Made by a program: the position numbers and the translations under genes
From: an uncultured Brachyspira sp.
GTDB lineage: Bacteria; Spirochaetota; Brachyspiria; Brachyspirales; Brachyspiraceae
Length of the DNA stretch: 64,000 nt
Direction of reading: 5' to 3'
Assembly (NCBI RefSeq): GCF_944388875.1
Contig: NZ_CALXKQ010000001.1
Span: 186,001-250,000, forward strand
In this document: positions 1 to 64,000 of the stretch, one piece after another
How positions within the stretch are numbered: position 1 is the first letter of the stretch
Layout of the letters: every line of letters starts with the position of its first letter
Notes under the pieces: model-generated
The model's input: only the letters and a program-made list of their open reading frames with translations
Told to the model about the DNA's origin: nothing
Database searches by the model: none

Positions 1-617
1 TAAGTAATACAGCTCATAGTACAGAACATGCCAAAAATATGAGCTTGGATGTATCTAATTCAACATTAACAGGTGTAGAAGCTGTAAATATAATTTCAAA
101 AAATATGTCTGAAATTTCTGAATCCAGTAAAAAAATATCAGAGATAACAAAACTTATACAATCTATAGCATTTCAAACAAATATATTGGCACTTAATGCC
201 TCTGTAGAAGCAGCACGTGCTGGAGATCAAGGTAAAGGTTTTGCTGTTGTTGCGAGTGAAGTTCGTTCTTTAGCCCAAACAGTTAATGATGCCGCTAATA
301 ATATAACGGATATTGTTAATGGTACTATTGAAAAAATAGAACATGGTAATGAATCTGTTAAACATTCCACAGAAATTTTACAAAAAATTTCATCTTCAGC
401 TCAGGAAGTAGTAAATGTATTAACAGAAATAAGTGTTACAGCTGTTAATGAACAAAACAGCATAATACAAATAAATGAAGCTATAATATCGTTAAACAGT
501 ATAACCCAGGAAAACTCTTCTATAGCTCAAAATAGTGCTGATTCAAGCAATGAGGTAAAAGAAATGACTGAAAATATAGTTAATGATATTAATTACTTTA
601 AATTTGATAATAAATGA
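1..617 (+). CDS. Methyl-accepting chemotaxis protein, C-terminal part (5' end outside window)
   Basis: The frame is open from base 3, so the gene starts before the window and only the cytoplasmic signalling region is visible. It contains the highly conserved hairpin tip of bacterial chemoreceptors ([20 protein letters not shown], then [14 protein letters not shown]), which binds CheA and CheW and controls kinase activity. The flanking heptad helices run to the C-terminus, which ends KFDNK without a recognisable CheR-tethering pentapeptide. The sensor, membrane segments and HAMP domain cannot be seen. The family call is firm; the ligand is unknown. The gene is followed by a separate promoter for rpmE. 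Confidence 0.95.
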   Translation, partial: SNTAHSTEHAKNMSLDVSNSTLTGVEAVNIISKNMSEISESSKKISEITKLIQSIAFQTNILALNASVEAARAGDQGKGFAVVASEVRSLAQTVNDAANNITDIVNGTIEKIEHGNESVKHSTEILQKISSSAQEVVNVLTEISVTAVNEQNSIIQINEAIISLNSITQENSSIAQNSADSSNEVKEMTENIVNDINYFKFDNK

Positions 618-640
618 AAAAATTTATTATTGCATACCTA

Positions 641-669
641 TTGCAAAAATAGTAAATTTGTAATATAAT
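641..669 (+). promoter_or_regulatory. Sigma-70-type promoter for rpmE
   Basis: TTGCAA (641-646) and TATAAT (664-669) are separated by exactly 17 bases. They lie 53 bases upstream of the rpmE start, which has its own GGAGAAG ribosome binding site. This is read directly from sequence; activity is inferred. Confidence 0.6.
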
Positions 670-722
670 ATATTTTCATGTATTATATATTGTATAATTT
701 TATTTTAATGGAGAAGTAAAAA

Positions 723-926
723 ATGAAAAAAAATATACATCCTCAATATTTTGAAACAGATGTAAACTGTGCCTGCGGTGCTAATTTTAAAATTCATTCA
801 GTACAAAAAAGTCTGCACGTTGATATCTGCCACAATTGTCATCCATTCTTTACTGGAAAACAAAAAATACTTGATACTGCTGGAAGAGTTGATAAATTTA
901 AAAAACGTTACGGCTTGAAAAAGTAA
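723..926 (+). CDS. rpmE: 50S ribosomal protein L31
   Basis: This 67-residue protein matches L31, a small protein of the large ribosomal subunit that contacts the 30S subunit. It starts with the family-typical MKKNIHP, carries CACG near residue 17 and CHNC near residue 36 (the zinc-binding C+ form with two cysteine pairs), and continues with HPFFTGKQK and [10 protein letters not shown]. Its length is normal for the family. A GGAGAAG ribosome binding site precedes the ATG, with a dedicated promoter upstream and a hairpin just after the stop, so it looks monocistronic. The C+ form implies no need for zinc-free replacement at this locus. Confidence 0.96.
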
Positions 927-929
927 TTT

Positions 930-971
930 TTAAGTCTATAAGGTTATATAGAAATAGCTTTATAGACTTAA
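930..971 (+). terminator. Hairpin after rpmE
   Basis: A 13-14 bp near-perfect inverted repeat (left arm TTAAGTCTATAAG at 930-942, right arm CTTTATAGACTTAA at 958-971) lies four bases past the rpmE stop. No long T-run follows, so termination is probable but not certain. Confidence 0.5.
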
Positions 972-1072
972 ATATTCCACATTCTATAAAATCTTTTAAC
1001 ATATCTATATATTTATAATTAGTAAAAAATAATTTCAATCTAAATGAATATTTTATCTCAATAGGAGTATTT

Positions 1073-1774
1073 ATGAAATTTATTATAGAAAATAAAGTAT
1101 TTGAAACATTAAATAATCTTTGTGTAGCTGTAATAATAGCTAGAGGAATAAATAATACAAAGAAAATAGATGATATTTCTATGATGCTTAAAGAAAATAT
1201 AGAAAATGTAGAAAAAGAGTTTGAGAATGTAAAGGTAAAAGAAAGCAATTATATAAAATGCTATAGGGATGCCTTTCAAAAACTTAATATCAATCCCAAT
1301 AAATTCATGTGTTCTATAGAGGCACTTCTTACAAGAATATCAAAAAAGAAAGGTATGCCTGAAATAAACTCTGTCGTTGATTTAGTAAATGCTGTTTCCA
1401 TTAAATATAAACTTCCTATGGGGGCACATGATTTAGATTCTATGAATGAAGATTTTTATATTAGATATTCTACTGATAATGATATATTTTTGCCTTTTGG
1501 TGAAACTGATACAGAAAATATGGAAAGTAATGAATTAGTATATGCCTCTTCCAATGATATAAGAACTAGAAGATGGATATGGAGGCAGAGTGAACATGGT
1601 AAAATTATTGAAAGCTCTAAAAATATAATATTTCCTATAGATGCCTTTGTAGGAATTAATGATGATAAGGCAATTAATGCTAGAGAAGAGTTAAGTAATT
1701 TACTTTCAAAATTCTTTAACTGCGAAATTATAACTGGTATGATAGATGCTAAAAATAATTATATAGAATTTTAA
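1073..1774 (+). CDS. B3/4 (tRNA-synthetase-like) domain protein
   Basis: This soluble 233-residue protein resembles the stand-alone B3/B4 domain found inside the beta subunit of phenylalanyl-tRNA synthetase, where it helps position or proofread substrate. Typical features are the mid-protein stretch around residues 75-100 (NPNKFMCSIEALLTRISKKK), the following VVDLVNAVSIKYKLPMGAHD (residues 101-120) and the RRWIWRQSE segment near residue 167. AGGAG precedes the ATG. Stand-alone members are widespread and mostly uncharacterised, with possible roles in clearing mis-paired aminoacyl groups. Function here is inferred from family only. A shared terminator separates it from convergent purC. Confidence 0.75.
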   Translation: MKFIIENKVFETLNNLCVAVIIARGINNTKKIDDISMMLKENIENVEKEFENVKVKESNYIKCYRDAFQKLNINPNKFMCSIEALLTRISKKKGMPEINSVVDLVNAVSIKYKLPMGAHDLDSMNEDFYIRYSTDNDIFLPFGETDTENMESNELVYASSNDIRTRRWIWRQSEHGKIIESSKNIIFPIDAFVGINDDKAINAREELSNLLSKFFNCEIITGMIDAKNNYIEF

Positions 1775-1813
1775 AAGACTTTACCAAATGTATAAAACAT
1801 TAAGCAAAGTCTT
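1775..1813. terminator. Bidirectional terminator between the B3/4 gene and purC
   Basis: The outer stem AAGACTTT (1775-1782) and AAAGTCTT (1806-1813) encloses a second AATGT/ACATT stem. It lies between two convergent genes and is followed by A/T-rich sequence on both sides. Confidence 0.55.
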
Positions 1814-1821
1814 ATAAAAAA

Positions 1822-2538
1822 TTATAGATTATTAAGTCTATTTAATACTTCTATATAAGCCTCTTCAATAGAGCCTAAATCTCTTCTAAATCTGTCTTTA
1901 TCCAATTTTTTACCAGTTTCTTTATCCCAGAATCTGCATGTATCAGGAGTAATCTCATCAGCTAAAAGTATTTCGCCTTTTGAGTTTTTACCAAATTCCA
2001 CTTTAAAATCAACTAAAGTGATGCCTATTTTATCTAAAGCATCTTTTAATAAATTATTAACCTTTGATGTTACTTCATAAATATATTTCAATTCATCATA
2101 AGTAGCAAGTTTTAAAGCAACCGCATGATGATCATTTATTAAAGGATCTCCATATTCATCATTCTTATAGCAGATTTCAAATATAGTATTAGGTGGAACT
2201 GTACCCTCTTCTATACCAAGTCTTTTAGCCATAGAACCTGCAATCAAATTTCTTACTATAACCTCTAAAGGAAATATTTTTACCTTCTGACAAAGCTGCT
2301 CTCTGTCATTCAATTTTTCTATGAAATGTGTTTTAATTCCATTTTTTTCAAGCATTTTAAAAAGCAATGAAGTAATTTCATTATTCATAACGCCTTTATC
2401 TTTAATAGAACCTTTTTTTTCACCATTGAAAGCTGTGGCATCATCCTTGTAATATACTATGATTTTGTCAGGGTCATCAGTAGCATAAACTTTTTTAGCC
2501 TTACCTTCATAAATCATTTCTTTTTTTTCTTTAGACAT
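1822..2538 (-). CDS. purC: Phosphoribosylaminoimidazole-succinocarboxamide synthase (SAICAR synthetase)
   Basis: PurC joins aspartate to CAIR using ATP, the eighth step of de novo purine synthesis, in the cytosol. The protein has the family's opening [18 protein letters not shown], the [12 protein letters not shown] stretch, [11 protein letters not shown] and the C-terminal [14 protein letters not shown]. The 238-residue length is standard for the single-domain bacterial enzyme. I place the start at the ATG at 2538 because AGGAG sits six bases upstream; a TTG six bases earlier is in frame but overlaps that site. It follows purE by about 100 bases on the same strand, so the two probably form one operon making successive intermediates. 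Confidence 0.96.
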
Positions 2539-2646
2539 ATTCAACTCCTATTATTGCAAAAGCTCACTTATAAATTAATATATTAAAATGTATTATATAT
2601 CCTTTTTAATTATTTTACTATAAAAAAATACAAAATATTTAAATCT

Positions 2647-3135
2647 TTAAATATCAAAATCTATAGGTTTATCATTATCAGCTATAAAATCTTCTTTCAT
2701 TTTTTTTCTGTATTCTATTAATTTATTTTTAATATTATCATATTTTAAAGCAAGCATCTCAACAGCAAGCATACCAGCATTATAAGAATTATTAATTCCA
2801 ACAGTAGCAACTGTTATAGGTTTAGGCATTTGAACTATAGATAAAAGAGCGTCCATTCCGTCAAGATTACTTGCACTAATAGGAACGCCTATCACTGGAA
2901 GTATTGTTTTTGAAGCTATAACACCGGGTAAATGTGCGGCAAGACCTGCTCCTGCAATAATTACTTCAAAATTTTCTTCTTCTATTTCTTTAATAGTTTT
3001 TTCAAGATGTTCTGGAACTCTGTGAGCAGACAGAACAAAGGCTTTGTATTCAACTCCAAATTCTTTTAAGCAGGCAGCAGCACCTTTCATTTTATCAGTA
3101 TCAGATCTGCTTCCAAATATTATAGCAGCTTTCAT
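2647..3135 (-). CDS. purE: N5-carboxyaminoimidazole ribonucleotide mutase, class I type
   Basis: PurE forms CAIR for PurC. The sequence shows GSRSDTDKM near the N-terminus, SAHRVPEH around residues 41-48 and GLAAHLPG around residues 84-91. It continues with SNLDGMDALLSIVQMPK and the NAGMLAVEML helix. The SAHR and AAHLPG signatures are those of class I PurE, which uses N5-CAIR made by PurK; they are not the form I recall for the class II enzyme of Treponema denticola. No purK lies in this window. An AGGAG ribosome binding site precedes the ATG, and a good promoter sits at 3168-3196. One oddity is leucine where most class I enzymes have GAGGAAHLPG. Confidence 0.95.
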   Translation of the reverse strand: MKAAIIFGSRSDTDKMKGAAACLKEFGVEYKAFVLSAHRVPEHLEKTIKEIEEENFEVIIAGAGLAAHLPGVIASKTILPVIGVPISASNLDGMDALLSIVQMPKPITVATVGINNSYNAGMLAVEMLALKYDNIKNKLIEYRKKMKEDFIADNDKPIDFDI

Positions 3136-3167
3136 ATTATTTTCTCCTAATAATAAATTTATGCTAT

Positions 3168-3196
3168 ATTATAAACAAAAATATATTATAGTGCAA
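3168..3196 (-). promoter_or_regulatory. Promoter for purE-purC
   Basis: On the minus strand TTGCAC (3191-3196) and TATAAT (3168-3173) are spaced by 17 bases, about 33 bases upstream of the purE start codon. No PurR-like or purine riboswitch structure was recognised nearby. Confidence 0.55.
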
Positions 3197-3208
3197 ATAT
3201 ATTGACTA

Positions 3209-3937
3209 TTATTGAAAAATATTCATTTTAATAATTATAATCATAATTATTATACTAAATATTGGTGAAAATATAGATATAAATAATAATTTTTTGTTTA
3301 ATTTGGATATGTTATCATCAGTATTTTTATTTATATCATCAATTTTTATATTAATATTATTATTAAGTTCTTCTATTTTAGCGTTTAATAAATTATCTGA
3401 ATTAGAAAGATTATCCCTAAAAATATTTAATTCTTCTTTTAAGGAATTATTAACAGTATCAGTTTTTCTGTTAGCTTCTTCTGCTTTTGTATTAATATTA
3501 TTATTAAGTTCTTCTATTTTAGCGTTTAATAAATTATCTGAATTAGAAAGATTATCCCTAAAAATATTTAATTCTTCTTTTAAGGAATTATTAACAGTAT
3601 CAATTTTTCTGTTAGCTTCTTCTACTTTTGTATTAATATTATTATTAAGTTCTTTTATTTTAGCGTTTAATAAATTATTAAAATCATTTTTTAGATCAAG
3701 TATATTTTTTTCTATATCATTAAATTTTAAATTATTTTTATTGAAATTATCTTTAGTAGATTCTGAATGTTTATTAAAAGTATCCCAAAAATCTCCTGCT
3801 TTATCAATAACAATATCTTTCATTTCTCTTATCTTATCAGAATCATCTCTTACAGAATCTATATACGATAATTTACTTTGAAATTTTTTCATATTATTAA
3901 GTAGGTCTTCGATTTTCTGCAATAGTTTATCTTCCAT
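3209..3937 (-). CDS. Coiled-coil protein with 47-residue tandem repeats and a C-terminal membrane anchor
   Basis: No family is recognised for this 242-residue protein. Residues 1-85 are charged and helical. Residues 88-134 and 135-181 are near-identical 47-residue units beginning LLNAKI and containing NNSLKEELNIFRDN; a partial third unit runs to about residue 205. Residues 217-238 form one hydrophobic segment with a short tail, so it is probably a tail-anchored protein with the coil in the cytoplasm. It is the last gene of the GTPase operon, 28 bases after the preceding gene. The even heptad pattern suggests a tether or spacer that could change length by repeat gain or loss. Confidence 0.6.
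   Translation of the reverse strand: MEDKLLQKIEDLLNNMKKFQSKLSYIDSVRDDSDKIREMKDIVIDKAGDFWDTFNKHSESTKDNFNKNNLKFNDIEKNILDLKNDFNNLLNAKIKELNNNINTKVEEANRKIDTVNNSLKEELNIFRDNLSNSDNLLNAKIEELNNNINTKAEEANRKTDTVNNSLKEELNIFRDNLSNSDNLLNAKIEELNNNINIKIDDINKNTDDNISKLNKKLLFISIFSPIFSIIIMIIIIKMNIFQ
3395..3676 (-). repeat. 141-bp tandem repeat inside the coiled-coil gene
   Basis: Two consecutive 141-base units encode the 47-residue repeats with only a few substitutions; a partial third copy continues to about 3320. The unit length is a multiple of three, so copy-number change would preserve the reading frame. Confidence 0.8.
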
Positions 3938-3965
3938 TTATTATTCCCTATTTTATATTTTAAAT

Positions 3966-4847
3966 TTATTTCAATGTATTAAAAAGATTATTAATAATTT
4001 TATCTCTATTGTCATAATATTTTCTTTTATTTTCTATTTCACTATAATCTAAATTCATATTATTATCTAATTCTTTTTTTATTGAATTTATAGAATCTAA
4101 ATTATCATTTCTAACTCTTTCTATATTTCTATATATAAAATCTATTGTACTCTCTGTTATAAAATCCAAATCTCTATAATACTTATCCAAATATTCATTT
4201 ATAACTTCATCTATATATCTATTCATACTTGAAGAACGTTCACTTGGATTATTCATGCCTAATATTGATATACATTTATAATCAGACAAAGATAATCTGC
4301 TGTCAACATTTAATGAAAAAGAATTACTAAAATTATCTATAAATTTATCAAAATTAAATCTTAAAGAATCTATATCTATATTTATTCCGTATGAACATAT
4401 ATCATCTTTTATAAATTTTTCTATACTATCAAAAGATTCCTCCACATTTGAAGTAAAAAGTTCTTCAATTACTGAAGTTTTATCTCTTAAATCTGCTTTC
4501 ATATTATTAAGCATGATTTGTAAATTACGAAGCTCTGCCATAGTAGCATCATGCGGATCATAGGCAGTCATACTTTCTATATCTTTATTAGACTGGTCAG
4601 AAAGTTTTTTAGCAGCATTTTTTATAAATTTTATTACTTTATCAACTCTTTGAGGATAAGGAAACTTTGGTTCAGGAGGTATAACTTTTAACGCTTTAGA
4701 TGCTATACTGCCTACATATTTTCCCACTGTACCTGCTGCAGTTGATATTGCGGTACCTGCACTAGCCAAAACACTTCCAGCAGTTGCCGCAGCACTTGAA
4801 GCAGCACTCAATATAGCACTGCCTAATCCTATCAATAATCCAAACAT
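3966..4847 (-). CDS. GTPase-operon helical protein with Gly/Ala-rich N-terminus (paralogue 3)
   Basis: This 293-residue protein is one of three related proteins behind the dynamin-like GTPase. Residues 1-55 are rich in Gly, Ala and Ser with hydrophobic stretches, suggestive of a membrane-inserting or hairpin segment. A segment starting YDPHDAT (about residue 96) matches YDSRTAT in the protein at 5521-6270. The shared core has F-rich helices followed by LSDYKCISIL (residues 187-196), and the C-terminus is a helix with SINSIKKELDNNM and a final K-x2-Y-x-x-R-x-K-I-I-x-x-L pattern. AGGAG precedes the start. No known family was recognised; a membrane-associated partner of the GTPase is inferred. 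Confidence 0.6.
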   Translation of the reverse strand: MFGLLIGLGSAILSAASSAAATAGSVLASAGTAISTAAGTVGKYVGSIASKALKVIPPEPKFPYPQRVDKVIKFIKNAAKKLSDQSNKDIESMTAYDPHDATMAELRNLQIMLNNMKADLRDKTSVIEELFTSNVEESFDSIEKFIKDDICSYGINIDIDSLRFNFDKFIDNFSNSFSLNVDSRLSLSDYKCISILGMNNPSERSSSMNRYIDEVINEYLDKYYRDLDFITESTIDFIYRNIERVRNDNLDSINSIKKELDNNMNLDYSEIENKRKYYDNRDKIINNLFNTLK

Positions 4848-4883
4848 TTTGTTTCTCCTAATTTATATAATTTTATAAATATA

Positions 4884-5513
4884 TTAACTAATTATTGTCT
4901 CTAAAAGATTATCTATAGATTTCTTTTTCTTGTTATAAACTCTTCTCTTTTTAGCTATATCTTTTTTTTTAGCTTCCATTTCTGTATCTATTTGCTGATT
5001 TATATTTTTTAATTCTTTTCTATGTTCTCTCATGGTTTTATTTACATCTTTCTTTATTTTTTTTAAGGTGATATCTGTTATTTCATCTATATTTTGACAA
5101 ACTTTTTTTAAAGCTTCATCAGTAAGTTCCTTAATATATGCTTTAATCTTAGTATTTCTATACTTAGCCCTTTTCAATTTTAAAATATTAAAACATTTAG
5201 TATCAGATATATCTATATGTTTTAATACATCATTTGAAAAAGTCATTTGAAAATCATGCATTATTTTATTATATGTTTTTTCTATATCAGAAATATCAAT
5301 TATATCATTATATTTTTTTATTTTTTTTAAAAAAGTTTCTAAATTTTTCTTAATATTTTTTGTAATTTTTATTTCAATTTTATTTAACTGCTTTAAACTA
5401 GTTTTCCTATTTCTTTCAAGAAAATTATTTAATGTCTTAGTAATTTTAAATTGTTGTTTACTACTAACTTTCTTTTTAGAAACTCTTTTTTTATTTCCAA
5501 AAGAATACCACAT
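4884..5513 (-). CDS. GTPase-operon helical basic protein (paralogue 2)
   Basis: This 209-residue, lysine-rich, wholly helical protein shares its second half with both neighbours. The shared parts are F-S-N-D-V-L followed by ISDTKCFNIL (residues 102-111), a conserved helix, and an ending in KKKKSIDNLLETI. It lacks the hydrophobic or Gly/Ala-rich N-terminus of the other two and instead begins with the basic stretch KKRVSKKK, so it is probably cytoplasmic or binds acidic lipid. It starts only seven bases after the previous stop and has no clear ribosome binding site, which suggests translational coupling. Function unknown; partnership with the GTPase is inferred from operon position and paralogy. 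Confidence 0.6.
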   Translation of the reverse strand: MWYSFGNKKRVSKKKVSSKQQFKITKTLNNFLERNRKTSLKQLNKIEIKITKNIKKNLETFLKKIKKYNDIIDISDIEKTYNKIMHDFQMTFSNDVLKHIDISDTKCFNILKLKRAKYRNTKIKAYIKELTDEALKKVCQNIDEITDITLKKIKKDVNKTMREHRKELKNINQQIDTEMEAKKKDIAKKRRVYNKKKKSIDNLLETIIS

Positions 5514-5520
5514 GATTGTA

Positions 5521-6270
5521 TTAAGCCATTAAAGATTTGATGATTTTTTCTCTTCTTTCATATTCTTTTTTCTTCTTTTCTATTTCATCATCTCTTAATT
5601 TCATGTTTTCATTTAATTCTTTTTTAATATTATTTATACTTTCTTTATGATTCGATAAAGATCTATTAATATTTTCTTCTATGGCAGATATAGAATTTTT
5701 TGTTATATCATCTATACCTTTACAGAAATTATCCAAAGCATCGTCTATCAAACCATTTAAATAATTCTCCATTTTTTTTCTTTTTGTACTAGTATCCTCT
5801 ATTTTCAAAATATCTTCACATTTACCATTAGATAAAGATATTTTATCTAATACAGTACTTGCAAAATTATTTCTAAAGTCATATATAGATTCATTAAATT
5901 TTATATCTATATCATTTATATTAATAATCTTAGAATCATTATTAGATTTTAGAATTTTTTTGTCTATTTCTTTTAATATTTTATTAAAAATATCTCTGGC
6001 ATACTTAATAGTTGCTTCTTCCTTATCATGAAGTATTTTTCTATATTTGTCTCTTGTTTCATCAAGAAATTTATTCATCTCCATAGTCTGATTAATAGTT
6101 GCAGTTCTTGAATCATAAACTACATCAGGCATTTCCTCTGTTACTTCATATGAAGTTTCTCTTCCTTTACTTCTAGTACCAGAAAATATACCTACTACTG
6201 TATCTTTTACAGTTTCAACGACATCGCAAAATGTATCCCAAGCATCACTTAAAAAATCAAAAAATCCCAT
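5521..6270 (-). CDS. GTPase-operon helical protein with amphipathic N-terminus (paralogue 1)
   Basis: The gene lies 28 bases after the GTPase gene and has a strong AGGAG site. The 249-residue product begins with an aromatic amphipathic segment (FFDFLSDAWDTFCDVV, residues 3-18), likely to sit in a membrane face. YDSRTAT near residue 52 matches paralogue 3. The shared core motif is LSNGKCEDIL (residues 146-155). The C-terminal helix carries SINNIKKELNENM and ends EYERREKIIKSLM, again shared with the two downstream proteins. The order and relatedness suggest three versions of one helical scaffold that differ in their N-terminal membrane element. No annotated family was recognised. Confidence 0.6.
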   Translation of the reverse strand: MGFFDFLSDAWDTFCDVVETVKDTVVGIFSGTRSKGRETSYEVTEEMPDVVYDSRTATINQTMEMNKFLDETRDKYRKILHDKEEATIKYARDIFNKILKEIDKKILKSNNDSKIININDIDIKFNESIYDFRNNFASTVLDKISLSNGKCEDILKIEDTSTKRKKMENYLNGLIDDALDNFCKGIDDITKNSISAIEENINRSLSNHKESINNIKKELNENMKLRDDEIEKKKKEYERREKIIKSLMA

Positions 6271-6298
6271 ATTATATCTCCTTTATTTTTAATAATTA

Positions 6299-7693
6299 TT
6301 AACTTCTTATAGCTCTCTTTAACTTTTCATTTTGTTCAAGCCATTTACTTTTTATATCTTCAAATGCTTTAGTTAAACCATTCATAGTTTCTTCTATTAA
6401 TTCTATTTCTTTATTTTTAGCAAGTTTAAATGCCTCTTTCTCTTCAACATCCATATCAAGAGTTTTTCTGCTCTCTTCATTAGCTAAATTTAATTCATGA
6501 GCTTTATTATTAATATTTGTGATCATACTATTATATCTTCTCTCTAAATCCCCCATTGCTATTTCTATGCCTTTTGAAAGTATATCTCTAGTCATTAAAG
6601 AATGAACTTTATCTATATTGGTATATTCTTTGATTTTATCAGCATTTTCTAAAATAGAATTTGGATTCATCATACTTACATTTATTCCATAATTTTTGGC
6701 AAGCTTTAAGATAGCAAATAAAGCCTCCTCATTAGTATAATCAGAAGTTTTTTTCATATCCAATATATTAGAATGTATAAAAGAAGATATTCCTATTATA
6801 TTTTTATTAAGTAAATTTTCATCTTTATAATAATCTTTTAAATAACTTTTCCAATTATCATGTAATTTTTTCCAGTCTTCCTGTGTCTTATTAAGCATGT
6901 CGATTTTTGTACCAAGAATTATTATTTTATACAAATCATCACCTGCATTTTCAAAAACTTTTGTGAGAGTTAAATAATCTTCATTAGTAAGCGAATTAGT
7001 AGAGTTTACACATACTATAACAACATTAGCTCTTTTTATGTAATCTCTTGTAATATTAGAACGATATTCTACAACATCATTAAGCCCCGGAGTATCTACT
7101 ATTGTAACATTTTTTGGAACTCTTGTATTATTTAGTTCTACTATGAGTTCTTTTACAAAATAATGCTCTCTGCTTTGCTTAGAAGTATATTTTTTTACTT
7201 TTTCTTTTAATTCATTTATGTCGGAAACATTTATTACTTCATCACTTCGTCCTATATAACTGCTTTCTATTTCATTTGAACGTAAACTATCATATTCCTC
7301 TCTAAAAATTCTATTTTTACTTCTATTTTCTGATTCTTCAACACTTTTCCATAATTTATTCCATTCTTCTCTATTGTAGAATTTTACAACCAATCTATTT
7401 TGATCACTGTATTTGAATTTAGTTAAAGAAGCGGTTTCCGGAGTAACTTCAGTAGAAGCAATATAATCTTCAAAAAGAGCATTAATAAAAGTAGACTTCC
7501 CAGCTTTTATAGTACCTACAATGGCAATTTGAAGACCTGGATCATCAAGGAATTCTTTTTGATCTTTAATATCTCTTTTCTCAGCAGATAAATCTTCGCC
7601 TAATTCTTTTTCTACTTTATTAATAGCTTCTTCTATATCAGCTATTTTTCTTTTTTGTCTTTCAACTTCTTTATTTAAAGTATCTAATGTCAT
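6299..7693 (-). CDS. Dynamin-like GTPase
   Basis: This large-GTPase homologue is 464 residues from the ATG at 7693, chosen because GGAG lies upstream; an in-frame TTG 12 bases earlier overlaps that site. A helical region (about residues 1-50) precedes the G domain. The P-loop GTIKAGKST (residues 61-69) is followed by a TPETAS switch I segment, DTPGLND (200-206) as G3 and TKID (262-265) as G4. The remainder is helical, ending in a long charged coil. No transmembrane segment or paddle is obvious, so membrane contact may come from the downstream partner proteins. Bacterial relatives remodel membranes, and some act in toxin secretion or phage defence; which applies here cannot be told. Confidence 0.85.
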   Translation of the reverse strand: MTLDTLNKEVERQKRKIADIEEAINKVEKELGEDLSAEKRDIKDQKEFLDDPGLQIAIVGTIKAGKSTFINALFEDYIASTEVTPETASLTKFKYSDQNRLVVKFYNREEWNKLWKSVEESENRSKNRIFREEYDSLRSNEIESSYIGRSDEVINVSDINELKEKVKKYTSKQSREHYFVKELIVELNNTRVPKNVTIVDTPGLNDVVEYRSNITRDYIKRANVVIVCVNSTNSLTNEDYLTLTKVFENAGDDLYKIIILGTKIDMLNKTQEDWKKLHDNWKSYLKDYYKDENLLNKNIIGISSFIHSNILDMKKTSDYTNEEALFAILKLAKNYGINVSMMNPNSILENADKIKEYTNIDKVHSLMTRDILSKGIEIAMGDLERRYNSMITNINNKAHELNLANEESRKTLDMDVEEKEAFKLAKNKEIELIEETMNGLTKAFEDIKSKWLEQNEKLKRAIRS

Positions 7694-7734
7694 AGAATTC
7701 TCCAATATTAAAATTAATTTATTATGCTTATTAT

Positions 7735-7763
7735 ATTATAATATTATTATATATAAAAAACAA
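7735..7763 (-). promoter_or_regulatory. Promoter for the dynamin-like GTPase operon
   Basis: On the minus strand TTGTTT (7758-7763) and TATAAT (7735-7740) are 17 bases apart, about 42 bases before the GTPase start. The region is extremely A/T-rich, so chance matches are possible. Confidence 0.4.
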
Positions 7764-7840
7764 GGTTGTTTTGCATATTATTAATACATTCTATTTTAAT
7801 TAAAAATTAGTGTGTAATTATTTAATTTACATTTTAAATA

Positions 7841-8014
7841 TTATTTTTTTATAATATTGTCAATAGATTTAGTATCCCTGCTTCCGCATTTAGGACATTT
7901 TGGTTTAGACAAAATAGAAAATATCATATTTCCCAAAATAGGCTTTTTACTTTTACTAAAAATTTTTCCGCAAGAATTACACATATACATAAAAGGCGGA
8001 TTAAAAGGCAGCAT
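7841..8014 (-). CDS. Small zinc-ribbon protein, 57 residues
   Basis: This short gene is easy to miss. Reading the minus strand from the ATG at 8014 gives a 57-residue protein starting MLPFNPPFMYMC. It carries two cysteine pairs, CNSC at residues 12-15 and CPKC at residues 40-43, the geometry of a zinc ribbon or rubredoxin-like knuckle. An AGGAG site lies six bases before the start. The opposite-strand reading frame over the same bases is its shadow. It resembles the small regulatory-protein zinc ribbons found widely in bacteria; no specific function can be assigned. It sits just upstream of the GTPase operon with about 145 bases between. Confidence 0.7.
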   Translation of the reverse strand: MLPFNPPFMYMCNSCGKIFSKSKKPILGNMIFSILSKPKCPKCGSRDTKSIDNIIKK

Positions 8015-8128
8015 AATAAACTCCTGTACTATTTTTTATATACTAATATAATAACGTATATATGCGACAATTTTTGTCATAGTAATAAAAAAATATAGTA
8101 ATAAAAAAATTTAGTTTATAAAATTATA

Positions 8129-8509
8129 TTATTCTCTAATATAAATACCGTCAAAAGATACATTAATACCAGATAATTCATTAATGCCTTCTTCTGTTAT
8201 ATGCAAAGTATTTTCATCTTCTACAATTATGGTTAATGTATAATTTTCAGTTTCATATTTCATAATATTTTCATCTTCATAATAATAAACAGTATAATCT
8301 AATTCAGAAATATTGCCCCTGCTAGATACAGCAAGACCCTCTATATAAAATGATCTATAATCTTTTAATATAAGTTCTATTCTTGCCCCATCATTTCTGA
8401 CAAAAACACCAACTAAATCTTCAGCAGGAACTGACATAATTGCTTTTTGACCAAAAGATAAATAACTAATTAAAAATAACAAACTAAATATTATAATAAT
8501 TTTCTTCAT
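8129..8509 (-). CDS. Small secreted protein, unknown function
   Basis: The 126-residue product opens with a clear signal peptide (MKKIIIIFSLLFLISYLSFG) with no lipobox cysteine, so it is predicted to be exported rather than lipidated. The mature part, about 105 residues, is mostly beta-strand in character with alternating hydrophobic and acidic residues (DYTVYYYEDENIM, NYTLTIIVEDENTL). It ends INVSFDGIYIRE, suggesting a small beta-sandwich or lipocalin-like fold of the kind that reports on a surface value. No family is recognised. An AGGG site precedes the ATG. It is likely monocistronic, between the zinc ribbon and a chemoreceptor. Confidence 0.6.
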   Translation of the reverse strand: MKKIIIIFSLLFLISYLSFGQKAIMSVPAEDLVGVFVRNDGARIELILKDYRSFYIEGLAVSSRGNISELDYTVYYYEDENIMKYETENYTLTIIVEDENTLHITEEGINELSGINVSFDGIYIRE

Positions 8510-8573
8510 AAGATAAACCCTAATATAATGAATATAAACATAATTATATATAATTATAATATATATAAAAAAA

Positions 8574-8606
8574 CAATAGCCGTATATTAATAATATACAG
8601 CTATTG
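8574..8606 (-). terminator. Terminator of the chemoreceptor gene at 8627-10291
   Basis: A 14-bp stem with one mismatch (CAATAGC plus GTATATT against AATATAC plus GCTATTG) is followed on the minus strand by a run of T at 8566-8573. This is a classic intrinsic terminator shape. Confidence 0.8.
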
Positions 8607-8626
8607 CTTAAAATTCATAATTTGTA

Positions 8627-10291
8627 TTAAACTTTGAAGAAATGCATCAATTCAACAAGTTCTTTAGCCTGTCCCATTAAAGCTTCAGAAGATGCTGTAG
8701 CTTCCTCTACCAAAGAAGCATTCTGCTGAGTGGATTGATCCATCTGCGAAACAGCAATATTAACTTGGTCAACACCAGCCTGCTGTTCTACCGCCATAGC
8801 ACTAATATCATGCATAATCTTAGAAGTATCTTCTATTTTTTGCTCAATATCCATGAATATTTCTTTGGATTTTCTAGCAGTTTCAGTAGCTATTCTAATT
8901 TTATCATTAGAGTCAGCAATAAGAGATGTAATATCTTTAACAGAAGACTGACTTGTTTGTGCTAAGTTTCTAACCTCGCTTGCAACAACAGCAAATCCCT
9001 TGCCTTGCTCTCCTGCACGTGCTGCCTCTACAGCTGCATTAAGTGCTAATATATTAGTTTGAAAAGCAATATTTTCTATTATTTTAATAATATCAGTTAT
9101 TTTATTACTAGCTTCATATACAAGCTCTATATTATTTGTTGTAGCTTCTATTATGTCGCCAGCCTCTTGAACTGATTTTTCTGAATCCTGCATCATCTGA
9201 TTTCCTCTTACAGAATTATCAGCAGATGATTTTATTGTTGAAGCTATTTGCTCCATAGATGAAGCTGTTTCTTCCAAATGAGAAGCCTGCATTTCTGTTC
9301 TGCTTGATAAATCAGTATTTCCTTGTGCTATTTCAGTAGCAGCCTCTGATATTTCTTTAGAACTCTCTAAAACTCTTGATATAATATCTCTTAAATGATA
9401 TATCATATCATGGAAACTTTGAAGCAATGCTGCAAATTCGCTGTTTCCTTTAAGTTTGCTTTCATCTATTCTTACACTTAAATTACCATTAGATATTTCA
9501 GAAGCTAGATGAACGCATAATCTTAAATTCGTTCCTACAGTTCTTCCCAAAGAAGCTAAGAAAAGTACAACTGAAAAACCTACTATAAATAAACATATAA
9601 AGAACAATATAGTGTCTTTTTTAACCTCTCCAGCAGCTTTCTGCAAATTTAAAGCATTATCTGCATCAAGTCTGTCAAAAAACTGATTAATAGGAGTCAT
9701 TATTTCAGCAACCTTTTGTTCATAAGCATCCCCATTAACAAGCTCTATGGCCTCTAACTGTCTTGCCTTATATTCATCTGGTATGCTGCCGTCTGCATTT
9801 CTATTAGGTATACTTTTTATAATATCCATAGCCTGAACTTCTAATTTTACCAATTCCTCTGATCTGCTTTTTGATAAGGTAAGATAATCAAACATATCCT
9901 TAGAAAAATTTAAATCTTTCATTACGTTTGAGTAAGATTTTGTTTCTCCGTCATAAGAAGGCTTTTTACCGCTTCCTAAATATATAGACCAATATATACC
10001 TCTATCATAATTTACAGGTGTAGGCTTAGTACCTCCTGATATCGCTATACAATCATTGTAGGCTTGCTCATATTTTGCATTACCTGTGGCAACAAAACTT
10101 CTAACAAATTGTGTTAAAAATGCTGAATTCTGCTGATATTGTCTTGCTATAGCAGATGATTTTATTGTATGCTGGTAAATACGGATATATTCTGTAATGC
10201 TTCTTACTATTCTAATCTGAAGATATATTAACAAAACTGTAACTACAAAAGTATAAATACCGAATATGATAAACCTAGTCCTTATTTTCAT
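8627..10291 (-). CDS. Methyl-accepting chemotaxis protein (periplasmic helical sensor type)
   Basis: A transmembrane chemoreceptor of 554 residues. The first membrane helix is at about residues 7-27, followed by a roughly 190-residue helical periplasmic sensor (including [15 protein letters not shown]). The second membrane helix is near residues 225-250, then a HAMP domain and the signalling domain with the tip [20 protein letters not shown]. The first methylation helix ([19 protein letters not shown]) and the second ([16 protein letters not shown]) are intact. I choose the ATG at 10291 because GGAG lies nine bases before it; the upstream in-frame codons overlap that site. It is divergent from the ATPase gene and ends in its own terminator. 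Ligand unknown. Confidence 0.93.
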
Positions 10292-10494
10292 AATAAACAT
10301 CTCCAATAAAATAGTTATTAATAATGATTTTCGGAATTATATAGTGCTAAATTTAATAGCATAAATAATTTTTAAATCTTATTTTAAATATAATAAAAAT
10401 ATTATTTTATGCATACAAAAAATAAAAAATACTTGAATATTATTTATAATAAAATAAAATATTTCACTATAAATAATAATTATGGAATATGAAT

Positions 10495-11679
10495 ATGAAT
10501 AATAAAATAACGAAAATAAGAATAGGTTTTTCTAATTTAGTGATATTTAGAGATATATTAAAAACAAAAGTCATAAAAAAATTAATTAAATTTTTGGATA
10601 TTTATGATGATAACAATAAAGTAATGATATTAGATCATTATTCAGATTTTTTGTACGAATTATTTAAATATAATAATACATTAGGAGATTATATATTAGA
10701 ACAAATACTTATAGATAATAATATATACATAAATAAATATATAAAAAAACAAAACATTAATCAGTCATTGGAAAAAGCATTAAAAAGTGAGCTTGATTTC
10801 TTTGAATTAATTTCATCATTCGATTTTAATGCACTGTTTAATGAAGAATATTCTAGTAATATAGTTAAATTAGAAAATAATAATATAATTTTTTATACTA
10901 TATATAAAAACCATATAAATAATATAGATAAAAAAGGATACGGCATATTCTATGGAAACAATATGTTTACACTTGATGACAAGAAAAATATTATACCAGC
11001 AAAGCATCAGGATATGCAGGATATTGAGCATTTATACGGCTATGAAAGAGAGAGAAACAAGGTTATAGCTAATACTAAAAGCCTATTAGAAGGTAAAAAA
11101 GCTAATAATGTACTTCTTTACGGCGATGCTGGAACAGGAAAAAGCAGTACTATAAAAGCAATAGCAAATATGTTTAAAGATGACGGATTAAGACTTATAG
11201 AGGTTAAAAAAAGTCAATTATCATTCATAACAGATATAATAGAAACATTAAGTTTAAGTCCTTTAAAATTTATAATATTTATAGATGATTTAACTTTCTC
11301 TTCTAATGATGATACATTTTCATATTTAAAAGCAGTGCTTGAAGGAGGGGTAAACTCTTTTCCAACAAATGTGGCAGTTTATGTTACTTCTAATTACAGA
11401 CATTTAATAAAAGAAAATTTTAATGACAGACAAGGAGATGACATTCATATAGAAGATACCATCCAGCAAATAATGAGTTTAACTAATAGGTTTGGAATAA
11501 TTATAACTTTCCAAAGACCAGATAAGGATTTATTTATTGATATAGTATTATCTTATGCTAAGGATAATAATATTCAGATGCATAAAGAAGATATTATAAA
11601 GCAGGCTGAAAGCTATGCTATAAGAAGTGCTGGAAGAAGTCCGAGAGTTGCAAGACAGTTTATAGAAACTTTGTTATAA
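10495..11679 (+). CDS. AAA-type ATPase of the DUF815 family
   Basis: The 394-residue protein has a divergent helical N-terminal half and a C-terminal P-loop ATPase. Walker A is YGDAGTGKSST (about residue 208) and Walker B is FIIFIDDLTF (about residue 260). LEGGVNSF follows, with sensor-1-like YVTSNYRHLI and a terminal arginine-rich SAGRSPRVARQF segment. This order is that of the DUF815/YcaJ-like single ATPases, whose role is unknown. I favour the ATG at 10495 because GGA lies eight bases upstream; the ATG six bases earlier is too close to that site. It is divergently transcribed from the chemoreceptor and has no partner gene. Confidence 0.85.
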   Translation: MNNKITKIRIGFSNLVIFRDILKTKVIKKLIKFLDIYDDNNKVMILDHYSDFLYELFKYNNTLGDYILEQILIDNNIYINKYIKKQNINQSLEKALKSELDFFELISSFDFNALFNEEYSSNIVKLENNNIIFYTIYKNHINNIDKKGYGIFYGNNMFTLDDKKNIIPAKHQDMQDIEHLYGYERERNKVIANTKSLLEGKKANNVLLYGDAGTGKSSTIKAIANMFKDDGLRLIEVKKSQLSFITDIIETLSLSPLKFIIFIDDLTFSSNDDTFSYLKAVLEGGVNSFPTNVAVYVTSNYRHLIKENFNDRQGDDIHIEDTIQQIMSLTNRFGIIITFQRPDKDLFIDIVLSYAKDNNIQMHKEDIIKQAESYAIRSAGRSPRVARQFIETLL

Positions 11680-11713
11680 TATAAATACTATCCATAATAA
11701 ATATTTTTATATA

Positions 11714-12967
11714 TTATGGTATTTTAGGAAATTTATATATTGTATATCCGCCTATATTCGTTAACTCAATAGCGTTATTATCTATAAGATATTTCATTTC
11801 ATTATTATTTCTATTATCGTCCCAATTTTCTCTGACAATATTATCTCTTATAACATATAAGATATCAGGGCTTGAAGAAATATTTAAATTTATATCTTTG
11901 AAATATATTTTAAAAATATCTTCAAATTGTTTATTAACTATTCCTGAAAAATTATCATATATATCTATTTTTTTACCTTTAGAGTCATTTTTTATAAAAT
12001 TAGCAACATCGTATAATACTTTCTCGCTTCTAGGCTCCTGAAATAATTTTATATATCTATAAAATTCTAAAAAAACAGCAAAAGAGTTTAAAATAAAGAA
12101 AATCAATATTAATATCTTTACATTATTTTTCAAACTATTTTCATTAATTTTAAAGAATATTATAAAAGTTATAAAAGAAATTGAAAAAGCAGAATATAGA
12201 TAATGGAATGTACCAGATTTTGACCTAAAAATAATAAAAGATAATATCGTTGCTGGTATAAATATTAAAAAAATAAAAAATATTTCTTTTAAAGTTTTAT
12301 CTGTACTTTCTAATGATTTATTATTTTTTAGAAAAAATAATATAGAATAAAAAAACATAAATGCAGACAATAGTAAAGAAAAAAATAAAAATATCAAACT
12401 ATAAATATAAATACCATCTTTAGTCCAAAAATATAATATAGAATTAAATCTAGTACCAATTAAACTAGACATTTCATTCGTAGGAAAAATAATCAATGCA
12501 TATATTTGAGGAAATGGTATTTTATTTAAATTATCTCTTATATTTATAGCTAGATTTATATTATTAAATCCGCTTTGAAACTCGGATATCAAATACGGCA
12601 AATATAGTAAAAAAGATATAAAAACTCCTAAAGTCCAATATAATAAATAATTTTTTGTATTCTTAAAACGTATAATAAGATAAATTATAATAGTAGGAAT
12701 CATAGAGAAAAAAACTACAAAATGCCCTTGAGCCATAATAGCAAGTATAGGAAATATAAAAATCGATGATGCTTTCTTTATTTTATCACTGCTGCTATCT
12801 ATATATTCAAATAAAAGTATAAAAAATAAAAAACTAAATATCAAAGTAATATTAGGATTCCAAAAATCAGTAATAGACATAATAACATACGGATTGCATA
12901 ATACTAATGCCGTCATTATAGAAGCTATAAAAATACCAAATTTTTTATAGAGCCAAATTAAAAACAA
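11714..12967 (-). CDS. N-terminally truncated copy of a polytopic membrane protein (probable pseudogene)
   Basis: The 417 residues match residues from about 118 onward of the neighbouring protein at 13020-14633: shared LYKKF/IYKRF, DFWNPN, MAQGH, IYLIIR, LPYLISE and IFPTNEM. The first ~117 residues, including the first membrane helices and the periplasmic loop, are missing. The frame has only a TTG start at 12967 and a stop three codons further up. Homology ends right where a promoter-like dispersed repeat begins (12970-13015). About eight to ten membrane helices remain. The intact relative looks like a lipid-linked-sugar glycosyltransferase (GT-C-like) membrane protein. Without the N-terminus this copy is probably inactive. 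Confidence 0.55.
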   Translation of the reverse strand: MFLIWLYKKFGIFIASIMTALVLCNPYVIMSITDFWNPNITLIFSFLFFILLFEYIDSSSDKIKKASSIFIFPILAIMAQGHFVVFFSMIPTIIIYLIIRFKNTKNYLLYWTLGVFISFLLYLPYLISEFQSGFNNINLAINIRDNLNKIPFPQIYALIIFPTNEMSSLIGTRFNSILYFWTKDGIYIYSLIFLFFSLLLSAFMFFYSILFFLKNNKSLESTDKTLKEIFFIFLIFIPATILSFIIFRSKSGTFHYLYSAFSISFITFIIFFKINENSLKNNVKILILIFFILNSFAVFLEFYRYIKLFQEPRSEKVLYDVANFIKNDSKGKKIDIYDNFSGIVNKQFEDIFKIYFKDINLNISSSPDILYVIRDNIVRENWDDNRNNNEMKYLIDNNAIELTNIGGYTIYKFPKIP

Positions 12968-13016
12968 AATATGATTTTATTTTTGACAAATTATAATTGT
13001 TTAGGTATATACAAAA
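12966..13016 (+). repeat. Promoter-like dispersed repeat, copy A
   Basis: A segment with ATTTTATTTTTGACAAA followed by a TATATAC tail also occurs at 20650-20690. It contains TTGACA (12983-12988), a 17-base spacer and TATATA (13006-13011), pointing antisense into the 3' end of the membrane protein gene that ends at 13020. Confidence 0.6.
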
Positions 13017-13019
13017 AAT

Positions 13020-14633
13020 TTATCTTTCTATATATCTGTATACCTTTAATTTATCATCTCCAGCAATAAATTCGGCATCATTAGGCAAATTATTTAATAT
13101 ATCATCATAAGATTTTGATTTACCAGTCGTTTTTAGCCTAACATTTTCAACTTCATAATAAATAAAATATACTAATTTTGAATTATCATCTCTATTCCAA
13201 GCTAAATTTGAAAAATAAGCTGATTTCATATTATCAAAATAATGTTCATCATAAGGAATTATTTTAAAAGCTCTGCCTTGAGCATCTTTGGACACTGCAG
13301 TTAATATATTTCTAAATTTCTTCTCTGTATATGGAGCTTCAAATAAATTATAATATCTTGTCAAATGTAAAAATCCCATATTTATACTATTTAGTGTAAG
13401 AAATATTATAGAAATCATAAGCAGCTTATTCTTATTTTTTAATAATTCATTAAATAATATTATTATAGTTATAAAAGAAAAAGCAAATACTCCATATAAA
13501 TATCTAAAAGTACCAGGAGCTGATTTAAATATAAAGAATGTAAAACAAGTAGCTGGTATAAATAATAAATAAAATATAAATCCCTCTTTTTCTATAATAC
13601 TAGCAGAAGTTTTTAATTCAATTTTTCTTGATTTAAACAAAAAGATTATTGAATATATAAAGGCTACTAAAGAAATAATAGCAGTAATAGCTAAAAATAT
13701 CATACCTACAAAGAAAGTATTTTCATTGAACCAAAAATAATTAGTAGGTGTAGAATTAGTACCATACAAAACAGACATTTCATTAGTTGGAAAAATAAGT
13801 ATAGAATAAACTTGAGGAAGTCCTTTAAAACTAGATGTGCTTTGCATATTAATCATTAAATTAGTATTAAGAAAACCATTTTTTATTTCTGAAACTAAGT
13901 ATGGTAAATAGGTTAAAAAAGCTATAAATACACCAAGCAAATGAGCTTTAATATATTTTAATGTTCTTTTATATCTGATTATAAGATAAAGAATTGTTGT
14001 AGGAACTATAGAAAAAAATACGGCAATATGTCCCTGAGCCATTAAGGCTTCTATTGGAAAAATAAGCATTGCAGATATAAAAGCTAATTTTTCATTATTA
14101 TTTGATACATATTCAGAAAATATTATTAAAAGTATAAAAGAAAGCATCAACGGTACATTAGGATTCCAAAAATCATTTGAGGAAAAGATAACATACCCAT
14201 TAGTAAGTATTAATGCTGATAAAACAGCACATAAGTACAGAGAAAATCTTTTATATATCCAAAACAAAAATAAAATAAGTATTATAGCACAAAGTATTAT
14301 ATAAATAATTCTAGCTCCTGCAATAGAAGCTCCGCTTAAACTATAGCATAGTAAATAAAGTATATAATAAAATCCGCCCGGTATCCTAGCATAAGAGGTA
14401 TTATCAGTAACATACTCTGGATTCATAAGTCTATTACCAACAACTGGTATAGTATTTGTTTCATAATACTGCTTAATATCATATAGATGATATATAGGAT
14501 CTATATAAATAGCAGTTCTATTAAAAGCATAAATATGTATAAATAATGCTGATATCACTGATATAAAAATTATTATAATATATATATATATATATCTGTC
14601 TGTCTGTCTGTCTTCATATAACTTATTATCCAT
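13020..14633 (-). CDS. Polytopic membrane protein, probable GT-C-type glycosyltransferase, with repeats in its first codons
   Basis: The 537-residue protein has about eleven predicted membrane helices. A large first loop contains YIDPIYHLYD near residue 42, an acidic motif of the kind GT-C transferases use to bind a polyprenyl-phosphate sugar. A C-terminal soluble region of about 90 residues follows. The early codons are built from tandem DNA repeats, (GACA)n then (TA)n, which encode DRQTDRYIYIYI. No clear ribosome binding site precedes the ATG. A truncated paralogue follows on the same strand. The family call rests on topology and the early acidic motif; the substrate and the polysaccharide it would modify are unknown. 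Repeat slippage could switch it on and off. Confidence 0.6.
   Translation of the reverse strand: MDNKLYEDRQTDRYIYIYIIIIFISVISALFIHIYAFNRTAIYIDPIYHLYDIKQYYETNTIPVVGNRLMNPEYVTDNTSYARIPGGFYYILYLLCYSLSGASIAGARIIYIILCAIILILFLFWIYKRFSLYLCAVLSALILTNGYVIFSSNDFWNPNVPLMLSFILLIIFSEYVSNNNEKLAFISAMLIFPIEALMAQGHIAVFFSIVPTTILYLIIRYKRTLKYIKAHLLGVFIAFLTYLPYLVSEIKNGFLNTNLMINMQSTSSFKGLPQVYSILIFPTNEMSVLYGTNSTPTNYFWFNENTFFVGMIFLAITAIISLVAFIYSIIFLFKSRKIELKTSASIIEKEGFIFYLLFIPATCFTFFIFKSAPGTFRYLYGVFAFSFITIIILFNELLKNKNKLLMISIIFLTLNSINMGFLHLTRYYNLFEAPYTEKKFRNILTAVSKDAQGRAFKIIPYDEHYFDNMKSAYFSNLAWNRDDNSKLVYFIYYEVENVRLKTTGKSKSYDDILNNLPNDAEFIAGDDKLKVYRYIER
14579..14613. repeat. Adjacent (TA)8.5 and (TCTG)4.75 simple repeats in the 5' coding region
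   Basis: Positions 14579-14595 are an uninterrupted TA run and 14595-14613 an uninterrupted TCTG tetranucleotide run, both inside the first ~19 codons of the membrane protein gene. Gain or loss of one tetranucleotide unit would shift the reading frame. Confidence 0.85.
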
Positions 14634-14674
14634 ATGTGAAGTGTATCTTAAAATTTAATAAATATCAAGTATTA

Positions 14675-15637
14675 TTACACCAAATGGCAAGCACAGTAAT
14701 GCCCGTTTTCTACCTCTCTAAACTCTGGTACTTTTTCCGCACAAACAGCTTCAGCTTTAGGACATCTCGTTCTAAACTTACATCCTGAAGGAGGATTGAT
14801 TGGAGAAGGTATTTCACCTGAAAGTATTATACGTTTTTTTGTCTTTGCAATTGAAGGCTCTGATATAGGTATAGCGGAAATTAAAGACTGAGTATAAGGG
14901 TGAAGCGATTTTGTATATAATGATTCGCTGTCTGTAAGCTCTACAATATTTCCTAAATACATAACCCCTATTCTTTTAGATATTTGACGCACTACTGCCA
15001 AATCATGAGCAATGAATAAATAAGTAAGCTTCATATCCTGCTGCATATCATAAAGCATATTAATAATCTGAGCTTGTATTGAAACATCCAATGCAGATAC
15101 TGGCTCATCGCAAACTATAAACTCTGGATTAACTGCCAAAGCTCTGGCTATGCCTATACGCTGTCTTTGTCCGCCTGAAAACTCATGAGGGTACCTCTGT
15201 GCCTGCTCGGCATTAAGACCAACTAATTTAAGAAGTTTTATTATTTTTTCCCTTCTTTCATCTTTAGTAGAATAAAGTTTATGTACATCAAGTGCCTCCC
15301 CTATTATATCTTCAACTGTCATGCGGGGATTAAGCGAAGCATAAGGGTCTTGGAAAATTATCTGCATCTTTTTAGCGTATTGCCTGTAATTAGCGTCATT
15401 AACCTCTTCTCCGTCAAAAAATATCTTTCCGCTTGTAGGTTTATATAAATGAAGTAAAGTTCTTCCCAAAGTAGTTTTTCCGCTTCCAGACTCTCCTACT
15501 AGTCCGAAAGTTTCTCCTTTATTTATTGTAAAAGATACTCCGTCAACCGCTTTTACCGTTTGTATGCTTCTTCCAAAGAATCCGCCTTTGATTTTAAAAT
15601 GTTGTTTCAAATCTTGTATTTCTATTAAAGGTTTCAT
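14675..15637 (-). CDS. oppF: Oligopeptide ABC transporter ATPase (OppF/DppF type)
   Basis: One of two ATPases that power an oligopeptide importer on the cytoplasmic side. The 320 residues include Walker A GESGSGKTTLG near residue 48 and the Q-loop IIFQDPYASLNP. The ABC signature is SGGQRQRIGIARAL, followed by Walker B FIVCDEPVSALDVS and the H-loop AHDL. The C-terminal extension has the CKFRTRCPKAEAVC cysteine motif typical of OppD/F proteins. It is the last gene of a four-gene cluster running oppB-oppC-oppD-oppF with gaps of about 16-30 bases. No binding protein is in the operon; two peptide-binding lipoproteins lie at 54-57 kb. Confidence 0.93.
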   Translation of the reverse strand: MKPLIEIQDLKQHFKIKGGFFGRSIQTVKAVDGVSFTINKGETFGLVGESGSGKTTLGRTLLHLYKPTSGKIFFDGEEVNDANYRQYAKKMQIIFQDPYASLNPRMTVEDIIGEALDVHKLYSTKDERREKIIKLLKLVGLNAEQAQRYPHEFSGGQRQRIGIARALAVNPEFIVCDEPVSALDVSIQAQIINMLYDMQQDMKLTYLFIAHDLAVVRQISKRIGVMYLGNIVELTDSESLYTKSLHPYTQSLISAIPISEPSIAKTKKRIILSGEIPSPINPPSGCKFRTRCPKAEAVCAEKVPEFREVENGHYCACHLV

Positions 15638-15665
15638 AAAAACTCTCTTTTATATTAACTAAAAA

Positions 15666-16649
15666 TTATTTAGGCATTTGATGAAGCCAGCAGGCTGAAA
15701 AATGACCTTTCTCAAACTCTGTTATAGGAGGCTTATTATCAATACATACCTTCATACATTCTTTGCATCTTGTACTGAAAGGACATCCAGACTTCATATT
15801 AAGCAAATCAATAGGAGTACCTTCTATAGGAATAAGTCTATCCTGCTTTATATCAATACGAGGAAGTGATTTTAAAAGCCCTAATGTGTAAGGGTGTTTA
15901 GGACGCTCAAATATATCAAAAACTGTTCCGCGTTCTACTATACCGCCTCCGTACATTACTATAATATCATCAGCCATATCAGCAACAATACCAAAATCAT
16001 GCGTAATCAGAATAACTGCCATATTGATTTTTTTCTGTATATCCTTTATAAGCTCTAGTATCTGTGCCTGTATAGTAACATCTAATGCTGTAGTAGGCTC
16101 ATCTGCTATAAGTATTTTAGGATCTCCTGCCAAAGCCATAGCTATCATTATACGCTGACGCATACCGCCAGAAAGCTCATGCGGATATTGTTTCATTCTT
16201 CTTCTAGGTTCATTTATACCAACTAATGTAAGAAGTTCAACTATTCTCTCTATTGCATCAGTCTTGCTTATTTTCTGATGCGTAGTCAATGCTTCCATTA
16301 ATTGATTGCCTATAGTGTAAACTGGATTAAGACAAGTCATAGGGTCTTGGAAAATCATTGATATTTCATTTCCTCTGATTTTTTTCTTTTCATGTTCTGA
16401 AAGTTTAAGGATATTCTTACCCTCAAAAAGTATCTCTCCATTCATAATTTTACCGGGTTCATCAATAAGCCCCATAATAGAATAAGCTGAAACACTCTTG
16501 CCGCTTCCAGACTCCCCCACTATACCCAAAACTTTAGATTTATCTAGTTTATAAGAAATATTATTAACTGCCTTAACTTCTCCAAGAGGGGTAAAGAAAG
16601 ACACACTTAAATTTTTAACTTCTAATAAATTACTGGTATTATTTTCCAT
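15666..16649 (-). CDS. oppD: Oligopeptide ABC transporter ATPase (OppD/DppD type)
   Basis: The second ATPase of the importer, 327 residues from the ATG at 16649, which is preceded by GAGGAT; an in-frame TTG sits just before it. Walker A is GESGSGKSVSAYS (about residue 40), the signature is LSGGMRQRIMIAMAL, Walker B is ILIADEPTTALDV and the H-loop is THDFG. The C-terminal region carries CPFSTRCKECMKVC, the cysteine cluster seen in this branch. It forms the heterodimer with the downstream OppF-type protein, with about 28 bases between the genes. Confidence 0.93.
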   Translation of the reverse strand: MENNTSNLLEVKNLSVSFFTPLGEVKAVNNISYKLDKSKVLGIVGESGSGKSVSAYSIMGLIDEPGKIMNGEILFEGKNILKLSEHEKKKIRGNEISMIFQDPMTCLNPVYTIGNQLMEALTTHQKISKTDAIERIVELLTLVGINEPRRRMKQYPHELSGGMRQRIMIAMALAGDPKILIADEPTTALDVTIQAQILELIKDIQKKINMAVILITHDFGIVADMADDIIVMYGGGIVERGTVFDIFERPKHPYTLGLLKSLPRIDIKQDRLIPIEGTPIDLLNMKSGCPFSTRCKECMKVCIDNKPPITEFEKGHFSACWLHQMPK

Positions 16650-16681
16650 CAAAATATCCTCTTTTATAACCTTGCTCTATA

Positions 16682-17671
16682 TTATCTGTTTTTCATTCTA
16701 GGGTCTAATGCATCCCTCAATCCGTCGCCAACCAAATTAAAACAAAGTATTATAATACTTATCAAAGCGGCAGGGAAAAGGAGCTGATAAGGATAAGAAT
16801 AAACACCGCTTACAGCATTAGAAGTAAGAGAACCAAGCGAAACCATAGGAGCACTAACTCCCAAACCTAAGAAACTTAAAAAAGCCTCAACGAATATAGC
16901 ATTAGGTATCTGAACCATAGCAGAAACTATTATAGCTCCCATAGCATTAGGTATTAAATGCTTAAAAATTATTCTGCTATGAGGAGTTCCCAAAGCTCTT
17001 GCCGCTGTTATAAACTCCTGTCCCTTTAATGCCAAAATCTGCCCTCTTGTCATTCTAGCCATATTAGTCCAATAAAGCAGAGATATAACTATGAATATAC
17101 TAAAAAGTCCAGGTCCTAAAAGCCCTATTCCTCTTAATGACTCATTTTGCAAAAATAATTTATCCATAGGAGCTTTAAGTACAACTGATAATAATACAAC
17201 TACCAAAAGTGTTGGAACTGCACTTATTATATCTACTATACGCATCATAATGCTGTCTGTAAGCCCTCCGAAATAACCTGATATAGAACCGTAAACTATA
17301 CCTATTATTACAACTAAAGTAGCAGATACTATACCTATTAAAAGAGATATTCTGGCTCCTATCATACATCTTACAAGCAAATCCCTTCCTAAAGTATCAG
17401 TACCGAATGGATGTTCAAAAGTAGGAAGACTATTTTCTACTCCTCTGTTTATCTGAGCATATCCATATTCTGAAACCATAGGTATAATTATAGAAAGAAC
17501 TGCTATAATACCAATAACTATAATAGATACTAAAGCAACTCTATTTTTCTTAAATCTTCTGTATGCATCCTGCCAATATGTTACACTTTCTCTTTTTACC
17601 TCAGCTGAAGCTTTTTCTTCATCTGTGGCTTTAACAAATAATGATTTATCTAAACTTTGCATATTTTCCAT
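16682..17671 (-). CDS. oppC: Oligopeptide ABC transporter permease (OppC type)
   Basis: The 329-residue inner-membrane subunit has a cytoplasmic N-terminal tail, a first helix at about residues 45-66 and five further helices. Family hallmarks are HPFGTDTLGRDLLVRCMIGARISL (residues about 91-114) and the EAA-type loop AARALGTPHSRIIFKHLIPN that contacts the ATPases. The C-terminus has LGLGVSAP and GDGLRDALDPRM. It pairs with OppB to form the peptide channel. The gene lies 23 bases after oppB. Confidence 0.93.
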   Translation of the reverse strand: MENMQSLDKSLFVKATDEEKASAEVKRESVTYWQDAYRRFKKNRVALVSIIVIGIIAVLSIIIPMVSEYGYAQINRGVENSLPTFEHPFGTDTLGRDLLVRCMIGARISLLIGIVSATLVVIIGIVYGSISGYFGGLTDSIMMRIVDIISAVPTLLVVVLLSVVLKAPMDKLFLQNESLRGIGLLGPGLFSIFIVISLLYWTNMARMTRGQILALKGQEFITAARALGTPHSRIIFKHLIPNAMGAIIVSAMVQIPNAIFVEAFLSFLGLGVSAPMVSLGSLTSNAVSGVYSYPYQLLFPAALISIIILCFNLVGDGLRDALDPRMKNR

Positions 17672-17694
17672 TTAATTAAGCCGCCTTTATATAT

Positions 17695-18615
17695 TTAATC
17701 TTGTATTTTTATTCTAGGGTCTATAATACCATAAGATAAGTCAACCAAGAAATTCATAGCTATTAAAAAAGCTCCATAGAATATTGTAACACCTAATATT
17801 GTAGGATAATCCCTTTGAGTAATACTTTCAACAAAGTATCTTCCAAGTCCAGGTATATTAAATATTTTCTCTACTACGAATGAACCTGTTAAAATTGCTG
17901 CAGCGAGAGGTCCTATATAAGTAACTATTGGTATAATAGCATTTCTTAATGCATGCTTAAATATTATTATTCCTCTTGATATACCTTTTGCTCTTGCTGT
18001 TTTTATATAATCCTGATGAATAACATCTAGCATAGAACTTCTCATAAGTCTAGCCATAAAACTTAAAGAACTAAAAGACAAAGCAAATCCAGGCATTATA
18101 TACTGAGCAAATGAATCAAATCCATAAGCTGGAAGAAGTTTAAGCTGTACAGAAAACACAATAATAGAAACTGTAGCAACTACAAAACTTGGTACCGCTA
18201 TACCCAAAGTAGCGGCAACCATTACAGCTCTGTCTACAACCTTTCCATGCCTTAATGCTGCAACTATTCCAAACAATACCCCTATAGTAGTTGAAATAAA
18301 CATACTGAATATTCCAAGCCTAAATGATACTGGAAAAGCTCTTATAATAGTTCCTGATACAGACTGACCTATCTTTGTAAGAGAAGTGCCTAAATCTCCT
18401 CTAATTGCATTGTTTAAATAATTGGCATACTGCACTATAAGCGGTTTATCTAAACCGTATTTCTTATTCAAATTTTCTAATGCAACAGCACTCAAAGGTT
18501 TTTCACCTACAAATGGTCCTCCAGGTACTGTATGCATCAAAAAGAAAGTAATAGTAACTATAACAAAAAGGGTTAAAAGTGAAACTAATAATCTTCTAAC
18601 AACATAAGAAAACAT
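17695..18615 (-). CDS. oppB: Oligopeptide ABC transporter permease (OppB type)
   Basis: First gene of the cluster, 306 residues, six membrane helices. The N-terminus MFSYVVRRLLVSLLTLFVIV is followed by the large first periplasmic loop (MHTVPGGPF, LNKKYGLDKP). The coupling loop is TARAKGISRGIIIFKHALRN and the ending FVDLSYGIIDPRIK; all are typical of OppB/DppB. An AGAAGG site precedes the ATG. Upstream lies a 640-base non-coding accessory block, with no obvious binding-protein gene and no operator recognised. The permease specificity (di- versus oligopeptides) cannot be read from sequence. Confidence 0.93.
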   Translation of the reverse strand: MFSYVVRRLLVSLLTLFVIVTITFFLMHTVPGGPFVGEKPLSAVALENLNKKYGLDKPLIVQYANYLNNAIRGDLGTSLTKIGQSVSGTIIRAFPVSFRLGIFSMFISTTIGVLFGIVAALRHGKVVDRAVMVAATLGIAVPSFVVATVSIIVFSVQLKLLPAYGFDSFAQYIMPGFALSFSSLSFMARLMRSSMLDVIHQDYIKTARAKGISRGIIIFKHALRNAIIPIVTYIGPLAAAILTGSFVVEKIFNIPGLGRYFVESITQRDYPTILGVTIFYGAFLIAMNFLVDLSYGIIDPRIKIQD

Positions 18616-18753
18616 AAAAATACCTTCTTAATTGGGATTATGCAAATAATTAAATTATTATTGACAGTATATTATCTATTAAAATTAAACTTTTGTCAAA
18701 CTTTAAACTAAGTCAATTTTAAAACAAATTTATATAATAGTATTTTTTTTAAT

Positions 18754-19066
18754 CCCCACCCTATATACTTTTTTTGTCTATTTTTAGAAATTTAATCTTT
18801 TCATTAGTTTATTGTCTAATATAAAAATGCACACCCACCCAAACGTTTATTAAATTTAAGATTTTACTTAAACGCACGGTTAATAAAATTTTATATATTA
18901 TAAAAATTAGAATTCACAATTCATTTATATTTATAATTTAGCTTAGCGTGCGTTGTGAAGATTATCAATTTAAATAAATCTAGGGCGGGCTTTATAATAA
19001 CAGCATAAGTAAAAAATATAATAAGATAAAAATAACAGATTGAATTAATAAGAATAAAGGGTGGGG
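18754..19066. repeat. Non-coding block bounded by 9-bp inverted repeats
   Basis: CCCCACCCT (18754-18762) and AGGGTGGGG (19058-19066) bracket 313 bases without a gene. Inside are nested inverted pairs AACGCAC (18871-18877) with GTGCGTT (18949-18955) and TCACAA (18914-18919) with TTGTGA (18953-18958), plus GC patches unusual for this genome. It abuts the truncated hicA. The rest of 18616-18753 shows nothing recognisable. Confidence 0.5.
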
Positions 19067-19068
19067 AG

Positions 19069-19119
19069 TTAGATAGAGTTTATTAATTTACAAAATTTTT
19101 TACCGCTTACAGTTTTCAT
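19069..19119 (-). pseudogene. hicA: hicA toxin remnant (first 16 codons)
   Basis: The minus strand reads MKTVSGKKFCKLINSI and then stops. MK-x-VSGK-x-FCK is the usual N-terminus of HicA mRNA-interferase toxins, which continue with a conserved NGW and later a catalytic histidine, both absent here. Its ATG overlaps the hicB stop as ATGA, the arrangement of a real hicB-hicA operon. The match breaks off next to the inverted-repeat block at 19066. Confidence 0.5.
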
Positions 19120-19214
19120 AATACTACATCAATAGTTTTCACAATATTTTCTTTACAATATTCTTCAATATCAACTGAAAGGTAGCCTTCTATAGCTTCT
19201 TTAACATTGATAAA
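19116..19214 (-). pseudogene. hicB: hicB antitoxin remnant (C-terminal part)
   Basis: The reading frame from 19214 gives FINVKEAIEGYLSVD and ends IVKTIDVVL before a TGA that overlaps the hicA start. The EAI-x-GYL helix and a short terminal beta strand fit the C-terminal end of HicB antitoxins. An in-frame stop precedes the fragment and the N-terminal RNase-H-like fold is missing. The assignment depends on the adjacent hicA match. Confidence 0.45.
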
Positions 19215-19261
19215 TTATAAAATCATTATATTTTTTAATAAAAAAACAATATATTACAGCT

Positions 19262-20320
19262 TCATTTCAAACCATATTCTTCTTTAATATATTTTATATT
19301 TTCCTTAGCATATTCATTATTAGGATCTAATTTTAAAGCCTTCTTATAATCTTTTAAAGCCTCTTCATAATAACCTAAATTTTCTTTAGAACAGCCCCTA
19401 TTATTATAAGCATCCGCATAATCAGGTTTTAATTCTATAGCCTTGTCAAAATCTTTTATAGCCTCTTCATAAAGCTCTAAATTATCTTTAGCATTTCCCC
19501 TATTATTATATGCAAAAGCATAATTAGGATTTAATTTTATAGCTTTATCATAATCTTTAATAGATTCTTCATAAAGCTCTAAATTATATTTTGCATTACC
19601 TCTGTTGTTGTAAATAACCGCATCATCATCTGCTATTTTTATAGCTTTGTTAAAATCTTTTATTGCTTCTTTGAAAAGCCCCAGCTCATTTTCTAATAAT
19701 CCTTTATTATGATAAGCATCAAATAAATTAGGATTTATTGATAAAGCTTTATCAAAATCTTTTATAGCTTCTTCTAAAAGTCCTAAATCGCTTTTAATAA
19801 GTCCTCTATTATAATAAGCATCTGTATAATCAGCTCTTAATTCTATAGCCTTATCATATTCTTCTATAACTTCTTTTAAAAGTCCAAGTTTAGTTTTGGC
19901 AATACCTTTATTATAATAAGCATCTGCCATATTAGGGTTTAACTTTATAGCCTCATCATAATATTTTATAGCTTCTGCATATTCTCCATTAGCACTTTTA
20001 TGAATACCTTTAGAATTATAATCATGATAATCAGTAAGATTGTTTAAACTATCAATATCAACTTTTTTATGATTATCAACTATATTTGTAAAACTGCCTA
20101 TAATATATGTTTTATCTGCGATTATTTTATTTAATTTTTCATTAAAAGTTTTTGCTCTGTTATTGAAATTATCAAAATCAGAATAGTTTTCTGCATCAAT
20201 ATTATTTAAAAAATCATTAAATTCATCTATACATTTATTTAATTCTGTTTTTAAATTTTCTAATTTATTTTTAGATTCTTTTAAATGTTGACTGAATAAA
20301 AAATTAGTCATTGTTGCCAT
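19262..20320 (-). CDS. TPR-repeat protein (seven repeats)
   Basis: The 352-residue protein has an N-terminal helical coil (residues 1-110) and then seven consecutive 34-residue tetratricopeptide repeats. They follow the Y-x-N-x-G ... LG-x-x-EEAI-x-D-x-x-KAI-x-L-x-P-x pattern, spanning residues about 108-345. There is no signal peptide or membrane segment, so it is a cytosolic protein-interaction scaffold. AGGAG precedes the ATG. Its last repeat closely resembles the broken TPR relic at 23240-23410, indicating local duplication. No specific partner can be named. Similar TPR genes are numerous in spirochaetes, often in variable regions. Confidence 0.85.
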   Translation of the reverse strand: MATMTNFLFSQHLKESKNKLENLKTELNKCIDEFNDFLNNIDAENYSDFDNFNNRAKTFNEKLNKIIADKTYIIGSFTNIVDNHKKVDIDSLNNLTDYHDYNSKGIHKSANGEYAEAIKYYDEAIKLNPNMADAYYNKGIAKTKLGLLKEVIEEYDKAIELRADYTDAYYNRGLIKSDLGLLEEAIKDFDKALSINPNLFDAYHNKGLLENELGLFKEAIKDFNKAIKIADDDAVIYNNRGNAKYNLELYEESIKDYDKAIKLNPNYAFAYNNRGNAKDNLELYEEAIKDFDKAIELKPDYADAYNNRGCSKENLGYYEEALKDYKKALKLDPNNEYAKENIKYIKEEYGLK

Positions 20321-20391
20321 TTTTAACTCCTATAACTATTTATTATTAATATACAAGTTACAATTTTGTATATGATACAATTATATCATAG

Positions 20392-20415
20392 TATATACTA
20401 AAACTTTTTAAGTTT
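20392..20415 (+). repeat. 24-bp dispersed repeat, copy 1
   Basis: A 24-base sequence (TATATACTAAAAC followed by TTTTTAAGTTT) is repeated exactly at 20684-20707, and the two copies flank the GC-rich structured block between the two TPR genes. Confidence 0.8.
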
Positions 20416-20435
20416 GCCATTTTTTTATTGTTCTT

Positions 20436-20640
20436 TTTCCCGCCACACGCCACAGGCGGACAGCGTCAAAGAAGCAAAAAGTGCAAGTATATAATTAGTA
20501 CTAAATCATACTAAAATTCTCTTACATGTAAGATAGATTATTAATTTAAGCTAAAATATAGCCCTTCGCAACTGCGGGCTGTGCCTGCTTCTTTGCGGAA
20601 CCAAAAGAAGTGGAGTCTGAGGCAAAGCTCCAGATATAAC
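20436..20640. other. GC-rich structured intergenic block
   Basis: This part of the 440-base gap between TPR genes is far richer in G and C than its surroundings and has no gene. Visible stems are CCGCC/GGCGG (20440-20444 with 20455-20459), AGCCC/GGGCT (20560-20564 with 20576-20580) and GGAG/CTCC near 20612-20630. There is also a long-range exact pair CAAAGAAGCA (20467-20476) with TGCTTCTTTG (20586-20595). It could be a structured RNA or a non-autonomous element. Confidence 0.5.
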
Positions 20641-20707
20641 AATAAAATATAATTTTATTTTTGACAAAATATAGTCCTTTAGATATATACTAAAACTTTT
20701 TAAGTTT
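20641..20707 (+). repeat. Promoter-like dispersed repeat, copy B
   Basis: Related to the segment at 12966-13016. It holds TTGACA (20661-20666), a 17-base spacer and TATATA (20684-20689), again pointing antisense into the 3' end of a minus-strand gene. The second copy of the 24-base repeat starts at its -10 element. Confidence 0.6.
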
Positions 20708-20760
20708 ATCAATTTTTCAAAAATTAAAACAAAAAATAAAACAGCTTCTAATATCTTAAT

Positions 20761-23214
20761 TTATAAAGAAATATCCTTATCCTTACAAAATTCAGCTGCT
20801 AAATCTATATCTGTAAACTCATCTTTTATAATATCTTTAAATACCATAAGATAAAATTCATCTTCTAAAGCTAATTTATAAGATTTTTCCAAATCATTTA
20901 ATGCTGATTTTTCTAAATCAGTGTAATTTTTAGATGAAGTAATTTTTGATATGATTTTACCAAAAAATGATTTCTTATCATCTGTTTTATTTTCTGAACT
21001 AGTTTCTTTTGATAAAAGGAATTTCTCTTTAGCTCTTAAAATATATAAAAACCAATCATTACTATTTAATTCAATAGCTTTATCATAATTTCTAATACTC
21101 TCTATATATTGATGTAAATAATCATAACAAGAAGCCCTTTCACTGTAATAGTCTGGATTATTAGGATTATATTCTATAGCTTTGTCTAAATCTACAATAG
21201 CTTCAGCATAATTTTTTAAATACTTTTTAGAACAGCCTCTGCAATAATAGGCATTAAAATGATTAGGATTTTTATTTATAAGTATATCAAAATCTTTTAT
21301 AGCTTCTTCGTACTTTAATGCTCTATATTTAGTATATCCCCTTTCATAATAAACATCAAAATTATCAGGATACTCTTTTATTATTTTATCATATATTTCT
21401 AAAGCCTCTTCATATCTGTTCATATTAGATAAACAAAAAGCAATATTATAATAAGCACCAAGTTTATTAGGGTTTATTTCTAGTACTTTATTATAATACT
21501 CTATAGCTTTATCATATACAGTCTTTCTTAAATATATAAGTCCTATATTAGCATAAATATCTGCTTCATCATAACCAAATTCTAATGCACGGTTAAAATC
21601 TTCCAAAGACTTATCATAATCTTCTAAACTCATTTCAGCGAGAGCAATGTTGTAATAAGCTAATCCATAATCATTATTTATTTCCAATGCTTTATTATAG
21701 TATTCAATAGCCTCTTGATAATTTCCTGAATTATGTTTAATAAGTCCCAAATTAATATAAGCAGCTGAATATTGAGCATTTATCTCTAATGCTTTATTAT
21801 AGTATTCAATAGCCTTATCATAATCATACATTTCATAATAAGCTAAGCCAATATTATAATAGGCACTGTCCATAGAAGCATCTAACTCCAAAGCTTTATT
21901 ATAATATTTAATAGCTTCTTCATATTTTTTACTGCTGAAATATACAAGACCAATAGTATTATATATTTCAGCATTATCATTATCTATATCTAAAGCCTTA
22001 TTCAAATAATATAAAGCTTCATCATATAATTCCAATTCAATTTTTATCAAAGCAATTTCATTATAAATACCAATATCATTATTATCTATTTCAAGTATTT
22101 TATTTAAATAAGATAAAGCCTCATCATAATCTCCTAAAGCTCTTTTAATCAAAAATATTTTAAAATAAGTATCTGCATTATTAGGATAAATTTTAAGTGC
22201 TTTTTCTAAATATTCTAAAGCTTCATTATTTAAATCTAATTTATGCAAAGCAAAAGCAATATCATAATATGCATCAATAAAATTAGGATTTATTTCTAAT
22301 GCTTTTTTTAAATATTCTAAAGCCTCCTCCATATATCCTGCATCAATTTTTATATTTCCTATTCTGTCATAAATATAAAGGTCATCAGGGTACATTTTTA
22401 TAATCTTATTTAAATATTCATTAGCTTCCCTCTCTAAACCTAAACCTAATTTTATAGAATAAATTTTTAAATATGTTTCAATATTATCAGGCTCTATTTC
22501 CAAAGCATTATTTAAATAAGACAAAGCCTCATCATCTAAACCTATAGAATGTTTTAACAAAGCAATGTTATGATAAGATGTAATGAGATTAGGATTTATC
22601 TCTATAGCCTTCTCATAACATTTTAAAGCTTCATCAAATTCATTTAAATTGTATCTGCATAAACCAATATAGTTATATGCCGCAGCATTTTTATCCAATT
22701 CTATAACTTTATTAAAATCTTTAATAGCTTCTTCAAATTGAGATAAATAAAACTTACATAATCCTCTATTATTATAAGAATTAATATTATCAGGAAAATC
22801 TTCTATTAATTCATTATAAATATTCATAGCTTCTTTATACTTTTTCATATAAAGATAACATAGCCCTATATTAATGCGGGAATCAATATCATTATCATTT
22901 ATTTGTAAAACTCTGTTAAAATCTTCTATAGCCTCTTCATAAAAATATAAATATAATTTTGCCAAACCTCTGTCATAATAAATTCCTGTAGTATCATCAC
23001 CCAATTCAATAGCTCTGTCAAAATCTTTTACAGCTTCTTCATATAAAAGCAAATTTAATTTTGCTAATCCTCTGTTATGATAAACATCATAAGAATCACC
23101 ATTATAAAATATAACTTTATCTATATATTCAATAGACTTTTCATATTCTCTATTTTCAAATGCTTCCTTTGCTTTATTTAATAATTCTTCAATACTATTA
23201 TTGCTGTTATTCAT
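20761..23214 (-). CDS. Large TPR-repeat protein (21 repeats)
   Basis: I count 21 back-to-back 34-residue tetratricopeptide repeats in the 817 residues, from about residue 9 to 725. A charged C-terminal region of about 90 residues (KETSSENKTDDKKSFFGK and onward) follows, ending in FCKDKDISL. There is no signal peptide or transmembrane segment, so a long cytosolic superhelix that binds other proteins is expected. Repeats vary in sequence, with no two identical, so this is an old array. The start follows a GGAAA site. A decayed relative lies directly upstream and a seven-repeat protein downstream. No enzymatic domain is visible and the partner is unknown. Confidence 0.88.
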   Translation of the reverse strand: MNNSNNSIEELLNKAKEAFENREYEKSIEYIDKVIFYNGDSYDVYHNRGLAKLNLLLYEEAVKDFDRAIELGDDTTGIYYDRGLAKLYLYFYEEAIEDFNRVLQINDNDIDSRINIGLCYLYMKKYKEAMNIYNELIEDFPDNINSYNNRGLCKFYLSQFEEAIKDFNKVIELDKNAAAYNYIGLCRYNLNEFDEALKCYEKAIEINPNLITSYHNIALLKHSIGLDDEALSYLNNALEIEPDNIETYLKIYSIKLGLGLEREANEYLNKIIKMYPDDLYIYDRIGNIKIDAGYMEEALEYLKKALEINPNFIDAYYDIAFALHKLDLNNEALEYLEKALKIYPNNADTYFKIFLIKRALGDYDEALSYLNKILEIDNNDIGIYNEIALIKIELELYDEALYYLNKALDIDNDNAEIYNTIGLVYFSSKKYEEAIKYYNKALELDASMDSAYYNIGLAYYEMYDYDKAIEYYNKALEINAQYSAAYINLGLIKHNSGNYQEAIEYYNKALEINNDYGLAYYNIALAEMSLEDYDKSLEDFNRALEFGYDEADIYANIGLIYLRKTVYDKAIEYYNKVLEINPNKLGAYYNIAFCLSNMNRYEEALEIYDKIIKEYPDNFDVYYERGYTKYRALKYEEAIKDFDILINKNPNHFNAYYCRGCSKKYLKNYAEAIVDLDKAIEYNPNNPDYYSERASCYDYLHQYIESIRNYDKAIELNSNDWFLYILRAKEKFLLSKETSSENKTDDKKSFFGKIISKITSSKNYTDLEKSALNDLEKSYKLALEDEFYLMVFKDIIKDEFTDIDLAAEFCKDKDISL

Positions 23215-23239
23215 AATACAATTTCCTATAAAAATAATT

Positions 23240-23410
23240 TTATTTCAGTGCATATTCTTTTTTAAGACTTTTCATATTTTCAATTGCATATTCATTATTT
23301 GGTATCTAATTCTAAAGCTTTTTTATAATCTTTCAAAGCTTCTTTACACCATATTAAATTATATTGGTGTTATATATCTTATTAAAAATATAATTAGATA
23401 TTTTTGTCAT
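23240..23410 (-). pseudogene. Decayed TPR gene fragment
   Basis: The minus strand encodes EALKDYKKALELD, then needs removal of one base to continue as NNEYAIENM and KSLKKEYALK before TAA at 23240. This matches the last repeat and C-terminus of the seven-repeat protein (EALKDYKKALKLD ... EYAKENIK). The start region at 23410 has AGGAATT and an ATG, but the frame stops after 18 codons. It is a short, frameshifted remnant of a third TPR gene. The remaining bases to 23588 hold only the ribosome binding site of the next gene. Confidence 0.7.
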
Positions 23411-23588
23411 TTGTAATTCCTATTTTAATTTATTAACTACATATAATCTAATAACATTATATTATATTATAAAAATAATTTAATACTATAAAAAAATTGT
23501 TATTAATAAATTTGCTTGTTTTATTTTTTATATTTAGTATTATTGATGTGGAATTATTTATCAGTTTAATTATATCGGAGGAAATCTT

Positions 23589-24602
23589 ATGACTTATAAA
23601 GAAATTATAGAAAATGCTAAAGACTGTATGGGGTTCTGTAAAGCATGCATTATATGTAATGGTAAGGTATGTAAAAATAGTATGCCAGGACCTGGTGCCA
23701 AAGGAATAGGAGATGTTGCTATTAGAAATTATGACAAATGGAGAGAAATAAGGCTCAATATGGATACAATATGTTCTAATGAAGATATTGATACTTCCTT
23801 TGAACTATTTGGAAAAAAGTTTAAATACCCAATATTTGCTGGTCCCGTAGGTGCGGTTCAGCTTCATTACGGCAATAAATATACTGAAGAAGAATATAAT
23901 GATATATTAGTAAAATCATGTTATGAGGCTGGTATTGCTGCTTTTACAGGAGATGGTACTAATCCTAATGTAATGATGGCAGCTACTTCTATGATAAAAA
24001 AACAAAACGGCATAGGAATACCTACTGTTAAGCCTTGGAACATGGATGTTATAAAAGAAAAAATGAAATTGGTTGCAGATTCAAATGCTTTTGCCGTTGC
24101 TATGGATGTTGACGGAGCTGGACTTCCTTTTTTAAAAAATCTTACTCCAAAGGCTGGAAGTAAAACTATTGATGAATTAAGACAAATAAAAGAGATTGCT
24201 AAAATACCATTCATAATAAAAGGAATAATGACTGTAAAAGGTGCCAAAAAAGCGGTTGAGGCTGGAGCTGATGCTATAATTGTATCTAATCATGGAGGAC
24301 GCGTACTAGATCAATGTCCTTCTACTGCTGAAGTATTGCCTGAAATTGTTGACGGTGTTAAAGGAAAAATAAAAATATTGGTAGACGGAGGAATTAGAAG
24401 CGGTACTGATATATTAAAAGCTCTTGCTATTGGAGCTGACGGTGTTGTTATTGCTAGAACTTTTGTAATAGCAGCTTACGGCGGAGGAGAAGAAGGAGTT
24501 AAATCTTATGCTGCTCAATTAGGTGCTGAACTTGAAGATGCTATGACTATGTGCGGTGTTCACAGCTTAAAAGAAATAACTAGAGAAATTGTAAGACTTT
24601 AA
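23589..24602 (+). CDS. FMN-dependent alpha-hydroxy-acid oxidising family protein
   Basis: A 337-residue TIM-barrel flavoprotein of the lactate oxidase/FMN-dependent dehydrogenase family. The C-terminal half carries the catalytic FIIKG lysine segment, the active-site histidine and arginine in SNHGGRVLD, and the phosphate-binding VDGGIRSGTDILKALAIGAD. The N-terminus is cysteine-rich (CMGFCKACIICNGKVC), as in anaerobe members, and residues 38-58 carry MPGPGAKGIGDVAIRNYDKW. Such proteins oxidise 2-hydroxy acids or may act in isoprenoid isomerisation; the substrate here is not determined. GGAGGAA precedes the ATG, and a hairpin terminator follows. Expected location is cytosolic. Confidence 0.85.
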   Translation: MTYKEIIENAKDCMGFCKACIICNGKVCKNSMPGPGAKGIGDVAIRNYDKWREIRLNMDTICSNEDIDTSFELFGKKFKYPIFAGPVGAVQLHYGNKYTEEEYNDILVKSCYEAGIAAFTGDGTNPNVMMAATSMIKKQNGIGIPTVKPWNMDVIKEKMKLVADSNAFAVAMDVDGAGLPFLKNLTPKAGSKTIDELRQIKEIAKIPFIIKGIMTVKGAKKAVEAGADAIIVSNHGGRVLDQCPSTAEVLPEIVDGVKGKIKILVDGGIRSGTDILKALAIGADGVVIARTFVIAAYGGGEEGVKSYAAQLGAELEDAMTMCGVHSLKEITREIVRL

Positions 24603-24622
24603 TTTATTTAATTTGATTTTTT

Positions 24623-24669
24623 AAACTCAATATATAAGAGCCGTTTCAAAAACTCTTTATATTGAGTTT
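24623..24669 (+). terminator. Terminator after the hydroxyacid oxidase-like gene
   Basis: AAACTCAATAT-rich left arm (24623-24640) pairs with CTCTTTATATTGAGTTT (24653-24669), followed by T-rich sequence. The remaining 430 bases to the PAP2 gene hold no recognisable gene or element. Confidence 0.75.
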
Positions 24670-25101
24670 ATTTTTTATTTTTATAATTAATAGTTCTAAA
24701 TCATTTTTATAATACTCTAAAACATAATACAGTAAAACCATACATATCTATTATAACTTTATATGTATTAAGTTTTTATTATAGTTAACTATTTCTTCAC
24801 AAGTTCTTATTAAATCAGTACATCAGTCATAACTTTTAATATTTATATAAGTATTACATTTTAATAATATGTTCACTATCTTTTCAGTCATTTTTATAAA
24901 TAAATAATAAAATCATAAGATAACATGATATAAATAATAATGTTAATAAAATTAATAGTATATTTTTCATATATAAACTATTTTTTACAAAAAACATTTG
25001 CTAACAAATTAAATAATATTACGATAAATAAAATTAACTGTTTTTAGTTCTATTAATTACAGTTATTATATAATATTTTAATAAATAAAGGAAAATAAAC
25101 A

Positions 25102-25659
25102 ATGGAAATTATAAATATTTTTGATAAAACTATAATAGAGTTTGCACATAATCTTCATACTAATTATAAAATATTAGATTTTTTCTTTTCTTTGATAACC
25201 CATCTAGGAGAAGGATTCGTTTTAATTCTGATATCTGCTGTATTAATATTAATAAAAAAAACAAGGCTTTGCGGTATTAATATGATGATTAGTTTATTTA
25301 TATCCGTATTAATAGGTGCTGTAATATTAAAGCCAATAATAGCAAGAGAACGTCCTTTTGCTGATCCTATTTATTATCAGTATTGGATAGAAGCAGGAAA
25401 GCATTTGGAAACTTCATTTTCATGTCCGTCATCTCATGCTACAGGAGCATTTGCCGCATTTTTCACTATATTCTTATATTTTAATAAAGACTATAGCTTC
25501 ATTGCAGTATTGCTAGCTTTAATTATAGGTTTTTCAAGAGTTTATTTGATGGTTCATTATCCAAGCGATGTTGTTTTTGGTATGTGCATAGGAACGACTG
25601 TATCATGTATAACATATATTGTGATGAAAAAAATTAATAAAAAATATTTGCATTTATAA
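25102..25659 (+). CDS. PAP2-family membrane phosphatase
   Basis: An integral-membrane phosphatase of the type-2 phosphatidic acid phosphatase family, 185 residues with about five to six helices. The three active-site motifs are present: KPIIARERP (residues about 84-92), PSSHATG (about 111-117) and SRVYLMVHYPSD (about 152-163) with the histidine nucleophile and aspartate. The second motif reads PSSH rather than the commoner PSGH. Family members remove phosphate from phosphatidic acid, phosphatidylglycerol phosphate or undecaprenyl pyrophosphate; the substrate cannot be told. AGGAAA precedes the ATG. It stands alone. Confidence 0.88.
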   Translation: MEIINIFDKTIIEFAHNLHTNYKILDFFFSLITHLGEGFVLILISAVLILIKKTRLCGINMMISLFISVLIGAVILKPIIARERPFADPIYYQYWIEAGKHLETSFSCPSSHATGAFAAFFTIFLYFNKDYSFIAVLLALIIGFSRVYLMVHYPSDVVFGMCIGTTVSCITYIVMKKINKKYLHL

Positions 25660-25780
25660 AAAAATTGTTATATTCTTTATATAAAAATTTTATGAAATCA
25701 TTTTCATTTGAATATTGATTTTATTACTGCAAAATACGAAAATATTATCGGAAGTATAAAAGTTATTGCAGGAGTTCAAA

Positions 25781-26149
25781 ATGGATGGTATTGCTAAAGT
25801 AATAAATATTCAATTACCTTATAATGCTGATATTTTTATAAAAAGTAAATTTATTAAATCTAAAGTAGTACACATAGAAAAAATAGACGGTTTATATAAA
25901 GCAGAACTTGATAATGAAATATCCATTACGTTTGATGAAAATGGAAATTGGATGTCAATTAACAGCAGCAAAAAACTTCCTGAAGATGTTATTCCTAATA
26001 TTGTCAAAGAGAAAATCAATAAATTAAAAAGATTTCAGCCGGAATATAAAAATAGGAATTTAGATGTAAATGAAATAAGAAAAATTATTAATTCATATAG
26101 AATTATAATAGATCATTATTTAGAGATGCATATATATAACAAAGGTTAA
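25781..26149 (+). CDS. Small PepSY-like protein, unknown function
   Basis: The 122-residue protein, from the ATG at 25781, has an alternating strand-helix pattern in two halves, with a GLYKAELDNEISITFDENGN stretch followed by LPEDVIPNIVKEKI. This resembles a PepSY or PepSY-like domain, often a modulator of proteases or an envelope sensor. It lacks any signal peptide, unlike most of that group, so a cytosolic location is expected and the family call is weak. AGGAG lies six bases before the chosen ATG; an upstream in-frame TTG overlaps that site. The next gene on the opposite strand ends four bases away. Confidence 0.55.
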   Translation: MDGIAKVINIQLPYNADIFIKSKFIKSKVVHIEKIDGLYKAELDNEISITFDENGNWMSINSSKKLPEDVIPNIVKEKINKLKRFQPEYKNRNLDVNEIRKIINSYRIIIDHYLEMHIYNKG

Positions 26150-26153
26150 TATA

Positions 26154-26828
26154 TTATTTTAAACATCTTACTATTTTGCCGTTAGACATTTCATAAACAT
26201 TATTAGCATGAGCCGCTATATTATGAGCATGCGTAACCATAATAATAGTAGTTCCTTGCTTATTAATAGTAGAAAGAATTTCCATTAAAGTCTTAGTGGT
26301 TGCAGGGTCTAAATCGCTTGTAGGTTCATCAGCTATTAAACACTTACATCCATAAGCCAAAGCCCTTAATATAGCAACCTTCTTCATTTCGCCTCCTGAT
26401 AAATTAGAAGCCTTAGAATACATTTTATCTTTAAGCGAGAATAGTTCTATATTTTCCTTTGTCTGATTAATTTTTTCATCAGTAATTTTATGTTTAAAAG
26501 CTAAAGGCATTAATACATTATCTATAACACTGATAGTGGGTATAATTACAGGATATTGAAATATATAAGAAAAATATTCTCTTCTAAAACTAGCTAAAAC
26601 ATCTTCAGAAGCACCATTTAATTTATATGAATCATAATAAATAGTACCGCTGCTTGGCTTAAGTATTCCTCCTATAATACTAAGCAATGTACTTTTACCG
26701 CTTCCAGTATGTCCTACAAAACTGATAAAATCGCCCTGATTAATATCTAAACTGATATCTTCACAAGCATTGCATTGATTAACGCCTAAAGGGAAAGTTT
26801 TTGAGATATTAATTATTTTTATATTCAT
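26154..26828 (-). CDS. ABC exporter ATPase (LolD/MacB/FtsE-like)
   Basis: The 224-residue ATPase has Walker A GHTGSGKSTLLSI near residue 39, the Q-loop YIFQYPVIIPTI, signature LSGGEMKKVAILRAL, Walker B CLIADEPTSDLD and H-loop THAHN. Sequence and size match the LolD/MacB/FtsE branch, whose partner permeases have four membrane helices. The partner gene directly upstream overlaps it by four bases (ATGA), so the two are translationally coupled. It probably drives a mechanotransmission-type transport or signalling step rather than classical import. Confidence 0.88.
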   Translation of the reverse strand: MNIKIINISKTFPLGVNQCNACEDISLDINQGDFISFVGHTGSGKSTLLSIIGGILKPSSGTIYYDSYKLNGASEDVLASFRREYFSYIFQYPVIIPTISVIDNVLMPLAFKHKITDEKINQTKENIELFSLKDKMYSKASNLSGGEMKKVAILRALAYGCKCLIADEPTSDLDPATTKTLMEILSTINKQGTTIIMVTHAHNIAAHANNVYEMSNGKIVRCLK

Positions 26829-27388
26829 AGAGTTCCCCTCAAATCTTCATAAGGATCTTTATGCAAAAGTATTGAATTAGATATAAAAGCACCTATCATA
26901 AATCCTACTATCAAAACTACATTAGCACATAATACTACAAATGCACCATTAATAACATCAGAAACTTCTATCAGAGTAAGTATATATGATCTGTATCTTA
27001 AATATAATATACCCATTTCTATTATGCATATAATAAATGATATTATAGGATACAATAAACTTATAAGCATAGCCAATTTTTTTATTGCCAATTTTGTAGC
27101 ACCAAATATTCTGAGAGTAGAAAACATCCTATTATTTTTAGAAAATATATATAAACTGCATATTACCGAAAATAATACTCCTATTATAAGTAATATAATA
27201 AGCAGAGCATATATAGAAAACTCTCTAAAAAACGGTATATTATCATTTAATAAAATTTCATATTTCCATACTAAACTAAATATAGAAGTTATTGCCATAA
27301 GCTGAGACATAGCAATAAATATCACTATGGAAAATACAATACTGCCTTTAATAAGTTTAGAAGCGTATCCAATCGTAGAATTATACAC
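26825..27388 (-). CDS. Small FtsX-like ABC permease
   Basis: The 187-residue protein has four predicted membrane helices (about residues 13-36, 52-77, 104-128, 143-170) and starts at a GTG with AAAGG upstream. LRIFGATKLAIKKL (residues about 93-106) is the coupling helix pattern of FtsX/MacB-type permeases, and KDPYEDLRG near the C-terminus resembles their typical ending. The large periplasmic domain found in MacB and LolC is missing, so it is a minimal permease that may need another partner. It overlaps the ATPase gene. Confidence 0.7.
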   Translation of the reverse strand: MYNSTIGYASKLIKGSIVFSIVIFIAMSQLMAITSIFSLVWKYEILLNDNIPFFREFSIYALLIILLIIGVLFSVICSLYIFSKNNRMFSTLRIFGATKLAIKKLAMLISLLYPIISFIICIIEMGILYLRYRSYILTLIEVSDVINGAFVVLCANVVLIVGFMIGAFISNSILLHKDPYEDLRGTL

Positions 27389-27480
27389 AATAACAACCTT
27401 TACTATTTAATAATATATAAACTATTTGTAACTAACTTTGTAAAATAATATTTCATTCCATGTATAAGTATCGGAATTAC

Positions 27481-28569
27481 TTAATTTATTTTAAATAAAA
27501 CCATTGTAAAATCATCATCTGGCGACATATATGAAAGATATTCATAAAAATCTTTTTTTATCAATTCAATACAAGAATCAGCCCTAGAATACCTATTATT
27601 ATAAATAGCTTTTTTTAGCCTATTAATACTATAAAAATCATATTTATTCTTAGACCTCGATGCTTCCGTCAAGCCATCAGTATAAAAAAACAATATATCA
27701 CCTTTATCTATATCTATAACCTCTTCTTCATAATATGCCTTAGGAAAAAGCCCTACTATTGTACCGCCTTTGGAATATTCAGTTATATCCTCACCTCTGC
27801 TTACTAAAAGAGGAGTATGTGATGCATTGGAATACGTAACTTTATAATTAAATAAGTCTATTTCTGCAACTATCATAGTTAAATAATAATTGATAGGAAG
27901 AGTATTAATTAAAGTGCTGTTTATCTCATTTATCATACTGCCTGCAGATTCAAAAGAATTAGCTAAATTTCTAAAAACAGATTTAAGCATAGCAGTAACA
28001 ATAGCAGCCTCTACACCATGTCCGCTTATATCTGATATAATAAATAAAATTTTATTTTGATTTATATATACATAATCAAAAAAATCCCCTCCTATAACCT
28101 CAAAAGGTTTATAAATATATGCTGATGATATTAAATGATTATTAGGCATTTTTTTTGGAAGCATGGATTGCTGAAGTTTTCTAGCCTTTTTCATGTCTTT
28201 TTTATATTGGTTTTTTATATTATTCAAGACATCATATCTTCCCAAAATATAACTGTTTTTTTCTTTTAAATCTATAATAGCTCTTTGATAATCGTCTATT
28301 ATTACACTATTAATTCTAGAAAATCTATAGGTCTTGCCGTCTAATAATTTCTCTTCTACTTCTTTATAATCTTTTAATATATATGACCTTATGTAAGATT
28401 TATAAAATATTGAAGATGGTATAAAAAATAATATAAATAAGATAAACAATAATATAAAAATAAATTTATTTTGATAATGCACTATAGACGCTATATTAAG
28501 CAATATAAATAGCACTAAAAATACTATAGAAACAAATTTAAAAAACATTAAAATACGTTCATCTTTCAT
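27481..28569 (-). CDS. Membrane-anchored PP2C/SpoIIE-type serine phosphatase
   Basis: The 362-residue protein has two N-terminal hydrophobic segments (about residues 8-30 and 33-55), then a coiled linker with KLQQSMLPKKMP (residues about 131-142), which is typical of RsbU-like phosphatases. The catalytic domain follows: VIGGDFFDY, ISDISGHGVEAA, LFFYTDGLTEASR and the ending PDDDFTMVLF. These aspartate motifs coordinate the two metals of PP2C enzymes. Such phosphatases dephosphorylate anti-sigma antagonist or other partner-switching proteins; no STAS partner is in the neighbourhood. No strong ribosome binding site is visible. It probably reads an envelope or cytosolic signal through the membrane region. 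Confidence 0.88.
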   Translation of the reverse strand: MKDERILMFFKFVSIVFLVLFILLNIASIVHYQNKFIFILLFILFILFFIPSSIFYKSYIRSYILKDYKEVEEKLLDGKTYRFSRINSVIIDDYQRAIIDLKEKNSYILGRYDVLNNIKNQYKKDMKKARKLQQSMLPKKMPNNHLISSAYIYKPFEVIGGDFFDYVYINQNKILFIISDISGHGVEAAIVTAMLKSVFRNLANSFESAGSMINEINSTLINTLPINYYLTMIVAEIDLFNYKVTYSNASHTPLLVSRGEDITEYSKGGTIVGLFPKAYYEEEVIDIDKGDILFFYTDGLTEASRSKNKYDFYSINRLKKAIYNNRYSRADSCIELIKKDFYEYLSYMSPDDDFTMVLFKIN

Positions 28570-28742
28570 AAAAATATTAACTGAAAAAAATAATTATCAC
28601 AAAATTACTATATCTAGAATTAATTATATCAAAAAGATTATAGTTTGCAAATATTTTTTATAAAATAAATGATATAGATATTGCAAAAATTGAACTTAAT
28701 TTATACAATATATCATATAGTTAAATTTATAAGGAGTAGAGT

Positions 28743-29639
28743 ATGAATAAATGTTCTGGTGTATTATCAGCTCTAATGACACCTTTCACTAAAAATGGAA
28801 AATTAGATGAAAAAGTGTTAAGAAAATATGTAAGACATAATATAGACCGTATGAAAGTAGACGGTTTATATGTAGGTGGTTCTACAGGCGAGGGACTTTT
28901 AATGTCCAAAGATGAAAGAATAGCAGTCTTTGAAATAACTAAAGAAGAAGCCGCTGGAAAAATTCCGTTGATAGCTCATGTAGGTACATTAAACCTTAAT
29001 GAAGCATGCGAAATGGCTCAAAAAGCAGAAGAATTAGGGTATGATTTAATATCAGCTGTTACACCATACTACTATCCTTTCTCATTCGCTGATATAAGTA
29101 AATATTACAATACTATATTAAAATCTACAAGTAAAATACCTCTTGTAATTTATTTCTTGCCTAGCTTATCTAATAACAGTATATCTTTAGATGACTTCGG
29201 CAAACTATTTGAAGATAAAAGAGTAATGGGAATTAAATATACTTCTGATAATCTATTCTTATTAGAAAGATTAATACAAAGATTCCCTGATAAAATGATG
29301 TGGGCTGGTTTTGATGAACTTCTAATAGCTTATGCTTCTTATGGTTTAAGATCAGGAATAGGCTCAACATATAATATTCAAGCTCCATTAGCTAAAAATG
29401 TTATAAAAGCTGTTGAAGGAAAAGATCTGTCTAAAGCATTAAAAATACAGCATGATATGAATGATATAATAAATACTTTATTGGGTGTTGGAATATATCC
29501 TGCTCTTAAGGAATGTATATCTTTCTATGATCCTTCTGCTGTTTCATACTGCAGAGCACCTATGGGTTCAAAACCATTAGGCAAAGCTGAGAAAAAAGTA
29601 TTAAAAGATATGTTTGATAAATATTTATCTAAGCTATAA
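28743..29639 (+). CDS. nanA: N-acetylneuraminate lyase
   Basis: The 298-residue class I aldolase of the DHDPS/NAL family cleaves sialic acid to N-acetylmannosamine and pyruvate. It shows GGSTGEG (residues about 46-52, carboxylate-binding), the IYFLPSLS segment with the helper tyrosine, and the Schiff-base lysine in GIKYTSDN. The following helices match the lyase branch rather than dihydrodipicolinate synthase. AAGGAG precedes the ATG. nanQ/yhcH-like follows 53 bases later, which supports a sialic-acid role. Sialidase, epimerase and kinase genes are not in this window. Confidence 0.92.
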   Translation: MNKCSGVLSALMTPFTKNGKLDEKVLRKYVRHNIDRMKVDGLYVGGSTGEGLLMSKDERIAVFEITKEEAAGKIPLIAHVGTLNLNEACEMAQKAEELGYDLISAVTPYYYPFSFADISKYYNTILKSTSKIPLVIYFLPSLSNNSISLDDFGKLFEDKRVMGIKYTSDNLFLLERLIQRFPDKMMWAGFDELLIAYASYGLRSGIGSTYNIQAPLAKNVIKAVEGKDLSKALKIQHDMNDIINTLLGVGIYPALKECISFYDPSAVSYCRAPMGSKPLGKAEKKVLKDMFDKYLSKL

Positions 29640-29692
29640 TTATTTTATGGCCGTTATTTGTTCACGCGGACATTTAATATAAAGGATTTATT

Positions 29693-30157
29693 ATGATATT
29701 AAAACCAATAAAAAGCGAATTTAATCAAAATTTCCACGATACTATATGGAAAGCTAAAAACTATGTAAGAGAGCATTATGATGAATTGAAAAAACTATCT
29801 GTAGGCAAGCATGCTTTAGACAAAGAAATTTGCGAAGGGGCTTTCATTAATGTTATGGAATATGATAACAAGGATAATCCTCCTTGGGAATCACATTTAA
29901 AATATGTAGATGTTCAAATAATATTTGAAGGTGCTGAAGATTTTATAATAGCAAATACTTCTACTCTAAAGCCAAAAAATTATGATGAAGCCACAGATTA
30001 CCATGATTGGGAAGGAGAAGGAACTGCCCGTTTAACTCTTACCCCAGGAGAAGTTTTAATACTGCTTCCTTACGATGCCCATAGAGTAGGTTTAGCTCCT
30101 AAAACAGGAAAAACTCATGTCAAAAAAGGCATAGTAAAAGTTCCTTACAAAGCTTAA
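29693..30157 (+). CDS. YhcH/YjgK/YiaL (NanQ-like) family protein
   Basis: The 154-residue protein is a single cupin-like barrel of the YhcH/YjgK/YiaL family, members of which assist sialic acid use, as anomerases or catabolic accessory proteins. Seen here are HLKYVDVQIIFEG (about residues 67-79) and the acidic core FIIANTS. The metal-site motif PGEVLILLPYDAHRVG (about residues 122-137) and a final KKGIVKVPY complete it. It has an AGGA site and lies 53 bases after nanA, sharing its transcript and terminator. Co-location makes a sialate function likely. Confidence 0.85.
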   Translation: MILKPIKSEFNQNFHDTIWKAKNYVREHYDELKKLSVGKHALDKEICEGAFINVMEYDNKDNPPWESHLKYVDVQIIFEGAEDFIIANTSTLKPKNYDEATDYHDWEGEGTARLTLTPGEVLILLPYDAHRVGLAPKTGKTHVKKGIVKVPYKA

Positions 30158-30176
30158 TACTAAAATATGCAAAAAT

Positions 30177-30210
30177 AAAATGGCTGGTATATTTATATAT
30201 CAGCTATTTT
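30177..30210 (+). terminator. Terminator of the nan genes
   Basis: AAAATGGCTGGTATAT (30177-30192) pairs with ATATATCAGCTATTTT (30195-30210) allowing two G-U pairs. The next 460 bases, to 30670, show no recognisable gene; minus-strand frames around 30330-30460 do not resemble a known protein. Confidence 0.65.
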
Positions 30211-30670
30211 TATGATAAAAATAAAAGATATTAGAATTGTTCAAAAAATAAATTTTTTAATACTTATAAATTTTTAATTTAGTATTTTTAAATTATATAT
30301 AAGGCTTGCATACTAGTTCTTTTCCTACACTGTCCTCAAAATACTGAATTAAAACAACAATTTATACAACATATAAGACATCGTATTTATAATTTTATCA
30401 AGTACTTTAAAATGCCGCATATGGCTCTTAAACAATTCATACTTGATAATTTATTAATCAATGATATAATTTATTATGTATTATAACTTGTTACTTCATA
30501 AGTAAAACATAGTATTATTTTAATAAGATATACAAATACTATATTTTACTCCTTTGTTATAACCAAATGAATAGAATTATGTTGGAAGCAAAACTCCAAT
30601 ATTAATATAGTTCAACTATAAAACAAGTTTAATATAAACAAATTATAAATTTATATATTGGAGCTTATAA

Positions 30671-31711
30671 ATGAATAAAGCTGTACTTTTTATTATTTTT
30701 AAAAGATATGAAACAGCTAATAGAGTTTTTGAAGTTATAAGGCAAGCAAAGCCTCCTCGTTTATACATTGCCGCTGATGGTCCAAGAAAAAATGTTAAAG
30801 ATGAATATGAAAAGTGTATGAATACTAGAAAAATAGTGGAAAAAGTAGATTGGGACTGTGAAGTAAAGACATTATTTAGGGATGAAAATTTAGGCTGTGG
30901 TTTAAATGTATCTGGTGCAATAAATTGGCTTTTTGAACATTAAGAGGATGGTATAATATTAGAAGATGACTGTTTGCCTGATTTAACATTTTTTTCATTT
31001 TGTGAAGAATTACTTGATTATTATAAGGATAATGAAAAAATTATGCAAATTAGCGGATGGCATTTTGGAGAACCATATACCAATGATAGTTATTTATTTT
31101 TTCCTGGTTCTTATGTATGGGGTTGGGCAACTTGGAAAAGAGCTTGGAAATATTATGATTATACATTATAAAAATATTCTTATGATCTTATATGCAGTAA
31201 ATTAGATAAAATATATACAAAAGAATTAAAAAATGCAAATATGAGAGGGTACTCTAAATTAATATGTATGGATTTCAAAAATCCTATTTTAAGGAAGTAT
31301 TGTGATACATGGGATTATCAGTTCTCATTTAGTATGATAGCTAATGATGGAATATCAATAGAACCAAACTATAATTTAGTAAGCAATATAGGTTCAGTAG
31401 ATGCTACACATGTGGCTGAGTATGATGAAAGATTAAACACTAAAACATATAGTATAAATAAAATAATACATCCTAAAAAAATAGAAGTCAATTTGGAGTT
31501 AGTAGAAAAAAGATTTAAAAGACTGAAAAAAGACTTCACTGTTGAACATTATATAGAGCTAATAGAAGATGAATTATATCATAACAGAAATGATTTAGCA
31601 TATATAAAGTATAACTTATCAAAATTTATAGACGGATTAGTATGGATTATACCTATAAGATCTATACGCGATAATATCAGGAAAAAGATACAACATAAAT
31701 TTGGATTATAA
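30671..31711 (+). pseudogene. Glycosyltransferase interrupted by two in-frame TAA codons
   Basis: Three open stretches in one unbroken reading frame form a single 347-codon gene cut only at TAA 30941-30943 and TAA 31169-31171. The first part has FIIFKRYETANRVFEVIRQAKP (about residues 7-28) and YIAADGPRK, which match the opening of GT-A-type nucleotide-sugar transferases. The second carries LEDDCLPD, the metal-binding DxD-like motif, and ISGWHFG, VWGWATWKRAW; the third continues to a basic C-terminus. A GGAGC ribosome binding site is intact. Every other region looks functional, so this is a recent loss, a readthrough case or an assembly error. The sugar and acceptor are unknown. Confidence 0.85.
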
Positions 31712-31853
31712 TACTATTGCATATTTTATTTATTGTTTTTACTTAATTTAATATATAGATGCAAATAATAAATACAACATTAAATTAAAACTTATATATT
31801 TTTGTTAATTTATGATAATAAAAATAAAGATTTATATTTAATATATTTCTATA

Positions 31854-32086
31854 TTGACAATAATAAAAATATATTGTATGCTATATAAATAAAGCAGTAA
31901 TTATTAATTTTATTTAAATATTCCTAATAGCGAATATAAAAAATATGGTATATAAGAGATTAAAATGTCAAAAAGAGTAAAATAAAGGATTCGGTGAAAT
32001 AAAATTTTAAACTGTTTAATAATTGCCGTTAATAAAACTTTTTCTATAAATGACAAAGCACTATGATGGAATAATCATAGTGCTTT
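31854..32086 (+). ncRNA. Candidate small transcript (promoter to terminator, no gene)
   Basis: TTGACA (31854-31859), a 17-base spacer and TATGCT (31877-31882) precede about 200 bases that hold no convincing reading frame and end at the strong hairpin at 32055-32086 with a T-run on the plus strand. It could be a small RNA converging on the hydrogenase operon, or chance. Confidence 0.25.
32055..32086. terminator. Bidirectional terminator downstream of the hydrogenase operon
   Basis: A perfect 13-bp stem AAAGCACTATGAT (32055-32067) and ATCATAGTGCTTT (32074-32086) with a 6-base loop, A-rich on one side and T-rich on the other, lies 21 bases past the hydA-like stop. Confidence 0.85.
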
Positions 32087-32106
32087 TTCATTATAAATAA
32101 TACAAA

Positions 32107-33855
32107 TTATTTTGTATATTTTTCAGAAACTTTATATTCTGTATGAAGATAATGATGAGCTTTTTCTCCTAAAGGCTCTCCTAAGAAATCCTCATAAAGT
32201 TTTTTAAGATTTTCATTTTCATGAGAACATCTATGTTTAACAACCTTTTTATCTTCATCATATAAACCTTTAGCTCTGTCAGTTCTAACTTCATTAGTAG
32301 TTCCGTAAGGCTGACCGCCTCCTCCTACACATCCGCCCTGACAAGCCATAACCTCTACAAAGTTGTAAGGAGGATTCTCCCCTTTTTCTTTGGCAGCTCT
32401 AATTTCCTGCATTACTGTATCAACATTGTGAAGCCCATTAACAACAGCTATTTTTACATCCTTATCCAATACTTTAACTGTAGCTCTTTTTACTCCCTCT
32501 AATCCTCTAACATCCTCAAAATCAACATTTTCAAGATTATTTCCTGCTATAATATTGTATGCAGTTCTTAAAGCAGCTTCCATAACACCGCCTGTAGCAC
32601 CAAATATAGTACCAGCACCTGAATATTCACCTAATATGCTGTCAGCTTCTTCAGGTTCTATACCAGCAATATCAATACCATAGTGCTTAATCATTCTTGC
32701 AAACTCTCTAGTAGTAAGCACAACATCTACATCTTTGTATCCGCTTGAATACATAGTTTCATTTTTTCTTATCTCATTTTTCTTAGCAGTACAAGGCATT
32801 ATAGATACATTGAAAATAGAGAATGGATCTACTTTAGCTTTTTCAGAATAATAAGTTTTAGTCATAGGAGCAAGCATCATGTGAGGAGATTTAGCACTCG
32901 AAACATTATCAAGCAAGTCTGGATAATATTCTTCAGCATATTTAACCCAAGCAGGACAGCATGAAGTAGTCATAGTAGATGTACCATTGCTTTCAGTAAA
33001 TCTCTTAACAAATTCATGTGCTTCTTCCATTATGGTCATATCTGCACCGAAATTGGTATCAAATATAGCATTAAATCCCATTAAACGCATAGCAGCATAT
33101 ATTTTTCCAGTAATATTTTCACCAGCTTTAAGTCCGAAATATTCTCCCAAAGCAACCCTAACAGAAGGAGCCATTTGAACTGTAACATAAGTGTTAGGAT
33201 CATCTATAGCAGCCTGAACTTCTTTAGTCTGATCTGTTTCATAAATAGCAGCAACAGGACAGTGAGAAGCACATTGTCCGCAGTCCACACAAGGAGAATC
33301 TTTTAATGAAACAGCACCTGGGGCAAAATAAGTATCAAATCCCCTATTAACAAATCCCAAAGCATGAACTTTCTGCATTTCCTGACAAACAACAACGCAT
33401 CTTCCGCATTTAATACATTTTTCAGGATTAAGTACTATACTTCCAGCAGATTCATCTCTAGGATGATTTTGTTTAATATTGTCATATTTAGAGTTTCTAA
33501 CACCGAAATCAGCAGCTGCAGTTTGAAGTTCGCATTCTCCATTTCTTATACAGTTTAAACAATCATTAGGATGAGCAGATAATACTAATTCCAAAACACC
33601 TTTTCTTACTGTATTAATTTCAGCATCATGAGTTATTATATCCATTCCTTCTTCAACAACAGTAGAACATGCTCTTGTATATTTATTTCCTTGATTAGCC
33701 AATTTAACCACACATATACCGCATGCTGAAGTAGGCGGAATATCAGGATGGTAGCATAATGAAGGAATTTTTATTCCCAATTTTTTTGCAGCCTTTAATA
33801 TAGTAAGACCCTCCTGTACCTCTATAGCTTTTCCATTAATTTTTATTTTAACCAT
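32107..33855 (-). CDS. hydA: [FeFe]-hydrogenase catalytic subunit (HydA/HndD type)
   Basis: The 582-residue H2-forming subunit. An N-terminal [2Fe-2S] ferredoxin-like domain (CYHPDIPPTSACGIC) leads to a His-Cys [4Fe-4S] site (HPNDCLNCIRNGEC). Two [4Fe-4S] motifs follow (CIKCGRCVVVC and CVDCGQCASHCP), then the H-cluster domain with TSCCPAW, MPCTAKKNE and MACQGGCVGGGGQP. The C-terminus carries the small-subunit-type tail ending in HHYLHTEY. The start is the ATG at 33855 with AAGGAG upstream, not the extended frame. It forms a complex with the NuoF-like and NuoE-like proteins upstream, probably electron-bifurcating with NAD(P)H and ferredoxin. Confidence 0.93.
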   Translation of the reverse strand: MVKIKINGKAIEVQEGLTILKAAKKLGIKIPSLCYHPDIPPTSACGICVVKLANQGNKYTRACSTVVEEGMDIITHDAEINTVRKGVLELVLSAHPNDCLNCIRNGECELQTAAADFGVRNSKYDNIKQNHPRDESAGSIVLNPEKCIKCGRCVVVCQEMQKVHALGFVNRGFDTYFAPGAVSLKDSPCVDCGQCASHCPVAAIYETDQTKEVQAAIDDPNTYVTVQMAPSVRVALGEYFGLKAGENITGKIYAAMRLMGFNAIFDTNFGADMTIMEEAHEFVKRFTESNGTSTMTTSCCPAWVKYAEEYYPDLLDNVSSAKSPHMMLAPMTKTYYSEKAKVDPFSIFNVSIMPCTAKKNEIRKNETMYSSGYKDVDVVLTTREFARMIKHYGIDIAGIEPEEADSILGEYSGAGTIFGATGGVMEAALRTAYNIIAGNNLENVDFEDVRGLEGVKRATVKVLDKDVKIAVVNGLHNVDTVMQEIRAAKEKGENPPYNFVEVMACQGGCVGGGGQPYGTTNEVRTDRAKGLYDEDKKVVKHRCSHENENLKKLYEDFLGEPLGEKAHHYLHTEYKVSEKYTK

Positions 33856-33887
33856 AATTTTTATACTCCTTATCAATACTCGCACCA

Positions 33888-35576
33888 TCAATTCTTTTTA
33901 GGAATAGGCGGAGTAAATATACCAGCCTTATACTCATCTTCAAAATGCTTTAATGTAGACATTACAGGATTAGCAGCTGTAGAGCCTAAAGCACATAATG
34001 AAGCCTTCTTCATAGTTAAAGCAATATCTCTTAATTTCTGTATATCATCTTCCTTAGCTCTTTTCTTAGTAAACTTCTCTAAAATCTTGAGCATCTGCAT
34101 ACCTCCAACCCTACAAGGAACGCATTTACCGCAGCTCTCATCAACACAGAAACCAAGATAAAATTTAGCAAAATCAACCATATTATTATCTTCGTCTATA
34201 ACTATCATACCTCCAGAACCCATCATAGAACCTAATTTCACCAAATTATCAAAGTCTATATGTGTTCCAAAAAGTTCTTCTGGTATTATACCTCCTGAAG
34301 GTCCTCCAGTCTGAACACCTTTAACAAATTTATCATTAGGTATTCCGCCGCCTATATCAAAAATTATTTCTCTAATTGTTGTACCCATAGGAACTTCAAC
34401 AAGTCCTGATACATTTACATTTCCAGTCAATGCAAATACTTTTGTTCCTTTAGAATTTTCTGTACCTATAGAAGCAAACCAGCTTCCTCCATTATTGATA
34501 ATAGCAGTAACATTTGCAAAAGTTTCTACATTGTTGATAACGGTAGGTTTTTCAAATAACCCCTTAACTGCAGGAAATGGAGGTCTAGGTCTAGGAGTAC
34601 CTCTGTTTCCTTCGATAGATGCTAATAATGCTGTTTCTTCACCGCATACAAAAGCACCTGCTCCAAGTCTTATATCCAAGTCGAATGAGAAATTACTTCC
34701 TAATATATTCTCTCCTAACAATCCGTAATCATAAGCCTGCTGCAATGCTATTTTTACTCTGTCTACAGCAAGTCCGTATTCAGCCCTTATATATAAATAT
34801 CCCTTGCTGGCACCTATAGCATATCCTGCTATTGTCATTGCCTCTATTACAGAATGCGGATCTCCCTCTAATATACTTCTATCCATGTATGCTCCAGGAT
34901 CTCCCTCATCAGCATTACATACAACATACTTCAAATCTGACTGCACTGATTTTGTAAAGCTCCATTTCTTCCAAGTAGGAAAGCCTGCTCCTCCCCTTCC
35001 TCTAAGTCCTGAAATCTCCATTTCTTTTACAACATCATCAGGACTCATTTCAAATAATACTTTTGAAAGTGCTTTATATCCTTCATTACCTATGTATTCA
35101 TCTATATTTTCTGGATCTATAATACCGCAATTTTTAAGCACAACCCTCTTCTGTTTTTGATAAAAGTTAATCTCTTTAGAGAAATCTCTATGTTCTCTTT
35201 GTTCTTTATAAAGTATTCTTAAAAGAAGCTCATTTTTAAGTATATGTTTTTCTATCATATCTTTTGCATGCTCTGGCTTAACATGAGTGTAAAATACCCT
35301 GCCAGGCATAATTTTTACAACAGGTCCCTGACTGCAAAAACCAAAACATCCAGTTTTAACTACTACAACCTTATCAGCTATTCCATTTTTTTCAGCATGT
35401 TCTTTTAAAAGTTTTACTATCTCATCACTCTTATTAGATTCGCATGCTGTTCCGCCACAAACTAATATATGAAACTTACCATCCGATAAATCTTCCCCGC
35501 CTTTTCTAACTTCTATTTCTTTGGCCTTTATTAATCTATGTTCTTCTAATTTTTTTCTGTCTAATTTTTCTGACAT
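33888..35576 (-). CDS. hydB: Hydrogenase NuoF-like flavoprotein subunit (HydB/HndC type)
   Basis: The 562-residue subunit binds FMN and NAD(P)H. Its N-terminus is a thioredoxin-like [2Fe-2S] domain (CGGTACESN and GCFGFCSQGP). A NuoF core follows with GRGGAGFPTW, CNADEGDPGAYMDRS and a SLBB-type region, and then the [4Fe-4S] motif ESCGKCVPCRVG. It ends at FTPPIPKKN, so it lacks the extra C-terminal two-cluster ferredoxin domain seen in the Thermotoga HydB protein. AGGAGG precedes the start. Order NuoE-like, NuoF-like, HydA is that of trimeric NAD-linked hydrogenases. Confidence 0.92.
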   Translation of the reverse strand: MSEKLDRKKLEEHRLIKAKEIEVRKGGEDLSDGKFHILVCGGTACESNKSDEIVKLLKEHAEKNGIADKVVVVKTGCFGFCSQGPVVKIMPGRVFYTHVKPEHAKDMIEKHILKNELLLRILYKEQREHRDFSKEINFYQKQKRVVLKNCGIIDPENIDEYIGNEGYKALSKVLFEMSPDDVVKEMEISGLRGRGGAGFPTWKKWSFTKSVQSDLKYVVCNADEGDPGAYMDRSILEGDPHSVIEAMTIAGYAIGASKGYLYIRAEYGLAVDRVKIALQQAYDYGLLGENILGSNFSFDLDIRLGAGAFVCGEETALLASIEGNRGTPRPRPPFPAVKGLFEKPTVINNVETFANVTAIINNGGSWFASIGTENSKGTKVFALTGNVNVSGLVEVPMGTTIREIIFDIGGGIPNDKFVKGVQTGGPSGGIIPEELFGTHIDFDNLVKLGSMMGSGGMIVIDEDNNMVDFAKFYLGFCVDESCGKCVPCRVGGMQMLKILEKFTKKRAKEDDIQKLRDIALTMKKASLCALGSTAANPVMSTLKHFEDEYKAGIFTPPIPKKN

Positions 35577-35596
35577 TTTATAACCTCCTATTCTAA

Positions 35597-36097
35597 TTAT
35601 TGTTTTTTATCTTCTTCTGTCTTAATAAAATTTGCTATATCATCAACTACAACCCTACCAGACACTTCCCCATTAAATGTAAGAACAGGGGCTAATCCGC
35701 AGCAGCCTATACATCTTACTTCTTCCAATTTGTATTTTCTATCAGCAGAATACTTTTGATCGCCTTTTAAATTTAATTTTTTCTTAATCTCCTCTATCAA
35801 TTGACCGCCGCCTTTTAAATAACAGGCTGTACCCATACAAACTGCAACATTATTTTCAGCAGGCGGCTCCATAGAAAAATAATTATAAAAAGTAAGTATC
35901 TCATAAATCCTAGCAAGCGGAACATCTATTTGTTCTGAAACATATTTGGCAACATTCCTAGGTACATAACCATAATGCTTTTGAATGCCGTGACAAATCA
36001 TTATGAGATTTCCTTCAGCATTTTTCCATTCTTTAACTAATGCTTTAATCTCATCGGCAATAGCCTCTTCAGTTAATAAAGAAACATCTTCACTCAT
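35597..36097 (-). CDS. hydC: Hydrogenase NuoE-like subunit (HydC/HndA type)
   Basis: This 166-residue protein carries the thioredoxin-like [2Fe-2S] fold of NuoE. The four cluster cysteines are in CMGTACYLKG and CIGCCGLAP, with the preceding NYFSMEPP segment and helical N-terminal part also typical. The start at 36097 is preceded by GGAGGG; a longer upstream frame without a ribosome site is ignored. As first gene of the operon it lies behind the promoter at 36144-36172, and the NuoF-like gene begins 20 bases after its stop. It passes electrons between FMN and the hydrogenase. Confidence 0.92.
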   Translation of the reverse strand: MSEDVSLLTEEAIADEIKALVKEWKNAEGNLIMICHGIQKHYGYVPRNVAKYVSEQIDVPLARIYEILTFYNYFSMEPPAENNVAVCMGTACYLKGGGQLIEEIKKKLNLKGDQKYSADRKYKLEEVRCIGCCGLAPVLTFNGEVSGRVVVDDIANFIKTEEDKKQ

Positions 36098-36143
36098 TAT
36101 TATTATCCCTCCATTTATACAATATATAAAATCAATATTATCT

Positions 36144-36172
36144 AGTATAGGAAAAAATAAGCCTAAATTCAA
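36144..36172 (-). promoter_or_regulatory. Promoter of the hydrogenase operon
   Basis: On the minus strand TTGAAT (36167-36172) and TATACT (36144-36149) are 17 bases apart, about 47 bases before the NuoE-like start. The rest of the 313-base gap up to 36410 shows no other feature. Confidence 0.6.
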
Positions 36173-36410
36173 TAAAAATATACTCTATATGTAATATTTT
36201 TTTATAATTTAATAATATATTTAACTTTTTTGATGTTTATTAATGATTGTTAGATACTTATAACTTTAATTTCAATCATAAAATGAACCATAAAACTATG
36301 ATTTAGTATAAAATACACTATATATAAATAGATATAATCACTTATAAGCATAATTATATCACTATATAATTAAATTATATAAAAATATAGTAATACAAAT
36401 TAATTTATGC

Positions 36411-37289
36411 TCAATTTTTTCTACTTCCCGAAGCATATTCAAGCGTATTAATATCCAAAATTTCTCTATGAGGTTTAAGTAAAGAATTTTCATATTGGCA
36501 TTTCCACTGAACATTTTCAAATATACTTTGTATGGTATCGCCGCTTTTTATTATATCGCCTTTATCAAAGATATAAGCTGCTATATTTAAAGCATGTGAT
36601 ATAACATCATTTACATTTAAATCATGGAAATGATATTGTATGTCTGGAAGTCCTACAGCATACATTCCCAAAGTGTCTACTATAACATCATTGGAATTCT
36701 CAATATTGAATAATCTTATATTTAGTCCTGAAAATAAAAATCTAAAATCTTTAGGATAATTATTATTAAGTATTTGCTCTGGTAAAAGAAGTTTTCCGCT
36801 TTGTTCATTATAAACTGCGATGCAATTATCAAAAAGTTTTAAAGCACTATAAAGCCAATTATTTAAAAGTGCTGTTCTATCTTTATAATCAAGACCAGCG
36901 GCTAAAAAATCGCTAAGCATTATTTCATAATTACAGTTTTTTATTAACTCTTTAGGCTCTTTTATATCCCACATCTGACTATAATAATAATCGCTTATAG
37001 ATGTATAATCAAATTCAAGAGCACTAGGCATCAATATTTGTGCTGGAATTTCTTTATCATCTTCATACTTTACCTTTAAATCATTAATAGCAATACTATA
37101 AATGCCTTTATCCTCTGATACAACATCTATATTATCATAAAACTTTCTAATCTTTTGCTTTACTAACTCTATATTAGGCAAAACTGGCTTATCTTCAAAT
37201 AATAATTTATAAAAATATACATGAGAAAAAACAGCTTTATCATTATTTTTATGATGCAAATTTTTATTTAATTCTTTATCATCACTCAT
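36411..37289 (-). CDS. Probable DUF4261-type protein
   Basis: A soluble 292-residue protein without signal peptide or membrane segments. Its C-terminal part has LGMYAVGLPDIQYHFHDL (about residues 207-224) and HALNIAAYIFDKGD, followed by QWKCQYENSLLKPHREILDI. These match the pattern of DUF4261 domains, found in proteins of unknown role and in some polymorphic-toxin immunity neighbourhoods. The N-terminal part has helical and strand segments with FYKLLFEDKP. GGGAG precedes the ATG. It lies between the hydrogenase operon and an outer-membrane protein gene with no obvious partner. Family identity is a memory-based judgement. Confidence 0.5.
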   Translation of the reverse strand: MSDDKELNKNLHHKNNDKAVFSHVYFYKLLFEDKPVLPNIELVKQKIRKFYDNIDVVSEDKGIYSIAINDLKVKYEDDKEIPAQILMPSALEFDYTSISDYYYSQMWDIKEPKELIKNCNYEIMLSDFLAAGLDYKDRTALLNNWLYSALKLFDNCIAVYNEQSGKLLLPEQILNNNYPKDFRFLFSGLNIRLFNIENSNDVIVDTLGMYAVGLPDIQYHFHDLNVNDVISHALNIAAYIFDKGDIIKSGDTIQSIFENVQWKCQYENSLLKPHREILDINTLEYASGSRKN

Positions 37290-37340
37290 AATAAAAACTC
37301 CCGCACAAAAATATTAATATAATATATAAATAATTTTTTA

Positions 37341-38447
37341 CTATTGTTTAACAGGCACCAAATATGTAAAGTCAAATTGTAAAGTTTGATCATATCTTAT
37401 TCCTATTTCATTTTTTTCATTAAGGAATAATCCATTAACAAAACCAAGTCCCAAAACTATGCCGTTATCAAATACAAAATCTTTCTTTATATTAAGCCCA
37501 AAGTAGAAAGGAACTCTGTAAAAAGGATCTCCTTCAACACTTATAAATTTATGATTTTTATTTATATACCATCCAGAAACAAATATTATAGGCTCTATTT
37601 CAAACCAAGTTTTTACAGGTATAGTACCCCTCAAAAATAAGCCATGTCCGAATACTCCTGCCTCATTATCTCTGTCGGAAAGATTATAGGAAGCCAAATA
37701 AAGTATAGATAAATAATAGCTATTAAGACCTATAGCTCCTACATAATTTTCTGTAATAGCAGGAGAGCCTTCTACAAGCGGATATTCATGCCCTCCATTA
37801 TGCCAATAGTGAATTCCTATATAAGGAGTAGCTATATCATGTACAAAATCCATAGCATAAGTAACTCCTACATCAAATCTTTCTCTATGTTTTGCATTAT
37901 GCTGTATTTGCCAATTCATATATACTTCTCCGTTGCCGCCTTTAAACCATTGAAAAGAAGCTCCGTATTCATAATAGCCATGAGTAAAAGGTTCATTATA
38001 TTTATATTCTTCAGGTCCTTTTGCTATTAAAGTATTATCTGGGGTAGAACGTACAACTGGAGTCATATCCATTAAAGGATCTCTTATAGGCGAAGGAAGA
38101 TTATGTCCGCCTGTCATTGTACCTATTCTAAGAGAGATATATTCATTTGATAATTGTGTTGTTACTATTGGGAATACTCTTATACCCTGAGGAAATTCAA
38201 ATGTAAATGGAAAAAATATTGAAGCTCCTACTCTTAAAGTTATAAAATCATTGAACTTTATATCAAAAGCTCCCTCAGTAAAATTTTCAAAATATGTCAA
38301 TGTTGTTCTTGTATCAGGCCATAATGTATTTTCTGCATTATATGCATAAGAACTTGTAAATAATCTAAAATCAACTGTTGTATCTGCATATACATTAACA
38401 AATATAATCATAAATAAAATTAAACAAAATGAAATAAAACGTTTCAT
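37341..38447 (-). CDS. Predicted outer-membrane beta-barrel protein
   Basis: The 368-residue precursor has a signal peptide of about 21 residues (MKRFISFCLILFMIIFVNVYA, cleaved after VYA). The mature part is made of alternating amphipathic strands rich in Tyr, Phe, Trp and Gly, such as FDIKFNDFITLRVGASIFF and EIEPIIFVSGWYI. The final strand LQFDFTYLV leads to the C-terminus. This pattern fits a barrel of about 14-16 strands or a periplasmic/outer-membrane porin-like protein, probably surface exposed in the spirochaete envelope. No domain family or ligand was recognised. An AGAGG site precedes the ATG. Confidence 0.6.
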   Translation of the reverse strand: MKRFISFCLILFMIIFVNVYADTTVDFRLFTSSYAYNAENTLWPDTRTTLTYFENFTEGAFDIKFNDFITLRVGASIFFPFTFEFPQGIRVFPIVTTQLSNEYISLRIGTMTGGHNLPSPIRDPLMDMTPVVRSTPDNTLIAKGPEEYKYNEPFTHGYYEYGASFQWFKGGNGEVYMNWQIQHNAKHRERFDVGVTYAMDFVHDIATPYIGIHYWHNGGHEYPLVEGSPAITENYVGAIGLNSYYLSILYLASYNLSDRDNEAGVFGHGLFLRGTIPVKTWFEIEPIIFVSGWYINKNHKFISVEGDPFYRVPFYFGLNIKKDFVFDNGIVLGLGFVNGLFLNEKNEIGIRYDQTLQFDFTYLVPVKQ

Positions 38448-38533
38448 AATATGCCTCTAGTTTTTCATAAATAATATAAGAAATTATTATATCATAGTTA
38501 ACATAAAATTACAATTATGATAACTATATTCAA

Positions 38534-38583
38534 ATGCTTACGTAGAAAAAATTTGTGGCGGGTGGGCGGTGTTGATGCTTACG
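38534..38583. repeat. 9-bp direct repeat flanking a G-rich patch
   Basis: ATGCTTACG at 38534-38542 and again at 38575-38583 brackets 32 bases containing GGCGGGTGGGCGG, a run of four GG pairs that could form a two-layer G-quadruplex. It lies directly after the broken RloB-like gene. Confidence 0.7.
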
Positions 38584-38592
38584 ATGAGAAGG

Positions 38593-39202
38593 TCATTTAG
38601 TTTTTTTATGAATAGCTCTATTGTCTAAACAAAATTTAATAAATTCATGCATATTTGAAATATTTTTTACTTTTAAAAGTTTTTTATAAAATTCTTCTTG
38701 TACATATTCATTTTCCACCCATTTAGCTATTAATTTTTTATATCCTCTTTTTATTTCTTTACTAGTCTTTTTCCTAATATCAATTAATTTTGCCTTATAA
38801 AAAACATCTTCTAATTTTTTATCATTATATATTGGTATAATGTACTTTCTTAAGTTTGTATCTTTAAACATATTTTTATTTATAAATTCGGATTTCTCAT
38901 CAGGGGTACAATCATCTGTATCCATTATTATAAAAATTTTAAAATTACTAATAATTTTATCATTTTTATAATCAATTATATCACCATATTCTTTTATAAA
39001 ATCATCATAATTATTTAATTTATGTTTCTCTAATTCATCGTATAAACTAGTTATTTGTATGGATGTACTTCCATTATCTCTAGAAATAATTTTTCATATT
39101 TAATTTAAGTTCAGCTTTAACTACATCACAAATATCTTTTTCTGACTTACCATGGCATATCACTATTACTTTAATATAATCTTTATTATATATGTAATTC
39201 AT
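38593..39202 (-). pseudogene. TOPRIM/RloB-like protein, frameshifted
   Basis: From the ATG at 39202 the minus strand reads MNYIYNKDYIKVIVICHGKS and on to ELKLNMK, then the frame breaks. Removing one A from a five-A run at 39090-39094 restores ISRDNGSTSIQITSLYDEL and then the DTDDC segment, giving about 202 residues. HGKSE near residue 18 and IIMDTDD near residue 105 fit the glutamate and DxD of a TOPRIM fold, as in RloB-like and PARIS AriB-type proteins that partner AAA ATPases. The gene begins 17 bases after the ATPase stop codon. Sequence beyond the frameshift is conserved-looking, so inactivation is recent or is a sequencing artefact. Confidence 0.65.
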
Positions 39203-39218
39203 AATAAATAATTTATTC

Positions 39219-40541
39219 CTATTTTTTTAATATATCTTCAAAATCTATGCCTGAAGTTATTGGAATGCCATGATATATTCCATTTAAATATCTTTTTCTA
39301 AAATTTATATTTGGATGTTCATTTTCATAAGATTTTATTGGTACTAATATTTTATTACCTATACTATCAATATTGAATACATATATAGAATCTTTATCTA
39401 TATTAGATTCTAAAATAGTTGTATTATGAGTTGTAATAAAAAATTGACCATTTATGTTATTAAATAATGAAACTAATATTTCTGAAGTTAATAAATCATG
39501 AATTCCGCTATCTAGTTCATCTACAGCTACTACTCGTGATTTTTGTTCATCTAAAGAAGTTAATAAAAATGGGAGTAATTTTAATAGTTTTTGTGTTCCA
39601 TTCGATTCTAAATCAAAATTTACATCTATCATTTTTCCATATACTCTTTTTTTAAAAAATAAATTATATAATATTTTCTCTTCTTTATTTTTTTTCTTAT
39701 AAAATACTTTTTTAACATCACTATAAATAGAAGTAAAAAAATCATTCAATATTTCTTCAGTAAATTTTAGTTTATGTTCATCATTTTTCTTTATAATTCC
39801 TTTATCCATATTGATAATTACATCTTTTAAGGATGATATTCTACCTATTTTTATACTCTTATTTTTTTCAAGATGAATTGACATAGATAAGAAATATTCT
39901 ATAACATCAAAAAGATTTTTTTTTATGTTATCATCTATATATTGTTTTGTCTTATCATTTCTTTCAAATAATAATATTGATAAAAATGAATGTTTACCCC
40001 AAAATTTATCAATTAGATCTTTTATTTCATTATAATATTTTTCTTTAAATAAAGATTTATTAATATATTTATTTTTACTATCTATTTCAAAATAAATTGT
40101 CTTATTTTTAGTTAATGTATATTCTAATTTTTCTTTTACTATATTTTTATTATCTGTTTCTATATAATATACACCATTTTTATATTTGTTTGACTCTTTA
40201 TCTTTCAATATAAATCCAAATTCTAAAACCATATTACCCTTTGAACCAATTGTTTTTGAATCATTAATAATATAATCTGTACTTTTGAATATATCTTTTA
40301 TAATATCTAAATTATTTTTATTATCTAAATTTTCATTTATAAATTTATTAATTTTATCATAATGTATTTTAGTGTTTAATGTTTCAAATAAAGTGAAAAA
40401 TGCATTTATAAAATTAGTTTTGCCAGCTCCATTTTCTCCATAAATTATAATCATTTTTTTAGGATTATTTTTTGATGATGTTAAATCTACTTCAAAATCA
40501 ACTAATGATTTATAATTTTTAAGTTTTACATAAGTAAACAT
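39219..40541 (-). CDS. AAA ATPase (AAA_15/AAA_21, RloA/AbiL/PARIS-like)
   Basis: The 440-residue ATPase of the ABC/SMC-like branch used by several phage-defence systems. Walker A is GENGAGKTNF (residues 35-44), preceded by the aromatic YKSLVDF. The middle half is a lysine-rich insert, and the signature region precedes Walker B VVAVDELDSGIH and the switch FITTHNTTIL. It has an AAAGG site. The neighbouring TOPRIM-like gene is typical for two-gene systems such as RloA-RloB, AbiL and PARIS, in which the ATPase senses a phage trigger and the partner is the effector. Subtype cannot be told by eye. With the partner frameshifted, the system may be silent in this strain. Confidence 0.75.
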   Translation of the reverse strand: MFTYVKLKNYKSLVDFEVDLTSSKNNPKKMIIIYGENGAGKTNFINAFFTLFETLNTKIHYDKINKFINENLDNKNNLDIIKDIFKSTDYIINDSKTIGSKGNMVLEFGFILKDKESNKYKNGVYYIETDNKNIVKEKLEYTLTKNKTIYFEIDSKNKYINKSLFKEKYYNEIKDLIDKFWGKHSFLSILLFERNDKTKQYIDDNIKKNLFDVIEYFLSMSIHLEKNKSIKIGRISSLKDVIINMDKGIIKKNDEHKLKFTEEILNDFFTSIYSDVKKVFYKKKNKEEKILYNLFFKKRVYGKMIDVNFDLESNGTQKLLKLLPFLLTSLDEQKSRVVAVDELDSGIHDLLTSEILVSLFNNINGQFFITTHNTTILESNIDKDSIYVFNIDSIGNKILVPIKSYENEHPNINFRKRYLNGIYHGIPITSGIDFEDILKK

Positions 40542-40710
40542 TGTATTTTAGCCTTTATTTTTTAAGTTTTTATGACATTTTATAATAAATTTAGCAAAAA
40601 TCAAGTATAAAATAAAATTACTCTTTACAATAATATATTTTATATTATAATTGCCTCATCATTTTGATTCTTTATTCAAAATCTAAAAAACTATTATTAG
40701 GAGTTTATAA

Positions 40711-42240
40711 ATGATAAAAAGAGCATTAATATCTGTTTTCTACAAAGACGGAATATTGGAGTTTGCTAAATTTCTAACTTCAAAAAATGTGGAAATAGTT
40801 TCTACAGGAGGAACTTATAAATATTTAAAAGAGAACGGCATAAATGTTATAGAGGTTGCTGAAGTTACAGGTGCTAAAGAAATGCTTGACGGAAGAGTAA
40901 AAACTTTAGATCCTAAAATACATGGGGCAATACTCGCTATAAGAGATAATCCTACTCACATGGAAACTATTAAAGAGAGAGGTATAACTCCTATTGATAT
41001 GGTAATAGTTAATCTTTATCCTTTCTTTGAAAAGATGCAAGATGACAGTTTGAAGTTTGAGGAAAAAATAGAGTTTATAGATATAGGCGGACCTACAATG
41101 CTTCGTTCTGCTGCTAAGTCTTTTAAAGATGTTGTGGTTATAAGTGATGTTAAAGATTATGATTTGGTTAAAAATGAGATGGAAAAAGGCGAAGTGAGTT
41201 TTGAAACAAAAAAATACTTGGCTTCTAAAGTATTTAATTTAACTTCTGCTTATGATGCTGCAGTTTCTGAGTTTATGTTTAATTCATTGGAAAGTAAGGA
41301 AGATAAAAAACTTAATTATCTAAATATGTCTTATGCATTAGAGGAGAAATTAAGATACGGAGAGAATCCTCATCAGGGTGCAAGTTATTATGTATCAACT
41401 ACAGATAAAGGCTCTATGAAAGGTTTTGAACAGTTAAACGGTAAAGAGCTTTCATTTAATAATATCAGAGATATGGATATAGCTTTGAAAATAGTATTAG
41501 AGTTTGATGAGGCTAAAAATGAATATGCTTGTTCAGCAATAAAGCACTCTACTCCTTGCGGTGCTGCTTTAGGAAGCAATGTACTTGAGGCTTATACCAG
41601 AACTTATAACTGCGATCCTACTTCTATATTCGGGGGTATTGTTGCTTTTAATACTACAGTAGATGAGGCTACAGCAAAAGAACTTGTAAAAATATTTTTA
41701 GAAATTGTTATTGCTAAAGACTTTACTAAAGAGGCTTTGGAAGTATTAAAAACAAAAAATAATTTAAGAGTTATAAAATATAAAACTAACACAAGCGATA
41801 AAATTAATCTCGTTAAAGTTGATGGCGGATTACTTGTTCAAGATGAGGACAGTGTTTTAGTTGAAGATTATAAAGTTGTAACTGAGAAAAAACCTACTGA
41901 AGAAGAGATGAAAAATTTAATATTCGGTATGAAAGTTGTAAAATATGCTAAATCAAATGCTATAGTAGTAATAAAAGACTTTATGGCAAAAGGTATAGGA
42001 AGCGGACAGACTAACAGAATATGGGCCTGCGAAGATGCTTTAGATCGTGCTGGAGACGGAGTTGTGATGGCTTCTGATGCTTTCTTCCCATTCAGAGATG
42101 TTGTTGATGCCTGTGCTAAATACAATATTAAAGCTATAATTCAGCCAGGGGGATCTATAAGGGACAAAGAATCAATAGAGGCTTGTAATGAACATGGCAT
42201 AGCTATGGTATTTACTGGAATAAGGCATTTTAAACATTAA
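40711..42240 (+). CDS. purH: Bifunctional AICAR formyltransferase / IMP cyclohydrolase
   Basis: PurH performs the last two steps of de novo IMP synthesis. The N-terminal cyclohydrolase domain (residues 1-190) has [32 protein letters not shown]-like sequence (here [12 protein letters not shown]) and HGAILA. The transformylase domain holds [22 protein letters not shown] and the [20 protein letters not shown] segment. The C-terminus is PGGSIRDKE and FTGIRHFKH. Its length of 509 is typical. AGGAG precedes the ATG. It is transcribed alone and ends in a strong terminator. purC and purE lie about 38 kb away, so purine genes are dispersed. Confidence 0.96.
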
Positions 42241-42263
42241 AATTGATTTTATTATAAAAAAAT

Positions 42264-42300
42264 AAAAGCGAAGTTAATTTTATGTTAGCTTCGCTTTTTT
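42264..42300. terminator. Terminator after purH
   Basis: AAAAGCGAAG (42264-42273) pairs with CTTCGCTTTT (42289-42298), with extra inner pairing and a T-run on the plus strand and A-run on the minus strand, between convergent purH and the radical-SAM-like gene. Confidence 0.85.
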
Positions 42301-43765
42301 AATCTAAATTCAAATAATATGATAATATATTTCTGAATGATCTAATATGGTATTTTATATCATAAATATCTCTTATACTAGAAATTTTATGCATAACATA
42401 GAGCGGATTAAATGATAAATTATAAAAATATTCTATATATTTAAATATTTTTTTATCTTCAATAGGAAGCTTCATTATACTCTGACGCATATCATAATCA
42501 AACCAATTTCTAGTTTTTATAAGATCATTTTTTTCGCAATACTCAAAAAGCTTAGTTCCTGGGTAAGGTACAAATATAGATACATTCATAGAATTAATAT
42601 AACCATTAAGCATTAAATATTTAACAACATTAAAAGTATTTATTATATCTTCATCCGTTTCCCAAGGATACCCTATTTTAACCATCATATCAGTAAAAAG
42701 TCCCGCCTTTCTGGCTAATTTTATAGATTCTATCATAGTATCTACAGTATTATTGACTATTTCTAATTTTTCTATAGTACTGTTATTTCCAGACGGAAGA
42801 TTAAATATTATAGTTTTAAATCCTGCTTTTTTCATCATCTTATAATCCTGATATTCCAAAGCATTAAGATACATATAACAGTCTATATACACTTTCTTAT
42901 TGAGTTTTCTCTCTTTCATAGTTTCACAGAATATAGAAAGCCATTCTCCAGTTGGAAAATAAACACTGCTGTCAATAATTTCTTTTATACCATAACGTCT
43001 ATTAAGAAATTCAATTTCATCTATCACATTTATAGGATTTCTAAGCCTAATATTATTAAATAATATATTTGAAGAATTGCTGTTATAATTATTATATAAA
43101 GACCCCCTGCCTGACATTATGAAAGTATCTGGGCTTTTCTTATAATGATCATTTTTTTTGCAGTACAGCTTCCAATTTGTTAAATTCCTATCTATAAAAG
43201 GGAGTCTGTCTAAAGTGTTTTCTAAAACAAAAGCTCCAGTATTTTTTATATTTCCTGTAGAAGTCCTATAATATACCCCCTTGTTTAGTTTCTCTCCAAA
43301 ATTCAAATGATTAACCAAATTAAGAAGAAGCATATCATAATCCCCTCCAGTAAGTATAAAGTCGGTTTTAGACTTCATCATACTTTCTTCAGGCAAAGCA
43401 GTAACATGATCTCCAGCTAGAACAACAAGCATTTTATCATATTTTTCTTTTATTACATCTATTGTATCCCAAATATAATTTATAATCGGAGTTTTTACTT
43501 CAAAAAATATTAAATCAGGCTGTGTTTCATCTATAGTATTAAACCATTCTATAGTTGTCATTCCTCTAGCCACAGTATCAAGAAAAATAACATTTATGCC
43601 ATTATTTTTAAGCAAAGTAGCAGCATAAGATGGTATTATAGGATATGAAAATGTAGGATTTTTAAGCCATTGAAACTGTCTATTTAAAGATATCAAAGGA
43701 TAACCGTTATTATATTCAAAAGGAGGATATGTTATACATACTTTCTTTACTTGTTTTTTCTTCAT
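42299..43765 (-). CDS. Radical-SAM/B12-binding-like protein lacking the cluster cysteines
   Basis: The 488-residue protein has the two-part layout of cobalamin-dependent radical SAM enzymes. The N-terminal Rossmann-like domain includes LLKNNGINVIFLDT, QPDLIFFEVKTP and AGDHVTALPEES. It is followed by a TIM-barrel half with MMVKIGYPWETDEDI and MNVSIFVPYPGTKLFEYCE. The iron-sulfur motif should read GRGC-x3-C-x2-C, but here it is GRGSLYNNYNS: Ser222, Asn226 and Ser229 replace all three cysteines. It should be unable to bind the 4Fe-4S cluster and may be a pseudoenzyme. It starts next to the cysteine-rich gene at 43779. Confidence 0.7.
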   Translation of the reverse strand: MKKKQVKKVCITYPPFEYNNGYPLISLNRQFQWLKNPTFSYPIIPSYAATLLKNNGINVIFLDTVARGMTTIEWFNTIDETQPDLIFFEVKTPIINYIWDTIDVIKEKYDKMLVVLAGDHVTALPEESMMKSKTDFILTGGDYDMLLLNLVNHLNFGEKLNKGVYYRTSTGNIKNTGAFVLENTLDRLPFIDRNLTNWKLYCKKNDHYKKSPDTFIMSGRGSLYNNYNSNSSNILFNNIRLRNPINVIDEIEFLNRRYGIKEIIDSSVYFPTGEWLSIFCETMKERKLNKKVYIDCYMYLNALEYQDYKMMKKAGFKTIIFNLPSGNNSTIEKLEIVNNTVDTMIESIKLARKAGLFTDMMVKIGYPWETDEDIINTFNVVKYLMLNGYINSMNVSIFVPYPGTKLFEYCEKNDLIKTRNWFDYDMRQSIMKLPIEDKKIFKYIEYFYNLSFNPLYVMHKISSIRDIYDIKYHIRSFRNILSYYLNLD

Positions 43766-43778
43766 AAGGCAATATATA

Positions 43779-44207
43779 TTATTTAGTTTTCTTGGCAGAT
43801 TTTTTGCCTTTTTTCTTTATGATTTTATTTTCATATACATACTTCTCAAGCTCATACTGATCATCAAAAATAATATCATACCACTCTTCATATCTCTCGC
43901 ATTTAGGAGGACTATGCTTGGAGCATATATCATTTCTATTTTCATAATTTTTGCAAAGATAAGTTTTTTTATCTAAATATCTGCATTCGCTTCTTATCAT
44001 GTGATACCAAGTATTTTCATGTATAAAAATAAAAGAATGTCTAAAATGCAAATACCATTTCAATGTATTTAATTCGCTTTCATTTTTAGGAGGAGATATT
44101 TCCATAACTAAATCATGGCAGCATAAAGAATTACAATCTGCACATAATTTTTCACTTACTTTTTCCTGTCTATTTTTTAACAGACTATCTGATGGTATAA
44201 CTTTCAA
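43779..44207 (-). CDS. Cysteine-rich YkgJ-like protein
   Basis: The 142-residue protein has CADCNSLCC near residue 22 and a second set CRYLD, CKNY, CSKH and CERY around residues 74-103. That arrangement matches YkgJ-type zinc/iron-chelating CxxC..CC proteins. It begins at a TTG preceded by AAGGCGG; no other in-frame start is near. A basic lysine tail ends the protein. It lies 13 bases before the radical-SAM-like gene on the same strand, so the two are probably co-transcribed. An iron-sulfur or metal-binding role is inferred from cysteines only. Confidence 0.65.
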   Translation of the reverse strand: MKVIPSDSLLKNRQEKVSEKLCADCNSLCCHDLVMEISPPKNESELNTLKWYLHFRHSFIFIHENTWYHMIRSECRYLDKKTYLCKNYENRNDICSKHSPPKCERYEEWYDIIFDDQYELEKYVYENKIIKKKGKKSAKKTK

Positions 44208-44277
44208 AATTAGACCGCCTTATCATAATATTATTAATTATATATATTATAATAGTAATTAATTAAAATTCAATACA

Positions 44278-44718
44278 TTAATTATTAAAATAATTTTCCA
44301 TAAAGTTAATAAGTTTTTTCTGGGAATCTATATAGTTTTTAATACTATCTTCTGTTAAGCATTTAAGCATCATTATATCCAAATTTTCACATTCTTTTAA
44401 AATAGGTTCGGCAAATGTAAGACCTTTTTTAGTAAAACTTATAAGCCTGTTTCTTTTATCCTTAGGATTAACTTTTTTCTTTATATATCCCTTTTTCTCA
44501 AAATTATCCAATATAGAACAAACCGTTTGTTTAGGAACAGATAATTTTTCTGTAATTGTGCTTTGTACACATTCCTTATTATCATATATAATCTTTAATG
44601 TAAATAAAGCCAAATCAGTTATGCCGTACTGTTTAGCCCATAGATAATAAAATCTGTTGGAAGTATACCAAAAATCATATATAACTTCCATATATTTTTT
44701 CATATCTTCATTTTTCAT
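44278..44718 (-). CDS. MarR-family transcriptional regulator
   Basis: The 146-residue protein is an all-helical winged-helix regulator. The recognition region contains QSTITEKLSVPKQTVCSILDN-type sequence (here about residues 52-72), followed by a wing KKGYIKKKVNPKDKRNRLISFTKKG and a C-terminal dimerisation helix. MarR proteins bind palindromic operators as dimers and respond to small ligands or oxidants. An AGG site precedes the ATG. It stands alone, downstream of adhE on the same strand, and separated from it by the adhE terminator; its regulon is not apparent. Confidence 0.88.
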   Translation of the reverse strand: MKNEDMKKYMEVIYDFWYTSNRFYYLWAKQYGITDLALFTLKIIYDNKECVQSTITEKLSVPKQTVCSILDNFEKKGYIKKKVNPKDKRNRLISFTKKGLTFAEPILKECENLDIMMLKCLTEDSIKNYIDSQKKLINFMENYFNN

Positions 44719-44801
44719 TAAAATACCTGCTTTTTAGTATTTCTATTAATTATATTAAACAATAAATTTAAAATAAAACAAGTATTAAAATATAATAAAT
44801 A

Positions 44802-44830
44802 AGGCTGCCATTATTTTTTAATGACAGCCT
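44802..44830 (-). terminator. Terminator of adhE
   Basis: AGGCTGCCATT (44802-44812) pairs with AATGACAGCCT (44820-44830) with one mismatch, followed on the minus strand by a T-rich tail. Confidence 0.7.
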
Positions 44831-44855
44831 AAAAATTATAGAATTATTTTATTAA

Positions 44856-47459
44856 TCAATATACACCATTATAAGCATCTAAATAAATCTGTTTTAATTC
44901 TTTCATCAAAGGATAAACTGGATTAGCACCTGTACATTGATCATTAAATGCCTGCTCTACTATATCATCAAGTTTAGCCATAAAGTCTTTTTCAGATACT
45001 CCATATTCTTTTATAGATAAAGGTATATCCAAATCTTTTTTAAGACCATTTATAGCTTTAATTAAATTAGCAACTTTTTCAGTATCGTTTTTGCCGCCTA
45101 AATTAAGCAAATCAGCAATAGCAGCATATCTTTCTCTAGCATGCGGATACTTATATTGAGGGAATAAACCTTGTTTAGTAGGCTTTTCATTAGAGTTATA
45201 TTTAACAACCTGACATATAAGCAAAGCATTGGCAAAACCATGAGGTATATTGAAAGCGGCACCAAGTTTATGAGCCATAGAGTGGCAAATACCAAGAAAA
45301 GCATTAGCAAAAGCCATACCAGCTAAAGAAGCAGCATAATGCATTTGTTCGCGTGCTTCTGGATTTTCTGCTCCTTCCTTATATGAAGAAGGCAAATATT
45401 TGAATATAAGTTTTACAGCTTTTTCAGCATTAGAATTAGAAAACTCTGTAGCACAAACAGAAGCATAAGCCTCAAGAGCATGTGTTAATGAGTCTATACC
45501 GCTTGCAGCACATAAACTTTTAGGCATACTCATAACAAGATTAGCATCAAGTATGGCCATATTAGGTGTAAGTGCATAATCGGTAATAGGATATTTAATA
45601 TGTGTAGCATCATCTGTAATAACAGCAAAAGGTGTAGTTTCAGAACCTGTACCAGATGTAGTAGGTATAGCAACAAACTCTGCTTTTTTACCTAATTCTC
45701 CAGCATCGCATATTCTTTTTCTTATATCCATAAATACCATAGCTATATCTTCAAATTTAACTTCTGGATTTTCATATAATAACCAAGCTATTTTACCAGC
45801 ATCTATAGGAGAACCTCCTCCTAAAGCTATAATCAAATCTGGTTCAAAAGCATTAGCAACTTTTAATATATCCATTACAGTACCAATAGTAGGATCAGGC
45901 TTAACATCTGAGAATACAGTATATCTTACATTTATATCATCTAATACTTTAGTAACATTATCAGTAATTCCTAATTTATAAAGAGGTCCGTCTGTAATAA
46001 TCAAAGCTCTTTTTTTATCAGCATACTCTCTTAAAGCAACATCTAAAGAACCTCTTTTTAAATATATTTTTCTTGGTACTCTATACCATAGCATATTCTC
46101 TCTCCTTGAAGCTACAGATTTAATATTCAAAAGATGCTTAACTCCTACGTTCTCACTAGTAGAATTATTACCCCAGCTTCCGCAGCCCAACGTCAAAGAA
46201 GGCTCTAATCTAAAGTTATAAACATCACCTATAGCACCCTGTGAAGAAGGCATATTAATAAGTATTCTTCCTGTAGGCATTTTTTCGTAGAATTTTTCTA
46301 TTCTTTCTTTTTGATTATCTTCATCTGTGTATAGTACAGAAGTATGTCCAAGTCCTCCGAATACTATCAAACTATGAGCTTTATTTAAAGCATCATCATA
46401 ATCATCAGCCTTATACATACCAAGAACAGGTGATAATTTCTCATAAGAGAATGCTTCATCTTTACTTATAGAACTAGCCTCCCCTATAAGTATTTTAGTA
46501 TCTTCAGGAACAGTAATTCCAGCCATTTTAGCTATAACATAAGCAGGCTGTCCTACTATTTTAGCATTTAGTGAACCGTCTATAATAATCACTTTAATAA
46601 GTTTAGCTTTTTCTTCTTTATTAAGGATATAAGCTCCCCTATAAGTAAACTCTTTTTTTACCTCTTCATAAACATTTTTTACAACAACCACAGTCTGCTC
46701 GCTTGCACATATCATACCATTATCAAAAGTTTTACTCATAATAACAGAGTTTACAGCCATTTTTATATTTGCAGTTTCATCAATAATAGCAGGAGTATTA
46801 CCAGCACCTACTCCTAAGGCAGGTTTTCCGCTTGAGTATGCAGCTTTTACCATACCAGGTCCGCCTGTAGCAAGAATCAAATCTATATGAGGATGGCTCA
46901 TCAAAGCGGCTGAAAGCTCAACTGTAGGCTCTTCAATACATCCTATAAGTCCGTCTGGAGCACCATTTTCTACTGCTACTTTATTAATTATTTTACAAAC
47001 TTCTGCTGTGCATTTTTTTGCCCTTGGATGCGGAGAAAATACTATTGCATTTCTTGTTTTTAATGCTATTAATGCTTTAAATGCTGCTGTAGATGTTGGA
47101 TTTGTAGTAGGTACAACGCCAGCTATTACACCTATCGGCTCAGCTACTTTTTTTATACCCATTGCTGTATCTTCGCTTATAATTCCGCAGGTTTTTGTGT
47201 TCTTATATTTATTATAAATATATTCTGAAGCAAAGTGATTCTTTATAACTTTATCTTCAACTATTCCCATCCCTGTTTCTTCGCAAGCCATTTTTGCTAG
47301 AGGTATTCTTCGGCTATTAATTGCTATGGCACATGCCTTAAATATAGCATCTACTTGTTCTTGACTAAAAGTAGAATATATTTCCTGTGCCTTTCTAGCT
47401 TTTGATATTAACTCATCAAGTACAGAATTTTCGCTTTTTACTTTAGTATCTTTACTCAT
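44856..47459 (-). CDS. adhE: Bifunctional aldehyde-alcohol dehydrogenase
   Basis: The 867-residue AdhE reduces acetyl-CoA to acetaldehyde and then to ethanol, regenerating NAD+ during fermentation. The N-terminal aldehyde dehydrogenase half has the catalytic cysteine in GMICASEQ (about residue 251) and [12 protein letters not shown]. The C-terminal iron-dependent alcohol dehydrogenase half has [32 protein letters not shown] and the metal histidines in HSMAHKLG and [10 protein letters not shown]. The length is standard. A promoter lies at 47498-47526. The enzyme assembles into long spirosome filaments in other bacteria. Confidence 0.96.
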
Positions 47460-47497
47460 TTCTGCTCCTATATTAATTTGTGATAAAAATATTATAT

Positions 47498-47526
47498 ATT
47501 GTACTATTTTTAATATATAATGTCAA
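47498..47526 (-). promoter_or_regulatory. Promoter of adhE
   Basis: On the minus strand TTGACA (47521-47526) and TACAAT (47498-47503) are exactly 17 bases apart, about 40 bases before the adhE start codon. This is one of the best consensus matches in the window. Confidence 0.7.
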
Positions 47527-47549
47527 TAGTAATTATATTATATGCGTAA

Positions 47550-47592
47550 ATTTCATAATAAAATATAGAAATTTCATATATTATTATGAAAT
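47550..47592. promoter_or_regulatory. Inverted-repeat operator candidate in the adhE-glyQ gap
   Basis: ATTTCATAATA (47550-47560) is mirrored by TATTATGAAAT (47582-47592). A further ATTTCATA at 47571-47578 also pairs with TATGAAAT at 47585-47592. Three copies of one half-site lie just upstream of the adhE -35 element. Confidence 0.4.
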
Positions 47593-47692
47593 TATCATAT
47601 ATTTTCTATAAAATGATGGCATTAAAATTAATCATGTTATATAATTAATAAAAAATATATTTTTTTTAATAATAAACGGAGATAAATGAATC

Positions 47693-48565
47693 ATGACTTT
47701 CACAGATTTAATTATGAATTTAAACAAATTCTGGAGTGAAAACGGATGTATAATACAACAAGGCTATGACTTAGAAGTAGGAGCAGGTACTTTTAATCCC
47801 GCAACCGCATTAAGAGTATTAGGACCTGAACCTTTCAATGTAGCTTATGTAGAACCATCAAGAAGACCTACAGACGGAAGATATGGAGAAAATCCTAACA
47901 GACTTCAGCATTATTATCAATACCAAGTTATAATGAAACCATCTCCTGAAAATTTTCAGGATTTATATATACAAAGTTTGGAAGCACTAGGCATAAGTTT
48001 TAAAGACCATGATATACGTTTTGTACATGATGACTGGGAATCCCCTACTCTTGGAGCATGGGGTTTAGGATGGGAAGTTTGGCTTGACGGTATGGAAATT
48101 ACTCAATTTACATATTTCCAAGCTGTAGGAGGAGTAAATTTAAAGCCTATAGCGGGAGAAATTACTTACGGACTTGAAAGAATATGCATGTATCTTCAAA
48201 ATGTTGATAATGTATATGATTTGGAATGGGGACATGGAATTAAATACGGTGATGTACATTTACAAGGCGAAAGAGAGTTTTCTAAATATAATTTTGAAAT
48301 AGCTGATACTGATATGTATTTCAGACATTTTAAAGAGTATGAAGATGAATGCGACAGATGCTTAGCTAACGGATGTGTGCTTCCTGCTTATGATATGGTT
48401 ATGAAAAGTTCGCATGTATTTAATATGCTTGATGCTAGAAATGCTATAAGCGTTACAGAACGTGCAGGATATATTGCAAGAGTAAGAGAACTTATGAAAA
48501 AAGTTTCTGCTGCCTATATAGAATCAAGAGAAAAAATGGGATATCCATTAATAAAAAATAATTAA
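47693..48565 (+). CDS. glyQ: Glycyl-tRNA synthetase alpha subunit
   Basis: The 290-residue catalytic subunit of the bacterial alpha2-beta2 glycyl-tRNA synthetase joins glycine to tRNA-Gly. It shows [20 protein letters not shown] (about residues 14-33), [20 protein letters not shown] (about 60-80) and the [12 protein letters not shown] segment, all highly conserved. GGAGA precedes the ATG by about eleven bases. The beta subunit gene glyS, usually adjacent, is not here and must lie elsewhere. It is divergent from adhE and ends in a terminator shared with aroK. Confidence 0.97.
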
Positions 48566-48573
48566 TATTAAAT

Positions 48574-48612
48574 AAAAAAAGGCTGATATATAAAAAATAT
48601 CAGCCTTTTTAT
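48574..48612. terminator. Bidirectional terminator between glyQ and aroK
   Basis: GGCTGATAT (48581-48589) pairs with ATATCAGCC (48597-48605), flanked by A-runs on the left and T-runs on the right; the two genes converge here. Confidence 0.85.
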
Positions 48613-49142
48613 TATATATTTTCTTTTATTTCTTCATAAAATTTTTTAAAAGTATTATCAATATTATCTTCCCAAGTATTGTGAGTAAATATTATATGAG
48701 CTGTTTCTCTATATAAAGAATCCCTTTGTTTTGAAAGCTCTAATAATTTATTTTTATCTTTAGCAAGTAAAGGGCGTTTCCGAGGATCTATATTTTCAAG
48801 TATAATTTCAGGACTTCTATCTATAAAAATAGTTAATCCTTTTTCTTTCATAATTTTTCTATTTCTATCTGCCAATACTATACCTCCGCCTGTAGATATT
48901 ACAGAATTATTTGAATTACTAAGCTCCTCTAAAACATCGCTTTCAAGATTTCTAAAATAAGCCTCTCCATTGTCAGCAAAAATATTCGTTATAGTTTTAT
49001 TCTTTCTTTTTTCTATAAAAGAATCCATATCATATAAAGTGTAATTCAAATACTCAGCAAGCATTTTAGACAATATGCTTTTACCGCATCCTGGAAGCCC
49101 TATTATAAATATAGTATTATTTGTATTATTATCATTCATCAT
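48612..49142 (-). CDS. aroK: Shikimate kinase
   Basis: The 176-residue kinase phosphorylates shikimate at position 3 in aromatic amino-acid synthesis. It has the P-loop GLPGCGKS (about residues 14-21), the DMDSFIEKR shikimate-binding aspartates (about 39-47), the RNLE segment, the GGGI loop (STGGGIVLA) and the lid KRPLL. All expected catalytic arginines are present. Its start overlaps the pheA stop by 11 bases, so the two are co-transcribed and form a small aromatic-synthesis unit. Length is normal for AroK. Confidence 0.95.
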   Translation of the reverse strand: MMNDNNTNNTIFIIGLPGCGKSILSKMLAEYLNYTLYDMDSFIEKRKNKTITNIFADNGEAYFRNLESDVLEELSNSNNSVISTGGGIVLADRNRKIMKEKGLTIFIDRSPEIILENIDPRKRPLLAKDKNKLLELSKQRDSLYRETAHIIFTHNTWEDNIDNTFKKFYEEIKENI

Positions 49143-50241
49143 ACTGCCCCAATATTATTAAATTCTCCACACTTCTTTCAAAATCTTCCAAATCTTCCTT
49201 ATATTTATTAAAATCTCCAGTCATATCAATATAAAAATAATACTGCCATTTTCTATCGCTATGCGGACGGCTTACTATAGAAGTTAAATTAAAACATTTT
49301 AACTTATCAAGAGAATTAGCCAAACTTCCATTCTCATGCGGAAGTAAAAATCTTATAGTCATTTTATTACCGCTTCTTAAAGCATTGTCATAATTTGCAA
49401 CTATTATAAAGCGTGTGGTATTGCCTCTTATATTTTCAATATTTTCTTTTAGCATTTCTAAATCATAAACTTTACATGCATTTTTATTTGAAATAGAAGC
49501 AATAGCTTTATCATCTCCATTAGAAACTATATATGCAGCCTCCGCTGTATTTGATGCTGTTATCTCTTCAAAGTTATTTTCTTTAATAAAATTAGAACAT
49601 TGCTTCAAAGCCTGATGATGAGATATAACTTTCTTAATATTTTTTATACTGCTTCCTTTCTTTGCCATAAGTCCGTATTCTATAGGCAGATAAATTTCCC
49701 CCACAATCCTGCAGTTATAATCAGCAAGTATATCCAAAACTTCATTAACCATGCCAGTAGAAGAATTTTCTAAAGGCAAAACTCCATAATAACTTTCCCC
49801 GCTTCTTATACTTTCAAGAACCTCATCAAAATATGCTTTTTTTATAAATTTAGCATTATCTCCAAAAAATTTACAAGCAGCCTCATGTCCGTTTCCTCCT
49901 TCACGTCCCTGATAAACAACCGTTTCATCATACTTTATTTTATTCTCATTGATATTTTCTCCTTTTGATTCATCAATTAAATGTTTCTGAAGCTGCTTAG
50001 AAGCATACATTATATCATTATACATAGTAGTTATAAGCCCTGATAATTCTTTATTTTCAAGAAGCTCTATCTTGCCTGCAATAACTTCCTTTTCTCTTTC
50101 TGGATCAAATATAGGTATATTATTTTTTTTCTTAGTTTCTCCAACTTTTAAACTTATTTTCATTCTCTCATCTATTAAACTTATTATCTGCTTATCTATT
50201 CTGTCAATCTCTTTTCTTAATTCCTTTAATTCATCATTCAT
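49132..50241 (-). CDS. pheA: Chorismate mutase / prephenate dehydratase (P-protein)
   Basis: The bifunctional enzyme converts chorismate to prephenate and on to phenylpyruvate for phenylalanine synthesis. From the ATG at 50241 (GAGGG upstream) it is 369 residues. An AroQ chorismate-mutase helix domain (DELKELRKEIDRIDKQIISL, residues 3-22) is followed by a prephenate dehydratase domain with YQGREGGNGHEAACKFFG (residues about 111-128) and PLENSSTGMVNEVLD. A C-terminal ACT domain with LPHENGSLANSLDKL and SRPHSDRKWQYYFYID binds phenylalanine for feedback control. A longer in-frame extension upstream lacks a ribosome site. Confidence 0.93.
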   Translation of the reverse strand: MNDELKELRKEIDRIDKQIISLIDERMKISLKVGETKKKNNIPIFDPEREKEVIAGKIELLENKELSGLITTMYNDIMYASKQLQKHLIDESKGENINENKIKYDETVVYQGREGGNGHEAACKFFGDNAKFIKKAYFDEVLESIRSGESYYGVLPLENSSTGMVNEVLDILADYNCRIVGEIYLPIEYGLMAKKGSSIKNIKKVISHHQALKQCSNFIKENNFEEITASNTAEAAYIVSNGDDKAIASISNKNACKVYDLEMLKENIENIRGNTTRFIIVANYDNALRSGNKMTIRFLLPHENGSLANSLDKLKCFNLTSIVSRPHSDRKWQYYFYIDMTGDFNKYKEDLEDFERSVENLIILGQYDE

Positions 50242-50400
50242 AAAAAATCCCTCATAAACTTTAATAAATAGATTATACAAAAATGAATACAAATTGTAAA
50301 GAGTTTTTAATATCATAAAAAAATGATGCTTCAAAATACTTTAGTGCTTTTATCATTATAAAGACTTTATTATACATATAACACTAATATATAAATTTTT

Positions 50401-50440
50401 TGACTAATTTTGATTATTTTTGATTGATTTTGATTGATTT
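50401..50440 (+). repeat. Four exact 10-bp-phased operator-like repeats upstream of the fructose operon
   Basis: TGACTAATTT, TGATTATTTT, TGATTGATTT and TGATTGATTT start at 50401, 50411, 50421 and 50431, a 10-base period equal to one helical turn. They end at the promoter of the DeoR-type regulator gene, fitting a cooperative binding site for it. Confidence 0.75.
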
Positions 50441-50461
50441 TTATTTGTTTTTTTATATAAT
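50434..50461 (+). promoter_or_regulatory. Promoter of the fructose operon
   Basis: TATAAT (50456-50461) lies 16 bases after TTGATT (50434-50439), and the -35 element overlaps the last of the 10-bp repeats, so a bound repressor would block it. Confidence 0.5.
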
Positions 50462-50497
50462 TATTAATATAAAGATTTCTGATGAGGAATAAATTAA

Positions 50498-51238
50498 ATG
50501 CTCAAAGTAAGCAGATACGAATTAATATTGGAAATGATAAAAGAAAAAAGAAATATAAAAATAGAAGAGTTGATTGAAAAAGTTAATGTATCTGAGGCTA
50601 CTATAAGAAGGGATTTAACATTTCTTGAAGAGGCTGGAAAAATAAGAAGAGTGCATGGAGGTGCTATACTTATAGACACTCAGGAAGAGAGTTTAATATA
50701 CAAAAAGGAAATGCATTCTGAGGAAAAAGAGAAGATAGGTAAATTTGCAGCTTCTTTAATAGAAAGAGGCGACATAATATATTTAGATGCGGGAACAAGC
50801 GTATTTGCTATGATTAAATATTTAGCTGGTATAGAAAATATAAAGGTTATAACAAACGGACTTACTCATGCAGAAGAACTTTATAACAAAAAAATAGAAA
50901 CATATTTAATAGGCGGAAAAATAAAAATGCTTACAGGAGCTTTAGTTGGAGCCAATGCTGTTTTATCGGTTAGAAATTTTAATTTTAATTTGGCATTTAT
51001 GGGTGCAAACGGCGTAGATATTAATGGATATTCCACTCCAGACCCTGAAGAGGCATTAATAAAAAATGAGGTTTCTATAAAAGCTGATAAAACTTATTTT
51101 TTATGCGATGAATCTAAATTAAATAAAAAGAGCCTAGTAAACTTTTATAATTTGGAGGATTCTTATTTAATAACAAATGCTAAAGAAATAAATGATGATA
51201 TAAAAAATAAATTAAAAGGATTATACATTGTTAATTAA
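50498..51238 (+). CDS. fruR: DeoR-family transcriptional regulator (fructose type)
   Basis: The 246-residue regulator has an N-terminal winged helix (residues 1-57, with VSEATIRRDLTFLEEAGKIR) bearing the DeoR signature and VHGGAIL. A C-terminal DeoRC sugar-phosphate sensor carries DAGTSVFAM, VITNGL and LIGGKIKM. It is directly followed by fruK and fruA, so fructose 1-phosphate is the likely inducer. A GAGGAA site precedes the ATG. The phased repeats before its promoter are the natural site for autorepression. Confidence 0.88.
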   Translation: MLKVSRYELILEMIKEKRNIKIEELIEKVNVSEATIRRDLTFLEEAGKIRRVHGGAILIDTQEESLIYKKEMHSEEKEKIGKFAASLIERGDIIYLDAGTSVFAMIKYLAGIENIKVITNGLTHAEELYNKKIETYLIGGKIKMLTGALVGANAVLSVRNFNFNLAFMGANGVDINGYSTPDPEEALIKNEVSIKADKTYFLCDESKLNKKSLVNFYNLEDSYLITNAKEINDDIKNKLKGLYIVN

Positions 51239-51264
51239 TAAACATAAAAAATGGAGAATAAATT

Positions 51265-52182
51265 ATGATATATACTTTAACATTAAATCCAGCTATAGAT
51301 TATTATATAGACATGAATAACTTTGAAGAGGGAGAATTAAATAAGGTTAATAATGCCTATACATTGGCTGGAGGAAAAGGAATAAATGTTTCAAAAGTTT
51401 TGAAAAATTTTAATATTGATTCTGCCGCTTTAGGATTCTGCGGAGGATTTACTGGGGATTATATAAAAAAACATCTTAAAGAATATGGTATTAAAGAGAG
51501 TTTTATATATTTAGAAGAAGATACAAGAATCAATATAAAATTAAAAACAGATAAAACAGAAAGTGAAATAGCAGGGAAAGCTCCTAATATTTCAAAAGAA
51601 AAAGTAAATGAATTATTAGAGTTCATAAAAAATAATATAAAAGAAAATGATATATTGGTATTATCAGGAAGCGTTCCTAGCTCTATTGAAAACTCTATAT
51701 ATAAAGAAATCATAAATAAAGCAGGCAAAAATGTAAAGGTGATATTAGATGCAAGAGATGAGGCATTCAAAATAGGTGTAAAAGAAAAAGTATTTCTTAC
51801 AAAACCAAACAAAAAAGAGTTAGGAGAATATTTCAATAAAAATATAGAAACCACAGAAGATATTGTTAAGTACGCTAGAGAATTAATAAAAGACGGAAGC
51901 GAAAATGTAATAGTATCGCTAGGCAAGGAAGGTTCTATGTTAATAACAAAAGATGAGGCTTATATAGGCAATGCACCAGACGGCAAATTAATAAGCTCGG
52001 TTGGAGCTGGAGATTCTATGGTGGCAGGAATAGTTTATGGAATAAGTAAAAACCTTAGCCTAATAGAATCATACAAATATGCTATAGCAAGCGGAAGTTC
52101 TACGGCATGCTCCGAAGGATTAACTACATTTGAGAATATGAAAAAATTTTTAGAAAATACAGAAATAAAAAAAATTAATTAA
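51265..52182 (+). CDS. fruK: 1-phosphofructokinase
   Basis: The 305-residue PfkB-family kinase converts fructose 1-phosphate to fructose 1,6-bisphosphate. The N-terminal TLNPAIDYYID and GGKGINVSKVL, central VLSGSVPSS and the C-terminal VGAGDSMVAGIVYG with its catalytic aspartate are all present. GGAGA precedes the ATG. It lies 26 bases after the regulator and 25 bases before the PTS gene, so the three form one operon. Confidence 0.93.
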   Translation: MIYTLTLNPAIDYYIDMNNFEEGELNKVNNAYTLAGGKGINVSKVLKNFNIDSAALGFCGGFTGDYIKKHLKEYGIKESFIYLEEDTRINIKLKTDKTESEIAGKAPNISKEKVNELLEFIKNNIKENDILVLSGSVPSSIENSIYKEIINKAGKNVKVILDARDEAFKIGVKEKVFLTKPNKKELGEYFNKNIETTEDIVKYARELIKDGSENVIVSLGKEGSMLITKDEAYIGNAPDGKLISSVGAGDSMVAGIVYGISKNLSLIESYKYAIASGSSTACSEGLTTFENMKKFLENTEIKKIN

Positions 52183-52207
52183 TGTTATAAATAAATGGAG
52201 GCTAAAA

Positions 52208-54088
52208 ATGCTAAAAGATGTTATAACTTTAGATTGTATAAATATTGATTTAAAGGGACAAACAAAATTAGAAATTATAGATGAAATGGTAGACATGCTC
52301 TATAATAACGGTAAATTAAATGACAGAGAAGAGTACAAGAATGAGATTCTAAAAAGAGAAGCTCAAAGCTCAACTGGTATGGAAGAGGGAATAGCTATAC
52401 CTCATGGAAAAACTAAGGCTGTAAAGATTCCTACCGTAGCAATAGGTATTTCAAAAAAAGGTGTTGATTATGAATCATTAGACGGAGAACCTTCCCATTT
52501 ATTTTTTATGATAGCAGCTCCTGAAAACTCTAATGATTCTCATATAGAATTATTATCAAAAATCACTACTCTTCTTCTTGAAGATGATATAAGAGAGGCT
52601 TTATTAAATGCAAAAAGCAAAGAAGAAGTATTAGATATTTTAATGAAAAATGCTGAAAAGGATAATGAAAACTCATCTCTAAATCAGGAAAGTAATAATA
52701 ATAACAATTCATATCAGGTATTAGCTGTTACGGCATGCCCTACTGGAATAGCACATACTTATATGGCGGCAGATGCTTTGCTTAAAAAAGGTAAAGAATT
52801 AGGAATTACGGTTAAAGTAGAAACTAATGGTTCAAGCGGAGTAAAAAATGAACTTACAAAAGAAGAAATAAAAAATGCAAAAGGTATAATAGTAGCTGCT
52901 GATAAGAATGTAGCTATGGAAAGATTTGCAGGAAAAAATGTTGATATAGTAGGAGTTAAAGAAGCTATAAAAAATCCTGAACAATTAATAAGAAATGCTG
53001 TAAATCAAACTGCTCCTATATATCAATCAAGTAATGACAGTTCTTCTTCCAATAATAGATTTGCTAAAAAGCCTAAAACTGGAGTATATAAACATTTGAT
53101 GTCTGGAGTATCAAATATGCTTCCTTTCGTTGTAGGAGGAGGAATACTTATAGCTTTCTCATTCATGTTCGGCATAAATGCAAGCAATCCTAATGATCCT
53201 TCCTACAATTATTTTGCTAAACTTTTAAATGATATAGGAGGAGGAAATGCATTCTTCCTTATGGTTCCTGTAATGGCTGCATTTATTGGTATGAGTATTG
53301 CTGACAGACCTGGATTTGCTCCAGCTATGGTAGGCGGCTTAATATCAATAAACAGCGGAGGCGGTTTTTTAGGCGGTTTAATAGGAGGATTTTTAGGAGG
53401 ATATATTACTCTTCTTCTTAAAAAAGTATTCAGCAAATTGCCAGACAGTTTGGAAGGAATAAAGCCTGTTTTACTATATCCGTTATTTGGTATATTCTTT
53501 ACTGGTGCTGTAATGTATCTGTTTATAGTTGACCCAATAGCTGCAATCAATTCTGGACTTTCTGAGTTCTTAAAAAGTTTAGGAACTGGAAATTTAATAG
53601 TACTTGGTACTATACTAGGTGCTATGATGTCTACTGATATGGGAGGTCCTATAAATAAGGCTGCTTTCACATTTGGTATAGCAATGATAGCATCTGGAGA
53701 TTATGCTCCTCATGCTGCTGTTATGGCTGGAGGTATGGTTCCTCCTTTGGGAATAGCATTGGCTACTACAATATTTAGAAATAAATTTACTGCTGATGAA
53801 AAAGATGCAGGAAAAACGTGCTATATTATGGGTTTATCATTTATTACTGAAGGAGCTATACCATTTGCCGCATCAGACCCTATAAGAGTACTTCCATCAT
53901 GCATAATAGGTGCTGCAATTTCTGGGGCTTTATCTATGGCTTTTCATATAGAACTTAGGGCTCCTCATGGAGGATTATTCGTTTTGCCTATAGTAAACAA
54001 TCCTGCATTATATCTGCTTGCTATAATTATAGGCTCTGTAATTACTGCCTTGATACTTGGATTTATTAAGAAACCTGTGAACAATTAA
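52208..54088 (+). CDS. fruA: Fructose-specific PTS enzyme IIABC
   Basis: The 626-residue permease imports and phosphorylates fructose at carbon 1. The N-terminal EIIA domain (about residues 1-150) has the active histidine in EGIAIPHGKT. The EIIB domain (about 170-270) has the active cysteine in TACPTGIAHTYMAADAL. The EIIC domain (about 290-620) has about nine membrane segments and the GGGILIAFSFMFG and TEGAIPFAASDP loops. GGAGG precedes the start. Fructose 1-phosphate goes to FruK. No HPr or enzyme I genes are in the window. Confidence 0.96.
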   Translation: MLKDVITLDCINIDLKGQTKLEIIDEMVDMLYNNGKLNDREEYKNEILKREAQSSTGMEEGIAIPHGKTKAVKIPTVAIGISKKGVDYESLDGEPSHLFFMIAAPENSNDSHIELLSKITTLLLEDDIREALLNAKSKEEVLDILMKNAEKDNENSSLNQESNNNNNSYQVLAVTACPTGIAHTYMAADALLKKGKELGITVKVETNGSSGVKNELTKEEIKNAKGIIVAADKNVAMERFAGKNVDIVGVKEAIKNPEQLIRNAVNQTAPIYQSSNDSSSSNNRFAKKPKTGVYKHLMSGVSNMLPFVVGGGILIAFSFMFGINASNPNDPSYNYFAKLLNDIGGGNAFFLMVPVMAAFIGMSIADRPGFAPAMVGGLISINSGGGFLGGLIGGFLGGYITLLLKKVFSKLPDSLEGIKPVLLYPLFGIFFTGAVMYLFIVDPIAAINSGLSEFLKSLGTGNLIVLGTILGAMMSTDMGGPINKAAFTFGIAMIASGDYAPHAAVMAGGMVPPLGIALATTIFRNKFTADEKDAGKTCYIMGLSFITEGAIPFAASDPIRVLPSCIIGAAISGALSMAFHIELRAPHGGLFVLPIVNNPALYLLAIIIGSVITALILGFIKKPVNN

Positions 54089-54096
54089 CATATATC

Positions 54097-54124
54097 GGCT
54101 AGAGTTTATAATTAAGCTCTAGCC
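54097..54124. terminator. Hairpin between fruA and the peptide-binding gene
   Basis: GGCTAGAG (54097-54104) pairs with CTCTAGCC (54117-54124) with extra inner pairs. The following T-run is weak, so termination efficiency is uncertain. Confidence 0.55.
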
Positions 54125-54140
54125 TGAAATTTTCAAAAAA

Positions 54141-55754
54141 TTATTCTAAATAGCATCTATGAAATCTATGAAAGCCAAGAGAATCATAATAAACATCTTT
54201 AAGTTTAGGAGATACAAGTAATGGTTCTGTATAATAGTATATAGGTATTATAGCCTCTTCTTTCATAAGCATCTCCTCAGCTTTATGCATAGTTTCCATT
54301 CTAAATTTTTGATCTCCAGAAAGCATAACCTGATTAATCATATCATCATAAGCCTTATTGCTGTAAACACTGTAATTGTTAGGAGAATAGCTTATACATA
54401 GAGTCATAAAATTAACAGGATCATCAAAATCCCCATTCCAGCCTCCTCTAGCCATAGTAATATTTCTATCATATCTAGTTTGCAAAAATACAGCCCATTC
54501 TTCTTGAGTTAATGTAACATCTATACCCAAATTTTCTTTCCACATCTGCTGAACTGCTTCAAATATTTTTACATGTATTCCTGGATCTGCCTTAAACTCC
54601 ATAACTGGAAAACCTTCTCCATTAGGATATCCAGCTTCTGCCATTAATCCCTTAGCTTCTTCAACATTCTTTGCATATCCTTCTTCACTTAAATCAATAT
54701 ATTCCCCGCCATTTTCTCTAAAATCTCCTTCATAATCTGATATGCCGTAAGGAACTAATGCTCCAGCAGGTTTTTCTCCTCCCATAGTTACATATTGAAC
54801 TATATAGTTTCTGTCAATAGCAAGAGATAATGCTCTTCTTACTCTTACATCTTTCAATATATCATTAGTTAAATTTAAGCAATAATAATATGATGATATT
54901 CTAGGCTTAATAACTATAAGTCCCTCATCCTGCAATGCTTTTATATCCTGTCTTGGAAATGATCTTGCAAAATGCAAAGTTCCGCCCTTAACTCCTGCAA
55001 CTGAACCTGTTTCATTTTCCATAAGTACAAATGTAATCTTGTCTGGAACTATATTATCTATATTCCAGTAATTAGTATTTTTTATCATAACTAAACTTTC
55101 ATCTCTGTTTCTCTCAATAAGTTTGAAAGCCCCGTTTCCAATATAAGTATCAGCTTTCAAAGTCCATTGATCTCCGTACTTATCTATAATATCCTTTCTT
55201 AATGGGTAAAAAGTAGGAAAACTTAAAAGCTCTAAAAAATAAGCTGTAGGAGCTTCTAGTGTTACTTCTAAAGTATAATCATCTATTGCTTTTATACCCA
55301 AACTCTCTTTAGGCATTTCACCAGCAGTTATAGCCTTAGCATTCTTTACTGGCTCATGCTGATAACCATACTGACTGCCTGTTGCAGGATCAACAACTCT
55401 CTGCCAAGAATAAACAAAATCTGATGCTGTTACTGGTTTTCCGTCAGTCCATTTAGCATTAGTTCTTAATTTAAATGTATAAACAAGTCCGTCATCACTA
55501 ATATCCCAGCTTTCTGCAACTGCAGGCGATAATTTACCATTAAAATCTTTTTCCACCAAGCCTTCAAATGTATGAATTAAATAAAATACTGCATCCGAAG
55601 TAACATTAATGCTAGGATCAATAGTATTAGGTTCAGGTCCTGTATTGATGAATATTGATATGCCTTCATTTGATGAATTTGTCTTTGATGAGGAACATGA
55701 TATCATTAAAGACATGATAATAGTTAAAATAAATATTATATTTATCTTTTTCAT
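54141..55754 (-). CDS. Oligopeptide-binding lipoprotein (OppA-like), copy 1
   Basis: The 537-residue extracytoplasmic solute-binding protein (family 5) has a lipobox LMISC near residue 20, so it is anchored as a lipoprotein. The fold motifs INTGPEPNTIDPSINVTSD, AVAESWDISDDGLVYTF and KWTDGKPVTASDFVYSW are typical of OppA/MppA/XP55 proteins. AGGAG precedes the ATG. A second copy lies directly upstream on the same strand. It could feed the OppBCDF transporter at 14.7-18.6 kb, which has no local binding protein, but this pairing is inferred only. Confidence 0.9.
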   Translation of the reverse strand: MKKINIIFILTIIMSLMISCSSSKTNSSNEGISIFINTGPEPNTIDPSINVTSDAVFYLIHTFEGLVEKDFNGKLSPAVAESWDISDDGLVYTFKLRTNAKWTDGKPVTASDFVYSWQRVVDPATGSQYGYQHEPVKNAKAITAGEMPKESLGIKAIDDYTLEVTLEAPTAYFLELLSFPTFYPLRKDIIDKYGDQWTLKADTYIGNGAFKLIERNRDESLVMIKNTNYWNIDNIVPDKITFVLMENETGSVAGVKGGTLHFARSFPRQDIKALQDEGLIVIKPRISSYYYCLNLTNDILKDVRVRRALSLAIDRNYIVQYVTMGGEKPAGALVPYGISDYEGDFRENGGEYIDLSEEGYAKNVEEAKGLMAEAGYPNGEGFPVMEFKADPGIHVKIFEAVQQMWKENLGIDVTLTQEEWAVFLQTRYDRNITMARGGWNGDFDDPVNFMTLCISYSPNNYSVYSNKAYDDMINQVMLSGDQKFRMETMHKAEEMLMKEEAIIPIYYYTEPLLVSPKLKDVYYDSLGFHRFHRCYLE

Positions 55755-55837
55755 AATAATATATCTCCTGTATAACTTTATAAAGTAATATTTTAGATAG
55801 TATACACTTTATTCAATTAATATCAAATTTAATTTTT

Positions 55838-57454
55838 TTATTCTAAATATGCACTAGAAAAACTATGTTTACCCATAGAATCGTATAGAACACCTTTTAA
55901 TTTCGGAGATACCAGCAATGGTTCATTATAAAAATAAATAGGTATTATAGCCATATCCTGTATTAATAGTTCTTCTGCTTTATGCATGGTAAGCATTCTA
56001 TGAGATGTATCTGTAATCAAAGTAGCACTCTTTATAAGATCATCATATCTCTTATTGCTGTAAACACTATTATTATTTGCAGAATAGCTTAAAAATATAG
56101 ATAAAAAATTAATAGGATCATCAAAATCTCCGTTCCATCCGCCGCTTGCTATTTCTATATTTTTATCAAATCTTTGAGTAACTAAATCAGACCATTCCAA
56201 TTCCTCTAAAACAACTTCAATACCAAGATGATCCCTCCACATCTTCTTCACAGCATCAAATATATATTTATGAACACCATGAGTAGTTTTAAAAGTCAAA
56301 GTAGGAAATCCAGCACCGTTAGGATAACCTGCAAGCATCATTAATTTTTTAGCCTCTTTAATATTATTCTCATAATTTTCTTTTGTTACATCTATATAAT
56401 CTCCGCCGTTCTCTCTAAAATCTCCAAAAAATCCTGAAACTCCATAAGGAACTAAAGCAGCTGCTGGTCTTTCACCGCCCTTTGTAATATTTTCAATTAT
56501 ATAGTTTCTGTCTATAGCTAGAGATAAGGCTTTTCTAATATTGGCATCAGATAAAACTCCGTTAGTAACATTAATAAAATAAAAATATGTCGCCACTCTA
56601 GGAATATTGCGTATATATCCTGCCTTATTTAAAGATGCAATATCTTCTCTTGGAAAATTTCTTGAAAAATAAAGATTACCATCCAATACAGCTTTAGCAG
56701 AATATCTATTATTATTAGTTAATACAAATTCTAATCTGCTTGGATAAACATATTCTTTATTCCAATAATATTCATTTCTTTCCATTACGATGGATTTATC
56801 AAACTCTCTCTTTGTAACTTTGAAAGGACCATTGCCTACAAAAGTTTCAGGAGAATCAGTCCAATTAGAACCGTATAAAGTTATTATATCCTCTCTTAAA
56901 GGATAAAAAGTTGGGTATGCTAGAATTTCTAAAAAATATGTTAAAGGCATATCCAATATTATTTCTAAAGTATAATCATCTATGGCTTCAACACCCAAAT
57001 ATTTTGTCTCAATTTCTCCACTGTTAATAGATTTTGAATTTTTAATAACATTATATTGATAAGCAAATTTACTCTTTGTTTTGGGATCAAATAATCTTCT
57101 AAATGAATAAACAAAATCCTTAGCTATAACTGGATTGCCGTCGCTCCAATAAGCATTATCTTTTAAATGAAATGTATAAACTAATCCGTCGCTGCTTATA
57201 TTCCAGCTTTTAGCAACAGCAGGAATTATATTTCCATCTTTATCTTTATTTACCAAACCTTCAAATACATGAGTTAAATAAATTAATGTATCGGATGTTA
57301 CATTGATGCTTGGATCTATTGTATAAGGTTCTGAACCTATATTAATTAATAATGATTGATTTTTATTAACTCTATTCTGCGATACGGCACTATCTATCTT
57401 AGAACATGATACCAAAAATACAAATATAGCAAATAAAAAACAATATTTTAACAT
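55838..57454 (-). CDS. Oligopeptide-binding lipoprotein (OppA-like), copy 2
   Basis: This 538-residue relative of the preceding protein has a lipobox LVSCS near residue 17. The same core motifs recur (INIGSEPYTIDPSINVTSD, AVAKSWNISSDGLVYTF). I place the start at the ATG at 57454, with GGA ten bases upstream; a slightly longer in-frame start at 57466 is possible. The two proteins are related throughout, so this is a tandem duplication with sequence divergence, presumably widening the peptide range. Gap to copy 1 is 83 bases. No permease gene is adjacent. Confidence 0.9.
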   Translation of the reverse strand: MLKYCFLFAIFVFLVSCSKIDSAVSQNRVNKNQSLLINIGSEPYTIDPSINVTSDTLIYLTHVFEGLVNKDKDGNIIPAVAKSWNISSDGLVYTFHLKDNAYWSDGNPVIAKDFVYSFRRLFDPKTKSKFAYQYNVIKNSKSINSGEIETKYLGVEAIDDYTLEIILDMPLTYFLEILAYPTFYPLREDIITLYGSNWTDSPETFVGNGPFKVTKREFDKSIVMERNEYYWNKEYVYPSRLEFVLTNNNRYSAKAVLDGNLYFSRNFPREDIASLNKAGYIRNIPRVATYFYFINVTNGVLSDANIRKALSLAIDRNYIIENITKGGERPAAALVPYGVSGFFGDFRENGGDYIDVTKENYENNIKEAKKLMMLAGYPNGAGFPTLTFKTTHGVHKYIFDAVKKMWRDHLGIEVVLEELEWSDLVTQRFDKNIEIASGGWNGDFDDPINFLSIFLSYSANNNSVYSNKRYDDLIKSATLITDTSHRMLTMHKAEELLIQDMAIIPIYFYNEPLLVSPKLKGVLYDSMGKHSFSSAYLE

Positions 57455-57526
57455 ACAGCATTCCAATAAATATTACATTCTATATTTGAGTATATATTTT
57501 ATATTAATTAATGTCAAATAGTATTT

Positions 57527-58918
57527 TTACTCTCTTAATTTAAAATAAGATATTATTTTCTTTAATTCTTTTACCTCATCAGAAAGAAATCTGGATGATT
57601 CAGTAGCCTTATCTATAAACTTAGAATCTGCAGCATTGCTTATATCTTTGCTGGAATCATTAATCTTGTCTACATATTCATGTATCTTATCAGAATTATT
57701 TGAAACCGTATTAACTTTTCCTTTTACTGTACTTATTACATCATTTAAATAATTTATAGTACTGTTAATACCTCTGCTCATATCCCCAATCTCATCGTTT
57801 AATTTAAGATAATCTTCAGAAATCTCCCAAGATATATCTCCGTCTTTTATTTTAACAAGATTATCATTCAAAACATTAACTACAGATACTACCTTTCTAT
57901 TAATAATATTAGGAACTATAACCACTATTAATATAATTATAGCTGATATTATTATCCACATAAATATTATGATTTTATAATTACTGAAAAATTCTGCTTT
58001 AGCTGATACAGCCAGCTCTATTCCCCAATACACGTCATCAAACATATGTATAGGTTTAAGAATATAAAAATATTTACTTGAACTCTTTTCATTATATGCT
58101 TCTTCAAATACAGTATTATTAGAGTGTATAGCTCCTAATAAATTAATATCTTTATATATAGACGAATTGGTAATATTTTCTCCTATTCTGTATATATCTG
58201 TTGTGCAGTAAATAATATCTCCTTCATTATTAAATAGAGAAACTGTAAAACCATTTGTATCATCATAAAATATAAGATTATCCAAAGATAAATTCAAAGA
58301 AGATACAGCAATTATTTTATTATCTCTAGAAAATATTGGTACTGAGTATGTATACATAGGCATATATTTTTCTTGCACTGGATAATAGTTCAATGTTGTA
58401 ATATGAGGCTTTCCGCTTTTTATAGTAATATTTAAATAATTATATTCCAAATCTGATTTCTTCATACTAATTCTGCTCACGCTATTATCTTTATCTTTAA
58501 GCAAATATATTCCCAATCTTCCGTCAATATCATTATAAAGAGGATTATTAATATATATGCTGTCATTATCAAGAGCATTAGTTAAAAATACCAAAGATAT
58601 AGATGCAGCATTAGTACTCATTTCGCTTGCAAATCTCTTCATTAAGTCTTCATACACTTCTCTATTTCTAACATTATAATTATATAAGTTTTCTACAGAA
58701 TATTTTATATTATTAAGATAGTTTAATTCTACATTGATTATGCTTTCTACTTCAAATAATTCTTTATCAGACATTTGAGATATTGCAAATAAAGACATTT
58801 GCTTTGTCATTTTATATATATAAATTGTATTTATGATACCGAATATTAATATTATTGTTATTATAGGTATCATAATGAATAAACTTATCTTTATATTTAA
58901 GCTTACTTTATCATTCAT
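57527..58918 (-). CDS. Chemoreceptor-like protein without the signalling tip
   Basis: The 463-residue protein starts at the ATG at 58918 (AAGGG upstream). It has an N-terminal membrane helix (about residues 8-32), a periplasmic dCache-like sensor with VYWGIELAVS, a second helix near residues 310-335 and a HAMP domain. A very short cytoplasmic coil follows, ending ELKKIISYFKLRE. Compared with the neighbour at 58979-60913 it lacks about 180 residues, including the conserved tip [12 protein letters not shown] and both methylation helices. The C-terminus resembles the receptor's end, so the loss is internal. It may sense a ligand but should not contact CheA or CheW. Confidence 0.75.
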   Translation of the reverse strand: MNDKVSLNIKISLFIMIPIITIILIFGIINTIYIYKMTKQMSLFAISQMSDKELFEVESIINVELNYLNNIKYSVENLYNYNVRNREVYEDLMKRFASEMSTNAASISLVFLTNALDNDSIYINNPLYNDIDGRLGIYLLKDKDNSVSRISMKKSDLEYNYLNITIKSGKPHITTLNYYPVQEKYMPMYTYSVPIFSRDNKIIAVSSLNLSLDNLIFYDDTNGFTVSLFNNEGDIIYCTTDIYRIGENITNSSIYKDINLLGAIHSNNTVFEEAYNEKSSSKYFYILKPIHMFDDVYWGIELAVSAKAEFFSNYKIIIFMWIIISAIIILIVVIVPNIINRKVVSVVNVLNDNLVKIKDGDISWEISEDYLKLNDEIGDMSRGINSTINYLNDVISTVKGKVNTVSNNSDKIHEYVDKINDSSKDISNAADSKFIDKATESSRFLSDEVKELKKIISYFKLRE

Positions 58919-58978
58919 AAAATCCCTTTTAATTTTAAATTTTTTATTATTTATCAAATTGGAATATAAAATAATTAT

Positions 58979-60913
58979 CTAATTTCTCAATTTAAAATAT
59001 CCAATAGCTTCTATTAATTCACTAGCTTCATTAAGTAAAGACTGTGAAGCAGCTGTTGCCTCTTCAACTAAAGCGGCATTCTTTTGAACAGAAGAATCCA
59101 TATTGCTTATAGCCGAATCAACTTGTTCTATACCTTTTTGCTGTTCCTGAGATGCTATATTTATTTTATCCATCATGCTTGATGCACTATCCATCTTTAG
59201 GGAAATGTCTTCAAACATTTCCTTAGAATTTTTTACACTATCAGCTGCTAAATTAGTTTTTTCATTACTGTCTATTATAAGTGCAGTAATATTTTTTACA
59301 GATTCCTGAGTATTCTGTGCCAAGTTTCTTACCTCGCTTGCAACAACAGCAAATCCCCTACCCTGTTCGCCTGCACGTGCTGCCTCTACAGAAGCATTAA
59401 GTGCAAGTATATTTGTCTGAAATGCAATATTTTCTATAAGTTTAGTAATATCCATTATCTTAGTACTGGCTTCATGAACATCATTCATCTTATTAACTGT
59501 TTCTTCTACTGTAATTCCAGCCTTATTTAATGATTCCTTAGCATCTGACACAATAGAAGTACTTTCAGCTACACTCTCAGCCGATTCTTTTATAGCACTA
59601 GCCATTTGATTCATTGAAGCCGCAGTTTCCTCCAAACTAGATGCCTGAGATTCTGTTCTCTGAGATAAATCATTGTTACCTGCCAAAACCTGATTTGCAG
59701 CTGTAGAAACTTGCTCTGCAGAATTTTTTACCGTTCTCACTACTTTATTTAAATTGCTCAATATCCTTTCCAAACTTTTGGCAATATCTCCCCATTCATC
59801 ATTCATATTAAGAAACTTCTCTGATACATGAAATGATATATCTCCATTTGATATTCTTGACATAGATTTGGAAAAAATACCTATCATACTAACTACTTTT
59901 CTTTTAGTTATTATAGGAACAATTATTGAACTTATAACCACTATTAAAAATGATATTATAATCATAATATTTCTTATTATGTTGCTGTCTTTTAATATAA
60001 CATCATTTGGAGCAGTTATTTTTAATCCCCAATATCTTCCCTTTGACAATTCTAAAGGAGTAAAAGAATACGTATAATACTTCTTCAATGTACCGCTGAA
60101 ACTTTCAAATATCAAATTCTGCCCGCTTTTTATTTTATTGAATACATCATGCTTCGCATAATAAGGATATATTTCATCTATAGACTTATACCTATAACTG
60201 CTTTTATCACTATCATATACTATAGTTCCTGAATTATCAAAAAGAGTAACTGTAGTACCTTCAAATAATTTTATTTTTGATAATAAATTATTAACAGAAT
60301 CAGATATAATATCTAAGCAAATAACCCCTATTACCTTATTGCCGTTTTTTATAGGTATACCCCAAGTATAAAGCATATCATTATATACATCTGTAATATA
60401 AACTTCTCCAGTATTCAATGGCTGCGTATAAGAAAGATTTCCAAAAACCTTTGAATCAAAATATGATTCTTTAAAATTATCTGCACCGTTTCTTTGAACA
60501 TAATAATTAAAACGTCCATTAGCAGAACCATATTTCTGAGAATTTGTATAGTTAGAATCATTATCTAATGCATTAGGTTCAAATCCTATAAATATAGCGT
60601 TAACATTTTGAGATAGTTTTGTGAAAAAATTATATACTGTTGTTTCGTAAAAAACTCTGTTTGTCATTCCGTCGCTATAAAAACCCTCTATAACTTTTTG
60701 AAGCCCAATAGTATAATACAAATCATCTTCCATAAATGACTGTAATTTTGCCGCTTCACCTTTTGAGCTTTCCTCTAAAATTTTATAAGATAATTTCTTG
60801 TTTGCATTTTTTACATATAAAACATTAATAGTGTTTGAAATGATAAGCATTACAAGAAGAGGAACTAATATTGCTAAACTGATTTTTATTTGAAGACTGA
60901 ATTTTTTAATCAT
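58979..60913 (-). CDS. Methyl-accepting chemotaxis protein with dCache sensor
   Basis: A full-length chemoreceptor of 644 residues. It has an N-terminal membrane helix (about residues 9-30) and a periplasmic dCache domain (about 35-310) with [16 protein letters not shown]-type sequence. A second helix near 315-335 leads to a HAMP domain and the cytoplasmic signalling hairpin with tip [20 protein letters not shown]. The C-terminus ends [15 protein letters not shown] precedes the ATG. Its upstream neighbour in sequence, the tip-less relative, is transcribed after it on the same strand with about 60 bases between. dCache receptors often bind amino acids; the ligand is unknown. Peptide-binding lipoproteins lie just downstream. 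Confidence 0.94.
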
Positions 60914-61225
60914 AAAAAAACCTTTATATATAATTATGAATAATTATATATATTAAACATATAATTTCAATAATAAAAATTGTTTTATTACAAATAATTT
61001 TTAAAATAAAATGAAATAATTATACAATATACATGTTTGAAAACTCAATTGATAAGTAATTATACTATTTTAATTTATAGTATCTGTATTTCTATGATTT
61101 CCTTCTGCTTTATAAAACGTAAGCATAAAGAATATCTTATACAAAATAGTTAATATTTCAAAATATAAAACATTATTTTATAATTAAAAAAAACTTTATA
61201 AAGTACTTTCTATGCAATATAATAC
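60914..61225. other. Intergenic region, nothing recognised
   Basis: This 312-base A/T-rich gap between the chemoreceptor and the MATE gene shows no reading frame with a ribosome site, no strong hairpin and no repeat shared with other gaps in this window. Confidence 0.5.
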
Positions 61226-62608
61226 TTAATTTTGTATACCATTATTTAGTAACTTTTTAAAATTTATCCTAAACAATGTTACAGTTGTACATACTGCTAT
61301 AAAATCAGCTATAGGTTCAGCTAATAATACTGCCATAACTTTATTTTCAAAGAATATAGGAAGTATAAATATAAGAGGTATTAATAGTATAACCTTTCTC
61401 AATATAGCAAGAAATGCTGATATTTTAGCATTTCCCAAAGCAACAAATGTCTGCTGGCATGCAGTCTGAGCTCCAAATATCAAAGAACTAGCCATATATA
61501 TTCTTAAAGCCCAAATACTATAATTTATTAATTCATCATTACTAGTAAATACTCTTACAAAAAGATATGGAAAAAATATTGATATTGTCCACATTAATGA
61601 AGAAAATGATAAACAGCTTATAAGAAGTATTTTAAAAGTACTTTTTACTCTTTGCAAATTCCCAGCTCCATAATTGTAGCTTATAATAGGCTGAGCACCT
61701 TGAGTAAGCCCCATTATAGGAAGAAAAGAAAACTGCATAATACTGCTTAATATTGTCATAGCACCGACTGCTAAATCTCCTCCATATTTTAAAAGGGAAG
61801 TATTAAAAGATACTGATAAAATACTCTCTGTAAACTGCATAATAAAAGGTGAAAAACCTAAAGCCAAGCATGGAAGTATTATTTTTGGAGATATTTTCAA
61901 ATTTTTTATTCTTAATTTCAAAATAGTTCTTTTTGAAGTCATAAATAAAAGAATCCATATACAAGATATAGCCTGAGATATTATTGTTGCAAGTGCCGCA
62001 CCTCTTACATCCATATTAAATGCAAATATGAATATAGGGTCTAGTATTATGTTTACTACAGCACCTATAAGAACAGTAAACATGCTTGTCTTTGCCTTAC
62101 CCTGTGCAGTAATAAACGTATTTAATCCCAATGCCAATTGAACAAATATTGTACCTATAGAATATATACGCAAATATCTTAATGCATATATAATAGTATT
62201 TTCACTGGCTCCGAAAAGCATAAGTATAGGCTCAGCAAATATCAATAATAGTATAGTTAATGTTATTGAAATTATTATTAACGTCATAGTACAGTTGCCA
62301 AGTATCTCTTCGGCATTATCATAATGCTTTTTTCCCATCATAATAGATGCACGTGGAGAACCGCCCATACTAATAAGATATGCAAATGCTGATACGGCAA
62401 TAATTACAGGCATTGTTACACCAACTCCTATTAAAGCCATTGCTCCAATATCTTTAATATGTCCGATATACATTCTATCTACTACATTGTATAAAACGTT
62501 TATTATTTGGGCTGCTATGGCAGGAAGGGCTAACTGAAATAATAGTTTTCCTACTGGTTTATTTGCTAAATCATTTGATTTATTGTTTAATACTGCATCA
62601 TTACTCAT
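61226..62608 (-). CDS. MATE-family efflux transporter
   Basis: A 460-residue antiporter with twelve predicted membrane helices in two related halves, exporting drugs or metabolites against sodium or protons. The N-terminal motif PVGKLLFQLALPAIAAQIIN and the early loop VDRMYIGHIKDIGAMA are typical. The loop GGSPRASIMMGKKHYDNAEEI (about residues 80-100) matches the NorM/DinF-type conserved segment. I choose the ATG at 62608, preceded by a GGAA site; a longer in-frame start has none. It stands alone; substrate unknown. Confidence 0.92.
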   Translation of the reverse strand: MSNDAVLNNKSNDLANKPVGKLLFQLALPAIAAQIINVLYNVVDRMYIGHIKDIGAMALIGVGVTMPVIIAVSAFAYLISMGGSPRASIMMGKKHYDNAEEILGNCTMTLIIISITLTILLLIFAEPILMLFGASENTIIYALRYLRIYSIGTIFVQLALGLNTFITAQGKAKTSMFTVLIGAVVNIILDPIFIFAFNMDVRGAALATIISQAISCIWILLFMTSKRTILKLRIKNLKISPKIILPCLALGFSPFIMQFTESILSVSFNTSLLKYGGDLAVGAMTILSSIMQFSFLPIMGLTQGAQPIISYNYGAGNLQRVKSTFKILLISCLSFSSLMWTISIFFPYLFVRVFTSNDELINYSIWALRIYMASSLIFGAQTACQQTFVALGNAKISAFLAILRKVILLIPLIFILPIFFENKVMAVLLAEPIADFIAVCTTVTLFRINFKKLLNNGIQN

Positions 62609-62685
62609 AATTATTCCATATAACAATTTTTTTATATAGTATACAATATAATAAACCTATTTATATTTTAGTCAAACTATATTAT

Positions 62686-63540
62686 TTATTCATTTACTCC
62701 GCCTGCTGTTATATTAGATATAATTTTTTTGGATAATATTATATACATCACTATAGTTGGTATCAAAACTATGACAACAGTAGCAAACATACCTGAATAA
62801 TCATTCGTATATCTCATAGACTGTATCATAGAAAAAAGTCCTATTGACAAAGGGCGTAAATTTGTTCTATTTGCAAATATTAATGCTATAAAATACTCAT
62901 TCCATATAGATATAAAATTAAATATAGAAACAGTTATTATTCCCGGCGAGGCTAATGGAAACATAATACTCCAAAAGGCCCTGAAAGGCGTACATCCATC
63001 TATTGCGGCAGACTCTTCAAACGTAGATGATATATCTTTAAAAAATGATATTAAAAAGAAAATTGTAAAAGGTATATGCATAGCTATATAAACCATAATA
63101 AGTATAAATCTGTTATTTATAAGTTTTAAGCTGGTTGCTATACCAAATAACGGAATAACTATCATTATACCAGGTATTCCCATACCAAGCACAAATATAT
63201 TTTTCAAAAGTCTGTTAAATTTAATATCAATTCTAGCTATAGCATAAGAAGCAGGAGCACATAATATAATCAAACCTACACAGGAAACAATAGAATAAAT
63301 AATAGAATTAACAAAATATGTACCTACCCTATTATTAACAAAAGCCTTATAATAATTTTGAAAGTTTATACCAGAAGCAAGCAATTTTCCATCAAAAATA
63401 TCAGCTGTTGTAGATAATGAAGCTAAAAATATCCATCCCAAACATATAAATGTTAATAAACACCAGCTAAACATTATAAAATATTTTAATATAGATGATA
63501 TCTTAATACTTTTTTTTCTTTTTATATTATTGATTGTCAT
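62686..63540 (-). CDS. Sugar ABC transporter permease (MalG/UgpE type)
   Basis: The 284-residue inner-membrane permease has six predicted helices. The conserved EAA loop EESAAIDGCTPFRAFWSIMFPLASPG (about residues 165-190) contacts the ATPase; the ending ISNITAGGVNE fits the family, whose members often end in GG-x-K-G. It begins three bases after the stop of the upstream permease gene, so the two are one operon and form the translocation heterodimer for a sugar or sugar alcohol. The binding protein and ATPase would lie outside the window. Confidence 0.92.
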   Translation of the reverse strand: MTINNIKRKKSIKISSILKYFIMFSWCLLTFICLGWIFLASLSTTADIFDGKLLASGINFQNYYKAFVNNRVGTYFVNSIIYSIVSCVGLIILCAPASYAIARIDIKFNRLLKNIFVLGMGIPGIMIVIPLFGIATSLKLINNRFILIMVYIAMHIPFTIFFLISFFKDISSTFEESAAIDGCTPFRAFWSIMFPLASPGIITVSIFNFISIWNEYFIALIFANRTNLRPLSIGLFSMIQSMRYTNDYSGMFATVVIVLIPTIVMYIILSKKIISNITAGGVNE

Positions 63541-63542
63541 AA

Positions 63543-64000
63543 TTATTTATTTTTATCCTTTATCAATAAGTTTACTAACAAGAAAGAAATCAATGCTATT
63601 ATAGACAAAATAACGCATACCGAAGCTCCTAATCCTGCATTTCTCTCAGATATTGTAACCTCAGAACCGAATAATTGAGTATACATATATACTTTTGGAG
63701 TAACTGTACCAGGCAATGCAAAAAGAGGTGAAAATATTTGAGACCATACAAATATTCCAAATGATTCCACACTCCATATAACTATAGCACTTTTTACAGC
63801 ACCTAAAATCATTGGAAAAGTAATATTAAAAAATTTATCAAAAGAATTAGCCCCATCTATTGAAGCAGAATCGTATAAACTTGCAGGTATTGATTCCATA
63901 GATGCTGAAAACATAACCATATAATAACCTATATTAGAAAATGAATATGCTGTCAATATTGCAATAAATATATAGTCAGGGGAAGCCCATTTTACTTGTG
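63543..64000 (-). CDS. Sugar ABC transporter permease (MalF/UgpA type), 3' part
   Basis: The reading frame is open from the window edge, so the N-terminal membrane segments lie outside. The visible part carries the coupling loop LYDSASIDGANSFDKFFNIT followed by FPMILGAVKSA, and three C-terminal helices ending in LLVNLLIKDKNK. It is the partner of the MalG-type permease downstream, whose ATG comes right after its stop codon. Substrate cannot be read from these residues; carbohydrate uptake is the family role. Confidence 0.9.
   Translation of the reverse strand, partial: QVKWASPDYIFIAILTAYSFSNIGYYMVMFSASMESIPASLYDSASIDGANSFDKFFNITFPMILGAVKSAIVIWSVESFGIFVWSQIFSPLFALPGTVTPKVYMYTQLFGSEVTISERNAGLGASVCVILSIIALISFLLVNLLIKDKNK

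What the first reader, a model, noticed from the sequence alone, without database searches (positions are those of the whole stretch)
3209..7763. Candidate new membrane-remodelling or defence operon: dynamin-like GTPase with three paralogous helical partners
Five co-directional, closely spaced genes. The first encodes a GTPase with all G motifs but no obvious membrane anchor. The next three proteins share one core with the motif [IL]S[DN]-x-KC-x2-IL and a common terminal helix but have three different N-termini: amphipathic, basic, and Gly/Ala-rich. The last is a coiled-coil tail-anchored protein with length-variable repeats. Reading by eye suggests the partners supply the membrane contact that the GTPase lacks, like a modular membrane-binding set. 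Alternative: a dynamin-based antiphage or toxin-release system. I recognise no named system with this content.
Basis: partly seen in the sequence, partly recalled or inferred. Interest (0 to 1): 0.75.

Follow-up and report, generated by a model that had tools for sequence, protein, structure and literature searches.

The report
Dynamin-like GTPase with swappable helical adaptors
A small horizontally moving operon in Brachyspira pairs a shortened dynamin-like GTPase with a set of related helical proteins whose front ends differ, some of them membrane-seeking and others not, which looks like an undescribed modular and possibly immune system; its function is untested.

Summary
Five closely spaced minus-strand genes encode a dynamin-family GTPase, three mutually homologous helical proteins with different N-termini, and a tail-anchored coiled-coil protein. 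No Pfam, NCBIfam or PADLOC family covers the partners' shared core. The association is real: in 392-genome phylum draws the GTPase subfamily and confident partners occur in the same 4 genomes, and 6 of 6 GTPases (7 of 7 with Lachnospira) have a partner next door. The operon is an insertion (absent from 7 of 7 aligned empty sites) and moved between species (dS 0.03-0.50 against 1.38 for trxB). Heads are interchangeable: amphipathic, Gly/Ala, basic, zinc-ribbon-like, DUF1232; in one genome the C-terminal tail sits on an unrelated domain, suggesting a docking tag. The GTPase is about 270 residues shorter than full dynamin-like proteins and has no hydrophobic anchor. Best explanation: a GTPase platform whose adaptors choose the target, often the membrane. 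Defence is plausible from context only (patchy, mobile, beside WYL and BnzB-like genes in Lachnospira). 'Membrane contact' fits only some heads. Nothing was tested biochemically; the GTPase structure prediction failed; other phyla are largely unsurveyed.

The parts
6299..7705 (-). Dynamin-family GTPase, shortened (464 aa from the likely ATG at 7693; 468 aa from the TTG at 7705)
   Evidence: Dynamin_N 5.4e-22; alignment of 7; profile match to full-length DLPs only over columns 7-306 of 742; dN/dS 0.05 against B. catarrhinii
5521..6270 (-). Partner A: amphipathic N-terminus (about residues 2-30) plus shared helical core and C-terminal tail
   Evidence: AlphaFold2 helical core, 10-residue blocks mostly 76-94 pLDDT from residue 61 (two near 60), residues 1-54 under 50
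4884..5513 (-). Partner B: basic (net +30), short N-terminus, shared core; its tail is the least like the others
3966..4847 (-). Partner C: Gly/Ala-rich hydrophobic N-terminus plus shared core and tail
3209..3937 (-). T: N-terminal ~55-residue domain shared with a TPR protein of the second copy, coiled coil with 141-bp repeat, C-terminal membrane anchor
3344..3678 (.). Tandem repeat 141 bp x 2.4 inside T
3201..7841 (.). Extent of the insertion relative to empty sites (boundaries accurate to about 10-50 bases; both flanks are AT-rich)

Best explanation
This is a mobile GTPase-adaptor operon. A dynamin-family GTPase that has lost (or never had) the outer half of the stalk and the membrane paddle works as a shared motor or switch. 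Paralogous helical adaptors carry a common core and, in most, a common C-terminal tail, which I infer docks on the GTPase (or on T). Their N-termini are exchangeable heads that direct the complex: amphipathic or hydrophobic heads to the membrane, and basic, zinc-ribbon-like or other heads to other targets. T adds a permanent membrane tether through its C-terminal anchor, or, in the TPR version, a protein-binding arm. On GTP-driven assembly the complex would reshape, seal or damage the membrane. The most likely purpose is defence against phages or other mobile elements. Shown: homology, modularity, co-occurrence, insertion, transfer between species, purifying selection. Inferred: docking, membrane binding, GTP-driven assembly, defence.
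For: Co-occurrence: the GTPase subfamily profile hits 4 of 392 phylum genomes; the partner profile confidently hits the same four (ten further genomes with weak rows set aside, see Tried and rejected); 6 of 6 GTPases there have a partner as a direct neighbour, 13 of 13 full partners sit in such an operon, and Lachnospira eligens adds a seventh pair (E 1.4e-12; 94% probability). Modularity: heads are amphipathic, Gly/Ala, basic, zinc-ribbon-like (L015, below Pfam's cut-off), DUF1232 E 9.8e-14 (L042); in G022 the tail sits on an unrelated domain whose paralogues lie in the adjoining gene cluster. Tails are 65-83% identical among the four G022 proteins against 31-54% for the three comparable core pairs; A-C in the window 56% against 34%. 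Missing anchor. Mobility: absent from 7 of 7 aligned empty sites; the second copy beside trxB is absent from the 1.5 kb held downstream of trxB in 23 of 23 other loci that extend that far; operon dS 0.03-0.50 against trxB 1.38 between the window genome and B. catarrhinii. Selection keeps the genes: dN/dS 0.05 G, 0.19 A, 0.38 B, 0.17 C; among 30-codon windows of A, B and C the head of A is the least conserved. Defence context: WYL regulator and BnzB-like gene (PADLOC 3.5e-21) beside the Lachnospira GTPase; homologues of that BnzB-like protein lie beside WYL and a full Bunzi pair on lactococcal plasmid p267C and beside WYL on pNP40. A dynamin already reported to resist phage: B. subtilis DynA (PMC8844932, abstract read).
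Against: No docking, membrane or GTPase assay exists. For partner B tail and core are about equally conserved (four pairs in window and G006: tail 26-37%, core 28-41%; tail higher in two of the four by 1 and 6 points). In G022 codon sharing in the tails exceeds expectation for C-Z (27 of 30 against 18.5, sd 2.5) and A-C (25 of 30 against 18.4), and for their cores too, so part of the tail similarity there may be recent recombination or descent; the window A-C tails are at expectation (14 of 21 against 12.8). Zinc-ribbon-like and basic heads do not fit a purely membrane role. In Brachyspira the operon adjoins housekeeping genes, not a defence island; of the five window proteins PADLOC matches only the GTPase clearly (LeoBC 1e-7), with T to ZorA at 3e-4 as a coiled coil. 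The defence neighbours were seen in one other lineage only, and there the partner is cut by an IS element, so that copy may be dead. Those partners that were tried had no phage, viral-contig or further plasmid relative. The partner model resembles nothing significantly.
Confidence: 0.45

Rival explanations
1. Effector reading: the amphipathic and Gly/Ala N-termini are themselves membrane-breaking devices; the GTPase is a trigger or assembly switch that releases them on infection, killing or arresting the cell.
For: Heads such as that of the C17 partner are short cationic amphipathic helices; the head of A is the fastest-changing stretch among the windows computed for A, B and C; defence-like context in Lachnospira.
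Against: Basic and zinc-ribbon-like heads have no such property; no antitoxin-like gene among the five; three or four co-expressed variants are more than a killer needs (inference).
Confidence: 0.2
2. Envelope housekeeping reading: an accessory dynamin system for membrane repair, vesicle release or stress tolerance, as proposed for LeoABC and for DynA under antibiotics, not for defence.
For: Dynamin-family GTPase; LeoABC affects vesicle-associated secretion (PMC4159319, abstract and one results section read); window neighbours are purE/purC and a chemoreceptor (recognised by eye), not defence genes.
Against: Present in 3 of 26 Brachyspira, transferred between species, copies with different heads; housekeeping would predict wider retention.
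Confidence: 0.2
3. Split dynamin: the partners are the detached stalk and paddle of a dynamin, so GTPase plus partner equal one ordinary dynamin-like protein, as LeoB plus LeoC do.
For: The GTPase lacks the C-terminal part of a full DLP; the top structural row for partner A is the helical region 536-677 of Campylobacter DLP1 (5owv, Z 9.1, rmsd 5.1, 128 aligned).
Against: Z under about 13 means little for helical bundles by the tool's own note; axonemal and BAR proteins score 8.4-8.8 just below; profile comparison with dynamins, mostly of this genome, gives 1.5% and 9.5% probability; several partners per GTPase.
Confidence: 0.1

Closest known systems
Bacterial dynamin-like proteins (BDLP1, C. 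jejuni DLP1/DLP2, DynA)
   Same: Dynamin_N GTPase domain; sequence hits to 5owv 7e-20 and 2j68 1.2e-10
   Different: 464 aa instead of about 700 or more; no second DLP in the operon; membrane contact, if any, would come from separate small proteins
LeoABC
   Same: Accessory, multi-gene dynamin locus; weak model matches (LeoBC 1e-7; LeoA/HP0731 24.9 bits against a cut-off of 325)
   Different: Leo proteins are all dynamin chains, LeoB/LeoC being one split chain (PMC4159319, section read); here the partners show no sequence relation to dynamins
Bunzi (BnzA/BnzB)
   Same: A BnzB-like gene and a WYL regulator lie beside the Lachnospira copy
   Different: No BnzA found there among three proteins scanned; no BnzA or BnzB match among five window and five G355 proteins scanned; neighbours of the other copies were mostly not scanned
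B. subtilis DynA phage resistance
   Same: A dynamin protein that delays lysis (PMC8844932, abstract read)
   Different: A DynA adaptor operon is not mentioned in the abstract; the rest was not read
IniBAC
   Same: Dynamins beside a small Gly/Ala-rich protein (recalled, not tested here)
   Different: IniA and IniC are full-length DLPs (recalled); relation of IniB to partner C was not tested

Membership tests
Dynamin superfamily (GTPase domain) | Dynamin_N domain with P-loop, switch-I Thr, DTPG and TKxD motifs | tested here: met
   (5.4e-22, 79 bits against a cut-off of 27), (99.9% over the G domain)
Canonical full-length bacterial DLP | Hydrophobic paddle or transmembrane membrane-binding segment in the same chain | tested here: not met
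   464 aa; no hydrophobic segment beyond the P-loop strand
Canonical full-length bacterial DLP | Long helical trunk after the G domain | tested here: inconclusive
   Alignment to 742-column DLPs ends at column 306; the AlphaFold2 model failed (pLDDT 41), so the shape of the last ~180 residues is unknown
Canonical full-length bacterial DLP | GTP-dependent assembly on membranes | not testable with these tools
   -
LeoABC | Two or three DLP genes in tandem | tested here: not met
   Only one Dynamin_N protein among the five genes; partners unrelated by profile
LeoABC | Passing NCBI's LeoA/HP0731 model cut-off (325 bits) | tested here: not met
   24.9 bits
Bunzi | BnzA and BnzB both present | tested here: not met
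   Window: neither at E 1 or better among five proteins. L. eligens: BnzB-like only, 3.5e-21, among three proteins scanned
Anti-phage defence system (functional class) | Protection against phage shown by experiment | not testable with these tools
   Context only
BAR-domain-like membrane scaffold | BAR fold of the partner core | tested here: inconclusive
   BAR or F-BAR chains at Z 6.3-8.4 among unrelated helical rows of similar Z

The most novel reading that the evidence does not exclude
A general-purpose GTPase platform with a portable C-terminal docking tag: bacteria graft the tag onto new recognition heads, including a domain whose paralogues belong to a neighbouring AAA / radical-SAM gene cluster in G022, so that one dynamin-type motor is aimed at membranes, nucleic acids or protein targets. 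It would be a cross-phylum immune system, a bacterial counterpart in logic to eukaryotic antiviral dynamin-family GTPases.
Probability: 0.3. Interest if true: 0.82.

Novelty: new variant of a known kind. Interest (0 to 1): 0.6.

Why it matters
Dynamins normally carry their membrane-binding part in the same chain. Here that part seems to be moved to a set of exchangeable small proteins, which would make one motor re-targetable and would let recruitment be studied separately from mechanics. The partners form a protein family without a Pfam, NCBIfam or PADLOC model for the shared core, found in two phyla, and the link to WYL and Bunzi-type genes in one of them gives a direct, cheap test in laboratory strains of whether such dynamin operons are immune systems.

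Tried and rejected
Split-dynamin idea: weak structural lead not supported by profile comparison. Known fold of the partner: Foldseek gave no match at E 0.001 in PDB (best 0.67) or BFVD (best 0.15); profile search of PDB sequences best E 0.22; a missing match shows nothing. Relation of partner core to the T domain: none. Phage or viral carriage: no relatives of the queries tried in phages (partner A, GTPases), viral contigs or, for partners C, G355 B and L. eligens, in plasmids beyond L. eligens; window partner B was not searched there. PHROGs: GTPase 3.4e-5, A 0.0089, C 6.9e-4 to families of unknown function, taken as weak. Gene conversion as the cause of similar tails: not needed for the window pair A-C, not excluded in G022. 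Direct repeats at the insertion ends: only AT-rich microhomology seen by eye, not pursued.

Rows dropped: G039 (E 0.0044; region fetched, phage-like genes by eye), G220 (1.8e-4; a 74-codon open frame, region listed), nine genomes with best E 3.5e-5 to 9.2e-4 (G039, G069, G090, G097, G121, G187, G229, G240, G285), taken as coiled-coil noise from their partial coverage and from the absence of the GTPase; their places were not inspected., G041 (another dynamin type with a stop, L041)., G474 (779-codon frame, 6.5e-22, taken as another dynamin type, not inspected). That searches drew the same 392 genomes is inferred from identical size and genus counts.

Limits: the single genome-contig scan used a profile of only three paralogues and found only B. 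catarrhinii, so other phyla are practically unsurveyed; first-look stages score only a few candidates per genome (4-6). trxB is one housekeeping yardstick only. Of 22 other purE loci, one (G006) ends at purE and the genes of G006 and G022 are only about 50% identical, leaving 20 informative; of 24 other trxB loci one (G002) ends at trxB, leaving 23. The AlphaFold2 model of the GTPase (two sequences) failed. Literature searches whose listings show no description of this operon: (open-licence PMC texts only); passages on dynamins in PMC12595487 and PMC10855318 were seen. Millman et al. 2022 was not held, so what Bunzi is rests on recall, on one table passage (PMC11206119) and on PADLOC names.
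Full report
What is there. The window lies in a Brachyspira genome (G000:C1): it is of one genus with G006, whose 4384-base contig C106 has the length and match position of a Brachyspira catarrhinii Z12 contig. At 3209-7705, minus strand, five genes follow one another with gaps of 28, 7, 36 and 28 bases. The first encodes a Dynamin_N GTPase (5.4e-22). The next three encode proteins of 249, 209 and 293 residues that are homologous to one another (E 1.9e-23 to 2.9e-18) and share a core motif around ISLSDxKCxxIL, an upstream YDxxxAT stretch in A and C, and a C-terminal tail. The fifth is a coiled-coil protein with a C-terminal hydrophobic anchor and a 141-bp tandem repeat. None of the partners matches Pfam, NCBIfam or PADLOC clearly; PHROGs gave only weak matches of unknown function (partners at best 6.9e-4).

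The GTPase is shortened. Against a profile of four full-length bacterial dynamin-like proteins, three of them from the same genome, it matches with 99.9% probability but only over columns 7 to 306 of 742. It ends after about 464 residues and has no hydrophobic segment other than the P-loop strand. Structure prediction from two sequences failed (pLDDT 41), so the shape of its last ~180 residues is unknown.

The partners. AlphaFold2 on six related sequences gives an all-helical core (helices from residue 54 to 248; 10-residue blocks mostly 76-94 pLDDT from residue 61, two near 60) behind an N-terminus scored under 50. Foldseek finds nothing significant in PDB or BFVD. The re-alignment puts the helical part of Campylobacter DLP1 first (Z 9.1, rmsd 5.1, 128 residues), but axonemal, BAR and other helical proteins follow closely and the tool warns against reading such values. 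Profile comparison with two sets of dynamins gives 1.5% and 9.5%. So I do not call the partners dynamin fragments.

Copies elsewhere. The same genome has a second copy on contig C17 with a GTPase, one partner with a cationic amphipathic head, and a TPR protein whose first ~55 residues match those of T. G006 has both copies. G022 has a GTPase, an amphipathic, a Gly/Ala and a zinc-ribbon-like partner (24.9 bits, below Pfam's cut-off of 34.4), a protein that carries only the shared tail behind another domain, a T homologue, and then a cluster with an AAA ATPase (CDC48/IetA-like), DUF2997 and a radical-SAM protein; paralogues of the domain that received the tail lie in that cluster. G355, of another family in the phylum, has a DUF1232-headed partner, the GTPase (36-38% identity over nearly the whole length to those of Brachyspira), a second partner, and a diverged third one (4.5e-5) fused to zinc ribbons. 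On the Lachnospira eligens megaplasmid a WYL regulator and a BnzB-like gene precede a GTPase with a weak zinc-ribbon match in front of the G domain (17.4 bits, cut-off 25) and a partner with an MGFFSSLGRALTNVKRA head; an IS256 transposase gene overlaps the partner's C-terminus. That partner scores E 1.4e-12 against a profile of the Brachyspira partners, while the best of 3000 shuffled sequences scores 0.033, and hhalign gives 94%.

Association. In the 392-genome phylum draws the GTPase subfamily is found in 4 genomes at E 1e-25 or better and the partner family confidently in the same 4 (ten genomes with weak rows set aside, named under Tried and rejected). Six of 6 GTPases have a partner next door and 13 of 13 full partners sit in an operon with a GTPase; Lachnospira makes it 7 of 7 GTPases. 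In a second draw of 297 genomes around G355 no further member was found, one distant dynamin aside. Within Brachyspira 3 of 26 species genomes have it.

Mobility. The region upstream of purE was examined in the 22 other purE loci that one search returned; none shows an operon gene, 20 of them being informative. In 7 that keep the right-hand neighbour close by I aligned the junction: all 7 lack window ~3201-7841. The second copy lies beside trxB; none of 23 other trxB loci that extend downstream has it within the 1.5 kb held. Between the window and B. catarrhinii the operon is 91% identical over 4352 bases; dS is 0.42, 0.50, 0.35, 0.12 and 0.03 for G, A, B, C and T, and 0.29 and 0.37 for the two genes of the second copy, against 1.38 for trxB. 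The operon has moved between species, with one housekeeping gene as yardstick. dN/dS of 0.05 to 0.42 shows that the genes are kept; among 30-codon windows of A, B and C the head of A is the least conserved.

Heads and tails. Heads differ in kind: amphipathic (A types; moment reached by at most 2% of shuffles in five of five Brachyspira A proteins and in L. eligens), Gly/Ala-hydrophobic (C types), basic (B), zinc-ribbon-like, DUF1232. Tails are the constant element in G022: 65-83% identity among four proteins, while the three comparable core pairs share 31-54%. In the window and in G006 this holds for A-C (56% against 33-34%) but for the four pairs that include B tail and core are about equal (26-37% against 28-41%). 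Codon sharing at identical tail residues is at expectation for the window pair A-C (14 of 21, expected 12.8), which favours selection there; in G022 it is above expectation for C-Z and A-C, in tails and cores alike, so recent descent or recombination may contribute. I infer that the tail is a docking tag, with B an exception or a different binder.

Function. The combination, a shortened dynamin GTPase plus separate proteins with membrane-seeking or other heads, suggests a motor with exchangeable targeting adaptors. Defence is the purpose I favour: patchy, mobile, diversified heads, and a Lachnospira copy beside WYL and BnzB-like genes. Homologues of that BnzB-like protein sit beside WYL on lactococcal plasmids: on p267C next to a full Bunzi pair (BnzA 4e-125, BnzB 2.7e-150) and on pNP40 next to an unknown 486-residue protein whose N-terminus weakly resembles that of the Lachnospira GTPase (E 0.002). 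In Brachyspira itself the neighbours are housekeeping genes, so this stays contextual. A dynamin that resists phage by delaying lysis is reported in B. subtilis (PMC8844932, abstract).

Novelty. The G domain is a known kind; the partner family, the adaptor arrangement and the cross-phylum operon were not found in the family libraries used or in the listings of the literature searches named under Tried and rejected. I rate it a new variant of a known kind, since only the adaptors are new. A survey of Bacillota and other phyla, which I could not run, would show how common it is.

Noticed in passing
G000 contigs C27, C18, C3 (L086 1737-7331; L087 3953-9722; L088 4228-10089): The window's genome has three further clusters of tandem dynamin-like genes, of the LeoABC / DLP1-DLP2 type by eye, besides the two copies described.
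   Followed up: partly
G000:C3 98000-108000 (L089 2100-7792): Four P-loop GTPase genes in tandem, resembling IRG-like GTPases by eye.
   Followed up: no
L041 5233-7449 (G041): A dynamin gene broken by a stop in a dynamin cluster flanked by what look like transposase genes.
   Followed up: partly
L044 11209-13145 (Lachnospira eligens megaplasmid): An IS256 transposase gene overlaps the partner gene's end and the usual C-terminal tail is missing; a second L. eligens record has an identical stretch of the partner.
   Followed up: no
L115 7091-10678 (pNP40) and L116 6079-12499 (p267C): WYL regulator plus a BnzB-like protein head variable cassettes: an unknown 486-aa protein on pNP40, a full Bunzi pair on p267C; zinc-ribbon proteins lie on the other side.
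   Followed up: partly
L015 3-5245 (G022): AAA ATPase, DUF2997, radical-SAM and two paralogues of an unnamed domain lie downstream; a third paralogue (6397-7140) carries the partner tail.
   Followed up: partly
L014 1-2638 (G000:C17): Two DUF262-like genes by eye, one of them HEC-06/SspE-like by PADLOC, about 4.6 kb from the second copy.
   Followed up: no
window 10489-11679: DUF815-type AAA ATPase (E 4.3e-78) beyond the chemoreceptor gene.
   Followed up: no

Follow-up and report, generated by a model that had tools for sequence, protein, structure and literature searches.

Repeat tract at the start of a membrane glycosyltransferase gene

The analysed stretch of 64,000 nucleotides of Brachyspira DNA (hereafter the window) contains a short, pure tetranucleotide repeat within the first codons of a gene coding for a membrane glycosyltransferase-like protein. 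In silico, this locus appears to behave as a tetranucleotide phase-variation locus, and it lies in a genus that apparently uses such repeats widely. On balance, we lean towards counting the tract, short as it is, among the simple-sequence-repeat (SSR) contingency loci spread across the genus Brachyspira; it would switch this glycosyltransferase gene. The genus-wide repertoire, and above all an arrangement in which the repeat is located in a separate leader ORF, is a more interesting result than the gene in the window. The features of the locus are the following:

13020..14633, minus strand: GT-C-type membrane glycosyltransferase gene, 537 codons from ATG#1 (ORF, sub-threshold PMT_2 match, AlphaFold/Foldseek, dN/dS)
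14595..14613, minus strand: (GACA)4.75 simple sequence repeat, TCTG on the plus strand (direct reading, TRF, beyond chance)
14578..14595, minus strand: adjoining AT/TA dinucleotide run, also coding (direct reading; not in the G010 orthologue)
14631..14633, minus strand: ATG#1, open through the assembled tract, with a weak ribosome site
14615..14617, minus strand: ATG#2, abutting the tract in a different frame, open at 5 units and closed (14 aa) at the assembled 4
14640..14668, minus strand: promoter-like site TTGATA-17-TACACT, weak; such matches in the region occur in near chance number
11714..12967, minus strand: truncated paralogue of 417 aa with a TTG start, without the N-terminal ~110 residues and the tract (ORF and alignment)

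On the coding strand the gene begins with ATG GAT AAT AAG TTA TAT GAA GAC AGA CAG ACA GAC AGA TAT ATA TAT ATA TAT ATT ATA. The (TCTG)4.75 tract reported by the first-pass annotation was confirmed at 14595–14613 as 100% pure by both TRF and a direct scan. The adjoining dinucleotide run described there is present as well (14578–14595), but a recount gave 9.0 copies instead of 8.5. The GACA tract runs directly into the AT tract and both together form codons 8–19 of the gene, whose ORF is open throughout, so that their placement within the first ~19 codons of an intact 537-residue gene was described correctly. Among pure period-4 tracts of at least 15 nt, the GACA tract is the only one in the window, and for 64 kb an order-3 Markov null predicts 0.017 tracts of at least 19 nt, and none whose unit contains G or C; the tract is thus non-random and far beyond chance. 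An origin by chance slippage in AT-rich sequence was rejected on the basis of this null model and the lack of triplet-type units among the G/C-containing tracts of the sampled stretches (see below). At 3344–3678, the window also contains a 141-bp unit repeated 2.4 times with 97% identity within a coiled-coil-like ORF (3209–3937, minus strand); this unit corresponds to 47 codons, and in-frame length variation is therefore possible there.

Start codons and reading frames

The annotated start (ATG#1) is one of two candidate starts, and it is uncertain which of them is used. The ribosome site amounts to −1.7 kcal/mol at ATG#1 and −3.1 kcal/mol at ATG#2, compared to −4 to −7 kcal/mol for other genes in the window, which bears out the earlier remark that the gene has no strong ribosome site. 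When slippage was simulated in silico, the gene was open from ATG#1 with 4 GACA units (537 aa), open from ATG#2 with 5 units (533 aa), and closed from both with 3 or 6 units, whereas 7 and 8 units behaved as 4 and 5, respectively. Changes in TA copy number shifted the frame likewise. Whether alternative tract lengths abolish the frame, a question raised by the first-pass annotation, is thus answered affirmatively in silico, where each step of one unit shifts it. In the cell, slipped-strand mispairing would add or remove one GACA (or one TA) and so shift the frame; with two ATGs in different frames upstream of the tract, 4 units would be read via ATG#1 and 5 units via ATG#2, and alleles of 3 or 6 units would be closed. 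A start downstream of the tract was considered and rejected, as the ATG of the orthologues is replaced by TAT/ATA here and the sole option is a GTG at about codon 31, inside the first helix.

If ATG#2 were the main start, the assembled allele would be OFF from this codon, and ON solely via ATG#1 with its poor ribosome site. This leads to an alternative explanation, according to which the tract and the short ATG#2 ORF are a regulatory leader and expression occurs only with 5 (or 2, or 8) units. ATG#2 indeed abuts the tract, like the ATG at nearly all AAAC, AAATCAG, and GACA loci of the genus, its better ribosome site has the same GGATAAT as an AAAC locus (L095), and ATG#1 would lie just a few bases past the transcript start of the weak promoter. 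However, in two species the frame of ATG#1 is open and that of ATG#2 is closed, and the tract in the window is not followed by the conserved leader sequence described below. We regard this explanation as improbable.

Predicted gene product

The gene product is GT-C-like and is not named a member of the PMT family, because its match to Pfam PMT_2 (22.2 bits) is below the gathering score of 26.1; PMT_2 was matched at E < 0.01 by 6 of 12 family members. For the AlphaFold model (mean pLDDT 69.8), the best PDB matches found by Foldseek were ArnT, ALG9, PMT4, and subunits of OST, with E values of 7.6e-5 and 2.4e-4 for the ArnT structures and low TM-scores of 0.37–0.45 for the PDB matches. A profile search of the PDB with the gene family gave no match. 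The protein shares with ArnT, PMT, and ALG9, which provide its best structure matches, the multi-helix membrane fold and conserved acidic residues in the first loop, but differs from them by these low TM-scores and the lack of a Pfam match above the cutoff. Two aspartates in the first extracytoplasmic loop, D45 and D52, are invariant in 12 homologues and may have a catalytic role. Comparison with eight orthologues yielded dN/dS ratios of 0.12–0.15, which were low in orthologues with and in those without the tract, and the gene is therefore under purifying selection. Based on this selection and the GT-C fold matches of the model, the earlier designation as a membrane glycosyltransferase can be retained in the form glycosyltransferase-like. 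The probable function of the enzyme is the transfer of a sugar or a related group, on the outer side of the inner membrane, to an envelope glycan such as lipooligosaccharide. An envelope glycan as putative target is suggested by the fold and by the lipooligosaccharide envelope of the genus, and donor and acceptor are likewise putative.

Paralogue and orthologues

Homologues were analysed in 26 Brachyspira genomes, consisting of the window's own genome (G000; 3.11 Mb, 48 contigs) and 25 congeners, each of which contained 2–8 protein matches. A scan of GTDB r220 retrieved four relatives only, none of which was seen to carry the tract, and a search of viral contigs and plasmids found no other copies of the gene. 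The neighbour at 11714–12967 could be aligned only from query residue ~112–120 on; its N-terminal part including the tract region is absent, in agreement with its initial description as truncated and tractless.

The nearest orthologue (G010, 93% identity) has a (GACA)2.75 tract, as opposed to 4.75 units in the window, and no TA run; the length difference is 21 nt and the gene is in frame from ATG#1. The tract is absent from most orthologues in the 12 orthologue genomes examined, and in most species the protein begins with MKK right after the tract position, often with a good ribosome site and without any repeat. In the orthologue of G001 (71–72% identical), the start reads ATGTTAAA(CAACT)9.8 behind a strong ribosome site, and this tract is in frame (ATG-TTAAA-(CAACT)9.8). 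Given the GACA repeat in the window and the (CAACT)9.8 repeat in G001, this position of the gene has, to judge from these sequences, acquired repeats with different units on at least two separate occasions. Two orthologues show disruptions, namely an internal frameshift at about residue 281 (L012/L027, G015 C13) and a single TAG (L007, G018 C36); both stem from MAGs and may be assembly errors.

Repeats at the start are also present in more distant family members, with ATGCGTA(ACCGC)14.4 in an open frame in G013, and ATG(AAAC)34.75 in G010, where the ATG frame is closed and a 470-codon GT-C frame is open beyond the tract. In G005 and G009, ATG(AAAC)31 and ATG(AAAC)41, respectively, are located in a small ORF preceding the GT-C gene.

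These comparisons bear on the alternative that the gene is expressed constitutively and the tract is just a short residual or neutral repeat, in an N-terminal extension that tolerates length steps that keep the frame, without any biologically relevant switching. Such a repeat would be compatible with the mere 4.75 units, the low dN/dS with or without the tract, the many tractless orthologues, and the difference of 21 nt to G010, a multiple of three. A kept frame in one pair is, however, a one-in-three event, and both the separate pentanucleotide with 9.8 copies at the same place in an orthologue and the many long non-triplet tracts kept at gene starts across the genus argue against neutrality. 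This explanation appears unlikely, albeit less so than the regulatory leader discussed above.

Repeats at glycan genes across the genus

Simple sequence repeats were found in many of the 26 genomes. The ATGAAACAAACAAACAAAC pattern occurred 16 times in 10 genomes (reversed control, 0), (AAAC)5 was present in 17 genomes, and GACA tracts of at least 4 units in three. The heptanucleotide AAATCAG was detected in five genomes and, in most loci read, directly follows an ATG that precedes GT2 genes. A search for one trinucleotide pattern behind ATG gave no match. Copy numbers of GACA elsewhere are at least 19 (G000 C22/C37), 8.5 (G010), and 21.75 (G002). The end of contig C22 and the start of contig C37 of G000 both terminate in GACA tracts of ~19 copies and probably represent a single locus, upstream of a GT8 gene, with 19 or more copies; in the window's own genome, the assembly thus seems to be interrupted by long repeats. 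Across the genus, long repeats with units of 4, 5, and 7 bases and up to 44 copies are located at glycan-gene starts or shortly before them.

A survey of 862 kb (462 kb of G000 and 400 kb of G010, sampled as stretches rather than whole genomes) revealed 17 tracts of period 4–9, a density that is biased by stretches already known to hold tracts (the window, C4, C37, and, by position, one G010 stretch). Apart from one AT-only hexamer, all tracts had G or C in the unit, and all 16 of these had a period of 4, 5, or 7 and none a multiple of three. Thirteen of the 16 were located inside an ORF or at most ~205 nt upstream of its start. The adjoining genes are mostly glycan genes, and among them are GT2, GT8, GT61, MBOAT, a polysaccharide pyruvyltransferase, a CapD-like epimerase, and a methyltransferase.

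The proposal of the first-pass annotation that the window gene is phase-variable by slippage is supported in part, by the non-random tract in the right place, the frame switch in silico, the repeats in relatives, and the SSR loci at other glycan genes. The short tract, with 4.75 units compared to 8–44 at other loci of the genus, its absence from most of the 12 orthologue genomes, and the weak ribosome site of the annotated start speak against it. Switching at 4–5 units would probably be slow, and as a contingency locus the tract is probably best interpreted as a switch that is either nascent or has shrunk.

Conserved leader ORFs

In many cases the repeat is not located in the glycan gene itself, but in a leader ORF preceding it. 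The relevant loci are:

L085–L101 and L185–L207 (15 of 26 genomes), G000 C4:16489–16648 and C4 at ~21.2 kb: leader-ORF loci
L154:14439–16508 and L208–L221 (alignment A2): commonest leader-controlled gene
L076:1498–1640 (G010) and L164:1–180 (G000 C37): (ACAG)n leader and hairpin ahead of a GT8 gene

The AAAC tracts are followed by a common sequence of ~100 nt (TCAAGTTTTACTCTTCTAAACAAATTTATCTTTGTTGCAAAAAATATT...TATGGAGNARTTTATGAAAAATAA), which in one frame encodes SSFTLLNKFIFVAKNILINLNTIFVFYGVIYEK and whose stop overlaps the start of the following gene (ATGAAAAATAA). With a leader query of 33 residues, 23 copies were found in 15 of the 26 genomes. According to a script, the start ATG shares the frame of the leader at about half of the scorable loci (10 open, 11 closed, including L093, which was scored as closed yet reads open on direct reading). 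Such a mixture of open and closed frames is the pattern that would be expected of a switch. Differences among the leaders are spread evenly over the codon positions (0.38/0.34/0.37, in an alignment including some outliers). A role of the leader peptide as a conserved protein was thus rejected, as this even distribution gives no sign of peptide constraint; it suggests that frame and overlap are more important than the peptide. In translational coupling, the repeat length of the leader would decide ribosome delivery to the next gene.

The commonest leader-controlled gene (13 members aligned) has an N-terminal part of ~160 residues with 44–61% mean pairwise column identity and a remainder with ~20%, and single members match DUF2142 or GT87 in the divergent part. 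The structure model of this family is of low confidence past the N-terminal domain. This constant-plus-variable architecture could perhaps have arisen from domains being swapped behind a single switch.

The leader of the GT8 locus in G010, read in its current frame, crosses a strong terminator-like hairpin (−29 kcal/mol, with TTTTTG behind it) and ends at the start codon of the GT8 gene. Because the leader frame reads through the hairpin to this codon, the arrangement suggests repeat-controlled attenuation, in which repeat length would decide whether ribosomes cross the intrinsic-terminator hairpin. At L146:1900–2110 (G000 C1, ~22 kb), a (GACAA)6.8 leader ORF is followed by a hairpin and T-run, recognized by eye, and a Methyltransf_24 methyltransferase gene.

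Brachyspira may thus possess a large repertoire of repeat-switched envelope-glycan genes, a view for and against which we see the case as evenly balanced. Many of these genes would be controlled via a leader ORF composed of ATG-(AAAC)n or ATG-(AAATCAG)n and a SSFTLLNKFIFVAKNILINL...YEK-like sequence, with its stop overlapping the next ATG, by translational coupling or, at GT8, by attenuation.

Comparison with known systems

In the lic loci of Haemophilus influenzae, alternative upstream ATGs in different frames are known, and in lex2A/lex2B the repeat is located in a small ORF upstream of the transferase gene. The Brachyspira AAAC leaders resemble lex2A/lex2B in that an ORF with the repeat lies ahead of the transferase gene and overlaps it, but they differ by a conserved leader that is reused at many unrelated glycan genes and by the overlap of its stop with the next start; the gene in the window does not belong to this type. 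With the H. influenzae loci lic1A, lic2A, lex2A, lgtC, and the GACA locus “pgtl” (PMC2651432), it shares non-triplet units in the 5′ coding end of a surface-glycan gene, where copy number sets the frame. The GACA unit itself is used at this putative glycosyltransferase locus of H. influenzae, with 16 down to 5 copies tabulated (PMC2651432). Phase-variable H. influenzae loci of the tetranucleotide class usually have more copies than the 4.75 in the window, and the window locus further differs from them in belonging to another phylum, coding for a GT-C enzyme, and having a tract known from one assembled length. Unlike H. influenzae, Brachyspira also has units of 5 and 7 bases and separate leader ORFs.

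In the open-licence literature on phase variation, repeats, and lipooligosaccharide of Brachyspira, no description of SSR phase variation was found, and the searched passages of the B. hyodysenteriae and B. pilosicoli genome papers make no mention of SSR switching. Repeat switching at surface-sugar genes of Brachyspira is thus apparently unreported so far.

Implications for Brachyspira

The genus Brachyspira includes the causative agents of swine dysentery and of intestinal spirochaetosis. A real repertoire of this kind would mean that individual cells, and individual cultures, differ in their surface glycan states, which would bear on lipooligosaccharide serotyping and vaccine design. “Truncated” genes in draft genomes might then just be in an OFF frame, and the repeats would interrupt assemblies. 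With the leader-ORF arrangement, repeat length would be coupled to expression in a distinct manner.
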